Below are positions 1 to 64,000 of a stretch of 64,000 nt of DNA, in pieces (positions within the stretch are counted from its first letter, which is position 1; each line of letters starts with the position of its first letter). The stretch lies in assembly GCA_004347685.1 (NCBI GenBank), contig SLTJ01000046.1, positions 1-64,000 on the forward strand, in the 5' to 3' direction. The notes below the pieces were generated by a model. The model saw nothing but the letters and a program-made list of their open reading frames with translations, had not been told where the DNA came from and did no database searches. Source of the DNA: Clostridia bacterium (GTDB lineage: Bacteria; Bacillota; DSM-521; Neomoorellales; SLTJ01). The translations under genes were made by a program, and so were the position numbers.

Positions 1-22
1 TAATCGGTCGAGGACTTAACCC
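1..22 (+). rRNA. 23S rRNA, 3' end only
   Basis: The first bases match the usual end of bacterial 23S rRNA (TAATCGGTCGAGGACTTAACC); the rest of the gene lies before the window. The following 5S gene supports a standard 16S-23S-5S operon order. The exact 3' end is approximate. Confidence 0.8.
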
Positions 23-194
23 TGTAAAACCGGAGGTAGGAAGCGAGAAGCCGCCTCTAGAAGTTAGAAGTCAGAAGGTGGAGGTTGGAGATTATCGGCC
101 GGAGCTGCGTTTCCGGTGCGGCGGGTCTTAAACCTCTTGCTTTCAGCCAGCCTTGTTAGTGCAGTTGTTACGTACTCTTAACCGTCAACTTCAC
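23..194 (+). other. 23S-5S spacer with a purine-rich degenerate repeat
   Basis: Positions 31-93 hold a string of GGAGGT / GAAGT / GGAGGTTGGAGA words. The 13-mer TGGAGGTTGGAGA at 79-91 recurs exactly at 5568-5580. I see no tRNA gene or reading frame in this spacer. Confidence 0.6.
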
Positions 195-316
195 AGTTTC
201 TGGTGGCCATAGCGGAGGGGAAACACCCGTTCCCATGCCGAACACGGCCGTTAAGCCCTTCAGCGCCGATGGTACTCGGGGCGCAAGCCCCCGGGAGAGC
301 AGGTCGCTGCCAGGAA
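195..316 (+). rRNA. rrf: 5S rRNA
   Basis: The segment begins TTTCTGGTGGCCATAGCGGAGGGG and contains the conserved CCCGTTCCCATGCCGAACAC block, the GATGGTACT loop and the closing strand GCTGCCAGGA that pairs with the 5' end. The length of about 117-120 nt fits. It directly follows the 23S end and is closed by a terminator. Confidence 0.97.
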
Positions 317-327
317 CAAATTTTTAG

Positions 328-358
328 CCCCCGGGCCTCAATACAGCCCGGGGGTTTT
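328..358 (+). terminator. Intrinsic terminator of the rRNA operon
   Basis: CCCCCGGGC (328-336) and GCCCGGGGG (346-354) form a perfect 9-bp stem with a 9-nt loop, followed by TTTTG. It lies 12 bases after the 5S gene. Confidence 0.9.
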
Positions 359-509
359 GTTTGACCGCTACCACCATTACCGTCGTTTACCATCCGGCTT
401 ACCTAATTGCGGTAGGCTCGTGTTTTGAACTGGTCAAAGCTGACGTCGCGTTGGCCCGTAGTGGTCTTCCCCAGCCTTTGGGAATTATGCCACCCTCAAC
501 TTGGGGGTT

Positions 510-536
510 TTGCCGGCCGGGAACGTATGTTATAAT
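510..536 (+). promoter_or_regulatory. Sigma-A promoter upstream of the nicotinamidase-like gene
   Basis: TATAAT at 531-536 is preceded by TG at 528-529 (extended -10). A weak TTGCCG lies at 510-515 with a short 15-bp spacer. Transcription would start about 40 bases before the GTG at 586. Confidence 0.55.
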
Positions 537-585
537 GGATTTGGCGCACCGGCATGGGGAGATTTCAGTCAGGAGGTGGCGGTCT

Positions 586-1107
586 GTGGCTCGGGAAGCG
601 CTGCTGGTTATTGATATGTTGGGCGATTTTCTTGCCCCTGAGGGCAGTCTGTTCATTGGCGCTGCGGCCGCCGGAGTGGAAAGGGCGGTGGCAGGTGAAA
701 TCGCTCGGGCCCGGGAACAGAGGCGGCCGGTAGTCTACATCTGCGACCGGCACCGGCCGGATGACGCCGAGTTTGCCATGTTCAGTCCCCACTGCATAGC
801 CGCCTCGCCCGGCGCCGAAGTCGTGCCGGCCCTCAAACCACAGCCGGGAGACCTGGTTGTTCCGAAACGGCGCTACAGTGCTTTTTACGGTACAGATCTG
901 GACCTGAGTCTCCGGGAAAAGGGAATAGACAAGCTTATCTTGACCGGGGTATGTACCAACATTTGCGTGCTTTACACAGCGGCGGACGCCAGGATGCGCG
1001 GCTACGAAGTGGAGGTAGTCAGGGAGGCGGTGGCCTCCTTTGATCCGGCGGCCCACGAATTTGCCCTGCAGGAGATGGAAAAAACCCTGGGGGTCAGGGT
1101 GCGCTAG
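586..1107 (+). CDS. pncA: Isochorismatase-family hydrolase (nicotinamidase-like)
   Basis: A 173-residue cysteine hydrolase of the isochorismatase/nicotinamidase fold, which would turn nicotinamide into nicotinate for NAD salvage. The family triad is visible: Asp10 in LLVIDML, Lys94 in VVPKRR, Cys127 in GVCTNIC. Asp54 and His56 in CDRH fit the metal site. The GTG at 586 is chosen because AGGAGGT (571-577) lies 8 bases upstream and the fold begins there; the frame is open back to 361 without recognisable sequence. Family is firm; the substrate is inferred, since relatives act on isochorismate, ureidoacrylate or other amides. Confidence 0.85.
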   Translation: MAREALLVIDMLGDFLAPEGSLFIGAAAAGVERAVAGEIARAREQRRPVVYICDRHRPDDAEFAMFSPHCIAASPGAEVVPALKPQPGDLVVPKRRYSAFYGTDLDLSLREKGIDKLILTGVCTNICVLYTAADARMRGYEVEVVREAVASFDPAAHEFALQEMEKTLGVRVR

Positions 1108-1127
1108 TGAATTGTGGGGGGAGGATA

Positions 1128-1553
1128 TTGCGGATTGCGGTTGTTGACGGCCAGGGGGGCGGGGTAGGCCGGCACCTGACCGAAAGGATTCGGCGGGCCC
1201 TGGGCGAAAGGCTGGAGATTATTGCCCTAGGCACCAATGCGACGGCTACGGCGGCCATGCTGAAGGCGGGGGCCAATGAAGGCGCGACAGGGGAAAATGC
1301 CATTGTCCGCAATGTCGGGAGGGTGGATGTCATCGTCGGCTCGGTGGCGATTCTCGCGGCCCATTCTATGCTGGGGGAACTCACCCCGGCCATGGCCGAG
1401 GCCGTGGCTGCCAGCCCGGGGGTGAAACTGCTGATCCCGCTTAACCGTTCGCAGATTGAAATTGTGGGAAGCAGCCGGGAGCCGTTACCTCACCTGATCG
1501 AAGCCTTGACCGAGCGGTTAAAAGAACTGGAGGGAGAGATAAAGAATGTGTGA
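1128..1553 (+). CDS. DUF3842 family protein
   Basis: The protein starts RIAVVDGQGGGVG, a glycine-rich loop like that of nucleotide-binding Rossmann proteins, and carries the family's ALGTNATATAAMLKAGANEGATGENAIV and IVGSVAILAAHSMLGELTPAMA segments. The biochemical role is unknown. The TTG at 1128 gives the usual family N-terminus behind GGGGAGG; a GTG at 1107 that overlaps the previous stop would add seven residues. The stop overlaps the start of the CooT gene by 8 bases, so the two are probably translated together and may work together in metal handling (inference from position). Confidence 0.8.
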   Translation: MRIAVVDGQGGGVGRHLTERIRRALGERLEIIALGTNATATAAMLKAGANEGATGENAIVRNVGRVDVIVGSVAILAAHSMLGELTPAMAEAVAASPGVKLLIPLNRSQIEIVGSSREPLPHLIEALTERLKELEGEIKNV

Positions 1554-1734
1554 AGCCAACGCCTATCTATACGAGACCGACGGTGAGAAGCTGCTGCTGG
1601 AGAATGTTGACAAGGTAGTACCTCAGGATGACGGCATTTTGCTGGAGGACATCTTTGGCCGGCGGCAACTGGTCAAGGCGCGCATCAGGGAGCTGGCCCT
1701 GGTAGATCACAAAATAATTCTGGAGAAACTCTGA
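1546..1734 (+). CDS. cooT: CooT family nickel-binding protein
   Basis: A 62-residue protein starting MCEANAYL, the MC-x-A hallmark of CooT. In Rhodospirillum rubrum CooT binds nickel through the N-terminal Cys2 and helps mature carbon monoxide dehydrogenase. The remainder is a compact beta-rich domain (LLENVDKVVPQDDGILLEDIFGRRQLVKARI). The ATG overlaps the DUF3842 gene. In an acetogen-like host a CODH or other nickel enzyme is the likely client; no such enzyme is in the window. Confidence 0.85.
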   Translation: MCEANAYLYETDGEKLLLENVDKVVPQDDGILLEDIFGRRQLVKARIRELALVDHKIILEKL

Positions 1735-1752
1735 CAGCGGGAAGGTGCCAAA

Positions 1753-2679
1753 TTGCAGGTAGCAGGTGACGTGACTGAACTAATCGGCCGCACCCCCGTG
1801 GTGCGCCTGAACAAGGTGGCCCAGCCTGACTGGGCCGAGGTTTACGTTAAGCTGGAGGCGTTTAACCCCGGCGGCAGTGTGAAAGACCGAATAGCCTGGA
1901 GCATGATCCGGGCGGCCGAGGCCAGCGGAAAGCTGCGCCCTGGTTCAAGCGTGGTGGAACCCACCAGCGGCAACACCGGCATTGGGCTGGCCATGGTGTG
2001 CGCGGCCAGGGGCTACCGCCTGGTCCTGGTTATGCCGGACAGCATGAGCCTGGAGCGGCGTAAGCTCCTGGCGGCCATGGGAGCGGAAGTCGTGCTCACG
2101 CCAGGCAGCCAGGGCATGCGCGGAGCCATAGTAAAGGCCGAGGAGCTGGTGGCCGAAAACGAGGGATTTTACATGCCCCAGCAGTTTGAGAATCCGGCCA
2201 ACCCCCAGGTGCACCGGGAGACCACGGCGGTAGAAATTTGGGAGCAAATGCACGGACAGATAGATGTTTTTGTGGCCGGCGTGGGTACCGGCGGCACCAT
2301 AACCGGCGTGGGCGAGGTCCTCAAGGAGAGAAAGCCCGGTGTTAGGGTGGTGGCGGTGGAGCCGGCCGCTTCTCCGGTGTTGTCGGGCGGAGAGCCTGGA
2401 CCCCATAAAATCCAGGGCATTGGGGCTGGTTTTGTCCCGGTTGTTCTCAACCGCAGCATTATTGATGCCGTGGTCACGGTCACCAATGAAGAGGCGATGA
2501 ACACAGCCCAGCGGTTGGCCAGGGAAGAAGGTATCTTGGCCGGCATATCTTCGGGGGCCGCCGTGCACGTGGCCTTGCAGGAAGCCAGGCGCGCCACCCC
2601 GGGACGGAAGGTGGTAGTTGTCGCTCCCGACACAGGTGAGCGTTATCTGAGCACAGAGTTGTTCGCCAATGCCAAATAG
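1753..2679 (+). CDS. cysK: Cysteine synthase A (O-acetylserine sulfhydrylase)
   Basis: A 308-residue PLP enzyme that makes cysteine from O-acetylserine and sulfide. The PLP lysine is Lys44 in NPGGSVKDR. The substrate loop PTSGNTG and the phosphate-binding [12 protein letters not shown] follow, and SSGAA closes the cofactor site. The TTG start at 1753 follows GGGAAGGTG. The length is normal for the family. Assignment to CysK rather than CysM or cystathionine beta-synthase rests on overall pattern. Confidence 0.95.
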
Positions 2680-2724
2680 GGCCGTGAGAACAGCAGCGGG
2701 TTTTGCAGATGCGAGGTGAGACAT

Positions 2725-3480
2725 ATGTCAGGACATTCCAAATGGGCCAATATCAAACACCGTAAGACCAAGGTAGATGCCCAGCGCGGCAAGCTTTTTA
2801 CCAGGTTGGGGCGAGAACTGATTGTGGCTGCCCGCGAGGGGGGACCTGATCCGGAAAGCAATGCCAGACTAAAGGCGGCCATGCAGAGGGCCAGGGAAGC
2901 CAACATGCCTAACGAGAATATCATGCGGGCTATTCAGCGTGGTACCGGCGAATTGGGTGGCGCTGATTACGAGGAACTTACCTACGAGGGTTACGGGCCC
3001 GGAGGCATAGCCGTGATGTTATCTCTGGTTACCGACAACCGGAACCGTACGGCGTCGGAAATAAGGTATCTGTTTAGCCGGTACGGGGGCAGCTTGGGGG
3101 AGGCCGGGTGCGTGGCTTGGATGTTCGACTCCAAGGGCCAGATAATGGTGGATATTTCCGGGGATGCGGCCGACGAGGTGATGTTGGCGGCTATTGAGGC
3201 TGGTGCCGAGGATGTTAACAACCAGGGTGACATGGTGGAGGTGACGACGGCACCGGACCAGCTAACCCAGGTCAGTGAAGGGCTGAAGCAGGCCGGCTTT
3301 AAGATCGAACAGGCCCAGGTTACCATGCTTCCCCAGGCTACGGTGCCGATAACCGACGCCGAGCAGGCGCAAAAGCTTTTGCGCCTCATGGAGGCGTTGG
3401 AGGAACACGATGACGTCCAGGAAATATACTCTAATTTTGATCTGCCGGACGAGATTCTAGAACAGCTCCAGGAAGGCTGA
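2725..3480 (+). CDS. yebC: YebC/PmpR family regulator
   Basis: Begins [23 protein letters not shown], the signature start of YebC/TACO1 proteins, and is full length at 251 residues. Relatives act as DNA-binding regulators or help ribosomes through proline stretches. The ATG at 2725 lies 4 bases after GAGGTGAG; an upstream in-frame GTG at 2716 is inside that ribosome site. It sits directly before ruvC, as in many bacteria, separated by one base. Confidence 0.95.
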
Positions 3481-3481
3481 G

Positions 3482-3988
3482 GTGGCGGATTTCTTGCGCG
3501 TTTTGGGCATAGACCCCGGAGTAGCGACTACTGGTTATGCGATACTGGAAGAGACCTCAGCCCTCAAGCTACAGCCAGTAACCTTCGGTTGCATCCGCAG
3601 TAACCCGGAGGCACCCTTGCCGGCCCGCCTGGAGACCATTTATGGCGAGCTAAAGCAAATAGTGGCCAGTTGTCAGCCCGAGGCCGTGGCCGTAGAGGAG
3701 CTTTTCTTTAACAAGAACTCCCGTACCGCCCTGCTGGTCAGCCAGGCCCGGGGCGTGGTCCTTCTCCTGGCGGCCCATGCCGGCCTGCCGGTATGTGAAT
3801 ATACCCCGCTGCAGGTCAAACAAGCGGTGAGTGGTTACGGGAGGGCCCCGAAACAGCAGGTGCAGAAGATGGTGCAATTGCTCTTGCACCTGGATGCTGT
3901 CCCCCGGCCGGACGATGTGGCCGATGCCCTGGCAGTGGCTGTTTGCCACCTCCATTCCTACCGCTATCTGCGGGTGGCAGAACAATGA
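3482..3988 (+). CDS. ruvC: Crossover junction endodeoxyribonuclease RuvC
   Basis: A 168-residue Holliday-junction resolvase. The acidic RNase H-fold residues are visible: Asp11 in GIDPGVATTGYA, Glu in AVEELFF, and the C-terminal RPDDVADALAVA pair. The GTG start follows AGGAAGG at 5 bases. The stop overlaps the ruvA start (ATGA), so ruvC, ruvA and ruvB form one translationally coupled resolvasome operon. Confidence 0.96.
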   Translation: MADFLRVLGIDPGVATTGYAILEETSALKLQPVTFGCIRSNPEAPLPARLETIYGELKQIVASCQPEAVAVEELFFNKNSRTALLVSQARGVVLLLAAHAGLPVCEYTPLQVKQAVSGYGRAPKQQVQKMVQLLLHLDAVPRPDDVADALAVAVCHLHSYRYLRVAEQ

Positions 3989-4584
3989 TAGCTTTTTTGC
4001 GCGGTACCCTGGTAGAGGCAGGAAAGGACAGGGTCTTTGTAGAAACAAAAGGCATCGGATTTGAGGTGATGGTGCCGGCAACGGTGCTTGCGGCCCTGCC
4101 GCCGCTGGGAGAGGAAGTTTTCTTGCATACGCACCTGGTGGTGCGAGAAGATGCATGGCAGATATACGGCTTCTTCAATCCCCAGGACAGGGATATCTTC
4201 TCCCTGCTCCTTGGTATTGCCGGTGTCGGACCCAAGTTGGCCTGTGCCTTGCTTTCAGCCCTTCCCGGACCTCACCTGGTGAGTGCTGTATTGCGGGGAG
4301 ATGTCGCGGCCCTGGCCCGTAGTCCCGGAGTGGGCCGCAAAGTAGCCCAGCGGATCATCCTGGATGCGGGTGACCGTCTCCAACGCCTTTCCGGCCAAAT
4401 GGCGGTAGGGGACGGCAGCGAAGACGCTTTTGGTGATGCGGCTGCGGCCCTCCTGGAGCTCGGCTACCGGTCCGACGAGTTTTATCCTTGGATTGAAGAA
4501 GCCAGACAAAATATCCGGGGGGACGCCACCGGTCAGCAGGTTTTGCGATACGTGTTACAGAAGATGGTGAAACGCCATGGGTGA
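3985..4584 (+). CDS. ruvA: Holliday junction DNA-binding protein RuvA
   Basis: A 199-residue protein: an OB-fold N-terminus ([19 protein letters not shown]), two helix-hairpin-helix motifs (IAGVGPKLA and [11 protein letters not shown]) and a C-terminal RuvB-contacting domain ([15 protein letters not shown]). It holds the four-way junction while RuvB drives branch migration. The ATG overlaps the ruvC stop. The second hairpin lacks the usual KKTAERL wording but is otherwise intact. Confidence 0.96.
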
Positions 4585-5566
4585 TAATCTCCTGGCCAAT
4601 ATGGCCGGGAGCGAAGACCATGAACTGGACAGGGGATTGCGACCGCAGGGTCTGGAAGAATATATCGGCCAGGACCGGGTAAAGGAAAGCCTGCAAATCT
4701 TTATCTCCGCGGCTTTGGCCCGTGGCGAGCCCCTCGACCACGTTCTTCTATACGGTCCGCCAGGAGTAGGGAAAACCACCCTGGCCAGGGTTATTGCTCA
4801 TGAACTCCAGGTACAGGCAGTAATAACCTCAGGCCCGGCCCTGGAACGGCCCGGGGACCTGGCCGCCATTCTCACCAATTTACAACCCCGGGATGTCTTC
4901 TTTATTGACGAGATCCACCGCCTGTCCCATAATGTGGAAGAGATGCTTTATGCGGCCATGGAGGATTTCTGCCTGGACATCATCATCGGCAAGGGTCCTG
5001 CGGCCCGTACGCTGCGGGTAGACCTGGCCCCCTTTACTCTAGTCGGCGCCACTACCCGTACCGGTCTGCTGACCTCACCATTGCGCAACCGGTTTGGGGT
5101 AAATCTGAGGCTGGAATTCTACCAACCTGAGGACTTGCAAAGAATAGTGCAACGGTCGGCGCAGCTTCTGGCCGTGGGCATCGAGACCGAAGCGGCCGCC
5201 GAGATTGCCGGCCGGGCCCGGGGAACGCCCCGGGTAGCCAACCGCTTATTGAAAAGGGTGCGCGATTACGCCCAGGTGCGGGCCAGCGGAGTTATCACCC
5301 TGGCGGTAGTCAGGGAGGCCATGCAGGTATTGCAGATAGACGAGTATGGTTTGGACGAAACTGACAGGCAGATCTTGGCCACCCTGATACATAAGTTCAA
5401 TGGCGGCCCTGTCGGCCTGGAAACCCTGGCCGCCAGCGTCGCCGAAGCCCCGGAAACGGTGGAGGATGTGGTGGAACCATACCTTTTGCGGCTAGGGTTT
5501 CTCCAGCGCACCCCCCGGGGGCGGATAGCCACGGCTTTGGCTTACCGGCATCTTGACCTGGCATAA
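4577..5566 (+). CDS. ruvB: Holliday junction helicase RuvB
   Basis: A 329-residue AAA+ motor. Walker A is [11 protein letters not shown], Walker B is FIDEIHRL, sensor 1 is GATTRTG with the arginine-finger region [10 protein letters not shown], and the C-terminal winged helix ends [11 protein letters not shown]. The start overlaps the end of ruvA by 8 bases. Length and domain order are standard. Confidence 0.98.
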
Positions 5567-5567
5567 A

Positions 5568-5602
5568 TGGAGGTTGGAGACAAGAGGTCGGAGGTCAGAA
5601 CC
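5568..5602 (+). repeat. Purine-rich GGAGGT-type intergenic repeat
   Basis: TGGAGGTTGGAGACAAGAGG followed by TCGGAGGTCAGAAC repeats the style, and a 13-mer exactly, of the spacer at 31-93. It begins one base after the ruvB stop and lies before the SD of the next gene. Confidence 0.5.
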
Positions 5603-5623
5603 ATCCCGAAAGGGGTGAGAGGG

Positions 5624-5860
5624 ATGGAAGCGCTGAGTGGTATTGGGAAAATGCTGATCTTAATCGGCGCGATAACGGTTGTCTTCGGGCTGGTGCTCGT
5701 GCTAGCCGGCAAATTACCCCAGGGATTCCGCTTTCTGGGCCGCCTGCCTGGCGACATTATTTACCAGCGGGGCAATCTTACCTTTTATTTTCCTCTGGTC
5801 ACCAGCCTTCTCCTCAGCCTGGTCATGACCATCGTCTTGAGCTTGCTGTTCAGGAGGTGA
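5624..5860 (+). CDS. DUF2905 family small membrane protein
   Basis: A 78-residue protein with two hydrophobic segments (about residues 8-30 and 56-76) around a short loop with the typical LGRLPGDIIYQRGNLTFYFPL motif of DUF2905. Function is unknown; it often sits near ruvB in Clostridia. The ATG at 5624 follows GGGGTGAGAGGG; the frame is open from 5567 but that stretch is the purine-rich repeat and unlikely to be translated. Confidence 0.85.
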   Translation: MEALSGIGKMLILIGAITVVFGLVLVLAGKLPQGFRFLGRLPGDIIYQRGNLTFYFPLVTSLLLSLVMTIVLSLLFRR

Positions 5861-5863
5861 AGC

Positions 5864-7306
5864 ATGAGCTCTTGGTGTCGCGCTGGAATCCTGGTAATAG
5901 CGGCGTTTATACTCTTTTCTTGGCCTGTGGCCGCTCACGCCACCGGACCTGAGGTGCGCGTGGCCCTGGGGCGCGGAGCAGATAAGGCTGAAGTGGGAGC
6001 CTTTGCCGGCCAGTACACTCTTTACGCCCGTGACCACAGTTCACCTGTGGCCAGCGTCACGCCTGGCTCCCGGCTGGTTGTAGCCGCGCGGCCCGACGGG
6101 CTGTGGGTCACCGGCGGCCAGGGGGAGGTCACCGGGCCCCTGGCCGGACCCCTGGAACTGGTGCCGGAGACGGGGACGGATCCCTCCTTGTTTCTCTTGG
6201 GGAATAAGGCCTACCGGGGGCGCCTGGTTCTGACCGGCCGCGCCGACGGCTTGCTGGCGGTCAATGTGCTGGGACTGGAGGAATACCTTTATGGAGTGGT
6301 CGGTGAAGAAATGGGCTATGACGCCCCCCCGGAGGCCCTCAAAGCCCAGGCAGTGGCTTCTCGTTCTTACGCCGCCAGCAGCTTGGGGAAAAACCAGGAT
6401 TATGACCTGGGGCCGGATACTTTATCCCAGGTGTACCGGGGATATGCGGCGGAGACGAAGCCAGGAGCGGACAGGGTACGGGAGGCAGTTGACGCCACCA
6501 GGGGCCAGGTCATCTATTTCGCCGGGAAGGTTATTCCTGCCTACTACCACGCCAACGCCGGTGGCTACACCGAGGCCAGCGAAAACGTCTGGAGCCAGGC
6601 GTTGCCTTTTCTGCAGCCTGTGCCCTCCCCCTGGGACGAGGCGGCGGCGCAGTACCAGCCCCGGAGCCCGGACGGGTGGCCGGTCAATACCTACCAGTGG
6701 CAGACAAGCCTTTCGCTGGATGCCCTCGGGGAAAAAATAGCCACCTGGAACCAGCGGCAGCTCGCCGCCGGCAGGGCGGACCTGGTGATAAGCGTGGGTC
6801 GCCCAGTGGGCCTGGAGGTATCCCGGCAACAGCGTGACCCCACCCGGGGAGAGACCCTGTCGGGGAGGGTTACCCGGCTGGACGTGGTCGGCGTGGACGG
6901 CACAGCCTCCATCTACCGGGATCAGATCCGCTCTCTTCTCGACTTGCGGAGCACGCTATTTACCATGGAGGCCGATTCCCGGGTCTGGCTGGCTACCTCC
7001 GACGGGGCGGGGGCCGTCACTCAGACCGCCGGAAAATATCTAGTGGCTGGTGAGGGTTATCGCCAGGAAATAACCCCGGGGACAGAGAAGTTATGGATTC
7101 AGGGCACGGCGGAACTGCGGGAGGTACCGGTGCTTCCTACCGGCTTTACCTTCACCGGCCGGGGCTGGGGCCACGGGGTGGGTATGAGCCAGTGGGGCGC
7201 CCGGGGTATGGCTTTGGAAGGGTATAAATACCAGGATATTATCTTACACTACTATAATCAGGACCACAATGACGGACAGCTTACCATCGGCAGCTATGAA
7301 GGTTAG
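5864..7306 (+). CDS. spoIID: SpoIID/LytB domain protein
   Basis: A 480-residue secreted or membrane-anchored protein. Residues 1-27 form a signal peptide ending AAHATG. A central SpoIID domain follows (LEEYLYGVVGEEMGYDAPPEALKAQAVASRSYA), and the conserved C-terminal GRGWGHGVGMSQWGARGMA is intact. SpoIID is a lytic transglycosylase acting on septal peptidoglycan in engulfment; LytB-type paralogues modulate amidases. The length exceeds that of SpoIID from Bacillus. Position next to queA fits the paralogue found in many Clostridia, so a vegetative cell-wall role is possible. SD AGGAGGTGA. Confidence 0.85.
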   Translation: MSSWCRAGILVIAAFILFSWPVAAHATGPEVRVALGRGADKAEVGAFAGQYTLYARDHSSPVASVTPGSRLVVAARPDGLWVTGGQGEVTGPLAGPLELVPETGTDPSLFLLGNKAYRGRLVLTGRADGLLAVNVLGLEEYLYGVVGEEMGYDAPPEALKAQAVASRSYAASSLGKNQDYDLGPDTLSQVYRGYAAETKPGADRVREAVDATRGQVIYFAGKVIPAYYHANAGGYTEASENVWSQALPFLQPVPSPWDEAAAQYQPRSPDGWPVNTYQWQTSLSLDALGEKIATWNQRQLAAGRADLVISVGRPVGLEVSRQQRDPTRGETLSGRVTRLDVVGVDGTASIYRDQIRSLLDLRSTLFTMEADSRVWLATSDGAGAVTQTAGKYLVAGEGYRQEITPGTEKLWIQGTAELREVPVLPTGFTFTGRGWGHGVGMSQWGARGMALEGYKYQDIILHYYNQDHNDGQLTIGSYEG

Positions 7307-8321
7307 CTACTTCGACTATGAACTCCCCGAGGAGCTCATTGCCCAGGAACCGGTTTATCCGCGAGACGCCGCCAGGCTTTTGGTGGTACACCGTGAGACT
7401 GACAGAATGGAGTTCCGGCAATTCCAGGAGATAGTGGACTACCTGAGGCCCGGGGACGTCCTGGTCCTGAACGAAACGCGGGTAATGCCCGCGCGGTTGC
7501 GAGGGGAGAAAGAAAGCAGTGGCGGGAAGGTAGAGGTTTTACTGCTGCACCCCATCGGCCCAGACTTGTGGGAAGTGCTGGTCCGCCCCGGTCGGAGGGT
7601 GCAGGCGGGCGCCAGCTTGATCTTTGCTGGCGGCCGGCTGCGGGCTTCGGTGGTGGAGGTCAAACCCGGCGGCCGGAGGGTACTGGCCTTCACGTCCCCG
7701 GAGGCAGTGGCCGCGGTGATAGAGGAAATAGGTTTGGTGCCGCTCCCCCCTTATATTAAAAAGCCCCTAGCTGACTCGGGCCGCTACCAGACGGTTTACG
7801 CCCGGATCCCCGGGTCGGCGGCGGCCCCTACCGCCGGGCTGCATTTTACTCCCGAGCTCCTGGCCAGGGTGCGTGAGGCCGGTGTGGCGGTCGCCAGGGT
7901 TCTCCTGCACATCGGCCTGGGAACCTTTCGTCCGGTAAGGGTGGAAAACGTGGAAGAGCACCAGATGCACGCCGAGTACTTCCAGATCGGGGCTGAGGCG
8001 TGTGAGGTTATTAACCGCTGCCGGGAAGGAGGGGGGAGGATAGTTGCGGTTGGGACAACGGCTGTGCGGGTACTGGAAACCGCCGCTGACCAGGATGGCC
8101 GGGTGCGGCCACAGGAGGGCTGGGCCGACCTCTTCATCTATCCTGGTTACCAGTTCCGGGCCGTAGAGGCCTTGGTTACCAATTTTCACCTGCCCCGTTC
8201 TACTTTGCTCATGCTGGTTTGTGCCTTTGCCGGTCAGGAAAGGGTACTGAGGGCTTACCAGGAAGCTGTTAGCCGCCGCTTTCGCTTTTACAGCTTTGGT
8301 GACGCGATGTTGATTATCTAA
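7296..8321 (+). CDS. queA: S-adenosylmethionine:tRNA ribosyltransferase-isomerase QueA
   Basis: A 341-residue enzyme that adds the ribosyl unit of SAM to preQ1-tRNA to make epoxyqueuosine. Family signatures MPARLRGEK, PTAGLHFTPELL, HIGLGTFRPV and TNFHLPRSTLLMLV are all present. The ATG at 7296 gives the typical start MKVSYFDYELPEELIAQEP and overlaps the end of the SpoIID gene by 11 bases. It is followed by tgt, the preceding step of the same pathway. Confidence 0.97.
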   Translation: MKVSYFDYELPEELIAQEPVYPRDAARLLVVHRETDRMEFRQFQEIVDYLRPGDVLVLNETRVMPARLRGEKESSGGKVEVLLLHPIGPDLWEVLVRPGRRVQAGASLIFAGGRLRASVVEVKPGGRRVLAFTSPEAVAAVIEEIGLVPLPPYIKKPLADSGRYQTVYARIPGSAAAPTAGLHFTPELLARVREAGVAVARVLLHIGLGTFRPVRVENVEEHQMHAEYFQIGAEACEVINRCREGGGRIVAVGTTAVRVLETAADQDGRVRPQEGWADLFIYPGYQFRAVEALVTNFHLPRSTLLMLVCAFAGQERVLRAYQEAVSRRFRFYSFGDAMLII

Positions 8322-9512
<1,191 letters not shown>

Positions 9513-9536
9513 CCTAAAAAGGACAGGTGATCTTGT

Positions 9537-9806
9537 ATGAACGCGTGGGGTGGAAGTATTTTTTATGTAGTGATCTTCTTTGCCATTATTTACTTTCTCA
9601 TGATCAGGCCGCAGCAGACCCAGCAGAAGAAACGCCAGCAGATGCTGGGGAGCCTGAAGGTGAACGACCATATTATCACAGTGGGTGGAATCCATGGCCG
9701 GATCACCAGGATGAAGGAAGACCGCATCACGGTGCGCATCGCCGATAAGGTGGAAGTGGAAATGGAAAAGACGGCCGTGGCCTCCGTGGCCGGACAGGAG
9801 GAATAA
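9537..9806 (+). CDS. yajC: Preprotein translocase subunit YajC
   Basis: An 89-residue protein with one N-terminal membrane helix (residues 6-24) followed by MIRPQQTQQKKRQQMLGSLKVNDHIITVGGIHGRI, the standard YajC pattern. It joins SecDF at the SecYEG channel. The ATG follows AGGACAGGTGA at 7 bases. The tgt-yajC-secD-secF order is widely conserved. Confidence 0.96.
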   Translation: MNAWGGSIFYVVIFFAIIYFLMIRPQQTQQKKRQQMLGSLKVNDHIITVGGIHGRITRMKEDRITVRIADKVEVEMEKTAVASVAGQEE

Positions 9807-9812
9807 CATTAA

Positions 9813-10472
9813 TTGTTGACGGTGGAGGATCTAAGGACCGACCCGGAGGTAACCACTTATATCGCCAGGGGCAATGACTACCTGGGCGCCATGGGCTTTA
9901 CCGAGCATAGTCCCCGCCACCTGAACCTGGTGGCGAAGGAGGCGAGCCGTATTCTGGAGAGCCTGGGCTACCCTCACCGGGACTGCGAGCTGGCGGCCAT
10001 CGCCGGGTATCTGCACGATGTCGGCAATATGGTTAGCCGCCAGGATCACGGCCAGACTGGGGCCATGCTGGCCTACCAAATCCTGCACCGGCTGCAAATG
10101 GCCCCGGAGGAGATAGCCCTGGTTATTTCTGCCATCGGGAACCATGAAGAGGAATACGGCCATGCAGTGAACCACGTGGCTTCGGCCCTGATCTTGGCCG
10201 ACAAATCAGATGTCCACCGCTCGCGGGTGCGCAACCCGGATATCGGCTCCTTTGACATCCACGACCGGGTAAACTATGCGGTGGAGCAGTCGGCCCTGCG
10301 GATAGAGCCAGAGCAAAAGCTCATTACCATGGAACTGATCATTAACAGTGAGATCAGCACGGTCATGGAGTATTTTGAGATTTTCTTGACGCGGATGATC
10401 ATGTGCCGCCGCGCCGCGGCCTTCCTGGGCTGCCATTTCAGCCTGGTGATCAACGGGGCCAAGCTTCTCTAA
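9813..10472 (+). CDS. HD-domain phosphohydrolase
   Basis: A 219-residue protein with an HD metal-dependent phosphohydrolase domain: His in FTEHSPRH, the HD pair in IAGYLHDVGN and further metal ligands in GNHEEEYG and ILADKSDVHRSR. The substrate is unknown; such domains cleave nucleotides or cyclic dinucleotides. The TTG at 9813 follows AGGAGGAAT. It lies between yajC and secD; a perfect promoter after it means secDF can be expressed apart from it. Confidence 0.8.
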   Translation: MLTVEDLRTDPEVTTYIARGNDYLGAMGFTEHSPRHLNLVAKEASRILESLGYPHRDCELAAIAGYLHDVGNMVSRQDHGQTGAMLAYQILHRLQMAPEEIALVISAIGNHEEEYGHAVNHVASALILADKSDVHRSRVRNPDIGSFDIHDRVNYAVEQSALRIEPEQKLITMELIINSEISTVMEYFEIFLTRMIMCRRAAAFLGCHFSLVINGAKLL

Positions 10473-10497
10473 GAGGCTGCTTGCAATAGCCTTCCAG

Positions 10498-10526
10498 TTG
10501 ACATGGGGTGGGAATGGTTCTATAAT
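10498..10526 (+). promoter_or_regulatory. Consensus sigma-A promoter of secDF
   Basis: TTGACA at 10498-10503 and TATAAT at 10521-10526 are separated by exactly 17 bp, a full match to the sigma-A consensus. It lies in the gap between the HD gene and secD and would drive secD-secF at a high rate. Confidence 0.9.
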
Positions 10527-10554
10527 GGCGTTGTTGACTGAGGGAGGGTAATCC

Positions 10555-11895
10555 TTGCGCAAGAATAAGCTGTGGCAGTTTATCGTTATCGCGATTCTGA
10601 TTGTAGCCGTCGGCTACGCGGGCTTTGGCCCCTTGATGGGCTTGCTGAACTATGGTCTGGACCTGCGGGGCGGGGTCCATGTGGTGCTGCAGGCGAAACC
10701 CGCTACCGGGCAGGCGATAAGCGACGAGGATATGTCGCACCTGCAGGCCGTCATGCGTCAGCGCGTGGACCAGCTCGGAGTAAGCGAGCCGGTCCTCCAG
10801 CGTGAGGGCAAGGATCGGTTGATAGTGGAGTTGGCCGGGGTAAAGGATCCCGACCAGGCGGTGGAGCTCATTGGCAAGACGGCTATGCTGGAGTTCCGCA
10901 CCATTGACGGCAAGGTGGTCCTTACCGGGCGAGACCTAGTGGATGCCAAACCGTCGCGGGATACGGTAAAGAATGAGCCCATTGTCAACCTGGAGTTCAA
11001 CACCGAGGGAGCGCGCAAGTTCGGCCAGATCACTTCCCAGTTGGTGCAGCAGTACCCGGAGGTTAACGGCCAGCGGGATCCACGGCGCAACATCGCCATT
11101 TACCTGGATAACGAGCTTCTCACCGCTCCTTACGTCAAAGATTCAATCACCGACGGCCGGGCCCAGATCGAAGGCGGGTTTGCCACCTTTGACGAGGCGG
11201 CGGGTATCGCTGCTCTGCTGCGCGGTGGCGCCCTGCCGGTAAACGTGGAGATTATGGAAAAGCGCACAGTAGGGCCCAGCCTCGGACAGGACTCCCTGCA
11301 AAAGAGCGCGGTGGCTGTAATGGTGGGCTTGATAGCCATCGGGCTGTTCATGATCTTGTACTATCGCTTGCTGGGAGTCATCGCCGACCTTTCCCTGGTA
11401 GTATATGCGTTGATACTGCTGGCAGCCCTGGCCGGCCTGCATGCCACCCTCACTTTACCCGGGATAGCGGGCCTGGTGCTGTCGGTAGGTATGGCCGTGG
11501 ACGCGAATATAATCATTTATGAGCGGATTAGGGATGAATTGCGGCACGGCAAGAGTTTTCGCGCCGCGGTGGAAAGTGGATTTCGGCGCGCGTTTTGGAC
11601 CATATTTGATTCCAACTTGACTACTTTGATTGCAGGTGCAGTGCTCTATTATTTGGGTACCGGGCCCATCCGCGGCTTTGCGGTTACCCTGAGCCTCGGC
11701 ATTGTAGTCAGCATGTTTACCGCTATCGTCCTGACCCGGTGGCTGGTGCGCCTGGTGGTAGGTGTTGACGTTCTCCGCAGTGCGGCGCTTTTAGGCGTTT
11801 CCCTCCCTGCCGCTTCTCCAGCCGGCCCGACTGGAGCTCAAGGGAGCGAAAAGCCGCGGCCGTCAGCCGTACATGGCAGACCACGTAAAGCATAG
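10555..11895 (+). CDS. secD: Protein translocase subunit SecD
   Basis: A 446-residue membrane protein using the proton gradient to help pull exported proteins. One N-terminal helix is followed by the GLDLRGGVHVVL motif, the periplasmic P1 domain, and five more helices from about residue 250 containing GMAVDANIIIYERIRDEL and DSNLTTLIAG. The last 40 or so residues are a proline- and glycine-rich basic tail without family similarity that I recognise. TTG start behind GAGGGAGGG; its own perfect promoter. Confidence 0.96.
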   Translation: MRKNKLWQFIVIAILIVAVGYAGFGPLMGLLNYGLDLRGGVHVVLQAKPATGQAISDEDMSHLQAVMRQRVDQLGVSEPVLQREGKDRLIVELAGVKDPDQAVELIGKTAMLEFRTIDGKVVLTGRDLVDAKPSRDTVKNEPIVNLEFNTEGARKFGQITSQLVQQYPEVNGQRDPRRNIAIYLDNELLTAPYVKDSITDGRAQIEGGFATFDEAAGIAALLRGGALPVNVEIMEKRTVGPSLGQDSLQKSAVAVMVGLIAIGLFMILYYRLLGVIADLSLVVYALILLAALAGLHATLTLPGIAGLVLSVGMAVDANIIIYERIRDELRHGKSFRAAVESGFRRAFWTIFDSNLTTLIAGAVLYYLGTGPIRGFAVTLSLGIVVSMFTAIVLTRWLVRLVVGVDVLRSAALLGVSLPAASPAGPTGAQGSEKPRPSAVHGRPRKA

Positions 11896-11915
11896 AACAG
11901 CAAAGGGGATCTCAT

Positions 11916-12821
11916 ATGTCACTCCCGATTTACGAGCGCAACATTAACTTTGTCGGTTACCGGCGGCTGTGGTACCTGATTTCGCTCCTGGTTATCGTGC
12001 CCGGGATGATTGCTTTGGCCCTGCATGGGTTAAACTTAGGCATTGATTTCACCGGGGGTAATCTCCTCCAGGTAAAGTTCGCCAAAGAGGTAGAGATTGT
12101 CCAGGTGAGGGGGGTCATGGAGGACCTGCACTTGGGGCGGATGGTGCAGCAGGCCGGCGTAGGTGAATTCCTTATCCGCACGCCGGAATTGAGCGAGCAG
12201 GATAACGCCAGGTTGCGGACCACCCTCCAGGAGAAAATCGGGACCATGGAGGTTCTACGCAATGAAAAGGTAGGAGCTGTGGTTGGCAAGGAGCTTACCC
12301 ATAACGCGTATCTAGCTCTGGCCATTGCTTCCGTGCTGATGCTCATTTATATCACGGTGCGCTTCGAATACCGTTTCGCGCTGGCGGCAATCATAGCCTT
12401 ACTCCATGATGTCCTTGTCACCCTAGGCTTTTTTGCCCTTTTCAGGATAGAGGTGGACAGCGCCTTCGTAGCAGCCCTTTTGACCATTATTGGTTATTCC
12501 ATCAACGATACCATCGTCATTTTTGACCGCATCCGTGAAAATCTAGGCTTGCTGCGGAAAGAACCCATCCAGGAAGTGGTCAATCGCAGCATCTGCCAAA
12601 CCCTGGTGCGCTCGATCGCTACTGTTTCCACGGTGATTATGGCCCTGGTAGCCCTTATGGTTCTAGGGGGGGAGACGACAAAGGTTTTTGCCCTGGCCAT
12701 GCTCGTAGGAACCGTCTGCGGTTGCTATTCTTCCATCTTTAATGCCAGCCCATTGTGGGTAGATCTTACGAACCTGACGCAAAAGAAAAGGTTGTCACCG
12801 GCGCGGGCTACCGCCCGTTAG
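11916..12821 (+). CDS. secF: Protein translocase subunit SecF
   Basis: A 301-residue partner of SecD with the N-terminal GIDFTGGNLLQV motif, a short extracellular domain and five C-terminal helices holding YSINDTIVIFDRIREN and the RSIATVSTVI segment. It follows secD by 20 bases and is closed by the hairpin at 12834. Confidence 0.97.
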   Translation: MSLPIYERNINFVGYRRLWYLISLLVIVPGMIALALHGLNLGIDFTGGNLLQVKFAKEVEIVQVRGVMEDLHLGRMVQQAGVGEFLIRTPELSEQDNARLRTTLQEKIGTMEVLRNEKVGAVVGKELTHNAYLALAIASVLMLIYITVRFEYRFALAAIIALLHDVLVTLGFFALFRIEVDSAFVAALLTIIGYSINDTIVIFDRIRENLGLLRKEPIQEVVNRSICQTLVRSIATVSTVIMALVALMVLGGETTKVFALAMLVGTVCGCYSSIFNASPLWVDLTNLTQKKRLSPARATAR

Positions 12822-12833
12822 GGTAAGATCGGC

Positions 12834-12867
12834 CCTCCTTGGGGAAAATCATCCCAAGGAGGTTTTT
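12834..12867 (+). terminator. Terminator hairpin whose 3' arm is the next gene's SD
   Basis: CCTCCTTGGG (12834-12843) pairs perfectly with CCCAAGGAGG (12853-12862), followed by TTTTTATT. It ends the secDF transcript. The 3' arm also contains AAGGAGG, 8 bases before the ATG at 12871, so folding would hide that ribosome site. Confidence 0.85.
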
Positions 12868-12870
12868 ATT

Positions 12871-13299
12871 ATGCTCCTGGCCCTTCTCGTCGGTTTTTGG
12901 CTGCCGGCCGGTCTGGCCGCGATTATTTTCGCCGGCGTACGTGGGTTTCTACTCAATCTCGGCGGTTTGCTGCTGCTGGGCAGGCTGGCCGGGATACCGG
13001 CCACAGCCTTGGTACCAGTGGTAATCCTGGGCCTGGCCGTAGCCCTCGGCGTCCAGCAGGTTCCCGAAGCTGGGTCGCCCCTCCCCAAAGCTGCCGCTTA
13101 TGGTTTCCTGCTGGCGGCGGTGGTGGCGGCTCTCCTGGCCCGGCCGACCGCCGGCCTGCTAACTCTAGCCGGGGCGGAGTCCGTGGTCTTCCTGGCCAGC
13201 CCCAGGCGCCAGTTAATGCGGTACCTGTATGCCACCATGTCCTTGCTGCTGGCCGGACTGGTGGCAAATTTCTGGGTGTGGCGCCTTATTTTTTTCTGA
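12871..13299 (+). CDS. Unknown polytopic membrane protein
   Basis: A 142-residue, almost wholly hydrophobic protein with about four or five membrane segments and very few charges; I do not recognise the family. The ATG follows AAGGAGG, which is part of the terminator stem before it. A start further upstream is unlikely. It ends 25 bases before the glycosyltransferase gene, so the two may be co-transcribed. Any role in envelope biology is only suggested by that neighbour. Confidence 0.65.
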   Translation: MLLALLVGFWLPAGLAAIIFAGVRGFLLNLGGLLLLGRLAGIPATALVPVVILGLAVALGVQQVPEAGSPLPKAAAYGFLLAAVVAALLARPTAGLLTLAGAESVVFLASPRRQLMRYLYATMSLLLAGLVANFWVWRLIFF

Positions 13300-13324
13300 C
13301 CGGTTAGCATGGAGGTCTCTCCCA

Positions 13325-14470
13325 ATGCGTATCGCCATGTTTACCGATAGTTATTACCCGTATCTGAGCGGTGTGGTGCGCTCGGTGGAAACTTTTACCC
13401 AAGAATTGACCCGGCTGGGGCACCAGGTATTTATTTTCGCTCCCTTGTACCCGGGAGTGAAGACCGAACCGGGTATCTTTCGTTTCTTCTCGCTCCCAGC
13501 GCCCACCAAGGCCGGCTTTTCCCTGGCTGTGCCTTTTTCCCCCGGTCTGGGCCGCTTCTTACGCCAGTTAAATGTTGATATAATCCACTGCCACTCACCC
13601 TTTTTACTGGGGCAGGCCGGCAACTGGTGGGGACGCCGGCTCGGGCTGCCGGTAGTGTTTACTTACCATACCCTTTATGACCAGTACGTTCACTACGTTC
13701 CTCTCCCTTCTTTTGTTACCCGTCCGCTAGTCGTGAGCTGGGCCAGGGCCTTCTGCAACTCCTGCCAACTGGTGGTGGCTCCTACTCCCATCGTCAAGGC
13801 CCGCCTCCAGGCCCAGGGCGTTAAAACGCCGGTGCTGGCCATACCTACCGGCATTGACCTGGAGGAGTTTACCGACCCGGAGCCGAAGTGGCTGCGGGCC
13901 GGCCTGCGGCTGGCACCTGAGACTAAGATCGTTCTCTCTGTAGCCCGCTTTTCCCGGGAAAAGAACCTGGGGTTTCTGCTGCGGACCTTTGCGCGTATCA
14001 GGCAGCTATACCCGCAAGTACACCTGGTACTGGTCGGCATCGGGTCCCCGGCGGGTCTGGCCAGGCTGGCCCGCAGGCTAGGCGTTGCCGCCGCGGTAAC
14101 CCTGGTGGGCCGGAAACTGCCGCGAGCAGAGCTGGCTAAGTATTATGCCGGCAGTGATGTCTTTCTCTACACTTCCGTCACCGAAACCCAGGGGATAATT
14201 ATCGGCGAGGCCCAGGCTGCAGGTCTGCCGGTGGTGGCAGTAAAGGCCTTTGGGGTAGGGGATATGGTAGGTGACGGCGTAGACGGCTGGTTGACCAGCC
14301 TGGAGGCCGAAGCCCTGGCCGCAAGGGTGGCGGGACTGCTGCAAAACGAGGCCTTGAGGCTGGAAATGGGGCAGCGGGCCAAGCAATCGGCCCGGAAGAT
14401 AGCCGCGGACAGGATGGCCGGAGAATTGGCCGCAGCTTACGGGCGTCTCCTAAGACCGGAAGGCTGTTGA
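13325..14470 (+). CDS. GT4-family glycosyltransferase
   Basis: A 381-residue GT-B enzyme. The N-terminal domain starts MRIAMFTDSYYPYLSGVVRSVETF, as in diacylglycerol glucosyltransferases and related mannosyltransferases. The C-terminal nucleotide-sugar domain carries LSVARFSREKN, LVGIGSP and the ETQGIIIGEAQAAGLPVVAV motif with the conserved acidic residues. It acts on the cytosolic side of the membrane. The acceptor is not certain; a lipid anchor is likely from the family. The ATG at 13325 with GGAGGT upstream is preferred over the open frame from 13229. Confidence 0.85.
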   Translation: MRIAMFTDSYYPYLSGVVRSVETFTQELTRLGHQVFIFAPLYPGVKTEPGIFRFFSLPAPTKAGFSLAVPFSPGLGRFLRQLNVDIIHCHSPFLLGQAGNWWGRRLGLPVVFTYHTLYDQYVHYVPLPSFVTRPLVVSWARAFCNSCQLVVAPTPIVKARLQAQGVKTPVLAIPTGIDLEEFTDPEPKWLRAGLRLAPETKIVLSVARFSREKNLGFLLRTFARIRQLYPQVHLVLVGIGSPAGLARLARRLGVAAAVTLVGRKLPRAELAKYYAGSDVFLYTSVTETQGIIIGEAQAAGLPVVAVKAFGVGDMVGDGVDGWLTSLEAEALAARVAGLLQNEALRLEMGQRAKQSARKIAADRMAGELAAAYGRLLRPEGC

Positions 14471-14624
14471 AAAACCTCGCTTCGCACCATGCTTATTTTA
14501 GCCCGGCCTGAGTTCGGCAACACTTACCTGGAGGGACGCATCCGTAACCGCCAGGTAGCGCTCTGGAATAATATATGGGTGATTTGGCAGGGGGCTGACC
14601 CTGCGAGCTGGAGGGAGGGTTATT
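14471..14624 (+). other. Leader region of the cation efflux gene
   Basis: The 154 bases before the efflux gene contain a hairpin GCAGGG (14587-14592)/CCCTGC (14599-14604) and inverted ACCTGG..CCAGGT around 14527-14554. A metal riboswitch would fit the position, but I could not match the known NiCo or manganese riboswitch cores. Confidence 0.3.
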
Positions 14625-15554
14625 ATGGGCCGGAGTGAGACCGCGGCCCGCTGGTCCATTATCAGCAATAGTTGCCTGGTCGCGGGCAAACTGGCGGCGG
14701 GGACAAGTGCCGGGTCGGTGAGCATTATTTCCGAGGCACTGCACTCTGGCCTGGATCTGGCCGCGGCCCTGATCGCCTTTTTCTCCATCCGGGCCGCCAG
14801 CCGGCCGGCCGATGAGATCCACCAGTACGGCCACGGCAAGATCGAGAATATCTCAGGGTCCATTGAGGCCGGACTGATCTTGCTGGCCGCGGTCTGGATC
14901 ATCTACGATGCCTTGACTAGCCTGGCCCTCGGTCCGGCTCCGGAAGCCCTCGGTTTAGGCATGCTGGTAATGGGCCTGTCCGCGGCGGTGAACTGGTATT
15001 TGTCGCGCTATTTGCTGCGGGTGGCCCGGAACGAAGAATCCATTGCTCTGGAGGCTGACGCCATGCACCTGCGGACCGATGTCTATACCTCAGCGGGCGT
15101 GGTTGTCGGCCTGGCCGTCATCTATTTGACCGGCTACCTGTTTCTTGACAGCCTGATAGCCCTGGCGGTAGCTGGCATGATCATTAAGGCCGGCATCACG
15201 TTGTTGCGGGAGGCGGCTTCACCACTGGTAGACGTCCGCCTGCCTGAAGGGGAAGAACAGGCCATCAGGGACATTATCCAGCAGCACGCCGGGCAGTACG
15301 TGGAATTCCACCGCCTGCGTACCCGCCGGGCCGGGCCGGTGCGCTACGTAGATCTGCACCTGGTTGTTCCCCATAACCTGCACGTGGACGAAGTACACCG
15401 GATATGCGAGGCCATTGAGAGGGAAGTGGAAGCCCGTTTCCCGGCCAGCCAGGTTCTCATTCACGTGGAGCCGTGCAGTACCTATTGTGAAATAGGGGAT
15501 GAATGTGCCGAACGCGGCAGGAATGACTTAGCCGGTGGAGAATATGACAGGTAA
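14625..15554 (+). CDS. Cation diffusion facilitator (divalent metal efflux)
   Basis: A 309-residue CDF transporter. Six membrane helices span residues about 13-190, with paired metal-site motifs SEALHSGLD (helix 2) and EADAMHLRTD (helix 5), then a cytosolic domain from about residue 205 with HLHVDEVHR. The last 25 residues carry three Cys (CSTYC, DEC), a possible extra metal site. Substrates of the family are Zn, Mn, Fe, Co, Ni or Cd; the sequence does not decide. Strong SD GGAGGGAGGG. Confidence 0.9.
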   Translation: MGRSETAARWSIISNSCLVAGKLAAGTSAGSVSIISEALHSGLDLAAALIAFFSIRAASRPADEIHQYGHGKIENISGSIEAGLILLAAVWIIYDALTSLALGPAPEALGLGMLVMGLSAAVNWYLSRYLLRVARNEESIALEADAMHLRTDVYTSAGVVVGLAVIYLTGYLFLDSLIALAVAGMIIKAGITLLREAASPLVDVRLPEGEEQAIRDIIQQHAGQYVEFHRLRTRRAGPVRYVDLHLVVPHNLHVDEVHRICEAIEREVEARFPASQVLIHVEPCSTYCEIGDECAERGRNDLAGGEYDR

Positions 15555-15574
15555 AAGCTGGTGAGGTGCCGGAT

Positions 15575-15889
15575 ATGCTGGTGTTGCTTTTCCTTGTGTT
15601 TGCCTTGTTGGTAGCCATTTTTGCCGTCCAAAATGCCGGTACGGTGGATCTTCATTTTCTTGGCTGGGACTTTCCGGGAATTTCCCTGGCTTACGTTATC
15701 CTGGCGTCTCTGATCGCCGGGGGGCTTTTAGTTTTTATTCTCACTCTGGGGCGCCGGTTACGGCTCAGGCGCCAGCTAAAGCTGCTGCTGGTCGAAAACG
15801 ACAATCTTGCCCGCGAATTGAACCGGCTGAAGCAGGCGTCCTGGGAGGATACCCAGCCATTACTGCCGGTCAAAGAGTATAGGGATTAG
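15575..15889 (+). CDS. LapA-domain (DUF1049) membrane protein
   Basis: A 104-residue protein with two membrane helices (about 2-20 and 37-60) with the VAIFAVQNAGTVDLHFLGWDF motif of LapA proteins and a C-terminal coiled-coil (LRRQLKLLLVENDNLARELNRLKQ). LapA works with LapB in envelope control in enterobacteria; in Firmicutes the role is unknown. ATG at 15575 with GTGAGGTG 7 bases upstream is preferred to GTG 15566. Confidence 0.85.
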   Translation: MLVLLFLVFALLVAIFAVQNAGTVDLHFLGWDFPGISLAYVILASLIAGGLLVFILTLGRRLRLRRQLKLLLVENDNLARELNRLKQASWEDTQPLLPVKEYRD

Positions 15890-15904
15890 GTAGGCCGGAA
15901 AATA

Positions 15905-18817
15905 GTGAAAAGATGCGACTGGACATACCAGGAACCGGATTACGGTGCGGTGGCCCGGCTGGCCACGGAACTAGGCCTATCCCCCGCCGCAGCCGAAGTG
16001 CTGGTGGCCCGGGGGATAAGGTCCGCGGAAGCAGCTCGCCAGATGCTGGGATGCGGGTTGGCGGACCTGAAATCGCCATGGGAGCTGCCTGAGATAGAAG
16101 AGGCCGTGGCGCGGGTGGCTGGCGCCCTGGCTTCCGGGGAAAAAATCCTGGTCTACGGCGACTATGACGTTGACGGCGTCACAGGCACGGCCATGCTGAC
16201 CGGCTTCCTCCGGCGTCTGGGCGGACAGGCCGGCTACTACATACCTGACCGCTTTGACGAAGGGTATGGCCTGCACGCTGAAGCCCTATCCCGGGCCAGG
16301 GAGGAGGGTTATTCCCTGGTGGTGACCGTAGATTGCGGCCTTACCGCCCTGGCCGAGGCTGAGGTCGCGCGGCAGCTTGGGATGGACCTGATCATCACCG
16401 ACCACCATCGCCGGCCGGAAGTGCTGCCCCAGGCCCGGGCCACCGTCTATGATCCGGCCTACCTCCTGGCCGGCGCCGGTGTCGCCTACAAGCTCGTGAC
16501 CGCTCTGGCCTGGACCCTGGACAATCCGGCCCTGGCCGAAGAATATCTGGAACTGGCCGCTCTGGCCACCCTGGCCGATGCCGTACCTCTGCTCGGCGAT
16601 AACCGCATCCTGGTGCGCCACGGTTTACCCGCCCTCGCGGCCACCTCCCGCGTGGGCCTCAAGGCCCTTTTTGAGGTTAGTGGTTTGCAGGAAAAGGAGA
16701 TGACGGTATCCAGGGTGCTGTTTCAACTGGCGCCCCGGCTAAACGCTGCCGGCCGTCTGCAGCATGCTGACCAGGCAGTGGAATTATTGTTGGCTGAATC
16801 AGTTCAGGCCGCCTGGGAGATTGCCGGGAGTTTGGATCAGCTTAACCGGCAACGCCAGGTGATAGAGGGCCGGATGTTACAAGAAGCCAAGCTGAGGGCC
16901 CAGGAGGCTGTGGCCAGCGGGCACCGGATTATCGTCCTGTCTTCCCCCCTCTGGCATGAGGGCGTGGTGGGGCTGGTGGCCGGGCGCCTGGCCCGGGCCC
17001 ATTCCCGCCCAGCCATTTTGCTGGTGGAAAGAGATGGCACCTGCCGCGGGTCTGGCCGCAGCCTCCCGGGAGTTGATCTGTACCAGGCTCTGCACGATAA
17101 TCAAGAGTTGCTGCTGGGCTATGGTGGACATGCCATGGCCTGCGGGCTCAGTGTCGCCAGTGACCACCTGCCGGCCCTGGTAGCAGCCCTCAACAGGTGG
17201 GCCGAGGCCCGGCCCTCAGATTCAGCCGCCTTACCAACCCTACCGGTAGCGGCAGAGTTGTTGTGGCCGCAATTGAACTGGCAATTGCTTAACGAGATAG
17301 ATAGTCTGCAGCCCTTTGGTGAAGGCAATCCCGAGCCGGTATTTGTCCTGCGCAACCTGCCGGTGGCCAGGGTAAGAAGGGTTGGCAGTGAGGGCGAGCA
17401 CCTGAAGTTGACCCTGCAATCAGAAGGGCAGCCGCTGTCGGCCATTGGTTTTAGTCTGGGAGAGATGGCCGCCGGCCTTAACCCCGGGATGACGGTAGAT
17501 GTGGCCGCCTCCCTCCAGCATGACCACTGGGACGGCCAGGATAGCCTGCAACTCCGCCTCCTGGACATAAACGTAGTTACCTCCCTGGCGGGGGATAACC
17601 TGGACGAAAGCATCGGCTTTTCGGCTGCCGACGTCCTGGCGGCCCTGGCTGGGAATCAGGTTGTTCTGGGATTACATGGCGCGGCCGCGGCTGCAATCAG
17701 GGGAAAGTTCCTGCAGCAGGCAATAGCCAGAGACGGCCGGGCGGTGCTGCTTTGCCCTTCGCGCCGGCAGGTCTGGCAACGCTATCAGCAATACCGGGCG
17801 CGGCTCCCCTGCCTGGTGGGTGACGGCTCCAGGAGCCACCGGCAGTCCCTCCTGATACTCGACAGGTTTGCCCGCGACGGCGGGCTTCTCATTGCCACCC
17901 CCTCTTTCTGGGAGCACCATCTCGGCGGCCGGCCAGCCGCCGTCACCTATGTTGACGGGATGGGGGAGGAAGACTTCGGCCTGGCCATGCTTGATCGCCT
18001 CCTGGGGCAGGGAGGGCCGACAGTGGTGGCGCCGGAACCGCACCTGATGCCTGCCGCCTCAGCCCGGGCCTCACGTTGGCCGGTCAGGGTAATGGGCTAT
18101 GAGAGAGCTGACGGCAAACTCGACCTGGTGACCGGCCAATCCCCGCCGCTAGCCGATATCGTCTCGTCAGGGCCGACCCTGGTTATTACCGGGAGCCTGA
18201 AGCAGACCAGAAAGGTAGTGGCCGGGTTACAGGCCTCTGGCCCGGATATCGCCACCCGGGTGCTGGAACTTAACCGGCCCCTCTGGTATACTTATCAAGA
18301 TAAGATTGTCCGGCAGTTCAACCAGGGGGTCTGGCAAACGATAGCGTCCCCGGCGTCGCTGGCCGAAGAACTTGACGGCCTGAAGGCCAGACAGGTGGTC
18401 TTCCTGGCCAGCCCCTTTAGCCATGCGGAGTTTATCCGGCAGGTGGCGGCCCTGGCCGGGGAAACGGCCAGCGTTTACTTTCCGGACTCCCAGGCCAGTC
18501 TGCGACATAATTGGGAGGTCTTGGAAAAAATGTGCCCAGACCGGGACGCCATTCGCAGGTTCTATCTGGCGCTTATCCAGAGGCCGGATGGGGATAAGAT
18601 GATCTCCGGGCAGATGCCTTACACCTGGAGAGCAATATCTGCCGTCCTGGAAGAGGTGGGGCTGATAGCCCTCGTTGCCGGCCGGTACCGGCTCACCGGC
18701 CGGCGGGAGAGGGTTGACCTAGCCTCCTCCTGGCGTCATAACGAGGCCCAGAGAGAGTGGCACTGGTTGCAAAAATGGCAGGGGGAGCTTAACCTGCCAC
18801 ATGGAATTGTAGTATAA
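15905..18817 (+). CDS. recJ: Single-stranded-DNA exonuclease RecJ, long form
   Basis: A 970-residue protein. The DHH phosphoesterase motifs lie in the first half: VYGDYDVDGVTG, TVDCGLTA, ITDHHRRPE, then DHHA1 (GGHAMACGLSV) and an OB-fold near residues 460-560. About 400 residues follow that exceed the Escherichia enzyme; they include HGAAAAAIRGKFLQQ and an LVITGSLKQTRK segment resembling a helicase-like fold without an obvious Walker motif. RecJ degrades single strands 5'-3' in repair. Extended RecJ proteins are usual in Firmicutes, though this is at the long end. Confidence 0.93.
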   Translation: MKRCDWTYQEPDYGAVARLATELGLSPAAAEVLVARGIRSAEAARQMLGCGLADLKSPWELPEIEEAVARVAGALASGEKILVYGDYDVDGVTGTAMLTGFLRRLGGQAGYYIPDRFDEGYGLHAEALSRAREEGYSLVVTVDCGLTALAEAEVARQLGMDLIITDHHRRPEVLPQARATVYDPAYLLAGAGVAYKLVTALAWTLDNPALAEEYLELAALATLADAVPLLGDNRILVRHGLPALAATSRVGLKALFEVSGLQEKEMTVSRVLFQLAPRLNAAGRLQHADQAVELLLAESVQAAWEIAGSLDQLNRQRQVIEGRMLQEAKLRAQEAVASGHRIIVLSSPLWHEGVVGLVAGRLARAHSRPAILLVERDGTCRGSGRSLPGVDLYQALHDNQELLLGYGGHAMACGLSVASDHLPALVAALNRWAEARPSDSAALPTLPVAAELLWPQLNWQLLNEIDSLQPFGEGNPEPVFVLRNLPVARVRRVGSEGEHLKLTLQSEGQPLSAIGFSLGEMAAGLNPGMTVDVAASLQHDHWDGQDSLQLRLLDINVVTSLAGDNLDESIGFSAADVLAALAGNQVVLGLHGAAAAAIRGKFLQQAIARDGRAVLLCPSRRQVWQRYQQYRARLPCLVGDGSRSHRQSLLILDRFARDGGLLIATPSFWEHHLGGRPAAVTYVDGMGEEDFGLAMLDRLLGQGGPTVVAPEPHLMPAASARASRWPVRVMGYERADGKLDLVTGQSPPLADIVSSGPTLVITGSLKQTRKVVAGLQASGPDIATRVLELNRPLWYTYQDKIVRQFNQGVWQTIASPASLAEELDGLKARQVVFLASPFSHAEFIRQVAALAGETASVYFPDSQASLRHNWEVLEKMCPDRDAIRRFYLALIQRPDGDKMISGQMPYTWRAISAVLEEVGLIALVAGRYRLTGRRERVDLASSWRHNEAQREWHWLQKWQGELNLPHGIVV

Positions 18818-18846
18818 TAGGGCTAACCAGAAGGGTGGTGAAGCAT

Positions 18847-21000
18847 ATGACCTTCCCCGAACTCGTAGATCAAGTACGATCCTACTATCCCGAGGTAGAT
18901 GCCGGCTGCCTGGAAAGGGCGTACGACTTTGCCTCTGAGGCCCACCACGGGCAGTTTCGCCTTTCCGGGGACGCCTACATCAACCATCCTCTGGAAGTGA
19001 GCTACATCCTGGCCCAGTGGCAGCTTGACACCGCAACACTTGTAGCCAGCCTCCTGCACGACGTGGTTGAAGATACAGCCGTTACTCTTGACGAGATTCG
19101 CGGGGAGTTCGGCGACGAAATTGCCCTGCTGGTGGATGGAGTAACCAAGCTGAGCCGGATCGGATATACCGAGAGCAGAACCAAGGAAGAGCAGCAGGTG
19201 GAAAACCTGCGGAAGATCTTCCTGGCCATGGCGAAAGACATCCGGGTAATAATTATCAAGCTGGCGGACAGGTTGCATAATATGCGCACCCTCGATTACC
19301 AGTCGGCTGAAAAGCAGGTGGAGATAGCCAAGGAAACCATCGAGATCTTTGCCCCCCTGGCGCACCGGCTGGGAATATTTCGCTTGAAGATGGAACTCGA
19401 GGATCTATCCCTCCGTTACCTGGAGCCGGAAAGATATTACGACCTGGTGCAGCGGATTGCGGTGAGGAGACAGCAGCAGGAAACGTATTTGCAGGAGGTA
19501 ATGACTGTCCTAGATCAGAAACTGGCCGAAGTAGACATTGTGGCCAGCATCCAGGGCCGGCCGAAGCATCTCTACAGCATCTACAACAAGATGGCCAAGA
19601 AGGGCCGGGAGTTGGATGAGATTTACGACCTGATAGCGGTTCGGGTGGTCGTTGACAGCATACGGGATTGCTACGCCGCCCTGGGAGTTATTCATACCCT
19701 GTGGCGACCCATTCCGGGGCGATTTAAAGACTATATTGCCATGCCCAAGCCCAACATGTACCAGTCACTGCACACCACCGTGGTCGGGGCCGGGGGACAA
19801 CCCTTTGAGATCCAAATTCGCACCTGGGAGATGCACCGTACGGCTGAGTACGGTATAGCTGCCCACTGGCGGTATAAGGAGGGGACAGGCAGCGGCGACA
19901 AGGATTTTGAAGCCAAGCTTTCCTGGCTACGGCAGTTGCTGGACTGGCAGCGGGATATGCTTGACCCGAGGGAATTCATGGAATCCCTGCGCATAGACCT
20001 CTTTTCCGACCGCGTCTATGTTTTTACTCCCAAAGGAGATGTGGTTGAACTGCCGTCCGGCTCGGTGCCGCTGGACTTTGCCTATAAAGTACACACCGCC
20101 GTTGGCCACCAGTGCACCGGGGCCAAGGTGAATCGCAAGCTGGTGCCGCTGGACTACAAACTGCAGACCGGCGATATTGTCGAGATTATTACCACTAAAG
20201 GCAGCGGCCCCAGCCGGGACTGGCTGAGCATAGTCCAGACCTCCCAGGCAAAAAACCGTATCCGCCAGTGGTTTAAGAAAGAGCAGCGGGAAGAGAATAT
20301 CGCCAGGGGTCGGGACTTGCTGGAAAAGGAAGCCCACAAGCAGGGCTTGCCGGCCGAGGCCCTCAAGCCCGAGCGCCTGGAAGATGCAGCCGGAAAATTC
20401 AATATCTTTTCCGTGGACGATCTCCTGGCGGCCCTGGGCGACGGTGCGGTGACGGTGGCCCAGGTGATAAACAAACTGGCAGGGGGCAAGCGGGCTGCCG
20501 ACCTGACTCCGCCGCCAGTTAGACCCTGGAGCCAGAAGTCAAAGCCATCGTTAGGGGTGATTGTGGACGATATTGACAACGCGATGGTGCATCTTTCCAA
20601 GTGCTGTAACCCTTTGCCCGGTGACCCCATCATCGGCTATATTACCAGAGGCCGCGGCGTCTCCGTACACCGTACGGACTGCACCAACATTCTGCACCAC
20701 CGGAATGGGGACCGGGACCGGTTGATTGAGGTCCACTGGGATACTACCCCGGAAAGCATTTACCAGGTGCAGATTGAAGCTGTGGCCACCGACCGCCCCC
20801 GCCTGGCTGCCGATATCATGACCGCCATAGCCGATACCAAGACCATCATCAATGCCGTCAATGCCCGGGCGACCAGGAATAGCATGGCTACAGTGGATCT
20901 CAAGGTGGAAATACGGAATCTAGAGCACCTGCAGTACGTTATGGACAAGGTTCGGCGGGTGCGGGATGTTCTGGAGGTACGCCGGGTAACGCCTTCGTGA
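18847..21000 (+). CDS. relA: Bifunctional (p)ppGpp synthetase/hydrolase Rel
   Basis: A 717-residue Rel protein making and degrading the alarmone (p)ppGpp. In order: HD hydrolase domain (HHGQFRLSGDAYINHPLEV, LLHDVVEDT), synthetase domain (GRPKHLYSIYNKM, FKDYIAMPKPNMYQSLHTTV), TGS domain (VYVFTPKGDVVELPSGSVPLDFAYKVHT), the Cys-containing CCNPLPGDPI zinc-finger region, and ACT at the C-terminus. HD residues are intact, so hydrolysis is expected. The ATG at 18847 follows AAGGGTGGTG. A TATAAT at 18813-18818, in the recJ stop region, may give a separate promoter. Confidence 0.97.
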   Translation: MTFPELVDQVRSYYPEVDAGCLERAYDFASEAHHGQFRLSGDAYINHPLEVSYILAQWQLDTATLVASLLHDVVEDTAVTLDEIRGEFGDEIALLVDGVTKLSRIGYTESRTKEEQQVENLRKIFLAMAKDIRVIIIKLADRLHNMRTLDYQSAEKQVEIAKETIEIFAPLAHRLGIFRLKMELEDLSLRYLEPERYYDLVQRIAVRRQQQETYLQEVMTVLDQKLAEVDIVASIQGRPKHLYSIYNKMAKKGRELDEIYDLIAVRVVVDSIRDCYAALGVIHTLWRPIPGRFKDYIAMPKPNMYQSLHTTVVGAGGQPFEIQIRTWEMHRTAEYGIAAHWRYKEGTGSGDKDFEAKLSWLRQLLDWQRDMLDPREFMESLRIDLFSDRVYVFTPKGDVVELPSGSVPLDFAYKVHTAVGHQCTGAKVNRKLVPLDYKLQTGDIVEIITTKGSGPSRDWLSIVQTSQAKNRIRQWFKKEQREENIARGRDLLEKEAHKQGLPAEALKPERLEDAAGKFNIFSVDDLLAALGDGAVTVAQVINKLAGGKRAADLTPPPVRPWSQKSKPSLGVIVDDIDNAMVHLSKCCNPLPGDPIIGYITRGRGVSVHRTDCTNILHHRNGDRDRLIEVHWDTTPESIYQVQIEAVATDRPRLAADIMTAIADTKTIINAVNARATRNSMATVDLKVEIRNLEHLQYVMDKVRRVRDVLEVRRVTPS

Positions 21001-21036
21001 GGACCAAACTCTAAATTGATGCTAAGGGGTATGGGC

Positions 21037-21486
21037 GTGCGTGCCGTTGTTCAAAGGGTTACCTATGGCGGGGTAAGAATTGGCGGTGAAGTAGTGGCCG
21101 CCATTGGGCCAGGGCTGGTTATCCTTCTGGGAGTGGGAGAAGATGATGCCGCCGGGGATGCCGAATACCTGGCGGCCAAGATAGCCAGCCTGCGCGTTTT
21201 CCCTGACCATCAGGGGAGAATGAATCTTTCTTTGGCTGAAACCGGCGGTGAGGCCCTGGTGGTATCCCAGTTTACCCTTTATGGTGACTGCCGCCACGGC
21301 CGCCGGCCGAGTTTCATCCGGGCTGCCGCGCCCGAGCCGGCCAGGGTCTTATACCAGTTGTTTGTCACCTGCCTGGCCGCTCAGGGGATAAAAACAGCCA
21401 CCGGCCAGTTCCAGGCGATGATGCAGGTAGAAATCCACAATGACGGCCCGGTGACCCTGTTGCTCGACAGCCGTAAGGAGTTTTAG
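21037..21486 (+). CDS. dtd: D-aminoacyl-tRNA deacylase
   Basis: A 149-residue enzyme that removes D-amino acids wrongly joined to tRNA. The N-terminus MRAVVQRV, the SQFTLYGD motif and the C-terminal substrate loop ([18 protein letters not shown], holding the cross-subunit NDGPVT in place of the common NEGPVT/NDGPVT) are present. The GTG at 21037 gives the canonical start and length, 7 bases after AAGGGG; upstream ATGs are poorly placed. Standard neighbour of rel. Confidence 0.95.
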
Positions 21487-21528
21487 GTGGCGGAGACGTC
21501 AGAAAGAAGGGGAATGGAGGGATTTACG

Positions 21529-22152
21529 GTGCAGTTGGAAGTTTTGGAGGTGGGGCCGGCGGCCGCCAATTGTTACCTGGTTATCTGCCAGGTGACCGGT
21601 CGGGCCGCGGTAATAGATCCCGGCGGTGAGCCGGGGCGGATTCTGGCGGCCGTAGAAAAACATAAGGCGCAGGTGGAGTATATCATAAACACCCACGGCC
21701 ATGCCGACCACATTGCCGCCGACGCGGCCATCAAGGAAGCCACCGGCGCTCCCCTGTTGATTCATGCCGAGGACGCGGCGTATCTCACCGATACCCGCAA
21801 GAGCCTGCTCCTTTACCTGGGCCAGGATAAGGCCGGGCCTGAGGCTGACAGGTTGCTGGAGGAAGGGGACATAATAAACATCGGCGCGGAGGTCACCCTG
21901 GAGGTTTTGCATACCCCTGGACATACCCCCGGGGGTATGTGCTTGAAGGGCGAAGGGTTCGTTTTTACCGGTGATACCCTTTTTGCCGGCTCAGTTGGCC
22001 GCACTGACTTTCCCGGCGGCTCCTTCAGCAGCTTGATCGCCTCCATTCGGGACAAGCTGCTGCCACTGGACGATTCTACCCGGGTGTATCCCGGCCACGG
22101 TCCCGAATCTACCATCGGCGTAGAAAGGGCTACCAATCCCTTTTTGCTGTAG
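21529..22152 (+). CDS. MBL-fold metallo-hydrolase (glyoxalase II-like)
   Basis: A 207-residue metallo-beta-lactamase fold protein with the metal motif NTHGHADHI, a further His in HTPGHTPGG, Asp in FTGDTLF and the final His in YPGHGPES. Small members of this branch hydrolyse thioesters or act as persulfide-related enzymes; the substrate is unknown here. GTG 21529 with GGAGGG 7 bases upstream gives the family-like start MQLEVLEVGPAAANCYLV; frame upstream to 21487 is open. Lies between dtd and hisS as in many Clostridia. Confidence 0.9.
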   Translation: MQLEVLEVGPAAANCYLVICQVTGRAAVIDPGGEPGRILAAVEKHKAQVEYIINTHGHADHIAADAAIKEATGAPLLIHAEDAAYLTDTRKSLLLYLGQDKAGPEADRLLEEGDIINIGAEVTLEVLHTPGHTPGGMCLKGEGFVFTGDTLFAGSVGRTDFPGGSFSSLIASIRDKLLPLDDSTRVYPGHGPESTIGVERATNPFLL

Positions 22153-22163
22153 GAGGATAGACA

Positions 22164-23444
22164 TTGCTTACCAGCAGTCCCCGGGGTACGACCGACATCT
22201 TACCTGAGGAAGCCAGGCGTTGGCAGTGGATGGAGGCTGTGGCTCGGAGCCTTTGCGCCCGCTACGGTTATGAGGAAATACGGACTCCGGCTTTTGAGCA
22301 TACCGAGCTTTTTGAGCGGGGGGTGGGGGACGCCACCGATATTGTCGAAAAGGAAATGTACACCTTTCTCGACCGCAGCCAGCGGAGCCTCACGCTGCGG
22401 CCCGAAGGCACGGCCGGGGTTGTCCGGGCCTACCTGCAGGCGCGCCTCTATTCCCAGCCCCAGCCGATCAAGCTGTACTATATCGGGCCGATGTTCCGCT
22501 ACGGCCGCCCCCAGAGCGGTCGTCTGCGCCAGTTCCACCAGTTTGGTGTGGAAGCCTTTGGCAGCGAGGCAGCCGATCTTGACGCCGAGGTCATCACCCT
22601 GGCTGGAGATTTTTTTCAATCCCTCGGCCTGACTGGTCTGGAGTTGCACCTCAACAGCGTGGGCTGTGCCGACTGCCGCCCCGGGTACCGGCAAGAACTC
22701 GTGCAATACCTGACTCCGCGGGTAGGCGAGCTCTGTGAAACCTGCCGGAGCCGCTATGAGCGGAACCCACTGCGAATCCTGGACTGTAAGAATGAAGCTT
22801 GTCAGAGTCTGTCCGTTGGGGCCCCCAAAGTAACGTCGTTTCTGTGCCCAAAATGCGCGGCGCACCTGCGGGCCGTGGAGAACCACCTGCGGGCCAGTGG
22901 CATGGCCTACGTTCTGGACCCTTTTCTGGTGCGGGGCCTGGACTACTATACCAGCACCGCCTTTGAAATCATGCTTCCAGGAGAGGCAGGCGGATCCATC
23001 GGCGGCGGGGGCCGTTATGATAAGCTGGTGGAGGTCTGTGGCGGCCCGCCTACGCCGGCGGTCGGCTTTGCCGTGGGCCTGGAGAGAACCCTCCTGGCGA
23101 TGAAACAGCAGGGTCTCACCCCGGCCCCCAGCCGTGGGCCACTGGTATTTGTCGCGGTGGCGGCTCCGGAGGCCAGGGCTGCCGCCTGGGAGGTATTATG
23201 CGCGCTGCGCCGGGCCGGCCTGAATGCTGACAAGGATTTCCTGTCCCGCAGCTTGAAGGCGCAGATGAAATATGCCGACAGGTTGGGCGCCAGGCTGGCA
23301 GTTATCCTGGGGCCGGAAGAGATCGCCGGCGGCTGGGTGACCGTGCGGGATTTACAGCACGGCATTCAGGACCGAGTAAACCGGGACGAACTGATCGGAT
23401 ACCTGCAGCAATTCCTACCGGATAAACAGGTTGAGAACAAGTAG
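22164..23444 (+). CDS. hisS: Histidyl-tRNA synthetase
   Basis: A 426-residue class II synthetase. Motif 2 (LRPEGTAGVVRAYLQ..YIGPMFRYGRPQSGRLRQFHQFGVEAFG), the histidine A box (LVRGLDYYTSTAFE) and motif 3 (PAVGFAVGLERTLL) are intact, with the C-terminal anticodon domain at about 330-420. TTG start after AGGAGG. In related bacteria aspS follows directly; here an insertion element separates them. Confidence 0.97.
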   Translation: MLTSSPRGTTDILPEEARRWQWMEAVARSLCARYGYEEIRTPAFEHTELFERGVGDATDIVEKEMYTFLDRSQRSLTLRPEGTAGVVRAYLQARLYSQPQPIKLYYIGPMFRYGRPQSGRLRQFHQFGVEAFGSEAADLDAEVITLAGDFFQSLGLTGLELHLNSVGCADCRPGYRQELVQYLTPRVGELCETCRSRYERNPLRILDCKNEACQSLSVGAPKVTSFLCPKCAAHLRAVENHLRASGMAYVLDPFLVRGLDYYTSTAFEIMLPGEAGGSIGGGGRYDKLVEVCGGPPTPAVGFAVGLERTLLAMKQQGLTPAPSRGPLVFVAVAAPEARAAAWEVLCALRRAGLNADKDFLSRSLKAQMKYADRLGARLAVILGPEEIAGGWVTVRDLQHGIQDRVNRDELIGYLQQFLPDKQVENK

Positions 23445-23516
23445 GGGAGGTGCGCAGCAGCTACTGATACACTAATAGGGCTTGACAAAAAGTAACAAAC
23501 ATACTAAGCTTGAACC

Positions 23517-23795
23517 ATGGAACTATTAACCATCAGCAAAGCCGCAAAGAGACTGGGCGTTCACCCCAACAGCCTACGCAATTGGGAGAAACAAGGTTTA
23601 ATCAAGCCAGTCCGCTTGCCCGGAGGTCAGCGCCGGTACTCTATGGACGACCTCAACCGGCTTTTAGGGTCAGGCCAAGTCTTGGCCGACGGGCAGGAGA
23701 CAGTAGTCCTGTATGCCCCGGCTGTACGGGGCCAGAGGCGGCAGGAAAGTCAGGGAAGGTTTTCGGGAACTGATCGCGGAGGTTCAGACGGGTGA
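23517..23795 (+). pseudogene. Truncated IS607 TnpA (MerR-type HTH remnant)
   Basis: The 92-residue product starts with a MerR-like DNA-binding domain, LTISKAAKRLGVHPNSLRNWEKQGLIKPVRLPGGQRRYS, the normal N-terminus of IS607 serine recombinases. After TVVLYA, where the catalytic VLYARVS motif should follow, the sequence becomes unrelated and stops; the serine recombinase domain is absent. TTGACA at 23482-23487 lies upstream with a poor -10, and the ATG is at or near the expected transcript start. Probably inactive as a transposase, though the DNA-binding part could still be made. Confidence 0.75.
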
Positions 23796-25501
23796 AGAAG
23801 GGAAAGAAGAACAAAAAGAAAGCAGCCGGTCCTAACGGCGGCATAATATACACTGTCCAGGGTGAATGGTTCCCAAAGGATTACCCTGCATTCCGCTTCC
23901 CGGAATGGCACCGGGGTAATGAAGATCCCTTGGTCACAGAGATGCGCCTATTTTCCGCCTGTGTCCGCTGGGCCTTCAACCGGCTTTTAGAAGGCAAAGC
24001 CCGGGAAGAGCTCAAGAAGGAAGGCCAAGAACTTTTCGGCCTCAACTCCCGTTACGTGGACGATGCCATCCTCAAGGCCAAAGAAATTATCGGGTCCCAG
24101 CAAGAGCTGCTGGCTTTGGAAATTGAGGAGACCCAAAAGAAACTGGGCCGGGCCAAGAAGAAGCTGGACCGGGCGGAGAAGGACCTGGACAAAGCGAAGG
24201 CTGGCGACGACCCGGGCAAGATCGAGAAAGCCAAGCGGGTAATCCACGGCCGGCGGGCCCGGGCAAGAAAGTTGTCTGCCAAGCTAGCCGAACTCCAGGC
24301 GCACCAGGAAAACGGCACCATTCCGAAGGTGGTATTCGGGGGAAAAAGCCTCTGGAGGCGGGTGTGCAAGGGCCAAAGCACTCGGGAAGAATGGCGTAAC
24401 GCCCGGCAGAACCGGCTGTATGCCCGAGGAGACGAAACCAAGGGCGGCAACCCGAACCTCAAGCTGGTTCATCAGGACGGAGAATTCACCCTGAGCGCGG
24501 CCATATCTCACCTGGCCAAACCCGGCAAGATTGACGCCAAAGGAGTGCAGCACACCAAACACGCGCCCCGCGTTACGGCTAAACTCTGGCTGCCGGAGAA
24601 GCACCGGCTGAAGGTATGGGAACTGCTTCTGGGTGGAGTTCCCTACACCGTAGAACTAATCAGGGGCCAGGACGGTCGCTACCGGGCGCACATCACCTTT
24701 GCTGTGGAGACCCCGCGGCTTATTACCAATTCTAACCTGGGTTATCTAGGGATGGACACCAACCCGGACGGAGTGGCCTTGGCCAACATAGGTTACTTCG
24801 GCCAACCGGAGCCCTGGCCGGAAGGGTTTGATATACCTTACCCGAGAGCATTACACAAGTTTGCCGGAGAATTTCAGGTGATAATGCAACCGAACGGGTT
24901 TCTGTATATCAAGATACCCGAACTGGCCTACAGCCGGGGGTACAGGCGTACTTACCTTATCGGGGTGTTGGCCCAAGTGGTGGTGGATATAACCAAAGTT
25001 TTAGGCAAACCCATGGCGGTAGAGAACCTGGATTTCGGCAAAGACCGTCTGGACACGAATAAGAGGTTCAACCGGATGGCGGCCAACTTTCCGTACCGGA
25101 AAGTAATTGATGCCGTCATGCGGAAAGCCTTCAAGGAGGGGGTAAGCGTCAAGTCGGTCTGGCCGGCGCACACTTCTACAGCCGGTTACTGGAAGTACAT
25201 GGAGCGTTACGGCGTCGTAGTGCACCAGGCGGCTGCTTTGGTGATCGCCCGGCGGGCGACAGGTTTCAAGGAGAGAATTACCGAAGAACTGAAACAGAAC
25301 GTCGAGAAGATCAAAGAGGAGCTGAGCCAGAAGGTCAAAACTTTGCCTGGGGAAGGAAAAGGGATGACCCGAAAGGTAAAACGGCTTTTCAGGCGGCTGG
25401 ACGAGAAGATTCTTGTCCACAACGGATTAACTCGTTTTAAGCAGGAATCGTTTTACTCCGTCTGGCACGACTTGAAAGAGCTGGCTTTATCGAGTAGGTG
25501 A
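23792..25501 (+). CDS. TnpB-related protein (IS200/IS605 accessory type)
   Basis: A 569-residue protein of the 'TnpB-related' branch. A charged coiled coil (about residues 90-175) precedes a region with KVVFGGKSLWRRVCKG. RuvC-like motifs follow: LGMDTNPDGVALA (first Asp) and MAVENLDFGKDR (Glu). Toward the end, WPAHTSTAGYWKY and VHQAAALVIARRATGF replace the usual zinc ribbon and DRDxNAA; no four-Cys finger exists and a third catalytic acid is not evident. Classic TnpB is an RNA-guided nuclease; whether this branch cuts DNA is unclear. GTG start overlaps the TnpA remnant. Confidence 0.8.
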   Translation: MKKGKKNKKKAAGPNGGIIYTVQGEWFPKDYPAFRFPEWHRGNEDPLVTEMRLFSACVRWAFNRLLEGKAREELKKEGQELFGLNSRYVDDAILKAKEIIGSQQELLALEIEETQKKLGRAKKKLDRAEKDLDKAKAGDDPGKIEKAKRVIHGRRARARKLSAKLAELQAHQENGTIPKVVFGGKSLWRRVCKGQSTREEWRNARQNRLYARGDETKGGNPNLKLVHQDGEFTLSAAISHLAKPGKIDAKGVQHTKHAPRVTAKLWLPEKHRLKVWELLLGGVPYTVELIRGQDGRYRAHITFAVETPRLITNSNLGYLGMDTNPDGVALANIGYFGQPEPWPEGFDIPYPRALHKFAGEFQVIMQPNGFLYIKIPELAYSRGYRRTYLIGVLAQVVVDITKVLGKPMAVENLDFGKDRLDTNKRFNRMAANFPYRKVIDAVMRKAFKEGVSVKSVWPAHTSTAGYWKYMERYGVVVHQAAALVIARRATGFKERITEELKQNVEKIKEELSQKVKTLPGEGKGMTRKVKRLFRRLDEKILVHNGLTRFKQESFYSVWHDLKELALSSR

Positions 25502-25839
25502 CCCCGTTAGCCGGGACCGGACAACCCGGTAGGCCGCATCTAACAGATCGCGAGGAGGCGAAGCCGTAAGGCTTCCGGTTGACAGTCAACGCAAGATGTG
25601 TGCCCTGTGGCATCCCCGTAAGTCCGTGTTTTGCGCCTGTCAATCGCTGTTCTCCCGTCCGGGTCGGGTACCCACCGCAGGTGGGTGGTCCCGGGGCCGA
25701 GGTCTCCCTGTCGCAATGCTCACTCCCAGGAGTGGGCAAAACAAAATTCGAAAGGAGCGAGAACCTGGTCATGGGGAGGCCGGCTGCGCAATCCATAGCA
25801 CTTGTTATGGATTATGAGCTTTTTTGAACCAGGACGTCT
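25502..25839 (+). ncRNA. Structured non-coding stretch after the TnpB-like gene (possible omega-RNA)
   Basis: No gene is found in these 338 bases. Hairpins include CCCACC..GGTGGG (about 25670-25685), CACTCCCAGGAGTG (about 25725-25738), and AATCCATA (25790-25797)/TATGGATT (25806-25813) followed by GAGCTTTTTTG. TnpB guide RNAs are encoded at this place, spanning the end of tnpB and the right end of the element. The last hairpin may instead be an attenuator for aspS. The assignment rests on position only. Confidence 0.35.
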
Positions 25840-27684
25840 GTGGAAAGTATCGTTAGCACGGGAGATCTTCTGCACGGGTGGCAGCGCAGCCTCGGTGACG
25901 GCGAACTGCGGCTGGAGCACATTGGTCAGGAAGTGACCTTGATGGGTTGGGTCAACCGGATCCGGGATCACGGCGGGCTGATATTTATTGACCTGCGTGA
26001 CCGTAGCGGCCTGGTCCAGGTCGTCTTCAGCCCGGAAGTGAGCCAGGAATGCTTTCGCCAGGCCGGAAAGGTCAAACCGGAATATGTTCTGGCGGTGGTT
26101 GGGACAGTCAGGCCCCGGCCGGAAGGAACGGTGAATCCGGATTTGCCGACCGGGGAGGTGGAGGTGTACGCTCGGGCCCTGCAGGTACTGAATACAGCCG
26201 CCACCCCTCCCATTTCGGTAAGTGAGGAAAAGGAAGTGGACGAATCCCTGCGCCTGCGCTATCGCTACCTGGATCTGCGCCGCCCCAAGATGCAGCTTCT
26301 TCTCCAGACTCGTTCGCGGGTAAATAAGCTAATTCGCGATTTCCTGGATTCCCGCGGCTTTTGGGAAATAGAAACCCCTATGCTGACGCGCAGCACTCCG
26401 GAGGGCGCCAGAGATTTCCTCGTTCCCAGCCGGCTCCATACCGGCCAGTTTTACGCCTTGCCCCAGTCACCCCAGCTTTTTAAACAAATCTTGATGGTGG
26501 CCGGGATGGAGAAATACTACCAGATTGCCCGGTGTTTTCGTGACGAAGACCTGCGGGCCGACAGGCAGCCGGAGTTTACCCAACTTGACATGGAAATGTC
26601 CTTTGTCAGCCAGGACGAGATCATGGAGGTAGTGGAGCAGCTCCTGGCACACCTTTTCCAAGAAATCATCGGTGTAAGGCCGGATACCCCCTTCCCGCGC
26701 CTTACCTATCAGGAAGCCATGGACAGGTTCGGCACCGACCGGCCCGATACGCGTTTTGGCCTGGAACTCGAGGATGTATCGGCCGTGGTGGCCGGGACGG
26801 ATTTTCAGGTCTTTGCCCAGGTGCTGGCCAGCGGCGGCAGGGTGCGAGCCATGCGCGTGCCTGGAGGAGCCGGTTTCTCCCGCCGGGAGATAGACGGGCT
26901 GGTGGACGCAGCGAAAAGGTACGGGGCCAGGGGACTGGTCTGGATGACAGTTACCCCTGAAGGGGTTCACTCGCCCGTGACCAAGTTTTTGCGCCCGGAA
27001 ATCCTGCGTCAGTTGCTGGAAACCCTGGACGCTACGGCCGGAGACCTCCTCCTCCTCGTGGCCGACGAAGCCAGGTTGAGCGCTGAAGTTCTCGGCAACT
27101 TGCGGCTGGAACTGGGCGCCAGCCTGGGGCTCATATCGCCGGACCAGTGGAGCCTGCTCTGGGTGGTGGATTTTCCCCTGCTGGAGTATAACCGGGAGGA
27201 AGGCCGCTGGGAAGCCGTGCACCATCCCTTCACCGCTCCCCGGGAGGACGACGTCCCCTGGCTGGAATCCCATCCAGAGAGGGTTCGTTCCCTGGCCTAT
27301 GACGTGATCCTCAATGGGGTAGAGTTGGGCGGCGGCAGCATCCGAATTCACCGGCGGGATTTGCAGGAGCGCGTCTTCCGCCTGCTTCAGATTGAGCCCC
27401 CGGAAGCCCGGGATAGGTTCGGTTTTCTCCTCGAAGCCTTGGAGCACGGCGCTCCGCCACATGGCGGCCTGGCCCTGGGGTTGGACCGACTGGTAATGCT
27501 CATGACCGGGCAGCCGAGCATCAGGGAGGTTATCGCCTTTCCCAAGACCCAAAGCGCTACCTGCCTCCTGACCGGAGCCCCGGGAGACGTCTCCGAGCGC
27601 CAATTGCGCGAACTGGGGATAAAGGTGGCTGTCCCCGCATCCGGGGGGAAGGCGACGGCCGAAGCCGGCTCCCCGAAAGCGTAG
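25840..27684 (+). CDS. aspS: Aspartyl-tRNA synthetase
   Basis: A 614-residue bacterial-type class II enzyme. N-terminal OB-fold anticodon domain ([32 protein letters not shown]), motif 2 ([23 protein letters not shown]), the GAD insertion, and motif 3 ([29 protein letters not shown]). The GTG at 25840 follows AGGA; little upstream context supports an alternative. The C-terminus extends about 20 residues past the usual end. Whether it also charges tRNA-Asn cannot be read safely from the sequence. Confidence 0.95.
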
Positions 27685-27748
27685 CCCAGTGGCCGCCCAA
27701 CGAAACGGGGCAACCACGGGGGGTTGCCACTACGGACCATAAAAACCG

Positions 27749-27780
27749 GGTGGGGGCGGCCCCCTGTGGCCGCCCCCACC
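27749..27780. terminator. Very strong stem-loop after aspS
   Basis: GGTGGGGGCGGCC (27749-27761) and GGCCGCCCCCACC (27768-27780) form a perfect 13-bp GC-rich stem with a 6-nt loop. There is no T-run on the + strand, but the - strand copy is followed by CGGTTTTTATGG. A second hairpin, GGCAACC/GGTTGCC, lies at about 27707-27728. It probably ends aspS transcription and insulates the 6S promoter. Confidence 0.6.
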
Positions 27781-27805
27781 GGGTGGCGCGGACCGGAAAC
27801 GGGGC

Positions 27806-27834
27806 TTGCAAAAGTCTTATCTTTGTGCTAACAT
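27806..27834 (+). promoter_or_regulatory. Promoter of 6S RNA
   Basis: TTGCAA (27806-27811) and TAACAT (27829-27834) with a 17-bp spacer place the transcript start near 27842, just before the closing stem of the predicted 6S RNA. Confidence 0.65.
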
Positions 27835-27844
27835 CAGCGTTGTA

Positions 27845-28032
27845 ATAAGAGTGTACCCTGCAGTGTGCGTGGGGGTTAGCACAATTGAGCCAACACCAAG
27901 AACAGGGACCTGGGCTCTGGATGTGGCTTGCAGGCCCCGGTAGGGGAAGCATAAAGCAATCAGGAGGGTCCCACTCGCGTGAGAGCGGGTTCAAGCTTGG
28001 GGGCTTCCACGGCATCTGCGGGGTACTTTGTG
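27845..28032 (+). ncRNA. ssrS: 6S RNA (SsrS)
   Basis: The closing stem pairs GTACCCTGCAG (27853-27863) with CTGCGGGGTAC (28016-28026), continued by GTGCGTGG/CCACGGCA. The interior has the long imperfect-hairpin form of 6S RNA with a central bulge near GGCTCTGGATGTGGC. In Bacillus subtilis 6S-1 RNA lies in the aspS-rarA-cymR-iscS-mnmA neighbourhood, exactly the order here, with a promoter in front. 6S RNA mimics an open promoter and holds the sigma-A RNA polymerase. Ends are approximate. Confidence 0.75.
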
Positions 28033-28068
28033 TGCTTACCAGTTAGATTAGAAACATCGGAGGTTAAA

Positions 28069-28347
28069 GTGCCTGCTTCCTATGCCAGCTCAAAGGATGA
28101 TCTCTTGCACCGGCTACGCAAGATCGAGGGCCAGGTTAAGGGTCTGCAAAGGATGGTGGAGGAGGAAAAGTATTGTGTTGACCTGTTGGTGCAAATAGCG
28201 GCCGCCAGGGCCGCCCTAAACAGCGTCGGCCTAGTCGTCCTTGAGCACCACACCCGCGGTTGTGTTCGACATGCCATAGAGAGTGGCAACGAGGTGGAAG
28301 AAAAGATCGAAGAACTGGTGGATGTATTGCGCCGGTTCATCAAGTAG
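28069..28347 (+). CDS. csoR: CsoR-family metal-sensing repressor
   Basis: A 92-residue all-helical repressor (DUF156). With the GTG at 28069 the ligands fall at Cys36, His61 and Cys65, the C-H-C copper(I) set of Mycobacterium CsoR, with Tyr35 and Glu81 also in the expected second-shell places. SD GGAGGTT lies 4-5 bases upstream; an open frame back to 27979 runs through the 6S RNA and is rejected. No copper exporter adjoins it. A CsoR-type palindrome lies at 52528-52544, before the radical SAM operon, and may be one of its targets. Confidence 0.9.
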   Translation: MPASYASSKDDLLHRLRKIEGQVKGLQRMVEEEKYCVDLLVQIAAARAALNSVGLVVLEHHTRGCVRHAIESGNEVEEKIEELVDVLRRFIK

Positions 28348-28466
28348 CCTTACGGGCATGAGCCTTAAGGCCAGACCGAACGGCAACACGCCGCCCGGTT
28401 GCGCCGGTGCCGGTACCCCGGCGGCTGACGGCGCCACCAGCGGAGGAACAAAAACGGTGGGCGCCA

Positions 28467-28497
28467 ATCCCACCTCCCACTTCCCACCTCCGAATTT
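28467..28497 (-). repeat. Purine-rich GGAGGTGGG repeat, minus strand
   Basis: On the minus strand this reads TTCGGAGGTGGGAAGTGGGAGGTGGG, the same word style as 31-93 and 5568-5602. It lies in the csoR-thioredoxin gap, which holds no gene. Confidence 0.45.
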
Positions 28498-28529
28498 CAG
28501 GGCGGGTGCCGGTAAAAGAGGTGCAAATA

Positions 28530-28868
28530 GTGGCTTCTTCCTTTCCTTACGTTAGTCCTGAAACTTTTACCAGCGAGGTTTTAGCGGCAAAGGGTCTGGT
28601 ACTGGTAGATTTTTGCGCTAGTTGGTGCGGTCCGTGCAAAGAAATGATGCCGGCCCTGGTGGAAGTGGCCCGGGCGTATAACGGTAGGGTCAAGGTGGTT
28701 TCGCTGGACGTGGACGAAGCTGGCGCCCTGGTGGAACGGTATAGCGTGCGCTCGGTGCCAACCTTATTATTTTTCCAGCAGGGGCGTCCTGTCTATCGCC
28801 TGACAGGTTACCAGGTGGCCGAAGAAATAAGCCGGCGGATTGATAATTTGCTGGTGGCCTCGGCTTAG
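28530..28868 (+). CDS. Thioredoxin-family protein
   Basis: A 112-residue thioredoxin with the complete active site ASWCGPCKEMMPAL and the cis-proline loop VRSVPTLLFFQQGRPVYRLTGY. It reduces disulfides in the cytoplasm. GTG at 28530 is preceded by AAGAGGTG at 6 bases; GTG 28521 is an alternative. The frame extends upstream to 28407 through low-complexity proline-rich sequence that looks non-coding. Confidence 0.9.
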   Translation: MASSFPYVSPETFTSEVLAAKGLVLVDFCASWCGPCKEMMPALVEVARAYNGRVKVVSLDVDEAGALVERYSVRSVPTLLFFQQGRPVYRLTGYQVAEEISRRIDNLLVASA

Positions 28869-28949
28869 CCCGACAAAGCCGGGCGAAGTTTTGCGGGCGG
28901 CCTCCCCGGGGTAGTTTTTCAGGGCCGGGCTGCCGGTACGGGTGGTGAC

Positions 28950-28983
28950 GAGGGGTAGCGGCCAGTTGCCGTGCCCTCTTTTT
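28950..28983 (+). terminator. Terminator abutting the rarA start
   Basis: GAGGG (28950-28954) pairs with CCCTC (28974-28978) around an inner GGC/GCC stem, followed by TTTTTG. The T-run ends 4 bases before the rarA ATG. Confidence 0.65.
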
Positions 28984-28987
28984 GTTT

Positions 28988-30319
28988 ATGAAGGATCTCT
29001 TTGAACAGAGGCGGCAGAGATTACTCGAAAAAGAAGGACCCCTGGCCTGGCGGATGCGGCCGCGTTCCCTGGAGGAATTTGTCGGCCAGGCTGACCTCCT
29101 GGCCGCGGGGAAACCGTTTCGTCGGGCCATAGAGGCCGACCGGCTGATGTCGGTAATCCTCTACGGTCCGCCGGGAAGTGGAAAAAGCAGTCTGGCGGCT
29201 GTGATCGCCGAGACCACCAAGGCGGCCTTTCTTCGCCTGAGTGCCGTTGACGCCGGCGTGAGCCAGGTGCGAGAGCTGATTCAGGCGGCCAGAGAGAGGC
29301 TGGGCCAGTACGGGCAACGCACTATTGTTTTTGTGGACGAAATCCACCGTTTTAACAAGGGACAGCAGGACGCGCTGCTACCGGCGGTGGAGGATGGTAC
29401 CATTACCCTGATCGGAGCCACCACCGAGAACCCTTACTTTGAAGTAAACCGGGCTCTGCTGTCTCGTTCCACTGTCCTCCGCCTCGAACCTCTTCGCCCG
29501 GAAGAGATCAAGGTTATCTTGCGGCGGGCCCTGGATGACCCGGACCGGGGGCTGGGCCAGTTCCAGGTCCGGATTGACCCCGAGGCCCTTGATTACCTGG
29601 CCGTTCAGGCCAGCGGCGATGCCCGCGTGGCCTTGAACTCGCTGGATGTGGCCGTCCTCACTACTCCCGCGGCTGAGGACGGGTGCCGCCACCTGACCCT
29701 GCCGGTGATTGCCGATTCCCTCCAGCGCAAGGCTATTGTCTATGACAAGGCCGGAGACCAGCACTATGACGTTATTTCGGCCTTCATTAAGTCCCTTCGC
29801 GGTTCGGACCCGGATGCCGCTGTTCACTGGTTGGCCAGGATGCTGGCGGCCGGCGAGGATCCCCGCTTTATCGCCAGGAGGATGGTAATCCTGGCCTCGG
29901 AGGATATAGGCCTGGCCGATCCCCGGGCCCTGCTGGTGGCCACGGCGGTGGCCCAGGCTGTGGACTATGTAGGTTTACCCGAGGCCCGCCTGGCTCTGAC
30001 CGAGGGAGCGATCTACCTGGCCTGCGCGCCTAAGAGCAATGCGGTCATCCAGGCCATTGACGCGGCCGCAGCCGACCTCGAGCGCAGGGAGATAGGCACC
30101 GTGCCGCTCCACCTGCGGGACGCCAGTTACCGGGGGGCCGGGGAACTGGGGCACGGCCGGGACTATAAATACCCGCATAACTTCCCCGGGCATTTTGTCG
30201 CGCAGCAGTACCTGCCGGCCCCCCTCCAGGGGACCGTCTATTACCGCCCCTCTTCCAGCGGCGAGGAAAGGGAATTTGCCCACCGCCTGAATAACCTGCG
30301 CCAACAAAAGAAAAATTAG
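28988..30319 (+). CDS. rarA: Replication-associated recombination protein RarA (MgsA)
   Basis: A 443-residue AAA+ ATPase acting at stalled replication forks. N-terminus [34 protein letters not shown], Walker [10 protein letters not shown], Walker [19 protein letters not shown], sensor 1 [12 protein letters not shown], and the C-terminal tetramerisation domain with [18 protein letters not shown]. The ATG fits the family but has no SD and sits right after a terminator T-run. Conserved neighbour of cymR-iscS-mnmA. Confidence 0.95.
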
Positions 30320-30331
30320 CCTAGGTTTTAC

Positions 30332-30360
30332 TTGACAATATCCGAGGGATTTGCTATGGT
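30332..30360 (+). promoter_or_regulatory. Promoter of the Rrf2-iscS-mnmA operon
   Basis: TTGACA (30332-30337), a 17-bp spacer and TATGGT (30355-30360) lie in the gap before the Rrf2 gene. An Rrf2 protein normally represses its own promoter, so the AT-rich stretch following it (ATTAAAGAAATAAGG) is a likely operator. Confidence 0.8.
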
Positions 30361-30402
30361 ATTAAAGAAATAAGGTTACTCGGTTTTTAAGGGGGTGGCA
30401 GG

Positions 30403-30855
30403 GTGAAGCTGTCTACCAGGGGTGAATACGGCCTGCGGGCCATGCTTGATCTGGCCCAGCACCACGGAGAAGGGCCGGTATCCCTGCGGGGTATTGCCGA
30501 ACGTCAGGACATCTCTGAGCACTATTTGGAGCAATTGGTTTCCAGCCTGCGAAAAGCCGGCCTGGTCCGCAGCGTGCGGGGCTCGCAGGGTGGCTACGTC
30601 CTGGCCCGGGAACCGGCGGAAATAAGTGTCGGGGATATTATCCGGGTCTTGGAAGGCCCTATTGCTCCCATGGAATGCGTTAACGAGGAAGAACCACCGG
30701 AATGTGAGCGGGCCCAGACATGCATTACCCGCACCATCTGGGAAAGAGTCAGGGACAGCATCAACGAGGTGCTGGATTCGATCAACCTGGAGGATCTGTG
30801 CGCCCAGGCCCGGCAGTTGAAGCAAAGCAGTGAATACTACATGTACTATATCTAA
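30403..30855 (+). CDS. Rrf2-family regulator, IscR-like
   Basis: A 150-residue winged-helix regulator (MKLSTRGEYGLRAMLDLA, SEHYLEQLVSSLRKAGLVRSVRGSQGGYVLAR). Three Cys at 92, 101 and 107 correspond to the [2Fe-2S] ligands of IscR. In Bacillus the gene at this place is cymR, which lacks these cysteines, so this one probably senses Fe-S status and controls iscS downstream. GTG start behind AAGGGGGTGG. A consensus-like promoter precedes it. Confidence 0.92.
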   Translation: MKLSTRGEYGLRAMLDLAQHHGEGPVSLRGIAERQDISEHYLEQLVSSLRKAGLVRSVRGSQGGYVLAREPAEISVGDIIRVLEGPIAPMECVNEEEPPECERAQTCITRTIWERVRDSINEVLDSINLEDLCAQARQLKQSSEYYMYYI

Positions 30856-30877
30856 ACTCTACAGAAGGTGAGCAGAT

Positions 30878-32053
30878 TTGCGTCGCGTTTACCTCGATCA
30901 CAGTGCTACCACCCCGGTGCGGCCGGAAGTGCTTGAAGCCATGCTTCCTTTTCTCAAGGACGCATACGGAAATCCCTCCAGCATTCATTCCTTCGGCCAG
31001 GAGGGGAAAAAGGCCCTGGAGGACAGCCGGGAAAAAATCGCCGCCGCCATCGGGGCCAGCTCTGACGAAATCGTCTTTACCAGCGGCGGCACGGAAGCCG
31101 ATAACCTGGCCATCACCGGGACGGCCAGGGCTTACGCCAGGAAGGGCCGGCACATAATCATCAGCAGCATTGAGCACCATGCCGCCCTGGACAGCGCCAA
31201 GTACCTGGAGAAACAGGGCTTTCAGGTTACCTATCTTCCTGTTACCGGCGAGGGGCTGGTGCGGGTAGAGGATGTGGCCGGGGCTATACGGCCGGAAACC
31301 ATCCTCATCAGCGTCATGCATGTCAACAATGAAGTAGGGACGGTCCAGCCGGTAGCTGAGATCGGCCGCTTGGCCCGGGAGAGAGGCATTATTTTCCATA
31401 CCGATGCTGTCCAGAGCCTGGGCAAGCTGCCGGTAAACGTGAATGAGATGCAGGCTGACCTGGTCGCCGTCTCCTCCCATAAGATTTACGGGCCCAAGGG
31501 GGTGGGGGCCCTGTATATACGGCGGGGGGTGCGGCTGGAACCCATGTTCTACGGCGGGGGCCAGGAACGGAAGCGGCGGCCCGGCACGGAAAACCTACCG
31601 GGGATTGTCGGTTTCGGCCGGGCGGCGGAACTGATAGTTCCCGAAATGGAAGCGGAGGTAACCAGGTTGACGGCCATGCGCGACCGCTTGCTGGACGGCA
31701 TTGTCGCGCGCATTGACGATATAGTCATCACCGGCAGCCGGCAGCACCGGGTAGGCAATAATGCCAGCTTTTGCGTGAAGTACGTGGAGGGCGAGTCTAT
31801 GCTTCTGCTGCTGGACATGCAGGGAGTGGCTGCTTCCAGCGGTTCGGCCTGCACTTCCGGCTCCCTGGACCCGTCCCATGTCCTCCTGGCCATGGGCATC
31901 CCGGTAGAGGTGGCCCACGGCTCCCTGCGGATGACCCTGGGCCGGCAGAATACGGAAGAGGACGTTGATTACGTCCTAGAGGTTCTGCCGCCCATTGTTG
32001 ATCGCCTGCGGCGGATGTCGCCCCTTTACGCTGCCTCAGGCCGCGGGAAATAA
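30878..32053 (+). CDS. iscS: Cysteine desulfurase (NifS/IscS type)
   Basis: A 391-residue PLP enzyme that takes sulfur from cysteine. YLDHSATTPV begins the fold; His in SIEHHAALD, the PLP lysine in SSHKIYGPKG and the persulfide Cys in SSGSACTSGSLDPSHVL are present. The long Cys loop marks the group I enzymes. TTG start after AAGGTGA. It feeds MnmA directly downstream; no nifU/iscU scaffold gene is in the operon within the window. Confidence 0.96.
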   Translation: MRRVYLDHSATTPVRPEVLEAMLPFLKDAYGNPSSIHSFGQEGKKALEDSREKIAAAIGASSDEIVFTSGGTEADNLAITGTARAYARKGRHIIISSIEHHAALDSAKYLEKQGFQVTYLPVTGEGLVRVEDVAGAIRPETILISVMHVNNEVGTVQPVAEIGRLARERGIIFHTDAVQSLGKLPVNVNEMQADLVAVSSHKIYGPKGVGALYIRRGVRLEPMFYGGGQERKRRPGTENLPGIVGFGRAAELIVPEMEAEVTRLTAMRDRLLDGIVARIDDIVITGSRQHRVGNNASFCVKYVEGESMLLLLDMQGVAASSGSACTSGSLDPSHVLLAMGIPVEVAHGSLRMTLGRQNTEEDVDYVLEVLPPIVDRLRRMSPLYAASGRGK

Positions 32054-32072
32054 GCCGAGGTGAACATTTTTC

Positions 32073-33161
32073 TTGGCGCCCAAAAAAGTACTGGTAGCCA
32101 TGAGCGGCGGGGTGGACAGTTCGGTCACCGCCGCTTTGTTATCCGAGCAGGGGTATGAGGTTACTGGGGCGACTTTACAGATCTGGCCGGAGGAGGCCCC
32201 GTTGCCGCCAGCCGCGACCGGGTGCTGCTCCCTGGCTGCGGTAGAAGATGCGCGGCGGGTGGCCCAGATCCTTGGTATTCCATACTATGTTCTGAACTTT
32301 CGCCAGATCTTCGCCCGAGAGGTCATTGACTACTTTATCGCCGAATACCTCTCTGGCCGCACGCCCAATCCCTGCATTGCCTGCAACCGGGCCATCAAGT
32401 TCGAGGCCCTGCTCGGGCGCGCCGTGCAGTTGGGGTTCGACTACCTGGCCACCGGGCACTATGCCCGCCTGGAGTTCGACGCCGTCGTGGGCCGCTATCT
32501 GGTGAGACGCGCGGTAGACAGGGACAAAGACCAGACCTATGTTCTCTATACCTTTACCCAGGCGCAACTGGCCCGGACCCTTACTCCCCTCGGTTCCTAT
32601 TGTAAACAGGAAGTGCGGGAGATGGCGGCCCGGCGGGGGCTCAGGGTGGCCACGAAGCCCGAGAGCCAGGAAATATGTTTTGTCACCCGGGGCAGTTACC
32701 GCGACTTCCTGGCCGCCAGAGTCCCGGACCGGATAAAGCCCGGTCCCATCGTAGACTCCCGCGGGCAGGTTCTCGGCACCCACCGGGGGCTGGCCTACTA
32801 TACCGTAGGGCAGAGACGGGGTCTGGGGGTGGCTTTTGGCCGGCCGCTCTACGTGATCGAACTCCGGCCCGAAAGCAATACCCTGGTGGTGGGGCCGGCT
32901 GACGAAGTATACCGGCGGGAACTCGAGGCTACAGACAACAACTTCATCCCCTTTTCCCGGCTGGAAGAGGAGATCCATGTCCAGGCCCAGGTTCGCTACC
33001 GCGCCCGGCCGGCACCGGCGCGGCTCTTGCCGCTAGCGGAAAACCGGGTGCGGGTGACCTTTACCGCGCCCCAGTGGGCCATCACTCCCGGCCAGGCTGT
33101 GGTTTATTACCAGGGCGAAGTGCTGGTGGGCGGCGGGACCATTGCGGCGGTAACGCGATAA
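32073..33161 (+). CDS. mnmA: tRNA 2-thiouridylase MnmA
   Basis: A 362-residue enzyme that puts sulfur on the wobble uridine of Glu, Gln and Lys tRNAs. P-loop AMSGGVDSSV, the catalytic pair Cys in NPCIACNRAIKF and Cys in ESQEICFV, and the C-terminal barrel with RVTFTAPQWAITPGQAVVYY are intact. TTG start 20 bases after iscS, its sulfur donor. Confidence 0.97.
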   Translation: MAPKKVLVAMSGGVDSSVTAALLSEQGYEVTGATLQIWPEEAPLPPAATGCCSLAAVEDARRVAQILGIPYYVLNFRQIFAREVIDYFIAEYLSGRTPNPCIACNRAIKFEALLGRAVQLGFDYLATGHYARLEFDAVVGRYLVRRAVDRDKDQTYVLYTFTQAQLARTLTPLGSYCKQEVREMAARRGLRVATKPESQEICFVTRGSYRDFLAARVPDRIKPGPIVDSRGQVLGTHRGLAYYTVGQRRGLGVAFGRPLYVIELRPESNTLVVGPADEVYRRELEATDNNFIPFSRLEEEIHVQAQVRYRARPAPARLLPLAENRVRVTFTAPQWAITPGQAVVYYQGEVLVGGGTIAAVTR

Positions 33162-33171
33162 AAAGAATCTT

Positions 33172-33199
33172 GGCCGGACAGAAGGGTTTCCGGCCGTTT
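33172..33199 (+). terminator. Probable terminator after mnmA
   Basis: GGCCGGA (33172-33178) pairs with TCCGGCC (33189-33195), followed by a weak GTTTC. It lies 11 bases after the mnmA stop. Confidence 0.55.
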
Positions 33200-33258
33200 C
33201 GCCGAATAGTCCAAAGCATGTTCTTAACTTCGGTGAGCCAAAGAACAGGAGGAGGCAA

Positions 33259-35751
33259 ATGGCGAGATCGGCGGGAATACCTGTAGCCCAGTTGCGGGCC
33301 ACCTGTGACCTTTCCAGCCTTAACTTCGACACTACCAAGGAACTCCCTCCGTTACAGGGAATTCTGGGCCAGGAACGGGGGGCCAGGGCGCTGGAATTCG
33401 GTCTGCAGGTAAACAAACAGGGTTACAATATCTTTATGACCGGTATCACTGGTACCGGCAAACTGAGCTACGCCCAGGAAGTAGTGCGGGAACTGGCCAG
33501 GCAGCAGCCCCAGGCCAGCGACTGGTGCTATATCTATAACTTCCGCAAACCCAATGAGCCGAAGGCCATGTCCCTGCCCGCCGGTTGGGGGAAAAGGCTG
33601 CGGCAGGATATGCAGGAACTGGTGGAGGAGTTGAAAGTCGAGATCCCCAGGGCCTTTGCCGGGGACGATTACGAAAACCAGAAAAACCTTATTGTCAAGG
33701 AGTTCCAGGAAAGGAACAGCGCCTATTTTGAGGACATCAATCAATTTGCTGCCCAAAAGGATATCCAGCTCAAGCGTACCAGCACCGGCTTTGCCACCAT
33801 TCCCTTGCGAGAGGGCAAGCCAATAAGTCAGGAAGACTACGAGGAACTAGGTCAGGAAGAGCGGGAAAGATATGAGCAGCATGCCAGCGAGGTGCAGTTT
33901 AAGGTAGCCGAGGTCCTGCGCCGGGTACAAAACGCCGAAAAGGAAGCTCGGGAAAAGATCAAACAACTGGAGAGCCAGATCGGGCTCTTTGCCGTGGGCC
34001 ACCTTATTGATTCCTTGCGGGAAACCTACCAGGAGTTTCCCCAGGTTATTTCCTACTTGAACGCCACCCAGGAAGACATCCTGGCCAACCTGGACGCCTT
34101 TCGCGGCGAGGATGAGGGCCAGCAGCAGGGTTTTCCATGGATGCAGCGCATGGCCAGGCTCAGTTCCATGCAGCGGTATGAGGTTAATCTGCTCATAGAT
34201 AACAGTGAGACCGATGGGGCGCCCTTTGTTATTGAAAACAACCCTACCTATTACAACCTGAGCGGCAGGATAGAGCATGAAAACCAGTGGGGATTTCTAA
34301 CCACGGATCTGACCATGATCAAGCCCGGAGCCCTGCACCGGGCCAACGGTGGCTACATCCTCCTTCAGGTGCGGGATATCCTGGCCAATCCCGCCGCCTG
34401 GGATGCCTTGAAGAGGGTACTAAAAACAGGAGAACTACGGCTGGAAAACATGGGCGAGCAGTACGGGCTGATACCGGTAGCGACCCTGAGGCCGGAGCCT
34501 ATCCCGGTCAAAGTCAAGGTCATCCTGATCGGCAACCCGCTCTTTTACTACCTGCTTAACCGCATGGATGAGGACTTCCGCAAGCTTTTTAAGGTTCGGG
34601 CCGACTTTGACGTGGAGATGGAGCGTTCGCCGGCAAACATCCTGAAAATGGCGCACTTCATCAGCGGTCAGTGCCAGCGTGAGGATCTGCTTCCTTTTGA
34701 CCGGAGTGCTGTGGGAGAAGTGGTGGATTACAGTTCCTGGTTGGCCGGGGACCAGCAAAAGCTGAGCACCAGATTCAACGATATTGTGGAGGTGCTCTTT
34801 GAGGCTGACGCCTGGGCGCGCCTGGACGGCCGGGAGAACGTCACGGCCGACCATGTGCGTCAGGCCATAGTGGAAAAGCATCACCGCTCCAACCTTTACG
34901 AAGAAAAGCTGGCGGAAATGTTTGCCCGCGGCCATCTCTTACTTGATACTTCTGGACGGGTCACCGGCCAGGTGAACGGCCTCACCGTTCTGGACATGGG
35001 TGACTACATGTTCGGCCATCCCACCCGGATCACCGCCGCCGCCGGCATAGGCCAAAGGGGAGTGGTCAATATCGAGCGAGAAACCCGCTTGAGCGGGGCT
35101 ATTCACAGCAAAGGGGTACTTATTCTCAGCGGTTACCTGACTGGTAAATACGGGCCGGAAGTCCCCCTCAACCTGTCCGCCAGTCTCTGCTTTGAGCAGA
35201 CCTACGGCGGGGTGGACGGAGACAGCGCTTCGAGCGCTGAACTGTATGCCCTGCTGTCGGCCCTGGCCGGCGTGCCCATTGACCAGGGGTTGGCGGTAAC
35301 CGGCTCTGTAAACCAGAAGGGCGAGATCCAACCGGTGGGCGGGATAAACCAGAAAATAGAGGGCTTTTACCGCTGGTGTTCCCTGAAAGGTCTTACGGGC
35401 GAGCAGGGAGTTATCATTCCCCGGCAAAATGTGGCCAATCTGATGCTCGACCACGAGGTCGTGGAAGCTGTCTCTCATGGCAAGTTCCATATCTACGGCG
35501 TGGATACGGTGGACGAAGGGCTGGAACTGCTGACCGGGTTGCCGGCCGGGCAAAAGGACGCGGAGGGCCGCTACCCGGCGGACAGCCTCCACGCCCGGGT
35601 GTTGGCTCGCCTGGCGGAGTTTAATCGTCGCCTGGCCCAGATGCGTGCCCGGGAAGAGAACCAGGGCGGTGAGGATGGAAGCGCCCCCAGGGCTGATGGC
35701 GACGGCTCACCGTCGCAGGATGACGGAAATGATCAGGACCGCAGCGAATAG
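33259..35751 (+). CDS. Lon-like ATP-dependent protease (AAA ATPase with S16 domain)
   Basis: An 830-residue protein of the Lon-related group that includes Escherichia YcbZ. A modified Walker A (MTGITGTGKLSYA) near residue 60 and a long coiled-coil insert (about 170-260) precede the AAA core with MIKPGALHRANGGYILLQ. The C-terminal S16 protease domain has the Ser in GDSASSAELYALLSAL and the Lys in GGINQKIEGFYRWC. The acidic low-complexity tail is rich in Glu, Asp and Gly. ATG with AGGAGG. Expected role: degradation of cytosolic proteins. Confidence 0.9.
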   Translation: MARSAGIPVAQLRATCDLSSLNFDTTKELPPLQGILGQERGARALEFGLQVNKQGYNIFMTGITGTGKLSYAQEVVRELARQQPQASDWCYIYNFRKPNEPKAMSLPAGWGKRLRQDMQELVEELKVEIPRAFAGDDYENQKNLIVKEFQERNSAYFEDINQFAAQKDIQLKRTSTGFATIPLREGKPISQEDYEELGQEERERYEQHASEVQFKVAEVLRRVQNAEKEAREKIKQLESQIGLFAVGHLIDSLRETYQEFPQVISYLNATQEDILANLDAFRGEDEGQQQGFPWMQRMARLSSMQRYEVNLLIDNSETDGAPFVIENNPTYYNLSGRIEHENQWGFLTTDLTMIKPGALHRANGGYILLQVRDILANPAAWDALKRVLKTGELRLENMGEQYGLIPVATLRPEPIPVKVKVILIGNPLFYYLLNRMDEDFRKLFKVRADFDVEMERSPANILKMAHFISGQCQREDLLPFDRSAVGEVVDYSSWLAGDQQKLSTRFNDIVEVLFEADAWARLDGRENVTADHVRQAIVEKHHRSNLYEEKLAEMFARGHLLLDTSGRVTGQVNGLTVLDMGDYMFGHPTRITAAAGIGQRGVVNIERETRLSGAIHSKGVLILSGYLTGKYGPEVPLNLSASLCFEQTYGGVDGDSASSAELYALLSALAGVPIDQGLAVTGSVNQKGEIQPVGGINQKIEGFYRWCSLKGLTGEQGVIIPRQNVANLMLDHEVVEAVSHGKFHIYGVDTVDEGLELLTGLPAGQKDAEGRYPADSLHARVLARLAEFNRRLAQMRAREENQGGEDGSAPRADGDGSPSQDDGNDQDRSE

Positions 35752-35845
35752 TTGAGGTATTTTATCCTGGTGGTCCGGCAATAATAGGAACAGAAGCAGT
35801 GGTTACGTTCGCGCCGGGCGCAGGTTTGAGTAAAGGAGTGCGGTT

Positions 35846-36025
35846 TTGTTGTTGTGCCCCCTCTGTCACGGCAAAGAGTTCGGCCAGATTGGTCCCAACC
35901 AGTTTTACTGCTGGAACTGCCTCGTGGAATATAATGATCAGAATGAGGCCTTTAACGTGCGCGAGGACGGATTCTTGGAAAATATCTTCATACCAGAGGT
36001 GAAGCTAGAAAGTGTGGCGGAATAG
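35846..36025 (+). CDS. Small zinc-ribbon protein, 59 residues
   Basis: A short frame starting TTG at 35846, 7 bases after AAAGGAG, encodes two Cys pairs, CPLCHGKEFG and YCWNCLVEY, spaced as in a zinc ribbon, then an acidic tail (NVREDGFLENIFIPEVKLESVAE). No family name comes to mind. Its end overlaps the start of the next small gene, which supports it being real. Confidence 0.7.
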   Translation: MLLCPLCHGKEFGQIGPNQFYCWNCLVEYNDQNEAFNVREDGFLENIFIPEVKLESVAE

Positions 36026-36206
36026 GTTTTTTTATGGCGTACTGGCCGGGACAGCAGCCGGCGTAATGCTGGCCAGTTGGCTTTATCCCCGGCATCCCCG
36101 GCCGCAGCAGGTAGTAGACCGGGTCCAGCCCGGGCGGCTTGGAGGGCAGGCCCGGCGGGTAATCGGCATGGTAAGGCAGGGGGTAGGAGACCTGGTGTCC
36201 AGATAG
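36012..36206 (+). CDS. Small membrane protein, YtxH-like
   Basis: A 64-residue protein with one N-terminal membrane segment (FFYGVLAGTAAGVMLASWLY) and a basic tail, as in YtxH-type proteins. GTG start with GAGGTGAAG upstream, overlapping the zinc-ribbon gene by 14 bases. The function is unknown. Confidence 0.65.
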   Translation: MWRNRFFYGVLAGTAAGVMLASWLYPRHPRPQQVVDRVQPGRLGGQARRVIGMVRQGVGDLVSR

Positions 36207-36224
36207 AACTGGGCCGGGAACAAG

Positions 36225-37268
36225 GTGAAGGCATGCAGACCCGCTGCCGGCTGGGTTAAGCTACTTTTAGTCACCGCCGCTATCCTGGCGGTGCTATTGT
36301 TTTTATATCAGGTCAGGCAGGTCCTTCTCGCCTTTCTGCTGGCGGCAGCCCTGGCCTACCTTTTGGACCCCTGGGTTGATTACCTGCAGCGCTTAGGGCT
36401 GGGCCGTACCTGGGCGATCTTGTCCCTCTACGTCGCTGGCCTCGGCACCTTGCTGGTTTTCGCCTTTTATGCCGTTCCCGGCCTGCAGCGAGAGGTGCAG
36501 GCTCTGGCTTCCAGCCTGCCAGGATACACCAGGGAACTAGAGGCTGTCTTAGATACGTACCATCGCGCTGAACTGCCGGCCACGCTTACCGCAGTAGTCC
36601 AGCAGGTTGAGGACAGACTGGAGGCCGTGGTAATCACTAGCGCCCGGCAGTTTGCGGCCGCGCTGGTGGGTATCGTTTCCCAGTTGGTTAACATTGTGCT
36701 GGTGCCGGTCATTGCCTTTTACTTTTTACGGGACAAGGAACTCATTGCCCGCTACCTGGTAAGGAGCCTGCCATCTTCGTGGCGGGAAGATCTTGTCCCG
36801 CTGGGGGCCAGCATCAACCGGATTCTGCTGGGGTTTGTCCAAGGCCGGCTCCTGGTGGCTGTCATAGTAAGCGCTCTCACCGCCCTGGGCCTGGCCATCA
36901 TAAACATGGATTTTGCCCTTATCCTGGGCCTCCTGGCCGGGGTCGCCGAGATCATCCCTTATTTTGGCCCTTTACTGGGGGCGATCCCGGCCCTGTTGCT
37001 GGCCCTGCCCCAGGGCGGATATATGCCGCTGTACGTGGCGGCGGTGCTGGTAGCAGTGCAGCAGCTTGAAAGCAATCTTATCGCCCCCAAGATCCTGGGG
37101 GACAGCGTCGGTCTGCACCCCCTGGTTGTCATCTTCGCCCTGCTGGCTGGCGGGTATCTCTGGGGTGTTGTCGGGCTGGTGGTAGCCGTACCCCTGGCCG
37201 GTGTAATCCGGATTCTGCTGGCCTATTTGTGGGATAAATTACCAAGCAGGCTCAAGCCTGTTCCTTGA
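36225..37268 (+). CDS. AI-2E family transporter (PerM/YtvI-like)
   Basis: A 347-residue membrane protein with about eight helices. N-terminal helices 10-80, a soluble segment at 85-145, then a C-terminal bundle containing [29 protein letters not shown] and [32 protein letters not shown], the family signatures. Members export small molecules or ions; the substrate here is unknown. GTG start with a weak SD. The 3' end overlaps the convergent acyl-CoA dehydrogenase gene by 17 bases. Confidence 0.85.
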
Positions 37269-38400
37269 GAACACTAGCGGCAATCACCATTCGCTGTACC
37301 TCGCTGGTGCCCTCGTAGATCTCGGTAATCTTGGCGTCCCGCATCATTCTTTCTACCGGGTAATCCCGGGTATAGCCGTACCCCCCGAAGATCTGCACGG
37401 CCTTGACGGTGACCGACATGGCGGTTTCTGAAGCCATGAGTTTGGCCATGGCCGCTTCCTTCGCGTAGGGCCGTTCCTGGCTTTCGAGGAAGGCTGCCTG
37501 ATACGTGAGCAGCCTGGCCGCCTCGATCATGGTGGCCATGTCGGCCAGCATAAACTGAATGGCCTGGAAGTTACTGAGGGGCTGGCCGAATTGCTGCCGC
37601 TGCCGGCTGTAGGCCAGGGCCTGGGAATACGCTCCCCTGGCGATACCTACGGCCTGCGCGGCGATGCCGATACGGCCGCCGTCCAGGGCCGAAAGGGCCA
37701 GCCGGTAGCCCTGACCGGGAGGGGCGAGCAGGTTCTCGGCCGGTACCTGGCAGTCGGTGAAGACCAGTTCGGCAGTGGGCGAAGAACGGATGCCCAGCTT
37801 TTTTTCTTTTTTCCCCAGGCTGAACCCCGGGAAGTCCGGCTCGACAATAAAGGCGGCGATACCTTTGTGGCCAAGCTGTGGGTTAACGGTGGCAAAGACG
37901 ATGTAGACCCCGGCTTCCCCCGCATTGGTGATGAACATCTTACTACCGTTTAACAGGTAGGTATCCCCCTGCCGCACGGCTTGAGTGTGGAGGGCCGCGG
38001 CATCGGAGCCCGCCCCGGCTTCAGTCAGGGCAAAGGCCCCCAGTTCCCGGCCGGAAGCCAGGGCCGTCAAGTATTTTTCCCTTTGTTTTTCGCTGCCCTG
38101 GTGGTAAATCGGCCAACTGGCCAGGGAAGTGTGGGCGGAAAGGGTGACCGCGGTGGAGGCGCAGACAGCCGCCAGTTCTTCGATGGCCATGACATAAGCT
38201 ATGTAGTCCGCTCCGGCACCCCCGTAGGTTTCCGGGAAAGGTACGCCGGTCAGGCCGATCCCAGCCATTTTGTTCCACAAAGCCCGGTCGAATTCTTCCT
38301 CTTCATCGCGGCGGCCGGCGCCAGGTGCCACCTCCGCGACCGCAAAGTCCCGCACCACCCTTTGCCACATTTGCTGTTCGGGGGTCAGCCCAAACTGCAT
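37252..38400 (-). CDS. Acyl-CoA dehydrogenase (short-chain, butyryl-CoA type)
   Basis: A 382-residue flavoenzyme. FAD-binding [17 protein letters not shown], the [16 protein letters not shown] strand and the catalytic-base region [18 protein letters not shown] are all present; the length and the base position at the C-terminal end match butyryl-CoA dehydrogenases. It introduces a double bond in short acyl-CoA or works in reverse. No etfAB or crotonase genes adjoin it. SD AAAGGAGG; a TATAAT lies on the minus strand at 38467-38462. Confidence 0.92.
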
Positions 38401-38571
38401 GGAAAAAACCTCCTTTGCCCTGCGTAGTAATTCATTTCTCTTACGAGCCGACTGGAAAATGATTATATTACATTTCTCCTTGGATCACCCTTTTTCCTGC
38501 TTTGTGCTCGGCGCGCAAAAATCCGCTCTCCGACGACCGGGCGCGGCCGGATTTGTTGCCGCAAGAAGTGC

Positions 38572-38601
38572 TTGTGCAGGTGGCAAAGATCAGGTTATAA
38601 T
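38572..38601 (+). promoter_or_regulatory. Promoter of alaS
   Basis: TTGTGC (38572-38577), 18-bp spacer and TATAAT (38596-38601), about 20 bases before the alaS TTG start. I see no T-box in the gap upstream. Confidence 0.65.
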
Positions 38602-38621
38602 TTAGCTTGAGGTGAACCTGG

Positions 38622-41267
38622 TTGACTGGAAATGAATTGCGGACGCGCTTCCTGACCTACTTCAGCCGCCACGGGCATGCCGTGGTGCCAAGTTCTTCGC
38701 TGGTACCGGCCCACGACCCCACTCTGCTCTTTACCAATGCCGGCATGGTGCAGTTCAAGGAGGTCTTCCTGGGGCTGGAAAAGAAGCCTTACCGCCGGGC
38801 AACCACGGTGCAGAAATGTGTCCGGGCCGGGGGCAAGCATAACGACCTGGAGACAGTGGGCCGCACCGCCCGGCATCATACTTTTTTTGAGATGCTCGGG
38901 AACTTCTCTTTCGGCGATTATTTTAAGGCCGAAGCCACCGAGTTTGCTTGGCGCTTCCTGGTAGACGAGCTGTCTCTACCCCGGGAAAGGCTATGGGTAA
39001 CCGTTTACCAGGGGGATGAGCAGGCGTACCAGTTGTGGCAGAAAATAGCTCCCCTGGATGCCGGGCGGATAGTGCGCATGGGGGAAAAGGATAATTTCTG
39101 GGCCATGGCGGAAACCGGCCCCTGCGGACCCTGCAGCGAGATAATTTACGACCGTGGATCACAATACAGCTGCGGCCCGGACTGCGGTATCGGCCGCTGC
39201 GATTGTGACCGCTGGCTGGAAATCTGGAATCTGGTGTTCATGCAATATGACCGTGATCCGGAGGGGCGCCTGACCCCGCTACCCCGCCCCAGCATTGATA
39301 CCGGCATGGGCCTGGAACGTATTGCCTCGGTAATGCAGGGGAAGGATAGCAACTTTGAGACTGATCTTATCTTCCCCCTGATCAGGTGGCTGGAGGAAAT
39401 GACCGGGAAGCCCTATGAGGCCGGGGCTGGCGGATTTCCCTTTCGGGTGGTGGCGGATCACGCCCGGGCCAGTACGTTCCTGGTGGCCGACGGCGTAATG
39501 CCGGCTAACGAGGGCCGGGGTTACGTATTGCGACGCATCCTGCGCCGGGCGGTGCGGCTGGGTCGCAGCTTGGAGATGGAGCCCCCCTTCCTCCATCGCA
39601 TGGTGGAACCGGTGGTGGCCAGCATGGGAACGGCCTATCCGGAACTCAGGGAACAGATGCGCCAGGTGCAAGCGGTTATCCGGGAGGAGGAAGAGCGTTT
39701 CTACCAGACCCTGGAGGAAGGAATGAAGGTGGCGCAGAAGCTGCTGGTACAATGCCGCAGCCAGGGCGGTCGCCACCTGCCGGGGGATCAGGCTTTCCTC
39801 CTGTACGATACCTACGGTTTCCCCCTGGATCTAACCCGGGATATGGCGGTCGAGCACGGCCTGGCAGTGGATGAAGAAGGGTTCCAGCAGGCCCTGGAGG
39901 AGCAGCGGCGCCGGGCCCGTCAGGCACGGGAGATCGCCCGATCCGGGGAACTGCAGGATGCGGCTGTGTCCTCCCTCCTGGCGGATCTGCCCCCCACCAC
40001 CTTCGTCGGGTACGAGGCCACCCGGACGAAGACCAGTCTGCAGGCCATGGTGTTGAGCGGTAAGTTGGTGGACCAGGCCGGCGCCGGGGAGAGCGTGGCC
40101 CTGGTTCTGGCCCAAACCCCGTGCTACCCTGAAGGTGGGGGACAGGTAGCTGATAGCGGGTTTCTGCACAGTGGGACGGGAGAGGCGGCCATCACTGCGG
40201 CCCGTCGCCTGCCGTCAGGACAGATAGTGCACCTGGCCAAGGTGGAGGCCGGTTTTCTGCGCGTGGACCAGGAGGTGGAGGTGGCTGTAGAGCAGCGACG
40301 GCGGGAGCGCACGGCGAGGCATCATTCGGCCACGCATCTTTTGCACCGTTCCTTACAGGCCGTGCTCGGCCCCCAGGCCCGGCAGGCCGGCTCCCTGGTC
40401 ACTCCAGACCGGCTCCGGTTCGATTTCCACCACAGCACCCCGCTCACGCCGGAGCAGCTTCGCCAGGTTGAGGGGCTGGTAAATGAAAACATCCTGGCCG
40501 ACCTGCCGGTGGTTGCGGGCGAAAGACCCAGGGCGGAAGCTTTGGGGATGGGCGCCATGGCTTTGTTTGGCGAAAAATACGGCGAGACGGTGCGGGTGGT
40601 GAGTATGGGGGACTTTAGCCACGAACTTTGCGGCGGCACCCATGTTCGCTCCACCGGACAGATCGGGGCCTTTAAGATAATTTCCGAAGGCAGCGTTGGT
40701 TCTGGATTACGCCGGATTGAGGCGGTAGCCGGCGAGGCGACTTTAGCATACCTCGCGCAAATAGAGAGTGCGCTTCTGGAAGTGGCCAGCCTGTTGCGGA
40801 CCACGCCGCCGGAAGTGCCTTCCCGCATCACGGCCCTCCTGCAAGAGCTCAAGCAGGCCCAGCGGGAGAGGGAAAACTACCAGGCCAAATTGGCCGGGGC
40901 ACAGGTATCCGAAGCCCTGGCGACGGTACAAGATGTAGGGGGGGTAAAAGTCCTCGCGCAGATGGTGAAGGCCGAGACCCCCCAGGCCTTGCGGGCCATG
41001 GCAGATGTGATCCGGGACAGGCTTGGATCTGGCGTTGTGGTCCTGGGGAGCGCCATGGACGGCCACGTTAACCTGGTAGCCATGATAACCGGAGATCTGG
41101 TGGCCCGCGGCCTGCACGCCGGCCGCTTGATCCAGGAAGTATCCCAGGTAGCCGGTGGTAAAGGGGGGGGGCGCCCCGAGATGGCCCAGGGCGGTGGTCC
41201 CAACCCGGAAAAGCTGGAGCAGGCTTTACAGCGGGCCCTGGAGGTAGTGGCCCGACAGGTGTCGTAA
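38622..41267 (+). CDS. alaS: Alanyl-tRNA synthetase
   Basis: An 881-residue full-length enzyme: class II catalytic core (SSLVPAHDPTLLFTNAGMVQFKEVFLG, GMGLERIASVMQ), editing domain with the zinc motifs HHSATHLLH and CGGTHVRSTGQIG, and the C-terminal oligomerisation domain ending GGGRPEMAQGGG. TTG start 6 bases after GAGGTGA. It heads the conserved alaS-ireB-ruvX-DUF1292-mltG cluster. Confidence 0.97.
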   Translation: MTGNELRTRFLTYFSRHGHAVVPSSSLVPAHDPTLLFTNAGMVQFKEVFLGLEKKPYRRATTVQKCVRAGGKHNDLETVGRTARHHTFFEMLGNFSFGDYFKAEATEFAWRFLVDELSLPRERLWVTVYQGDEQAYQLWQKIAPLDAGRIVRMGEKDNFWAMAETGPCGPCSEIIYDRGSQYSCGPDCGIGRCDCDRWLEIWNLVFMQYDRDPEGRLTPLPRPSIDTGMGLERIASVMQGKDSNFETDLIFPLIRWLEEMTGKPYEAGAGGFPFRVVADHARASTFLVADGVMPANEGRGYVLRRILRRAVRLGRSLEMEPPFLHRMVEPVVASMGTAYPELREQMRQVQAVIREEEERFYQTLEEGMKVAQKLLVQCRSQGGRHLPGDQAFLLYDTYGFPLDLTRDMAVEHGLAVDEEGFQQALEEQRRRARQAREIARSGELQDAAVSSLLADLPPTTFVGYEATRTKTSLQAMVLSGKLVDQAGAGESVALVLAQTPCYPEGGGQVADSGFLHSGTGEAAITAARRLPSGQIVHLAKVEAGFLRVDQEVEVAVEQRRRERTARHHSATHLLHRSLQAVLGPQARQAGSLVTPDRLRFDFHHSTPLTPEQLRQVEGLVNENILADLPVVAGERPRAEALGMGAMALFGEKYGETVRVVSMGDFSHELCGGTHVRSTGQIGAFKIISEGSVGSGLRRIEAVAGEATLAYLAQIESALLEVASLLRTTPPEVPSRITALLQELKQAQRERENYQAKLAGAQVSEALATVQDVGGVKVLAQMVKAETPQALRAMADVIRDRLGSGVVVLGSAMDGHVNLVAMITGDLVARGLHAGRLIQEVSQVAGGKGGGRPEMAQGGGPNPEKLEQALQRALEVVARQVS

Positions 41268-41286
41268 GGAATAGGGGGTGCCAGGG

Positions 41287-41544
41287 GTGGCCAGCTTTGA
41301 AGAGACTATGGATTTCCGGCGCCAGGGCGAAAAGCCGGCCAATACCGAGGAAATCCTGTTAGTTGTTTACCGCGCCCTGAAAGAAAAGGGGTATGATCCG
41401 ATCAATCAACTCGTCGGCTATCTGCTCTCCGGGGATCCGGCCTACATTACCAGTCACCGTGACGCCCGTAACCTCATTCGCCATTTGGAGCGGGATGAAC
41501 TCATCGAGACGCTGCTGCGCAGCTACCTGCAGTCGCGGGTATAG
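41287..41544 (+). CDS. ireB: IreB family regulatory phosphoprotein
   Basis: An 85-residue protein of the DUF965/IreB family, with the invariant [37 protein letters not shown]. In Enterococcus IreB is phosphorylated by the kinase IreK and lowers cephalosporin resistance. Two Thr lie near the N-terminus (FEETMDF). GTG 41287 follows AGGGGGTG; GTG 41278 is possible. Confidence 0.92.
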
Positions 41545-41549
41545 GGTGT

Positions 41550-42503
41550 ATGGGTATCGAACTGCGAACTCTCGGCCGCACGGGGATTATGGTATCCCGG
41601 CTTTGTTTCGGCAGCCTGACTATCGGCCCCTTCCAGGCCAACCTGACGGTCGCGGAAGGCGCTCGTGTTCTGCGTCATGCCCTGGAGCAGGGGGTAAACT
41701 TCATAGATACCGCTGACAGCTATGACACTTACCCGTATATCCGCGCGGCCCTAGGGGGATGGACCGGGGAGGTGGTCATAGCCTCCAAGTCCTACGACTA
41801 TACCGCTGGCGGCATGGCCAGAAGCCTGGAACGCGCCTGCCAGGAACTGGGGCGGGAGTGGGTGGATATCTTTCTGCTGCATGAGCAGGAAACCGCCCTC
41901 ACCCTGGCCGGGCACCGGGAAGCCCTGGACTACCTGCTGTCGGCCAAGCAGAGGGGACAAATCCGGGCCGTGGGCATTTCCACTCATTCGGTGGCGGCCG
42001 TGGAGGCGGCCTTGGGCATGCCAGAAATCGAGGTCATCCACCCGCTGATAAACTGCCGGGGAATAGGCATAACCAATGGCGGCCGTAAGGAAATGCTGGG
42101 CGCGGTGGAAAAGGCTCATGCCGCGGGCAAAGGGATTTACGCTATGAAGGCCCTGGGCGGCGGGCACCTCATTTCCATGGCCCCGGCGGCCTTAGGCTTT
42201 GTCCTTGGTCTCCCGGCGGTAGATGCGGTGGCAGTAGGCATGCAGAGCCAGGCTGAAGTGGACATGAATGTGGCCCTTTTCCAGGGGCAGCCAGTGCCGG
42301 CAGAACTGGCCACCGAGGTGGGGTTAAAGCCGCGCCGCCTGCACGTGGAAGACTGGTGTCAGGGGTGCGGCACCTGCGTGCCGGCCTGCCCGCAAGGGGC
42401 ACTGCAGGTCAGGGATGGGCGGGTGGAAGTGGACGCCGGCCGGTGTATTTTTTGCAGTTACTGTGCCCGCGTCTGTCCCGATTTTTGCCTCAAAGTAGTT
42501 TAG
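41550..42503 (+). CDS. Aldo/keto reductase with C-terminal 4Fe-4S domain
   Basis: A 317-residue protein. The TIM-barrel reductase part has NFIDTADSYD, VIASKSY and DIFLLHEQE in the places of the catalytic Asp, Tyr/Lys and His. A two-cluster ferredoxin domain follows (CQGCGTCVPACPQ and CIFCSYCARVCP, residues about 270-312), giving two potential [4Fe-4S] clusters. The pairing suggests ferredoxin-like rather than NADPH electron supply. The substrate is unknown. Starts 6 bases after ireB. Confidence 0.88.
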   Translation: MGIELRTLGRTGIMVSRLCFGSLTIGPFQANLTVAEGARVLRHALEQGVNFIDTADSYDTYPYIRAALGGWTGEVVIASKSYDYTAGGMARSLERACQELGREWVDIFLLHEQETALTLAGHREALDYLLSAKQRGQIRAVGISTHSVAAVEAALGMPEIEVIHPLINCRGIGITNGGRKEMLGAVEKAHAAGKGIYAMKALGGGHLISMAPAALGFVLGLPAVDAVAVGMQSQAEVDMNVALFQGQPVPAELATEVGLKPRRLHVEDWCQGCGTCVPACPQGALQVRDGRVEVDAGRCIFCSYCARVCPDFCLKVV

Positions 42504-42534
42504 GTGGCAGTATAAGCGAGGATGGGTGGAGAAG

Positions 42535-42963
42535 ATGCGGGTAATGGGTTTTGATGTGGGTGACAAGACCCTGGGGGTAGCTGTCAGCGACCCCACTGGT
42601 CTGATAGCCCAAGGTCTCACCACCCTTCGCCGCCAGGGTGGCCAGGAAATGCAGGCGGTCAAGGAACTGCTGCAGCAGTACCAGGTAGAGGGCATTGTTG
42701 TTGGCTTACCGCTAAATACCAACGGCACATCTGGACCTCAGGCCGCCAAGACCCGGGAATGGGGGCGGCGGCTCAGCGAGGAAAGCGGCCTGCCGGTTGT
42801 TTTCTGGGATGAACGGTTAAGCACCGTAGCGGCCGAACGGGTGCTCCTGGAGGGAGATATCTCCCGCCGGAAGCGGAGAAAGGTCATTGACAAACTGGCC
42901 GCCAGCATTATTTTGCAGTCATATTTGGACCGCCGAAGGCTTGACAGGCAGGAGCGCTTATAA
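42535..42963 (+). CDS. ruvX: Putative Holliday junction resolvase RuvX (YqgF)
   Basis: A 142-residue RNase H-like protein: MGFDVGDKTLGVAVSD (first Asp), VVGLPLNTNGTSG, FWDERLSTVAAERVL and KVIDKLAASIILQSYLD. It takes part in 16S rRNA end processing and perhaps junction resolution. ATG 42535 behind GGTGGAG is preferred over GTG 42526. Confidence 0.93.
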   Translation: MRVMGFDVGDKTLGVAVSDPTGLIAQGLTTLRRQGGQEMQAVKELLQQYQVEGIVVGLPLNTNGTSGPQAAKTREWGRRLSEESGLPVVFWDERLSTVAAERVLLEGDISRRKRRKVIDKLAASIILQSYLDRRRLDRQERL

Positions 42964-42999
42964 TACAATGGCCGTAATTTATGGAAACGAGGTGCTTTG

Positions 43000-43278
43000 A
43001 TGCCTGAAGAGAATGAGGACCGTTTAGTGGTGCTAGTAGATGAGGATGACAAGGAACACGAGTTTGTCTTACTTGACTCCCTGGAGTTAGGCGGCAACAA
43101 TTACGTCATCCTGGTGCCGGTGGAGGAACTGGACGGGGAGGCACAGGAACCCGAAGCGGTGATTCTCAAAGTAGGACAGGACGACGACGGCGATGAGGTC
43201 TTGTTGGAGATCGAAGATGAAGAGGAATGGAACCGGGTGGCCCGTAGCTGGGAAGACCTGCTGCAGGAAGAAGAATAA
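43000..43278 (+). CDS. DUF1292 family protein
   Basis: A 92-residue, strongly acidic protein (VVLVDEDDKEHEFVLLDSLELGGNNYVILVPVEE, then DEVLLEIEDEEEWNRVARSWEDLL), the typical DUF1292 pattern. Function unknown; nearly always found between ruvX and mltG in Firmicutes. ATG 6 bases after GAGGTG. Confidence 0.9.
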   Translation: MPEENEDRLVVLVDEDDKEHEFVLLDSLELGGNNYVILVPVEELDGEAQEPEAVILKVGQDDDGDEVLLEIEDEEEWNRVARSWEDLLQEEE

Positions 43279-43294
43279 AATGCTGTGGACTAAA

Positions 43295-43320
43295 CTCCGG
43301 CCCCGGGCCGGGGTTTTCTT
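43295..43320 (+). terminator. Intrinsic terminator after the DUF1292 gene
   Basis: CTCCGGC (43295-43301) pairs with GCCGGGG (43307-43313) with one G-T pair and a 5-nt loop, followed by TTTTCTT. It closes the alaS cluster before the VanW-type gene. Confidence 0.8.
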
Positions 43321-43373
43321 ATGTCTAGCCGGGGGAGCGAAGGGGGCAAAATATCTGCGGGTGATGTTCCGCT

Positions 43374-44219
43374 ATGCCCAGGAGGCCTTTAAAAAAAGCT
43401 TTCGGCCCGGCGGCAGGGCTGGCACCTTGCTGTGGCCACGGAATTCCGCGATACGCGCCTCGATACGTGTTGTTTTTATTTTTCCTCGGGTGCTTTCTTT
43501 TGGGCCAAGCCCGGCCAGCCGAAGCAGGGGATTCTCCGGCGCTAATAAGCACGTATACCACCTGGTTTAACGCTGACCTCGACGCCCGGACGCAGAACAT
43601 CAAAGTGGCGGCCCGCTCCCTGGATGGCCGTATCGTGCGCCGCGGTGAAGTTTTTTCCTTTAATCTCGCCACCGGTCCCCGCTCAAAGGATCGCGGCTAT
43701 GAGGACGCAATGATTGTGGTAGAAGGCATGGCTACCCCCGGTGTCGGCGGTGGTGTCTGCCAGGTGGCTTCTACATTGTATAACGCCGTGTTACGGGCCG
43801 GGCTGCCGGTGGTAGAGCGCCATCCTCATTCCCGGCCGGTACCCTATGTCCCGCTCGGCACCGACGCCACTGTCAGCCAGGACCGCCTTGACCTCCGCTT
43901 CCGCAACGATCTCGGCGTCCCGATCAAAATCAGCGCCCGGGTGGGCGAAGGCTGTATTGCCATCTCCCTGCACGGCCCGCCCGGTCGCTACCGGGAGGCG
44001 GCCGTGGTCCCGATCCTGGAAGACATCCTGCCTCCACCCACCTTGGTGCTTTACGACCACCGCCTCCCGCATGGCAAGCGCTTCCTAGAGCAGCAGGGCC
44101 AGATTGGGTACCGGGTGGCGCTTTGGCGGGACGCGGGCAGGCCCGGGGTCATTTCCCGGGATGTTTATTTGCCTGTACCCCGGGTTATCAGGGCCAGGAC
44201 GGGGAAAGGTCAGGACTAA
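43374..44219 (+). CDS. VanW-family protein
   Basis: A 281-residue exported protein. A basic N-terminus and a hydrophobic stretch (YVLFLFFLGCFLLG) ending AEA look like a signal peptide. The VanW domain has EVFSFNLATGPRSKDRGYEDA, GVGGGVCQVASTLYNAVLRAGL and ERHPHSRPVPYVPLGTDATV. VanW was named from a vancomycin cluster but is not needed for resistance; its role is unknown. The ATG has only a weak SD (GGGTGA), so the start is uncertain. Confidence 0.82.
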   Translation: MPRRPLKKAFGPAAGLAPCCGHGIPRYAPRYVLFLFFLGCFLLGQARPAEAGDSPALISTYTTWFNADLDARTQNIKVAARSLDGRIVRRGEVFSFNLATGPRSKDRGYEDAMIVVEGMATPGVGGGVCQVASTLYNAVLRAGLPVVERHPHSRPVPYVPLGTDATVSQDRLDLRFRNDLGVPIKISARVGEGCIAISLHGPPGRYREAAVVPILEDILPPPTLVLYDHRLPHGKRFLEQQGQIGYRVALWRDAGRPGVISRDVYLPVPRVIRARTGKGQD

Positions 44220-44223
44220 AGTA

Positions 44224-44252
44224 TTGCCGCCCCGCCGAGCATCGAGTATAAT
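44224..44252 (+). promoter_or_regulatory. Promoter of mltG
   Basis: TTGCCG (44224-44229) and TATAAT (44247-44252) with a 17-bp spacer, followed by GGGAGGAG and the TTG start. Confidence 0.75.
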
Positions 44253-44274
44253 GGCTACCAGGGAGGAGTAGTGG

Positions 44275-45333
44275 TTGGCCCCAGCTCAAGTCAAACCGGC
44301 AGAAAAACCAGGTCGGGCGAGCCGGCTTCTGGTGATAGCGCTGGCCGTGATTTTGGGACTAGGATCCGTGCTGGGCCTGGGCCGGTGGTATTACCAGCAA
44401 CTCCTGGCCCCGGTAGCTGCCGGCAGCACCGAGGTTTATCCGGTAAAGATCCGCCCCGGAGCCGGAGCGGCTGAAATCGCCTCCCTGTTGTACACCCGGG
44501 GGCTAATCGCCAGCCCCAGGGTTTTCCTCCTTTATACCACATACCACGGCTACGACAAGGAGCTTGTCTCCGGTACATATGAATTGAGCCCGGGCCACAG
44601 CCTGCCTGAGCTGGTCCAGCAGTTGCGCCGGGGCCGGACTGATGAGGTAACTTTTACCATTCCGGAAGGATATACCCTGAAGCAAATAGCCGCAGTACTG
44701 CGTCAGAAAGGTTTGCTTTCCTCTGAAGCAGACTTTCTGCAAGCTGCCGCCAGGGACGATTATGACTTCCCCTGGATGAAGGAATTGCCGCCGGGGCCGA
44801 ACCGGCTGGAGGGCTTCCTCTTTCCTGACACCTACCGGGTCTCACCTGATGATACTGCCGAAGATATTATCCAGAACATGCTGGACCGCTTTACCCGGGT
44901 CTATTCCTCCGAGTACCAGGAGCGGGCCGGGGAAATGGAGCTAAGTACCCTGGAGGTGGTGACCCTGGCCTCGCTGGTGGAGCGGGAAGCCAAATTAGCT
45001 AACGAGCGCCCGGTGGTAGCGGCCGTCTTCCTCAACCGGATGAAAAAGGGCTGGAAGCTCGAATCCTGCGCCACCATCCAGTACATACTCGGCAGCCCCA
45101 AGGAAAATCTCACCGACAGGGATCTACAGATACCTTCCCCCTACAACACTTACTTGCACTACGGCCTCCCTCCCGGCCCCATAGCCGCTCCTGGCCGGGC
45201 CTCCATTGCAGCCGTCCTCTATCCGGCCGACGTCCCCTACCTCTTTTTTGTCGCCAGGGGCGACGGCTCGCATTATTTCAGCCGCACTCTGGCCGAACAC
45301 ACTGCGGCCAAGAAATTAGCTGAGGCCAAGTAG
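44275..45333 (+). CDS. mltG: Endolytic murein transglycosylase MltG
   Basis: A 352-residue membrane-anchored enzyme: one N-terminal helix (residues 18-36), a LysM-like segment (VTFTIPEGYTLKQIAAVLRQKGLL), and the YceG catalytic domain with LEGFLFPDTYRV, the Glu in ASLVEREAKLANERPVVAAVFLNRM and YNTYLHYGLPPGPIAAPGRASI. It cuts nascent glycan chains to end their polymerisation. TTG start, own promoter. Confidence 0.95.
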   Translation: MAPAQVKPAEKPGRASRLLVIALAVILGLGSVLGLGRWYYQQLLAPVAAGSTEVYPVKIRPGAGAAEIASLLYTRGLIASPRVFLLYTTYHGYDKELVSGTYELSPGHSLPELVQQLRRGRTDEVTFTIPEGYTLKQIAAVLRQKGLLSSEADFLQAAARDDYDFPWMKELPPGPNRLEGFLFPDTYRVSPDDTAEDIIQNMLDRFTRVYSSEYQERAGEMELSTLEVVTLASLVEREAKLANERPVVAAVFLNRMKKGWKLESCATIQYILGSPKENLTDRDLQIPSPYNTYLHYGLPPGPIAAPGRASIAAVLYPADVPYLFFVARGDGSHYFSRTLAEHTAAKKLAEAK

Positions 45334-45436
45334 AAATCTCCCTTTCACGACCTCACATGCATAATCTGGAGACTCTGGCACAATAATATCAACCAGCGGG
45401 GGTGAAAAAACCAAAACAGCAGAAAGGGGTAATACC

Positions 45437-46021
45437 ATGTACGTCAGCAGTTTCAATCCATGGCAATCTACGGCAATGGCCCAGTCGGGACTGCAGGCCG
45501 GGATGTTCAATCCCGTTTCAACCGCCTGGACCGGTTACCCGGCCAGCCAGTATCTGTCGCCCGTAAGCAACGTAATGGTCAATCCGGCCTTACAGTCAGG
45601 GACCTTCGGTTTCCCGGCCGGCCAGGCGATCGCTTATTCCTTCGGCCCGGCTATGGGCTGGCAGCAGTCCGGGGCCCTTTCCCCGGCAATGACGGGTTAC
45701 CATACCTTTCAGGCCGGCCTGGGGTTAGCCCAGCCGCGCATTGAACTGGCCGAAACCAACAGCGATATCGTGCTTACCGCGGAACTCCCGAACATTGACA
45801 TGAACAACCTTAACCTCACGGTTACCGATGATTCCTGCAGCATTTCCGCCCTGGCCTACGCCCCTGGTGGCGTTAGCAGCCTGCACCGGACGGTGGCCCT
45901 GCCGACCTTTGTGAAGGCGGAACAGGTGACGGCGACGTACAACAACGGTATCCTGGAGGCGAGACTGCCCAAGTCTGACATCGCCGCCCGTCGCCGTATC
46001 CGGGTAAATCCGATCAGCTAG
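45437..46021 (+). CDS. Hsp20-like protein with a long N-terminus
   Basis: A 194-residue protein. The C-terminal 90 residues are an alpha-crystallin-type beta-sandwich (RIELAETNSDIVLTAELPNIDMNNLNLTVTDDSCSISAL..LHRTVALPTFVKAEQVTATYNNGILEARLPK). The first 100 residues are rich in Gly, Ala, Ser, Gln and aromatic residues and have no charge to speak of, unlike ordinary small heat-shock proteins. SD AAAGGGG. No CIRCE or clear promoter is seen upstream. It is probably a holdase, or a spore or aggregate-associated protein. Confidence 0.75.
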   Translation: MYVSSFNPWQSTAMAQSGLQAGMFNPVSTAWTGYPASQYLSPVSNVMVNPALQSGTFGFPAGQAIAYSFGPAMGWQQSGALSPAMTGYHTFQAGLGLAQPRIELAETNSDIVLTAELPNIDMNNLNLTVTDDSCSISALAYAPGGVSSLHRTVALPTFVKAEQVTATYNNGILEARLPKSDIAARRRIRVNPIS

Positions 46022-46076
46022 ATAGCGACACCTCCTTCTTCACCCCCGCATTTTTCAGGTGAAAGGGTGATAGGGC

Positions 46077-46511
46077 TTGTACCAAACGCAGGTAACCTGG
46101 CCGTATCCTTCTTCAGCCGTACCTTGGTCCTTTTCCCCGACTCCCGGCACCCTGGTTCCCCAGGTAGACATTGCCGAAACGCCAAACGAGTTGGTGTACA
46201 TCTTTGCTGTACCGGGCGCGGACCTCGGCACCCTGGACGTAAGCCTGGCCAACCAGCAGTTGACCGTATCCGGTGAAATCGGGCTACCGGTCCTGCGCGA
46301 GCAGTATAGCTACCGCTACGAAGAGCGTCCCAAGGGAAGGTTCAGCCGCAGCCTGTCTATGGAAACCGGGATCACCACGGAAAACGTGAGGGCCGATTAC
46401 AACCAGGGGCTGCTGCTAATCCACATCCCCCGGCCAGGCAGGCCGTCCGGCGCCACCGGCCAAAAGATTGCCGTTTCCACGGGTCCGATCAATCCCGGCA
46501 ATCCCATGTAA
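46077..46511 (+). CDS. Hsp20/alpha-crystallin family protein
   Basis: A 144-residue protein with a short proline- and aromatic-rich N-terminus and a crystallin domain (VDIAETPNELVYIFAVPGADLGTLDVSLANQQLTVSGE..GRFSRSLSMETGITTENVRADYNQGLLLIHIPR). TTG start with AAAGGGTGATAGGG. It follows the first Hsp20-like gene by 55 bases and is a diverged paralogue; the pair probably forms mixed oligomers (inference). Confidence 0.85.
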   Translation: MYQTQVTWPYPSSAVPWSFSPTPGTLVPQVDIAETPNELVYIFAVPGADLGTLDVSLANQQLTVSGEIGLPVLREQYSYRYEERPKGRFSRSLSMETGITTENVRADYNQGLLLIHIPRPGRPSGATGQKIAVSTGPINPGNPM

Positions 46512-46546
46512 CCGGGCCATCGCAGGTAATTAGTTATGTAACCGAA

Positions 46547-46584
46547 GCGGAGGCAGGGGCCAGGCGACCTGCCTCCGCGTTTTG
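46547..46584 (+). terminator. Terminator after the Hsp20 pair
   Basis: GCGGAGGCAGG (46547-46557) pairs perfectly with CCTGCCTCCGC (46568-46578), followed by GTTTTG. Confidence 0.85.
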
Positions 46585-46629
46585 TCGAGGCCGTCGCATC
46601 ACCTGGGCCATACGGGTTACGGGCCGGGG

Positions 46630-46824
46630 CTACTGCTCTCGTGGCGGACTGGCGCTGGTATCACGATCTTCGTCCAGGCGCAGTACCATGGAAGTGCCGC
46701 GCGGCCCCCGGATACTGATCAGGACTGGGTTCGGATAGGCCGACGATTCGGTGACCAGCACGTATTGCTGTGGTTCCCGGGGGTAGGAGATCTTGACCTC
46801 CGGGGCGATATTCAACTCCGTCAT
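46630..46824 (-). CDS. Small unknown protein coupled to the SDH protease gene
   Basis: A 64-residue beta-rich protein (ELNIAPEVKISYPREPQQYVLVTESSAYPNPVLISIRGPRGTSMVLRLDEDRD). I do not recognise it. Its ATG overlaps the stop of the protease gene upstream (TAATG), a sign of translational coupling. A longer start at 46842 lies inside that gene and is less likely. Confidence 0.65.
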   Translation of the reverse strand: MTELNIAPEVKISYPREPQQYVLVTESSAYPNPVLISIRGPRGTSMVLRLDEDRDTSASPPREQ

Positions 46825-47822
46825 TACTCTGACTCCACCCATTTCTGTTGTTCAATCTGGACGTTCACGCCCGGCTTGCCGCTGGGATCCACTCCCGTGC
46901 CCCGCACGAAACCGGTAAAGACAAACGAGTCTACCCGGACCTGGCTCTCGATCAAGCCCCCGGACACCTCAAACCTGGCTGTTTGCTGATTATCGCTGAG
47001 GAAGAGCGCCGGGTTAAACGGCTCTGCCAGTTGCAGGTCCTTTTCGTAGGTCTCCCACAGCTTCCACAGAATCTCCTCTAGACGACTGTCCGGGATAGTT
47101 ACCTCCAGCCCGATATCGCTCTTTGCCTCCCGGCGAGAGATCATGTGGTTATGGGCGTACAGCTTTTCCGTCAGGTTGTCAATTATGTCATTGATCCGTT
47201 CTTCCGGCGCATGGTTCAGGTGTAGCCGGAGCAGCCGGCGGGCTAGGGACCGGATCAGCAGGTAGTTGCGATGCACATTCCCCAGGGCCAGGGGGTGTAC
47301 CTTTTCGGAAAGGAAACGGAAAACGTCGCTTACTTCTTGTTCGCTTTTCAAGCCGGCCATTTCCTTGGCCAGCAAGAGGTACGAGGAAACGTCCTCCACA
47401 CTGACCGGGATTTTGGCTCTGGGGTTGTAGGGATCGTCCGGATTAAAGGCGTTAGCCACGCTGGGGTCTATGGGTCCCAGTTCTCCCATTTTGCCCATCA
47501 CTATTTCGTTGGCGCCGAGGGCGAGCAGTGTCCCGGCGCTGTAAGCGCGAAAAGGAATGAGCACGGCCAGGTTTTCCGTATATTCTCGCAAGAGGTTGAC
47601 TAGACGCCAGGGGGTAAGGACGTCGCCTCCCCGGGTATAGAGGTAGAGGTCAATCTTGGGCTGGGGGCCAAGTTCCTCCAGGTGGCGGTGAAAGACGCGG
47701 ATAACATCCGGAGCCATTCGGGTACTCACGTTGTCGCGGTCACCGGTGATATAGCAGATCAGCTTGCTACCGCGTAAGTCCTGAATGGCTGCGATCAATG
47801 GGAGCCTTTCATTTCGGGCCAA
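46824..47822 (-). CDS. SDH-type ClpP-fold serine protease
   Basis: A 332-residue protein of the ClpP/SppA-like SDH_sah family, named from a Ser-Asp-His triad. LICYITGDRDN, KIDLYLYTRGGDVLTPWRLVNLLREY, then AYSAGTLLALGANEIVMGKMGELGPIDPSV carry the likely Ser and Asp. The C-terminal 80 residues form an added domain. No signal peptide. TTG 47822 is chosen for AGGAGGGG 6 bases upstream; the frame is open to 47855. Divergent from the helicase gene. Confidence 0.8.
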   Translation of the reverse strand: MARNERLPLIAAIQDLRGSKLICYITGDRDNVSTRMAPDVIRVFHRHLEELGPQPKIDLYLYTRGGDVLTPWRLVNLLREYTENLAVLIPFRAYSAGTLLALGANEIVMGKMGELGPIDPSVANAFNPDDPYNPRAKIPVSVEDVSSYLLLAKEMAGLKSEQEVSDVFRFLSEKVHPLALGNVHRNYLLIRSLARRLLRLHLNHAPEERINDIIDNLTEKLYAHNHMISRREAKSDIGLEVTIPDSRLEEILWKLWETYEKDLQLAEPFNPALFLSDNQQTARFEVSGGLIESQVRVDSFVFTGFVRGTGVDPSGKPGVNVQIEQQKWVESE

Positions 47823-47868
47823 GAGACACCCCTCCTGCTCTAGCCATATTATCACCGGAAAAAAGAAA

Positions 47869-47898
47869 TTGATGCCTGGGGCGGGAAAATGGTAGAAT
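47869..47898 (+). promoter_or_regulatory. Promoter of the DinG-like helicase gene
   Basis: TTGATG (47869-47874), 18-bp spacer, TAGAAT (47893-47898), in the divergent gap, 31 bases before the ATG. Confidence 0.6.
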
Positions 47899-47928
47899 TA
47901 CTGTTGCTGGTAGAAGCGGAGGCAAGCC

Positions 47929-49881
47929 ATGCAGGATACCGGGAAAATGAGCATGCCGGCAGACCTTATTAGCCATATGTTTACATCCGTCCTGCCGCAA
48001 GAGTGGCTCGGGTACGAGGCCCGGCCCGGGCAGTTGCAACTGGCCATGGCCGTAAGCCGGGCCCTTGATCAAAGCCACCTTCTGGTGGCAGAAGCAGGTA
48101 CGGGAACAGGGAAAACCCTGGCCTACCTGGTGCCGCTATTGCGGGATCTGGACGCCGGTTCCCGCCGGGTGGTGGTGGCGACAGCCACCATTGCCCTACA
48201 GGAACAGATTTTTGCCAAAGACCTGCCGCAACTGGCCCAGGTCTGGCCGGTGGCGGTAAAAGTAGCCCTGGCGAAGGGCAAGTCACAGTACCTGTGCCGC
48301 TGGCGCCTTGGGCAGATGGTGCAACTGGGGCTTGGGATCTCTCCACGGGAAGTAGATCACCTGTTGGGCTGGGCGCACCAGACTCAGACAGGCGACCTGA
48401 ACGAAGTGGAAGGCCTCAGCAGAAATCTGCTGGGTCACGTTTGCGTGGATGACGGATGCATATACCCGCGCTGCCCGCTGGAGGAGAATTGTTTCTGGCT
48501 TCAGGCCCGGCGCCGGGTGTGGCAGGCGCAACTTATTATCTGCAACCAGCACCTGTTACTGAGCGATATCCAGGTGCGACAGCAAACTGGGGGCCAGAGC
48601 TCCGTACTGCCGGAATATCAGGTATTGGTGGTAGATGAGGCACATCACCTGCCCGGCGTGGCCAGCGAAATACTCACCATCAGGGCTGAGGCCCGCAAGG
48701 TAGGCTGGCTCATCCTTGAAGCCCGAAGATTTTCCGGCCACGGCCTTGCCAGGGGAAAGTTGCAGGAGCTGGAGGCGGCAAATCAGCAGTTTTTCGCCTC
48801 CTTCTGTTCTCGCGGAACTGAGGCCTACCTCCTGGACAGCGTTAACCCGAACCAGGCGGACGATCTCCTGGACGGCTTGCAATGGCTGTGGGAGGAACTG
48901 GACTCGCTGGTTTTCGGTGACGCCGAAGCCGACCTGAGTGAGAGAAGGGAGAGACTGAAGGAGCAGGTGGAAAACCTGCGCCAGACGATAGCTTTTATCT
49001 TTACGTCAACCCCTGGATACGTCTCGTGGGTGGAAGCGGGAGGAAATGGCCTGCCCAGCCTAAACGCCACCCCAATTGCGGTAGCGGAACACTTACGCCA
49101 CCACCTGTTCAATTCTGTGGAGGCGGCCCTCCTTACTAGCGCCACCCTGGCCACCGGCGGCAACTTCGACTATTTTAAGCAGAACGCCGGCTTGGAGACG
49201 GCGGTGGAGGTTGTTGTCCCTTCACCCTTTGATTTTAGACGCCAGTGCCTGCTCTACTTGCCGAGGAACTTGCCTGAACCTGAAAGCCATGATTTCTATC
49301 CCCAAATGGTAGAGTTGCTGGTGGACATTCTGGAGGCTTCCCGGGGCAGGGCGCTGTTGCTTTTTACCAGCTTCCGGGGCTTGACAGCCGTCTTCAATGG
49401 CTTGTCCGGCCGGATTCCATACCATTTGCTCCGCCAGGGAGATGGGGCAAAGGCGTCCCTATTGGAAGCCTTTCGTCAGGATGTGCACTCGGTCCTTCTG
49501 GCCACCGCTTCCTTTTGGGAGGGGGTGGATGTTCCCGGGCCGGCACTTTCCTGTGTAGTTATGGACCGGATTCCCTTTGCGGTTCCCACCCACCCGGTAT
49601 ACCAGGCCCGGCTGGCGGCCCACCGCCAACAGGGAAAGGATCCTTTTTGGCAGGTCAGCCTGCCGGAAGCTGCTATCAAGCTGAAGCAGGGCTTCGGCCG
49701 CTTGATCCGTTCGCGCCAGGACAGGGGAGTGGTGGCCATCATGGACCGGCGGGTCTTCTCGCGCTCTTATGGGAACTTCTTGCTCGCCTCCCTCCCCGAC
49801 TGCGCTGTTACTTCGGCGCTGGAAGATGTCCGGGCCTTTTTTGCCGGGGAGGGTGGTCCGGCTACCGGAGGAGATCGTTAG
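47929..49881 (+). CDS. DinG/XPD-family ATP-dependent DNA helicase
   Basis: A 650-residue superfamily 2 helicase. Walker A is EAGTGTGKTLAY, the DEAH box is VVDEAHHLPG, and the C-terminal RecA-like domain has LLFTSFRGL, ATASFWEGVDVPG and QGFGRLIRSRQDRGVVAIMDRR. Cysteines in YLC and CVDDGCIYPRCPLEENCF (about 124 and 172-189) fit the [4Fe-4S] cluster of XPD/DinG proteins. It unwinds 5'-3', probably at repair intermediates or R-loops. ATG with GGAGG. Confidence 0.93.
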   Translation: MQDTGKMSMPADLISHMFTSVLPQEWLGYEARPGQLQLAMAVSRALDQSHLLVAEAGTGTGKTLAYLVPLLRDLDAGSRRVVVATATIALQEQIFAKDLPQLAQVWPVAVKVALAKGKSQYLCRWRLGQMVQLGLGISPREVDHLLGWAHQTQTGDLNEVEGLSRNLLGHVCVDDGCIYPRCPLEENCFWLQARRRVWQAQLIICNQHLLLSDIQVRQQTGGQSSVLPEYQVLVVDEAHHLPGVASEILTIRAEARKVGWLILEARRFSGHGLARGKLQELEAANQQFFASFCSRGTEAYLLDSVNPNQADDLLDGLQWLWEELDSLVFGDAEADLSERRERLKEQVENLRQTIAFIFTSTPGYVSWVEAGGNGLPSLNATPIAVAEHLRHHLFNSVEAALLTSATLATGGNFDYFKQNAGLETAVEVVVPSPFDFRRQCLLYLPRNLPEPESHDFYPQMVELLVDILEASRGRALLLFTSFRGLTAVFNGLSGRIPYHLLRQGDGAKASLLEAFRQDVHSVLLATASFWEGVDVPGPALSCVVMDRIPFAVPTHPVYQARLAAHRQQGKDPFWQVSLPEAAIKLKQGFGRLIRSRQDRGVVAIMDRRVFSRSYGNFLLASLPDCAVTSALEDVRAFFAGEGGPATGGDR

Positions 49882-49911
49882 CATAAATCTAAACCTGGAG
49901 GAGATGCGTGC

Positions 49912-50991
49912 ATGCGCAAATTAGGAATACTGACCGGAGGCGGTGATTGTCCGGGCTTGAACGCCGTATTGCGGGCCGTGGCCAAAACCGCCACGGCCCA
50001 GGGTTACGAGGTGATCGGGTTTCTAGACGGGTACAGCGGCCTGGTGGAGGAAAGGTATATGATCTTAAACACCGCTGCCGTCTCAGGGCTCCTGCACCGG
50101 GGCGGGACCGTCCTCGGCACCAACAACCGCGACAATCCCTTTCACTATCCGGTACGAGCAGGGGACAATACCGCATACGAGGACCGCTCGCAGCAGGCAC
50201 TGGTAAACATGGACCGCATTGGCCTGGAGGCCCTCATTACCATCGGCGGCGACGGGACCCTGGCTGTGGGCCGGGATCTGGCCCGCATTGGGGCCCGGGT
50301 TGTAGGGGTGCCGAAAACCATTGACAATGACCTGGCCGCTACTGACCAGACCTTTGGCTTTGATACCGCAGTTACCACGGCCACCGAGGCCCTGGATCGC
50401 CTCCACACCACCGCCGAATCCCACCACCGGATCATGGTGCTGGAATTGATGGGCCGGTACGCCGGGTGGATCGCTCTGCAAAGCGGCCTGGCCGGCGGCG
50501 CCGATGTCATCTTGATCCCCGAAATAGAATGGAAACTGGAAAACGTCGTGGCCAAGATTGAGGAGCGTCGCCGCCACGGCCGGGCTTTCAGCATTGTAGT
50601 GGTGGCTGAAGGGGCAAAGACCCCGGGCGGCGAATGGGTAATCAGCCGGAGAGTGGAGGGCAGCGTGGAGTCCGTTCGCCTCGGGGGCATCGGCCAGGTG
50701 GTGGGGCAGTTACTGGAGGAGACCACCGGCATTGAAACCAGGGTTACTGTCCTGGGCCATATCCAGCGGGGCGGTTCACCTACGGCCTTTGACCGCGTGC
50801 TGGCCACCAGGTTTGGAGTAAGGGCGGCGCAATTGGCCATGGAGGGGACCTTTGGCGTCACTGTTTGCCTGCGCGGCAACGAAGTAGCTTATGTATCCCT
50901 GGAGGAGGCCACGCAAAAGCCACGCGGGGTAGATCCCAATTCTGAGTTGATGGCTGCTGCCCGGGCCATCGGGATCAGCTTTGGGGACTAG
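49912..50991 (+). CDS. pfkA: 6-phosphofructokinase (group III, donor uncertain)
   Basis: A 359-residue phosphofructokinase: TGGGDCPGLNAVLR, ITIGGDGTLAVG, VPKTIDNDLAATDQTFGFDTA, ELMGRYAGWIA and VTVLGHIQRGGSPTAFDR. It phosphorylates fructose 6-phosphate in glycolysis. Gly115 (GGDG) favours ATP as donor, while Lys135 (PKTIDND) is the residue of pyrophosphate enzymes; the same mix occurs in the Amycolatopsis methanolica PPi enzyme, so the donor is open. SD GGAGGAG. Confidence 0.93.
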   Translation: MRKLGILTGGGDCPGLNAVLRAVAKTATAQGYEVIGFLDGYSGLVEERYMILNTAAVSGLLHRGGTVLGTNNRDNPFHYPVRAGDNTAYEDRSQQALVNMDRIGLEALITIGGDGTLAVGRDLARIGARVVGVPKTIDNDLAATDQTFGFDTAVTTATEALDRLHTTAESHHRIMVLELMGRYAGWIALQSGLAGGADVILIPEIEWKLENVVAKIEERRRHGRAFSIVVVAEGAKTPGGEWVISRRVEGSVESVRLGGIGQVVGQLLEETTGIETRVTVLGHIQRGGSPTAFDRVLATRFGVRAAQLAMEGTFGVTVCLRGNEVAYVSLEEATQKPRGVDPNSELMAAARAIGISFGD

Positions 50992-51015
50992 CCTTTCCCC
51001 CCGGCCGAAAAGGAG

Positions 51016-51035
51016 GAGGCCCCTGGTGGGGCCTC
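51016..51035. terminator. Shared stem-loop between pfkA and the peptide gene
   Basis: GAGGCCCC (51016-51023) and GGGGCCTC (51028-51035) form a perfect 8-bp stem with a TGGT loop. On the minus strand CTCCTTTTC follows; on the plus strand the T content is low. It lies 8 bases past the stop of the 20-residue peptide and 25 past pfkA, so it can serve both. Confidence 0.75.
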
Positions 51036-51042
51036 GTAACCT

Positions 51043-51105
51043 TTAGCATGAGGCATGGCACTTGCACACGGTTGATTGGCGCTTGCTGAGCTTTTTTAGC
51101 TGCAC
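51043..51105 (-). CDS. 20-residue Cys-rich peptide, probable RiPP precursor
   Basis: Reads MQLKKLSKRQSTVCKCHASC and stop. The first 12 residues are basic and Cys-free, like a leader; the last seven, CKCHASC, hold three Cys and one His, like a core. The GTG lies 8 bases after a full AGGAGG (51119-51114), and the frame starts inside the last ten bases of the radical SAM gene, so translation is coupled. A terminator follows at once. Such a short gene next to a SPASM enzyme is the classic layout of a ribosomally made, modified peptide. The modification (thioether, other crosslink or metal binding) cannot be read. Confidence 0.7.
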   Translation of the reverse strand: MQLKKLSKRQSTVCKCHASC

Positions 51106-52295
51106 GTAACCCACCTCCTCCCCGGGGGGTCTAAGCCATACCGGTAGCATTGCACCGGATCTGGACCGAGGGGATCAAAGAAAGCCTCAGCGCGGTAACG
51201 GCAGCCGCCACGGCATTCGTCGCGGAAGGGGCACGCGCACCGCAGTTGCTCCAGGGGGATGCGCGGCAGTTCGAGCCAGGCTTCCCGCAGGCCCCTGGCC
51301 AGCGGTAGGCCGTGGGCGGAGTAGAACCCGCACTTCGCCAGCCGGCCCTCGGCGGTTACGGTGGCTAGGTGCGCGCCACAACTCCAGGAAGCGCCGGCCG
51401 CGGTGTAGTGGCCCCCACCCCGGCTGAAGCGGTTAATAACTGCGGCGGCGGTGGCCAGATCCGGCAGCAGGTCGCTACCGGTTGCCAGGCGGCCGGATGG
51501 AGAGGGAACATCAATATTCCACTCTTCTATGCCCCGGGCTGCCAGCATTCCCTCTAAAGCGGCAAAATCTTCTAGATTGTGGCGGTAAACCATGGTGGCC
51601 ACCGAAACCACTTTTCCGGCCTCCTGTAGGGCTTCAATGGCCGAACAAGCCCTTTGAAAGGTCCCGGGGCCCCGGAGAAAATCGTGCGCCCCTTCCAGGC
51701 CGTCCAGGCTGACCTGAACCGCGTCTACCTGGAGCCGGCTGGCAGCTTCCAGGTCAATAAGGGTACCGTTGGTAAGCAGCACCACCCGTAAATCATATGT
51801 ACTTAGGCGGTCGTTTAACCGCCAGAAATCACGGTAGAGAAGGGGCTCCCCTCCGGACAGGAGGACAGCCAGGCCCTGCATCTGCGCCAGCTCGGCCAGA
51901 AGCTGTTCCGCCTTTTCCAGGGGCAATTCTCGGCCTCTGCAGTCGCCCACGTAGCAGTGGCGGCAGCGGAGATTGCAGGCATCGGTAAGCTGTAGCTCTA
52001 GGTAGCGAAGCGAAGGCTGGGGAGCAGCCCCGGCAGATCCTGACCGGGGCCGGGGGAATTCCCGCCACTGCAGGATACCCTCGTCGAGAGCCTCGCCGGC
52101 AAACTCCATCTCCGCCGGCCGCAGGTTATCTTCCGCCACCCCGGTCAGACACCGCTGCAAGAACGCGAAGGTTTCCTCGTTCACCTCATACAGCTCGTCC
52201 GTGGCCCGATTGTACACGCTCAGATTTTCCAGGCGTTTTAGCCCGCAGTCGGGGTGCAGTTGTAGCCACCTAGTCGCTGACGGCACGGATAACAT
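51096..52295 (-). CDS. Radical SAM/SPASM peptide-modifying enzyme with PqqD-like N-terminus
   Basis: A 399-residue enzyme. Residues about 10-75 look like a PqqD-type peptide-recognition domain (LHPDCGLKRLENLSVYNRATDELYEVNEETFAFLQRC). The radical SAM motif is CNLRCRHC (Cys107, 111, 114), followed by LSGGEPLLYRDF. The C-terminal SPASM part has many Cys (SWSCGAH, LAKCGFY, CACPFRDECRGGCRY, VQCYRYG) for two auxiliary clusters. ATG 52295 overlaps the preceding gene; GTG 52286 is possible. Related SPASM enzymes also act in heme and mycofactocin synthesis, but the tiny Cys peptide directly after it argues for peptide maturation. Confidence 0.88.
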   Translation of the reverse strand: MLSVPSATRWLQLHPDCGLKRLENLSVYNRATDELYEVNEETFAFLQRCLTGVAEDNLRPAEMEFAGEALDEGILQWREFPRPRSGSAGAAPQPSLRYLELQLTDACNLRCRHCYVGDCRGRELPLEKAEQLLAELAQMQGLAVLLSGGEPLLYRDFWRLNDRLSTYDLRVVLLTNGTLIDLEAASRLQVDAVQVSLDGLEGAHDFLRGPGTFQRACSAIEALQEAGKVVSVATMVYRHNLEDFAALEGMLAARGIEEWNIDVPSPSGRLATGSDLLPDLATAAAVINRFSRGGGHYTAAGASWSCGAHLATVTAEGRLAKCGFYSAHGLPLARGLREAWLELPRIPLEQLRCACPFRDECRGGCRYRAEAFFDPLGPDPVQCYRYGLDPPGRRWVTCS

Positions 52296-52494
52296 CCTCG
52301 AGAGAAATTATCTTTTTGCTCAGCAATCGCTTCAGCACCGCCAGGGCATTACACTCAAGGCTCCGTTCATCATCGCGGAAAAACTGGCAGTCGCGGCAGA
52401 AAAGGTCAACACACTCTGGCCCGCCAAGATAGGCCGCATCGCTGGCTGTTGCCAGGCGGGGGGCACTGGCCTTCAAGTGGGCAAAATCGGCCAC
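52270..52494 (-). CDS. 74-residue four-Cys protein heading the radical SAM operon
   Basis: Cys at 28, 33, 36 and 48 (CVDLFCRDCQFF..LECNAL) suggest a zinc or Fe-S site, and the C-terminal 25 residues (ALAVLKRLLSKKIISLEDVIRAV) form a likely helix pair. I do not recognise the family. GTG start 7 bases after AAAGGGG. Its end overlaps the start of the radical SAM gene by 26 bases, and it is the first gene after the operator and promoter at 52528-52579, so it is part of the system: perhaps a partner, sulfur or electron carrier (inference). Confidence 0.7.
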   Translation of the reverse strand: MADFAHLKASAPRLATASDAAYLGGPECVDLFCRDCQFFRDDERSLECNALAVLKRLLSKKIISLEDVIRAVSD

Positions 52495-52527
52495 TGGCTT
52501 ACCCCTTTCGGTTTTTACGGTTTCCTG

Positions 52528-52544
52528 ATACCCCTGAGGGGTAT
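52528..52544 (-). promoter_or_regulatory. CsoR-type operator palindrome
   Basis: ATACCCCTGAGGGGTAT is a 17-bp palindrome, perfect apart from the central base, located just after the -10 of the operon promoter. CsoR, CstR and related repressors bind ATACCCC-GGGGTAT-like sites. Binding here would block transcription at its start. A csoR gene is present at 28069; whether that protein acts here is an inference. Confidence 0.7.
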
Positions 52545-52550
52545 GTAGAG

Positions 52551-52579
52551 ATTATACCTTATCCCGCGTGGTTCGTCAA
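52551..52579 (-). promoter_or_regulatory. Promoter of the radical SAM operon
   Basis: On the minus strand TTGACG (52579-52574), 17-bp spacer and TATAAT (52556-52551). The -35 lies in the last codons of the small gene 52559-52705. Confidence 0.85.
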
Positions 52580-52705
52580 GAGGGACGCCGAAACTTCTTT
52601 CTCGGTCCCGTGGCTAGACCCCTCCGTTAAGCCGCTAACCCCGGTAGCCACCAAGCCCAGGGCTAGCCAGATCACGACGACAACTACCAGAACCCAGGTT
52701 TTCAT
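52559..52705 (-). CDS. Small single-pass membrane protein, 48 residues
   Basis: MKTWVLVVVVVIWLALGLVATGVSG is a membrane helix or an uncleaved signal, followed by a polar tail (LTEGSSHGTEKEVSASLLTNHAG). ATG with GGAGG 10 bases upstream. A longer frame to 53116 exists but runs through a MITE and a tRNA fragment. It is unrecognised; real translation is likely but not certain. Confidence 0.5.
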   Translation of the reverse strand: MKTWVLVVVVVIWLALGLVATGVSGLTEGSSHGTEKEVSASLLTNHAG

Positions 52706-52794
52706 GCTCGAAGCCTCCCATTCTACGAGAATATGGACGGGAACCGTATCTACATTGTAATCCGGATACCACCACCAGGCAATACCCTGAAAGC

Positions 52795-52822
52795 CAAAAA
52801 AAGAAACCGGAAAGATTTCCGG
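52795..52822 (-). terminator. Intrinsic terminator, minus strand
   Basis: CCGGAAA (52807-52813) and TTTCCGG (52816-52822), with a run of T (TTTCTTTTTTT) on the minus strand. It would end transcription from the original tRNA-Glu locus. Confidence 0.75.
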
Positions 52823-52832
52823 CCCCACCATG

Positions 52833-52974
52833 ATGATTCTCGGTAACTGCTCAGCCCGCCTAGCGGGTATGCGGCCTTCGCAAGTGCTAGCTGCGTTGGC
52901 GAGGATCAGCGCTGGCCGCGCCCCAGACCACTGACCGCCCGACAGAGAAGGCGCCTGAGTAGTTATGATTCTCG
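52833..52974. mobile_element. MITE-like insertion with 10-bp target duplication
   Basis: ATGATTCTCG occurs at 52833-52842 and again at 52965-52974. Just inside lie imperfect inverted ends: GTAACTGCTCAGCC (left) and ATAACTACTCAGGC (right, complement). The 122-bp interior has nested hairpins (CTAGC/GCTAG, GGCGGTCAG/CTGATCCTCGCC) and no gene. This is the form of a non-autonomous transposon. The 8-10 bp duplication and GTAA end would suit an IS66-like parent, but no parent is in the window. Confidence 0.65.
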
Positions 52975-53044
52975 TTTTTGATTCACTGCCTTTTCTGGTA
53001 CCACTGGAAGGTACCCATCCATGAAAACCGCTGCATGGAAATTT

Positions 53045-53088
53045 TGGTAGCCCTACGGGGATTCGAACCCCGGTTACCGCCGTGAGAG
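53045..53088 (-). repeat. 3' half of tRNA-Glu(CTC): attachment-site fragment
   Basis: The minus strand reads anticodon loop CTCTCAC, stem GGCGG, TAAC, T-arm CGGGGTTCGAATCCCCG, acceptor strand TAGGGCT and ACCA. This is the second half of a tRNA-Glu with CTC anticodon. Upstream there is no D-arm, no 5' acceptor strand and no good CCGCC stem, so the gene is cut at the anticodon loop. A perfect 14-bp palindrome GGCTACCGGTAGCC (53089-53102) abuts the break. Confidence 0.85.
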
Positions 53089-53217
53089 GGCTACCGGTAG
53101 CCGAAAGCCTTGTCACTACTAGGTTTGCGGCCTTTTCTCCCCTTCAGGAAGACCGTCATTCGTGTTTTGCATGTTATTTATTCGCCCCATTTTAGCAAAT
53201 TCCTGCTCAGACCAGAG

Positions 53218-54222
53218 CTATTTTTTCTTCTTGGGGGGGCGTATCTCCTTTAATCCCTCCTTCCGGAGCATTACATTTGCCTCTTTCAGGGAAAGCTTCC
53301 CCCGCTTATACTGCTTATAAATCCTTTCCCTCAGACGGGTCTTTTCCTGTTCTTCCGGCGGCCTCCCATAAACCGGTATCCTGCTTGGCGGCTTGCAAAA
53401 GCAGCAGACCTGGCTATCCCTCCTTTGGGCGTGAAGGTAGAAAACCTTGCATACTTCACATTCTTTGGCGGCAATGTCCTTTTCGGCGGCAGTGAATACT
53501 TCCAGCCAGGGCAGAGCCAAAACGTCATGCGTTACGTATTTGAAGATTGGCTTGTAGTCCTGCGTCTTGAGGCGGATTAGCTTTTCTTGCTGTTCCCGCC
53601 ATTGCTCCTCCAGCCTTTCTAATTCCTCCTCTCCCCTTTCAATCGAACCTATGATAAAATCCATAGCCTTTTCTGTTTCCTCAATCTCCATCATTCTTGC
53701 CAGGGTTAACCTCTCTTTCTTCTCCCTTTGTTCCCCGGTAACTTCCCACGATTTAAGTATAGTCCCCAACTCCAGGCCAACCTTAGCCAGCCTCGCGGCT
53801 GCTTCCTTATAGGCAGAGCCGGGCTGCCATAGCTGGACCCTTGCGGAAGGCTTGAATTTGTAAAACGCAGCGTAAGGAGGATTTTCAGGAAACATATCAT
53901 CTTCTCTCAATTTATACCCCGGCCTTTCGGCCAAAAGCCTATCTACACATATCCACAGGGAATTTTGTTCCCTGGCTAGCACGCGACTAATCTTGCCACC
54001 GCCAACCACATTACCGTTTAAGTCAAATATAGGCGGGTTGCCTAACTCGCCTAGAAACTTCTCCACCTGCCCGGCGTCCCTGTAGTCCAATCTTAAAAGC
54101 CTGGTAGTCAATACTCCAACACGTAGCTTTTTGCCGCCAGCCAGCCTGCCAGCCTGCCAGTGAAAAACCTCCCCTCTGATTTTTTGCTTGTTCAGCATGA
54201 ACCAGAGCGTACCCCGCCACAA
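53218..54222 (-). CDS. Unknown element protein with C-terminal zinc motif
   Basis: A 334-residue protein, not recognised. Residues about 190-235 form a charged coiled coil (EIEETEKAMDFIIGSIERGEEELERLEEQWREQQEKLIRL). Near the C-terminus CEVCKVFYLHAQRRDSQVCCFC resembles the zinc finger of CGNR-type proteins (C-x2-C..RRD..C-x2-C), followed by a basic tail ending KKKK. TTG 54222 follows AAGGAGGA at 8 bases. Divergent from the Xre regulator gene. Nucleic-acid binding is plausible. Confidence 0.7.
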   Translation of the reverse strand: MWRGTLWFMLNKQKIRGEVFHWQAGRLAGGKKLRVGVLTTRLLRLDYRDAGQVEKFLGELGNPPIFDLNGNVVGGGKISRVLAREQNSLWICVDRLLAERPGYKLREDDMFPENPPYAAFYKFKPSARVQLWQPGSAYKEAAARLAKVGLELGTILKSWEVTGEQREKKERLTLARMMEIEETEKAMDFIIGSIERGEEELERLEEQWREQQEKLIRLKTQDYKPIFKYVTHDVLALPWLEVFTAAEKDIAAKECEVCKVFYLHAQRRDSQVCCFCKPPSRIPVYGRPPEEQEKTRLRERIYKQYKRGKLSLKEANVMLRKEGLKEIRPPKKKK

Positions 54223-54401
54223 CTTTTCTTCCTCCTTTGTCCTGAACGTAAAGCAAGGAGCGATGTTTTTTTTGCTGCTGATTTTTTGCCGTCATGCCTA
54301 GTTCTTCTTGTCCGGAACGCTGTGAGCTTTTGAGCTCCCCCGGACGCCTGTGCTAGTATTTTATCAGAAGCAAAAGCAAAAAAGCAAGAGAGGTGAAAAA
54401 A

Positions 54402-54617
54402 GTGATAACCGCACTTCGCCTTGCGCGCATGAAAACAGGCAAGACGCTTCGGTCTTTCGCTAATGAGAACCACTTTTCGGAAGTCATGCTAAGTCGTATT
54501 GAGCGTGGGCAAGCCTACGTGCCCCCGAACTGGCGGGAAAAACTGGCCCAGGCCCTGGGGGTGCGGGTGGAAGACATCTGTGACCCGGTCACCGGCTGGC
54601 CTCGTCTGGCCGGATAA
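54402..54617 (+). CDS. Xre-family DNA-binding regulator
   Basis: A 71-residue Cro/CI-type helix-turn-helix (LRLARMKTGKTLRSFANENHFSEVMLSRIERGQAYVPPNWREKLAQALGVRVEDIC). GTG 54402 is 6 bases after GAGGTG; GTG 54393 is inside that site. TTGAGC (54330-54335), 18-bp spacer and TAGTAT (54354-54359) form a likely promoter. It is probably the element's early regulator. A GGCCAGGC/GCCTGGCC hairpin (54629-54658) follows. Confidence 0.85.
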   Translation: MITALRLARMKTGKTLRSFANENHFSEVMLSRIERGQAYVPPNWREKLAQALGVRVEDICDPVTGWPRLAG

Positions 54618-54746
54618 GCAAAACAACAGGCCAGGCGCTTTGGGGCGGCGGCCTGGCCGGGGCGAGAAGAACGGGAACAATATTCCTTTTCGCCTCTGAT
54701 TATACCAAAGCACCCACAATAAAAGCAATATGCGGCGGTGGTTGAA

Positions 54747-55103
54747 ATGAAAGGCATACCGGTGAAGGCTTTAACACCACAAGGTTGGCGGACCGTTGGC
54801 ACCCTGCAGGGGTTTACATTCATCAAGCGGGTGAAGAAATCCCAACACTTCCACAGGATAACCCAAAGCTGGGGTGTGCAGAAGGACGTGCTGGCCGAAC
54901 TGGAACGGCGTGGCGTGAAAGAAGTTAGGGTGGAGGACACCGAAACCGGAACGGTTTACCTGGCCCCCCTCCGGGCTTTCCGGGAGCACGGCTTCACCTT
55001 GGACTTCGGCCACGGCGAGCAAATTTTCCTGCGGGTGCAGTATTGGCAGGTTATTGCCCACGACACAGCCCCCAGACAGCAGGCTTTGCCTTTTAGGTGG
55101 TGA
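54747..55103 (+). CDS. Unknown protein upstream of the primase-helicase
   Basis: A 118-residue protein (MKGIPVKALTPQGWRTVGTLQGFTFIKRVKKSQHFHRITQSWGVQKDVLAELERRGVKEVRVEDTETGTVYLAPLRAF..FLRVQYWQVI). The family is not known to me. The stop overlaps the primase start, so the two are coupled. ATG 54747 or GTG 54738. Confidence 0.75.
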   Translation: MKGIPVKALTPQGWRTVGTLQGFTFIKRVKKSQHFHRITQSWGVQKDVLAELERRGVKEVRVEDTETGTVYLAPLRAFREHGFTLDFGHGEQIFLRVQYWQVIAHDTAPRQQALPFRW

Positions 55104-58100
55104 GACAGTTGGATTTTTCGACTTTTGACCTTAAGGAGCGAATAAAGGAGGCCAACCCCATTGAGGAGGTTATTGGCGAGGTAATCACCCTCAAGAAGCG
55201 GGGCAGGGTTTTGGTGGGAGCCCACCATACCCACGGCAGCGAGAGCGGGACCAGCTTCAACGTTGACCCCCAGCAGGGGCTTAATCACTGCTGGAACTGC
55301 GGTGAAGGTGGGGACGTTTTCACCTGGGTTATGAACACCCAAAGCTGCTCTTTCCCGGAGGCCCTGCGTATCCTGGCCCAAAGAGCGGGCATCCCCCTGC
55401 CGGAGCGGGAGCCGGAGGAGCGGGCGAAGCAGGAAGCCCTCTGGCAGGAGCGGCGGGAACTGGAGAAGGTTTTCCTGGAGGCGGCCCGCTTCTACCACAG
55501 CCAGCTTACCCCGGAACTCAAAGCTTGGGCTTTCGAGAAGTGGGGGCTGCTGCCGGAAACCCTGGACCGCTACCTGGTGGGGTTTGCCCCGGTTGACGGC
55601 GCGGCCCTGAAGGAGCACCTGAAGGCCAAAGGCTTTGCCCCAGACCTGCTCAAAAAAACGGGGCTGTTTGTGAAGGCCGGGAGCAAGGGCTTTGTAGACT
55701 TCTTCCAAGGGCGGCTTATTTTTCCCTACTGGCAGTCCCTGCCCGTGGAAGGCGGTGACGGCGGCGGCCCTGCCGGTGGCATAGCCTGCTATTTCATTGG
55801 CCGGCAAACCGAATTCACCCCTGACCACCCCTGGGAGGCCGGGAAGTACAAGAAACAACTTACCCATTCCGAGGGGCACCCCTACGTTTCCCAAGCGGTA
55901 GCCAATTACTATTTCTACGGGGAGCACAGTACCAGGGGCCTCCAGGATGGGAGTTTGTTCGTCACCGAAGGCGTGGCCGACTGCCTGGCGGCTCTGCAAG
56001 TCGGGCTGCCCGCCATTTCCCCCTGCACCACCAGTTTTTCTAGTGCTACCCATGAACGGCTGCTGCGGCTTTGCGCCAAGGCCAGGATGGTATACCTGGT
56101 AAACGATAGCGAAGAAAGCAAGGCCGGGGAAAAAGGAGCCCTGGCCACAGCGGAATTTCTGGAAACCAACGGCGTTAATGCCCGGCTGGTGGAGCTCCCC
56201 AGGCCACAAGGCGTAGACAAGGTAGACCTGGCCGAGTATCTGAAAGACCATAGCCCGGAGGAGTTACGGGCTTTGACCAAGGAGGCCAGGACTGCATGGG
56301 AGATACGGCTGGCGGCCCTGCCGGTGGGTAAGGACGGCTACAACAACTTCCTGGTAGTACAAGAGTTTACCAAAAGTATACTGCACTCCTGCCCCGATGA
56401 AGACAGGGTTGAAGCTTTCCTAGAGCACCACGTCAAGCAGAAGTTTGGACTGAAGGCCCAGGAGACTGATGCTCTGCTGAAAGAGTACAGGGCAGCCCGC
56501 AAGAGCCAGGAGGAGCGGGAAAAGGAGAAGGCCAGGGAAGAAGCCCGCAAGAAAGCCCTAGAAGCCTGGAAGGCGGCCCCGATAAAGCAGGAACTCCTGC
56601 GGTATGAATGGGAGTGCGATGACAACAAGACCCGGCCTGAACTGGCTGAGAAGGCCCGTATCTGTTACAACTGGCTGGCGGCCAACGGCGGGAAATTCTT
56701 CTGTTCCGAGACGGGGGAGGTCTGGCTTTGCTACCAGGATACTTTCTACCAGGTGGGCAATTACCGGCCCTTCAATGCCCTGATGTTTGGCCTGAGCGAC
56801 TTAAACCCGGCTACTGCCGAAGGCCGGGCGATATGGGAGGCCCTGCAATCCCTGGGGTACACCCTGGGGCAGCGGGTGACAATCGGCGGCTGGCTGTTCA
56901 CTGACCGCAAAAACCGGAGCATCTACGTCAACCTCCAGGCAGGCCAGTTGGCCCGGATAAGGCCCGGCGAAGTGGCCATCATTCCCAATGCGGTGAATGA
57001 GGAAGGCATCCTGCTCACCAATGACCCCAGTTTTACTCCCCTGGAGTTTCAGGAAAGAGCGGACAAGCGGCAGGCCATGAGACTGCTTAAGCAGGTGGTA
57101 GTGGACAACCTGGCCTGCCCCGTTTACTCCAGGTGGTTCGTCACAACCTGGGCTTTGACCTGCTTCCTGATGGGCTTTGCCGGGGAAACCCTGCCCCTGC
57201 ACCGGAATTCCGGGGCCAGCGGCGAGGGTAAGACCTGGGGAGCCCGGCTAATCTCTTACCTGATATACGGCCAGGACATGGTAGGCAGGGGAACAGATGC
57301 CGCTAACTTCTCCGAAGGGGTTAGGGTGCCTCTCCTGTTTGAGGATAACCTGGAGGCCCGCAATATGACCGTGGAGAAGCGGGACTTCCTGCTGATGGTG
57401 GCCACCGGAGCCCGGAAAAGGAAGCGGGACACCAAGACCCCCACCGGCGTAATCCACGAAAAACCCCAGGCCCTGGTGATGACTACGGGCATTGAGCCTT
57501 TTTACGACCAGGAAATACTTAACCGGACTTATGAAACCGAGTTTAACCGGCATAACTACCGCAACCCGGCTTTCGTGGAGGTGGAGGCGATAGACGCCAT
57601 TACCGCCAACCGGGACCGAATCCTTTCCGGTTTCTTCTACCTGCTGGCCCAGGACGTGCTGCCCCGGCTAACAGAGGAACAGCGAAGGTGGAAGATGTGG
57701 CTTGCCGGTAAATTCCCCGGCTGGCCGAAGGATAGAACCAATGACTATCTAGCCACCATGATGGCCCTGTTCTGCGCCATGCGGCCCTACGTTGACCAAC
57801 TGGAGGCCCCCTGGGAGGAGCCCAGCCCCTGGGAGGATACAGAGGAAGCCGTCTTCCTCTCCTGGGTGAGTACCCAGTACGAGGCCCAGGAGGAGAGCGG
57901 CAAGGAGACTTCGGAAGTGGTCTGGTTTTTCGAGGGGCTTTACCGGGAGTGGCGGCGGTATGAGAAGATGCGGAAAGAAGCCGAAAAGGTGGCAACCCGG
58001 CAAATTGCCGTGGGTGAAGTCCCCGACATGGAGCTAGGCCGGGACTACTTTGCCGAGAACTACCGGCTGGAGGCCAGAGAAGAATACGGCAGGTTTACCT

Positions 58101-58339
58101 TCCTGGCGAGCCCGGCTGACCTCTTTACCGCTTACAACCTGCTCTGCAAAAACCTCAACAAGCGGCAGATTTACTCCAATGCCCGCCAGTTGGGGCAGCG
58201 GATAAACAATGACAAAGAGCTATTGGAGGCCAAGGGTTGGATAGTGCCAGACAGCAGTAAGCCGGTTCGGAAGTCCAATGCTACCCGTTATTACCTCTGG
58301 GAGCGTAGGGAGGAATACCAGGATGACGATGTAATTTAG
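55097..58339 (+). CDS. Phage/plasmid-type primase-helicase
   Basis: A 1080-residue replication protein. N-terminal CHC2-like zinc finger with His as first ligand (GAHHTHGSES..NHCWNCGEGGDVFTWVM), a TOPRIM domain (LFVTEGVADCLAAL, VYLVNDSEESKAGEKGA), a charged linker at 465-500, and a C-terminal ATPase with GASGEGKTWGARL as Walker A and VPLLFEDNLE as probable Walker B. The fusion of primase and helicase is usual in phages and satellites. It lies just before an iteron-like array, so it probably starts replication of the element there. Confidence 0.88.
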   Translation: MVRQLDFSTFDLKERIKEANPIEEVIGEVITLKKRGRVLVGAHHTHGSESGTSFNVDPQQGLNHCWNCGEGGDVFTWVMNTQSCSFPEALRILAQRAGIPLPEREPEERAKQEALWQERRELEKVFLEAARFYHSQLTPELKAWAFEKWGLLPETLDRYLVGFAPVDGAALKEHLKAKGFAPDLLKKTGLFVKAGSKGFVDFFQGRLIFPYWQSLPVEGGDGGGPAGGIACYFIGRQTEFTPDHPWEAGKYKKQLTHSEGHPYVSQAVANYYFYGEHSTRGLQDGSLFVTEGVADCLAALQVGLPAISPCTTSFSSATHERLLRLCAKARMVYLVNDSEESKAGEKGALATAEFLETNGVNARLVELPRPQGVDKVDLAEYLKDHSPEELRALTKEARTAWEIRLAALPVGKDGYNNFLVVQEFTKSILHSCPDEDRVEAFLEHHVKQKFGLKAQETDALLKEYRAARKSQEEREKEKAREEARKKALEAWKAAPIKQELLRYEWECDDNKTRPELAEKARICYNWLAANGGKFFCSETGEVWLCYQDTFYQVGNYRPFNALMFGLSDLNPATAEGRAIWEALQSLGYTLGQRVTIGGWLFTDRKNRSIYVNLQAGQLARIRPGEVAIIPNAVNEEGILLTNDPSFTPLEFQERADKRQAMRLLKQVVVDNLACPVYSRWFVTTWALTCFLMGFAGETLPLHRNSGASGEGKTWGARLISYLIYGQDMVGRGTDAANFSEGVRVPLLFEDNLEARNMTVEKRDFLLMVATGARKRKRDTKTPTGVIHEKPQALVMTTGIEPFYDQEILNRTYETEFNRHNYRNPAFVEVEAIDAITANRDRILSGFFYLLAQDVLPRLTEEQRRWKMWLAGKFPGWPKDRTNDYLATMMALFCAMRPYVDQLEAPWEEPSPWEDTEEAVFLSWVSTQYEAQEESGKETSEVVWFFEGLYREWRRYEKMRKEAEKVATRQIAVGEVPDMELGRDYFAENYRLEAREEYGRFTFLASPADLFTAYNLLCKNLNKRQIYSNARQLGQRINNDKELLEAKGWIVPDSSKPVRKSNATRYYLWERREEYQDDDVI

Positions 58340-58348
58340 CAGCAAAGC

Positions 58349-58733
58349 GTGGCAAAGCTACCTTTGCCACGAGCTTTGCCACCAGCTTTGCCACCAGCTT
58401 TGCCACGTCATTTTATATCCCTTAAACCATTGGGAGAGTAAGAGTAGAGAGTAGTTGAGGGGCATTCGTGGCAAAGGTTTTGAGGAAGTGTCCCTTATAT
58501 ATAGGCCACTCTTACCCGCTATGCTCAATCGGGACATAACGACTTCGGGAAAAATTATATACGTATATAGAAGCTCTTATTTTGCTTTGCCACGGGCTTT
58601 GCCACGGTGCTTTGCCACTTACTCTCCCAAGGGTTTGCGGGCTGGCAATAAATAGAAAAACAGGGGGTGTCCCTGAAACCCTTGCGGCTCTAAGTGGCAA
58701 AGCACTTTCGACCTTTGCCACGACCTTTGCCAC
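58349..58733. repeat. Twelve TTTGCCAC iterons: probable replication origin
   Basis: CTTTGCCAC occurs nine times on the + strand in three groups: 58362, 58374, 58386, 58398; 58585, 58597, 58610; 58713, 58725 (starts), mostly 12 bp apart, about one helix turn. GTGGCAAAG (opposite strand) occurs at 58349, 58468 and 58694. Between groups lie AT-rich stretches (ATTTTATATCCC, AAAAATTATATACGTATATAG). Iterons, an AT-rich unwinding region and an adjacent primase-helicase gene are the parts of an origin. No convincing gene lies in 58340-58761. Confidence 0.8.
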
Positions 58734-58761
58734 ACCCACCTTTTTTGAGGAGGTATCAACA

Positions 58762-58968
58762 GTGGTCTACATCCGTGAATGTCCCTCTTGTCATAGGCGA
58801 TACCGAGACGTTGACCGCTCCAACCGGCGTATCTGGCGGGTTGTGAGGGGAGTTGACCGGCGGGGAAAACCGTACACCCACAAAAGCCCCCGGTGCCCCC
58901 ATTGCAACCGGGTGCTAAAGATTGTGGAGTTTCAATGGTGGGTTGAACCGAGGGAGGAGGTGAAGTAA
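58762..58968 (+). CDS. Small zinc-ribbon protein
   Basis: A 68-residue basic protein with two Cys pairs (ECPSCHRRYRDVDRSNRRIW, then RCPHCNRVLKIVEFQWWV), a likely zinc ribbon for DNA or RNA binding. GTG 58762 follows GAGGAGGT; the frame upstream to 58582 runs through the iterons and is discarded. First gene of a rightward set of small genes. Confidence 0.75.
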   Translation: MVYIRECPSCHRRYRDVDRSNRRIWRVVRGVDRRGKPYTHKSPRCPHCNRVLKIVEFQWWVEPREEVK

Positions 58969-58969
58969 G

Positions 58970-59155
58970 GTGGCTGACCTGGAAGACCGCATCCTTGACT
59001 TGGACCCTGTCGACCTGGAAGACCTGGCCGAGGAACATCCCGGCGTAGCAGAGTGGCTGGAGGCCCTCAAGGCCGGGGAGGACGTAGAGGGTATGTTGGA
59101 GGATTTCGACGTAGACGAAGACGAGGTAGAAGCCTACATTGACGAAAACTTCTAA
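58970..59155 (+). CDS. Small acidic protein
   Basis: A 61-residue protein with about 40 % Asp and Glu (DLEDRILDLDPVDLEDLAEEHPG..EGMLEDFDVDEDEVEAYIDENF). GTG start after GGAGGAGGTGAAG. No family known. Such acidic small proteins in phages are sometimes DNA mimics, but nothing here proves it. Confidence 0.7.
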   Translation: MADLEDRILDLDPVDLEDLAEEHPGVAEWLEALKAGEDVEGMLEDFDVDEDEVEAYIDENF

Positions 59156-59170
59156 GAGGGAGGGCTGGCC

Positions 59171-59347
59171 GTGCAGTACCCAACACATGAGGAGCAGATA
59201 CTTGCCGGCCAGCCGGCCAACCCCACCTGCCCGTTAAGGACGGGGATTAACGGCGGCTGCACCCCTGGCTGTGCGTGGTGGGTGCGTGGCCGGTGCGCGG
59301 TGGTATGGCTGGCGGAGTTGGCGGCGAGGGAGGTGAGGCTGGCATGA
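59171..59347 (+). CDS. 58-residue Cys-containing protein
   Basis: Starts GTG 59171, 5 bases after GAGGGAGGG. Cys at 20, 30, 34 and 42 (NPTCPLRTGINGGCTPGCAWWVRGRCAVVWL) could bind zinc or a cluster. The stop overlaps the next ATG (ATGA). The overlap and SD support translation; the function is unknown. Confidence 0.6.
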   Translation: MQYPTHEEQILAGQPANPTCPLRTGINGGCTPGCAWWVRGRCAVVWLAELAAREVRLA

Positions 59348-59526
59348 CCCCCATGCAGGCGATTCGTAGAAAGTGCCTTGAGTGTTCAGGTGGTAGTGCT
59401 GCCGAAGTGAGGCTGTGCCCAATTCAGACCTGCCCCTTGTACATTTTTCGTTTCGGCAGGCGGCCAAGGGTAAATGTACCTGCCGGGGGACATCGGGGCG
59501 AAAGTGGGCGGCTAGGTGCCCAGTAA
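59344..59526 (+). CDS. Phage-type small zinc protein (CLECSGGS family)
   Basis: A 60-residue protein, MTPMQAIRRKCLECSGGSAAEVRLCPIQTCPLYIFRFGRRPR. The KCLECSGGS-x4-VRLCPI-x2-CPLY-x-FR-x-GRRP pattern is common in Firmicute prophages and binds a metal by four Cys. ATG overlaps the previous gene. Function unknown. Confidence 0.8.
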   Translation: MTPMQAIRRKCLECSGGSAAEVRLCPIQTCPLYIFRFGRRPRVNVPAGGHRGESGRLGAQ

Positions 59527-59564
59527 ACGCGAAAGAAGGCCATTTGAGAAGGAGGGTGGTCAAG

Positions 59565-59825
59565 GTGCCCAAGCCGGTAGTGGCACGAAAACTGCCCCCT
59601 TACCGTGGGCAGCCCTACTGGGAGCGGGAGAAGCCCCAGGAAGTCAAGACGGGCAGAATATGGCTGTCCTACTATCCTGGAGCTGGCAAGTTACAGATAG
59701 CCGGGTACTTCACCAAGGACGGCGAGGATGTGCGTACCAAAGTTGTGACGCTGAACCAGGAAGACTTGACCCTGCACCCGGCGGCCAAGGCGTTGTTGTC
59801 GGACTTTTTGACGGCGGCGGAGTGA
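59565..59825 (+). CDS. Unknown element protein
   Basis: An 86-residue protein (VARKLPPYRGQPYWEREKPQEVKTGRIWLSYYPGAGKLQIAGYFTKDGEDVRTKVVTLNQEDL). Not recognised; looks like a small beta-rich fold. GTG 59565 after GGAGGGTGG. The frame upstream to 59415 overlaps the previous gene and is discarded. Confidence 0.65.
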   Translation: MPKPVVARKLPPYRGQPYWEREKPQEVKTGRIWLSYYPGAGKLQIAGYFTKDGEDVRTKVVTLNQEDLTLHPAAKALLSDFLTAAE

Positions 59826-59944
59826 GGAGGCTGGAGGATGATAGTGACCCTGGCCCGGTGAAGGAAGTATAATTGAGGTAACTGAGCCACAAGAACTTTG
59901 CGGCAAAACTATTAAGGTATTTTCCGAAAAGGAGGGTTACTGAG

Positions 59945-60421
59945 GTGCCAACCCAATGCACGGCCAAATCAAAGCACACCGGCCAGCAATGCCGGGCTTA
60001 CGCCGTCAACGGCACCGATAAATGCAGGGTGCATGGCGGTATGACGCCCATTAAACACGGCCTGTATTCCAAATATACCAAGGCCAAACTTGGCGCTTTA
60101 ATCGCCGAATTGAGAGACAACCCGGCGCTGACCGACATAAAGGAACACGTTGCCTTCATGTTCGCGTTACTTATTAAGAAACTGGAGGCCATGCAGGAGA
60201 GGTTTACCGACGAGGACATTAGCCACCTTACTACCTTAAGCGAAAAGATTACCAAGGCCATAGAACGCTGGCACAAGGTGGCTTTCGGCGAGAAGTATAT
60301 TCTCCAGATTGAAGAAATCCAAACCCTCATCAATCAGATTGTGGTGATAATCAGGCAGGAAGTCCATGACCCTGCCACCGTGGAGCGGCTGGCAAAGCGG
60401 CTGCAAGAAGTGAGGTGGTAA
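59945..60421 (+). CDS. HGGxTP-motif phage protein
   Basis: A 158-residue protein. The N-terminus (CTAKSKHTGQQCRAYAVNGTDKCRVHGGMTPIKHGLYSKYT) is the Cys-His HGG motif region found in phage and element proteins, often near terminase small subunits. The rest is helical (about 40-155). GTG start with AAGGAGGG. A TATAAT at 59868-59873 may be a promoter. Confidence 0.75.
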   Translation: MPTQCTAKSKHTGQQCRAYAVNGTDKCRVHGGMTPIKHGLYSKYTKAKLGALIAELRDNPALTDIKEHVAFMFALLIKKLEAMQERFTDEDISHLTTLSEKITKAIERWHKVAFGEKYILQIEEIQTLINQIVVIIRQEVHDPATVERLAKRLQEVRW

Positions 60422-60422
60422 C

Positions 60423-60713
60423 ATGCTGGAGCGCCAAATTTTAACGACCATCGGTCAGAAGCTGTTGGAGCGCGGCAAGTGCCCCTACGACCCCGCCTGC
60501 CTCTACGGTAGCGGCGACAGGTGCGCGGCACCCAAGGAGGTATGGGAGGAGAAGGCCATGGCGATAGCCAAGGACATTTCCCGGGAGCCCGGCCATATCG
60601 GTGTCCCCAACTTGATGTGGCCCGGCCCCTGGCCCTGTGATGACGTGGTTGCCGTGGTGTTCGACCTCCCCAGACCGCCCGAGGATGAACTGTTCCGAGA
60701 AGGGAGGCGGTAA
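60423..60713 (+). CDS. Unknown protein, MLxxxLxxIGxKLL type
   Basis: A 96-residue protein starting MLERQILTTIGQKLLERGK, with four Cys, three of them near residues 20-34 (CPYDPACLYGSGDRC). Its N-terminus resembles that of the next gene. ATG follows directly after the HGG protein gene (GAGGTGGTAAC). Function unknown. Confidence 0.7.
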   Translation: MLERQILTTIGQKLLERGKCPYDPACLYGSGDRCAAPKEVWEEKAMAIAKDISREPGHIGVPNLMWPGPWPCDDVVAVVFDLPRPPEDELFREGRR

Positions 60714-60715
60714 CT

Positions 60716-60982
60716 ATGTTGACTAAAGTCCTATTGCACGAAATCGGCGAGAAGTTGCTTGCCAAAGAAAAGTATGGTGGCATCGTTTGCGTAACGGACA
60801 GGGTTTCCCCACCAGGGCTTTACGGCGAGGAGCCGCCGATACCGGAGGGCCACCTGCGAGTTCACCTTGGTGCGGAGTTTGTTGACGTGCCAAGAGAAGG
60901 GGCCGAGGAGTGGCTGGCTGAACACGTGGACGAGGCTGCCCTTGTCATATGGGTTGTGGCTGGCGCTTATATAGGCCCGTAG
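60716..60982 (+). CDS. Unknown protein, paralogue-like N-terminus
   Basis: An 88-residue protein starting MLTKVLLHEIGEKLLAKEK, matching the previous product in the pattern ML-x-K/R-x-L-x3-IG-x-KLL-x3-K; the rest differs. It has SD GGGAGGCGG. It ends the rightward operon, followed at once by a terminator. Confidence 0.7.
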   Translation: MLTKVLLHEIGEKLLAKEKYGGIVCVTDRVSPPGLYGEEPPIPEGHLRVHLGAEFVDVPREGAEEWLAEHVDEAALVIWVVAGAYIGP

Positions 60983-60992
60983 ACAAGGCGAA

Positions 60993-61029
60993 GGGGCCGG
61001 GCAGGTACTTAGCATTGCCCGGCCCTTTT
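60993..61029 (+). terminator. Terminator of the rightward element operon
   Basis: GGGCCGGGCA (60994-61003) pairs with TGCCCGGCCC (61016-61025), followed by TTTTC. Confidence 0.9.
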
Positions 61030-61358
61030 CTGCGTTGTTTTCCCGTTGTTCTCACGTTCAGGAGCCACGGAAACGGCTGGGCAGGTATAGACCCATTTTC
61101 GCGCCATTTTCATGGGCTTGTAGGGGCTAGTGGAACACCGGAACGGAATGTCAGCCCCAAAAAGCGAACCGGGCGGAACCGAACCTGGGCAAAAAAAAGC
61201 CGGGCTTTGCGGCCCGGCTGCTGGCCCCAGGATGGGCGTTTTAGCCTTTGCAGGTATAAAACCATTAGGACGGGGAGAAAGGCCCCTTGCACCAAACGGT
61301 AAAAATGGCAAAGCAGGGAGGAAGTGGCTACTTGCCTTCCTCCTCTCCGTCCCCAATA
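61030..61358. other. Gene-free stretch with a 17-bp direct repeat
   Basis: GCAGGTATAGACCCATT (61081-61097) and GCAGGTATAAAACCATT (61250-61266) agree in 15 of 17 bases. They lie downstream of the integrase gene and could be arm-type binding sites, but there are only two copies. Apart from the minus-strand terminator I see nothing else. Confidence 0.4.
61191..61219 (-). terminator. Terminator of the integrase gene
   Basis: AGCCGGGC (61198-61205) and GCCCGGCT (61212-61219) form an 8-bp stem; on the minus strand TTTTTTTT follows. Confidence 0.9.
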
Positions 61359-62186
61359 TCAGCAGCTAGCCGCCAGGCGAAACAATTTTTCCGGTAAAGT
61401 TTTCGCATACCTTCTGGTAGTGGTAATGCTGGCGTGGCCCATTGCCTCCTGTATCACGTCCAGACTGTGGCCCTGCCGGAGAAGGTTAGTCCCGAAAGTA
61501 TGACGGCAACGGTGCGGGTGGAACTTAACCCCCGTGGCCTTCCTACACTCCCTGGCGTGGTATTCCAGGTTGGCGTAGGAAGCGAATAACGGCTGTCCTT
61601 CAGGTAGGCCCGTGGCCCATTGCACCAACTCCTTAGCGCATTGTCTGTCCGTCACCGGGGCGGTGCGGACCTTGCCCCCTTTGCCGGATACCTCCAGGAA
61701 TACCCGGCCAGTATGCACCACGACATTACTCCTGGTAAGCCGTGCGACTTCGCCGATACGCAAGCCCGCGTACAGCATGACGTGAAAAGCCAGTCTTACA
61801 TGGGGAGGCTTATTCTCAAAGTAGGCCAGCACCTTGCCCACGTCCTCATCCGACAGGTAAGCCACCCTTTCTTCTTCCTGCTTCACCCGGAGCTTTTTCA
61901 CCTGCACCGGGTTGCCTTTTAGCTGGCCTTCTTCCACCAGGTAGGCGTAAAAACTGGACAAGACCGACAGGATAAGGTTCACGCTGGCCGGTTTTAGGTG
62001 GGAAGCCAGGTAATTTCTGAAGCCCTTTGTTTCCTTCCCGTTGACGGCCAGGTAGTCCACGTTGTTTTCAGTCAGCCAGGCCCCGTACTTCTCCAAAGCG
62101 TAGGCGTAGTCTTTGACGGTCTTGGCCGATTTGCCGCTTAGCCTCAAATCGGTTAGAAAACCTTCTACTGCCCGGCGGTAATCCAT
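61359..62186 (-). CDS. Tyrosine recombinase (integrase)
   Basis: A 275-residue enzyme with an N-terminal SAM-like core-binding domain (FLTDLRLSGKSAKTVKDYAYALEKYGAWL) and a full catalytic set: Arg143 (GLRIGEVARL), Lys169 (SGKGGKVR), His225-x2-Arg228 (HPHRCRHTFG), His251 (GHASITTT) and nucleophile Tyr260. No arm-binding AP2 domain, so it is XerC/D-sized. ATG behind GGAGAGGAGAAGG. It is the likely integrase for the tRNA-Glu site, although it lies 8 kb from that end. Confidence 0.93.
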   Translation of the reverse strand: MDYRRAVEGFLTDLRLSGKSAKTVKDYAYALEKYGAWLTENNVDYLAVNGKETKGFRNYLASHLKPASVNLILSVLSSFYAYLVEEGQLKGNPVQVKKLRVKQEEERVAYLSDEDVGKVLAYFENKPPHVRLAFHVMLYAGLRIGEVARLTRSNVVVHTGRVFLEVSGKGGKVRTAPVTDRQCAKELVQWATGLPEGQPLFASYANLEYHARECRKATGVKFHPHRCRHTFGTNLLRQGHSLDVIQEAMGHASITTTRRYAKTLPEKLFRLAASC

Positions 62187-62204
62187 TGTTACCTTCTCCT
62201 CTCC

Positions 62205-62252
62205 AACTAATATATCTTAGTTAGAATATAGCATACCTAAGTTATAAGTCAA
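62205..62252 (-). promoter_or_regulatory. Integrase promoter with repeated TAACTTAG-type operators
   Basis: On the minus strand TTGACT (62252-62247), 16-bp spacer and TATATT (62230-62225). TAACTTAGGTATG and TAACTAAGATATAT repeat around the -10, and AACTAA..TTAGTT is an inverted repeat. A repressor site is likely. Confidence 0.65.
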
Positions 62253-62285
62253 GAGGAAAATTTGGCAGGAGCGAAGAAATCAGCA

Positions 62286-62319
62286 GGGGGAGAGAACCCC
62301 GGCAGGAATTCTCTCCCCC
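62286..62319. other. Long perfect stem-loop upstream of the integrase
   Basis: GGGGGAGAGAA (62286-62296) and TTCTCTCCCCC (62309-62319) form an 11-bp stem with a 12-nt loop and no T-run on either strand. It lies between the leftward operon and the integrase promoter. Confidence 0.6.
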
Positions 62320-62372
62320 TTGGGCGAACCTTTTAACTGCACAAGGCCCCGCCAAGAGTGCGGGCTTCAGCA

Positions 62373-62561
62373 CCGTCCTAATTCCCGGTTAGACCGAAAA
62401 AGGCCGTTTGTATAGATTAGCGAAGTTTGCAAAGCCTTGTCCTGCTTAGTGTTGTTAGTTACTTCCAGCAAGAAAAATAGGTCATCTTTGCCCCTGTTTT
62501 TTAGTGTTTGCTCCCAAATTGCTCCCACGCTGCGTCCAGCAATATCAACGGTTCCAGCCAT
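62373..62561 (-). CDS. Doubtful small protein
   Basis: A possible 62-residue product (MAGTVDIAGRSVGAIWEQTLKNRG..). GGGAG lies 5 bases before the ATG, but a terminator lies immediately upstream and the GCTCCCAAA/GCTCCCA direct repeats in the same region suggest the stretch may have another use. No family recognised. Confidence 0.3.
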
Positions 62562-62570
62562 TTTTGCTCC

Positions 62571-62605
62571 CAAAAAAAGAAAGGCCCGCGCCTGGTCGCA
62601 CGGGC
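62571..62605 (-). terminator. Terminator of the leftward element operon
   Basis: GCCCGCGC (62584-62591) pairs with GCACGGGC (62598-62605) with one G-T pair; on the minus strand CTTTCTTTTTTT follows. Confidence 0.88.
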
Positions 62606-62622
62606 TGAATTATCCGCTTCCC

Positions 62623-62832
62623 TCACCCTAATTCCATAGGTCGCCGGCAATCCCTGGACACCAGTTCCTGATAACCGCTGGTGCCAGGTGGGGTTAGGAC
62701 TATGTAGTCTTCCTCGCCGTAGTCCCGTTCGGAAGGTACCCATTCCACCCAGCCGGCTCGATTCAGTTTCTCGTATTCCGAACGCATGATGGGTGACGGC
62801 CTTTTGCCGAAGACGGTAAGTTTAGCGTACAA
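62623..62832 (-). CDS. Unknown small protein of the leftward operon
   Basis: A 69-residue protein (YAKLTVFGKRPSPIMRSEYEKLNRAGWVEWVPSERDYGEEDYIVLTPPG). Not recognised. TTG 62832 follows AGAGGAGGT at 9 bases; a longer frame to 62865 overlaps the previous gene. Last gene before the terminator. Confidence 0.6.
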   Translation of the reverse strand: MYAKLTVFGKRPSPIMRSEYEKLNRAGWVEWVPSERDYGEEDYIVLTPPGTSGYQELVSRDCRRPMELG

Positions 62833-62834
62833 CT

Positions 62835-63107
62835 TTACCGGACCTCCTCTCCCGCTATGGGGCATTTCCCTTCTTTATACCAGGGGCAGCCAGCCGGGTA
62901 ATCACACACCCCGGCCCCTTCCTCCTTCCAGCCACCTAACCGGCTGTTGTCCTCGAACTCATACCTGCCAGGGCAGCCGCAATCATTCCTGGTGGGCAAC
63001 GGCTTACCTAAGGCTGCCCGCATAAATGCATCGTGAGGGTTGGCCAGGGCGTACTCCAGAGGAATCCCCGCACGAATTGCAGCCGCAATCATTTCTTCCT
63101 TCATCAT
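62835..63107 (-). CDS. Unknown Cys-rich element protein
   Basis: A 90-residue protein. The helical N-terminus (EEMIAAAIRAGIPLEYALANPHDAFMRAAL) is followed by five Cys (DCGCPGRYEF..VCDYPAGCPWYKEGKCP), a likely metal or cluster site. The ATG overlaps the upstream stop (ATGA). Not recognised. Confidence 0.7.
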   Translation of the reverse strand: MMKEEMIAAAIRAGIPLEYALANPHDAFMRAALGKPLPTRNDCGCPGRYEFEDNSRLGGWKEEGAGVCDYPAGCPWYKEGKCPIAGEEVR

Positions 63108-63418
63108 GCGTCCTCCACCAGGTCCCCAAACACTCTTTCAATCGTGGCCGCGTCAATACGATTTTCTTCGCACCACGCTAAGGCTTCCTTCCGTGTAACC
63201 GGCGTGATTCGCTGGCCACCGCCCCTAGTTGTATCGTTCACATACTGGCCATATCCGGTAGCAGGCCCGCCGTCGCCGAAAATGAAGTAGTTTCCCTTGG
63301 CAGTTACATGGAGAGCCTCATAACAATAGCTTATATCCCCAGGCAGGCCAAACTCTACCTCGGCTATCATATCGGCCTTGACCGTATCATAGACTTTCCC
63401 GTTGACTACCTGCCGCAT
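63104..63418 (-). CDS. Conserved element protein of unknown function
   Basis: A 104-residue protein (MRQVVNGKVYDTVKADMIAEVEF..YCYEALHVTAKGNYFIFGDGGPATGYGQ..ITPVTRKEALAWCEE). The pattern NGKxYDTxKA..YFxxGxGGxxxxY..ITPxTxxEAxxW is one I associate with a widespread family of plasmid, phage and ICE proteins in Firmicutes; no function is known. ATG 63418 with GGAGG 8 bases upstream. Confidence 0.7.
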   Translation of the reverse strand: MRQVVNGKVYDTVKADMIAEVEFGLPGDISYCYEALHVTAKGNYFIFGDGGPATGYGQYVNDTTRGGGQRITPVTRKEALAWCEENRIDAATIERVFGDLVEDA

Positions 63419-63432
63419 ACCTCTTGCCTCCC

Positions 63433-63924
63433 TCAAAATGGATTGTGGTCGAAAATAACTAGCGGCCCTGTTACCGGGCTGTCATAGGTGAGACTTCTGG
63501 CCCTGCCGTGCAGGGCGTGGGCCACGGCCAGGTAGAGCCAGACAGGCCCCTGGCCGGTGAGAACCACGTCATTGCCGCTCCCGGCCAGTTCTTTAGCTAT
63601 GGTGACGTAATCCTCCAGCTTCTCCAGCTTGGCAGTCTCGCCATATAGCTGTTTAACGTCAATCTGGACTTTCTCCATTGGCTTCGCCTCCTTTCCCAAG
63701 TATTCCGGGTAAGCTCCCGGTGACTTGCCGTCTAAAACGGCAGCCAGCATGGCCGACTTAACATCCAGCCGGTTGAGGTAGTAGGTCCGCAACCGTTTCT
63801 TTTGGCTAGGGCTTGTGTCCCTGTCGCCTACTGCGGCCAGCCTGGCCTCTAACCGGCGGATTTCCCCCTGTAACTTGGAGATAGTCTTTTCCCGTTCTTC
63901 TTGCTGGCGAACTGCGCCATGCAA
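63433..63924 (-). CDS. Csx3-like domain protein, possible CRISPR ring nuclease
   Basis: The last 81 residues (ATG 63678, AGGAGG 8 bases upstream) contain DVVLTGQGPVWLYLAVAHALHGRARSLTYD, which aligns without gaps to Archaeoglobus Csx3 (VVISGRGPIWLH..HKYHH..VYD). The Csx3 active-site His60 and Asp69 fall on His57 and Asp66; His80 has a match one residue off (His78), but Arg71 has none. Csx3 cleaves cyclic tetra-adenylate, the messenger of type III CRISPR. The frame runs 82 codons upstream as a coiled coil (KTISKLQGEIRRLEARL) without a good start; either one 163-residue protein or an internal 81-residue product is made. Confidence 0.65.
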   Translation of the reverse strand: MHGAVRQQEEREKTISKLQGEIRRLEARLAAVGDRDTSPSQKKRLRTYYLNRLDVKSAMLAAVLDGKSPGAYPEYLGKEAKPMEKVQIDVKQLYGETAKLEKLEDYVTIAKELAGSGNDVVLTGQGPVWLYLAVAHALHGRARSLTYDSPVTGPLVIFDHNPF

Positions 63925-63946
63925 AGCGTGGCGGTTTGTGGGCAGG

Positions 63947-64000
63947 TTACTTCCCTCCCTTCTTGCGTTTCGGCTTTCGCCTTGGATTTTTGGCCCGCTC
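63947..64000 (-). CDS. C-terminal end of a basic protein, cut by the window
   Basis: The frame entering from the right edge ends ERAKNPRRKPKRKKGGK and stop. It is lysine- and arginine-rich, as in tails of DNA-binding proteins. Only 17 residues are visible, so no name can be given. Confidence 0.5.
   Translation of the reverse strand, partial: ERAKNPRRKPKRKKGGK

Follow-up and report, generated by a model that had tools for sequence, protein, structure and literature searches.

Copper-handling peptides of ribosomal origin have been described from several enzyme families. Bufferins/oxazolins are Cys-based peptides that respond to copper excess and are made by MNIO enzymes (PMC12452194), methanobactins are small ribosomal Cys peptides that bind copper (PMC3621798), and noursin is a His-containing copper-binding lanthipeptide (PMC10206099). 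Copper efflux is governed by the repressor CsoR, whose operators have the form 5'-TACX9GTA-3' around G-tracts (PMC3902906). In the literature that we searched for links of radical SAM enzymes to CsoR, to copper homeostasis or to copper binding (subscription journals lay mostly outside its scope), the copper RiPPs came from either MNIO enzymes or lanthipeptide synthetases, and we found no description of a radical SAM-made copper RiPP. Here we analyzed a locus in a 64,000-nt stretch of a genome assigned to Clostridia (hereafter the window). Judged by its sequence, this locus would work like a copper-buffering RiPP; among the named families tested, which include the bufferins, the methanobactins and SCIFF, it is a member of none. 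Bufferin precursors carry Sec signal peptides and depend on MNIO enzymes, whereas this locus encodes a radical SAM enzyme and a peptide with no apparent signal sequence. Methanobactins function in the uptake of copper and depend on a different family of enzymes, whereas the presumed control by CsoR here points to copper excess. Noursin, a product of a lanthipeptide synthetase, is unrelated to this cluster in both enzyme and peptide. The locus shares a radical SAM core, a SPASM-like set of Cys and an adjoining gene for a Cys peptide with the sactipeptide and ranthipeptide maturases (SkfB, StsB, SCIFF/CteB, PapB), but differs from these systems by its 20-aa peptide, its copper operon, a C-x-C in the SPASM part and scores far below the family cut-offs. 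Finally, it has the operator, repressor and P-type ATPase of CsoR-copA efflux operons, with a 4-Cys protein/radical SAM/peptide module that is either additional to such an operon (in the second genome described below) or a separate operon (in the window).

On the minus strand, from position 52494 to 51016, the window encodes a 4-Cys protein, the enzyme and a 20-codon gene, followed by a terminator (Table 1). The earlier note had described a 63-base gene with a full AGGAGG that overlaps the end of a radical SAM gene and adjoins a terminator, and all of these elements were found (51043-51119 and 51016-51035). The 5' end of the peptide gene shares 10 bases with the 3' end of the enzyme ORF. An in-frame ATG at 51150 would yield an alternative reading of 35 aa; the second genome decides in favor of the 20-codon start, as its ATG aligns with the GTG of the window and its frame also has 20 codons. 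The peptide has a basic N-terminal part and ends in CKCHASC, with three Cys and one His in seven residues, and its pattern was present once in the window genome. We infer that the presumed precursor has the basic part (xKKxSKRQSxx) as its leader and CKCHASC as its core.

Table 1. Positions of the candidate copper RiPP operon and of its presumed regulator in the window.
Feature	Position	Strand	Remarks
Sole CsoR-family repressor of the window genome	27979-28347	+	YC...HHTRGC Cys-His-Cys; real start probably within the ORF
Intrinsic terminator	51016-51035	-	GAGGCCCC-ACCA-GGGGCCTC, then CTCCTTTT; hairpin 3' of the peptide gene
Candidate peptide (precursor) gene	51043-51105	-	GTG start, 20 codons and TAA; product VQLKKLSKRQSTVCKCHASC
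Shine-Dalgarno sequence of the peptide gene	51114-51119	-	AGGAGG; inside the enzyme gene; 8-nt spacer to GTG
Radical SAM enzyme ORF	51096-52295	-	399 aa; PF04055, CNLRCRHC, 7-Cys C-terminus
4-Cys protein	52270-52494	-	74 aa; conserved C-x4-C-x2-C-x11-C; 55% identical to the G135 counterpart
CsoR-type operator	52528-52544		ATACCCCTGAGGGGTAT; core TAC-X9-GTA; just 3' of the -10 box
Sigma-70 type promoter	52551-52579	-	TTGACG-17-TATAAT; 11/12 consensus match

The search of 399 genomes of the phylum identified an ortholog of the enzyme in a single genome other than that of the window. This genome (G135), which belongs to a different class, presents the same gene order. Its enzyme (L011 1504-2670) is 48% identical to the window enzyme over almost the full length (388 bits), and the next-best match scored 111 bits with the radical SAM core alone covered. 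We then ran a profile built from the two sequences against 398 genomes drawn anew from this phylum, and it again returned G135 and no other; both draws are samples and overlap each other. The cluster is carried by two genomes out of about 400 sampled. In G135, copA is followed after 27 bp by the gene of the 4-Cys protein, which overlaps the enzyme gene by 17 nt, and the peptide gene lies 54 bp further, with the Shine-Dalgarno AAAGGAGGTG where the window has AGGAGG and with a hairpin and a T run on its 3' side.

The comparison of the two peptides, MKIKKVSKRQSNLCKCHASC in G135 and VQLKKLSKRQSTVCKCHASC in the window, revealed 14 identical residues out of 20, including all seven of the C-terminal CKCHASC, and SKRQS of the basic part is conserved as well. 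Substitutions in this frame are mainly silent (pS 0.68, pN 0.15), and identity reaches 75% in the frame vs. 22-23% (ungapped) in the flanks, which is the level expected by chance. The longest exact word common to both downstream regions is CKCHASC itself (7 aa), whereas 300 shuffles reached 5 at most. The earlier note had predicted a short Cys frame downstream of homologous enzyme genes, and such a frame is indeed present in the one true ortholog. It had also named a lack of Cys conservation over neighboring bases as evidence against its reading; the three Cys and the His are invariant in G135 and the flanks are at chance level. These patterns indicate that the peptide and the radical SAM enzyme are a real conserved pair and that the peptide core is under purifying selection. 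The RiPP reading of the pair is likewise supported by the conservation of a short ORF beside the enzyme, in the same order in two classes.

Outside this pair, no comparable short frame was found downstream at the 34 other radical SAM loci that we examined (heme-pathway and other families). The pattern CKCHxxC-stop was detected in 12 of the 399 genomes, including the window genome and G135. The ten other matches presented no SKRQS-like sequence upstream and their translated frames were unlike the peptide, and they were taken as chance occurrences. No radical SAM gene was present at the six of these loci that were inspected (L055, L059, L061, L062, L063, L065), where L063 and L065 share sequence with L064 and L066, and L056 and L060 were left out of the ORF inspection. 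Neither the enzyme ortholog nor the peptide was found in the plasmids and viral contigs searched. A scan of genome contigs with the single protein returned remote relatives only, and its exact 8-mer patterns would miss G135 too. Coverage beyond the phylum consisted of this one exact-8-mer contig scan, the plasmids and the viral contigs.

The enzyme belongs to the radical SAM superfamily based on its PF04055 match (E 5.8e-24) and its CxxxCxxC motif, CNLRCRHC, at residues 107-114. Seven C-terminal Cys (C306, C322, C353, C355, C361, C365 and C383) follow the SPASM order and are conserved in G135. The SPASM label given by the earlier note thus agrees with the order of the Cys, but C-x-C (353/355) takes the place of the usual C-x2-C and a match to the Pfam SPASM family (PF13186) was unreported. 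The true start is probably the GTG at 52286, since this start restores the 17-nt overlap with the upstream gene found in G135. The same note had assigned a PqqD-like N-terminus. The N-terminus weakly matches NF038044 (actinodefensin-associated protein B; E 7.5e-5, below the cut-off), which we take to be a PqqD-like family, and there was no Pfam PqqD match; it may be a PqqD-like leader-binding domain (RRE). An AlphaFold model of the enzyme, computed from the window sequence without alignment, was poor (pLDDT 36.6). None of the best matches listed reached the NCBIfam cut-offs (SCIFF, PapB ranthipeptide, Skf, StsB, mycofactocin, NirJ/Ahb), and the best score among them was 98.9 vs. a cut-off of 525 bits. 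The StsB and PapB models scored 86 bits (cut-off 625) and 51 bits (cut-off 340), respectively.

Alternatively, the peptide could give rise to a small cofactor that is excised from it, in the style of PQQ or mycofactocin, and that would serve a copper-related enzyme. A very short precursor, a PqqD-like N-terminus and an invariant core fit such a role, and the enzyme is distantly similar to the mycofactocin maturase model and to PqqE. We regard this as quite improbable: the similarity does not go beyond what radical SAM cores share in general, the peptide lacks the Glu-Tyr or Val-Tyr of the PqqA/MftA type, and no dehydrogenase or peptidase genes were noticed near the cluster in the window genome or in G135.

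The closest relative of the enzyme with a solved structure is SkfB (E 1.8e-18, profile positions 103-252). SkfB is a bacteriocin maturase, and one could therefore propose that the peptide is a secreted antimicrobial of the sactipeptide type that is incidentally controlled by a metal. In G135, two ABC genes of NHLP-type bacteriocin export (TIGR03796 and TIGR03797; L047 915-5806) lie upstream of the copA operon, with a terminator-like hairpin in between. These genes would suit a bacteriocin, but they are set off by that terminator-like sequence and are absent from the window locus. The conserved cluster, as shared by the window and G135, contains no exporter or immunity gene, and the core is invariant across distant genomes. 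This makes a bacteriocin very unlikely.

The 4-Cys protein matched no Pfam or NCBIfam family, and weak matches elsewhere (E 6e-4 to 0.009) were judged not credible, two of these loci having been inspected. Its structure model, also built without alignment, was weak (pLDDT 54.3). The protein may be a partner, a (metallo)chaperone or a (second) substrate of the enzyme. Its gene adjoins and overlaps the enzyme gene in both genomes, which leaves room for an enzyme that targets another substrate, such as the 4-Cys protein or a copper protein, while the peptide acts unmodified as a mini-metallothionein or copper carrier. Indeed, CxCH...C is by itself a good set of Cu(I) ligands, and the context is one of copper. 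We consider this reading rather unlikely, because maturase and precursor genes are usually arranged in this way, with a tiny peptide encoded right behind a SPASM-like radical SAM enzyme, and because SKRQS in the basic leader part is also conserved, as if it were recognized.

Several lines of evidence link the operon to copper. The earlier note had pointed to a CsoR-type operator, and the promoter of the operon indeed contains a perfect match to the TAC-X9-GTA core, as in sites of the CsoR regulon. Across the whole window genome, we counted six TACCCC-N1-6-GGGGTA palindromes. The X9 spacing is found in three of them, one each in the promoter of this operon, the copA promoter (contig C7) and the lgt promoter (contig C17); about 0.31 sites of the strict form TACCCC-N3-GGGGTA are expected in this genome. 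In the remaining three, the spacing is X7 or X8, and no promoter was noticed at any. One of these, a second palindrome of the window (21923-21938), was rejected as an operator based on its X8 spacing and its position inside a hydrolase-like gene. The CsoR of the window carries the Cys-His-Cys signature of Cu(I) sensors, as does that of G135, and is presumably the trans-acting regulator of the operon. In G135, the cluster stands at the end of an operon with copA, the copper ATPase gene, and this operon apparently consists of a promoter with the CsoR-like site TACCCCCTATAGGTA, a 53-aa GGCCGG protein, copA, the 4-Cys protein, the enzyme and the peptide. Since its X9 operator is shared with copA, the sole CsoR is of the copper type and the cluster is linked to copA in G135, the window operon most probably answers copper excess rather than starvation.

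Other genes were observed around these sites. The 53-aa protein of G135 (L047 6248-6409), first gene of the copper operon, contains HGSGGGCCGG and a His-rich tail, and no family was matched. In the window genome, copA and the gene of a small membrane protein have on their 3' side the gene of a 406-aa protein (L048 2617-3837, contig C7), which carries hemerythrin-like motifs and whose end is PAS-like. In both genomes, lgt (prolipoprotein diacylglyceryl transferase) also has an X9 CsoR-type operator on its 5' side, either directly ahead of the gene (window genome, contig C17, L049 6706-7611) or with two small genes in between (G135, L052 5373-7541), and lgt seems to belong to the copper regulon. 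In the window, a thioredoxin-like gene comes immediately after csoR (both within 27979-28868), and csoR of G135 is also near a thioredoxin-like sequence.

The earlier note had left metal and persulfide binding side by side. Its persulfide half corresponds to a system under CstR-like control that answers reactive sulfur, with thiols that handle persulfide. CstR and CsoR have a common type of operator, and the csoR genes lie beside (window genome) or near (G135) thioredoxin. We find this highly improbable, as the Cu-binding His of the Cys-His-Cys is retained in the single family member, the same operator is found ahead of copA, and the cluster is inside the copA operon in G135. The metal half is supported, and the metal would be copper.

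We consider it fairly probable that the cluster is a copper-induced radical-SAM RiPP operon with a Cys/His core that binds Cu(I). A further proposal, to which we give even chances, is that it represents a new class, in which a radical SAM enzyme makes the copper peptide and which would parallel the bufferins without a need for oxygen; its precursor has 20 aa and an invariant CKCHASC, and it would be induced through CsoR at excess Cu(I). Under this copper RiPP model, CsoR bound to TAC-X9-GTA 3' of the -10 box would block transcription, and excess Cu(I) would free CsoR from the DNA and allow a three-gene transcript. The enzyme would then bind the basic leader xKKxSKRQSxx, perhaps aided by the PqqD-like domain and the 4-Cys protein, and modify CKCHASC, where a thioether or another radical crosslink is the most likely result. 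SPASM enzymes that act on Cys peptides most commonly form a thioether to a neighboring residue; the type of bond is unpredictable from sequence here, since the enzyme falls in no characterized NCBIfam family. The product would bind Cu(I) via Cys and His, and either buffer it or hand it to CopA. With its three thiols and one His, the seven-residue core suits Cu(I). The genes, their conservation, the operon structure, the CsoR sites and the linkage to copA are observed, and from these we infer the modification of the peptide by the enzyme, its chemistry, copper binding and the physiological effect. Because the conserved cluster has neither a signal peptide nor an exporter, an intracellular buffer or CopA donor is likelier than a secreted chalkophore. 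Two features of the cluster speak against the model. The conserved genes include no exporter or protease, and the induction of an Fe-S enzyme under copper stress is somewhat paradoxical, as Cu(I) damages such clusters.

If true, a radical SAM route would let bacteria without oxygen build their own copper-buffering peptides, and the roles of radical SAM RiPPs would extend past killing and signaling to metal homeostasis. The size of the peptide (20 aa) permits its synthesis and direct testing.

Finally, a sequence that resembles a tRNA 3' end, GGGGTTCGAATCCCC...CTACCA, uncalled by ARAGORN, was observed at 53040-53120 of the window (minus strand). Phage- or plasmid-like genes lie beside it from 53218 on, and it is possible that this is an attachment site.
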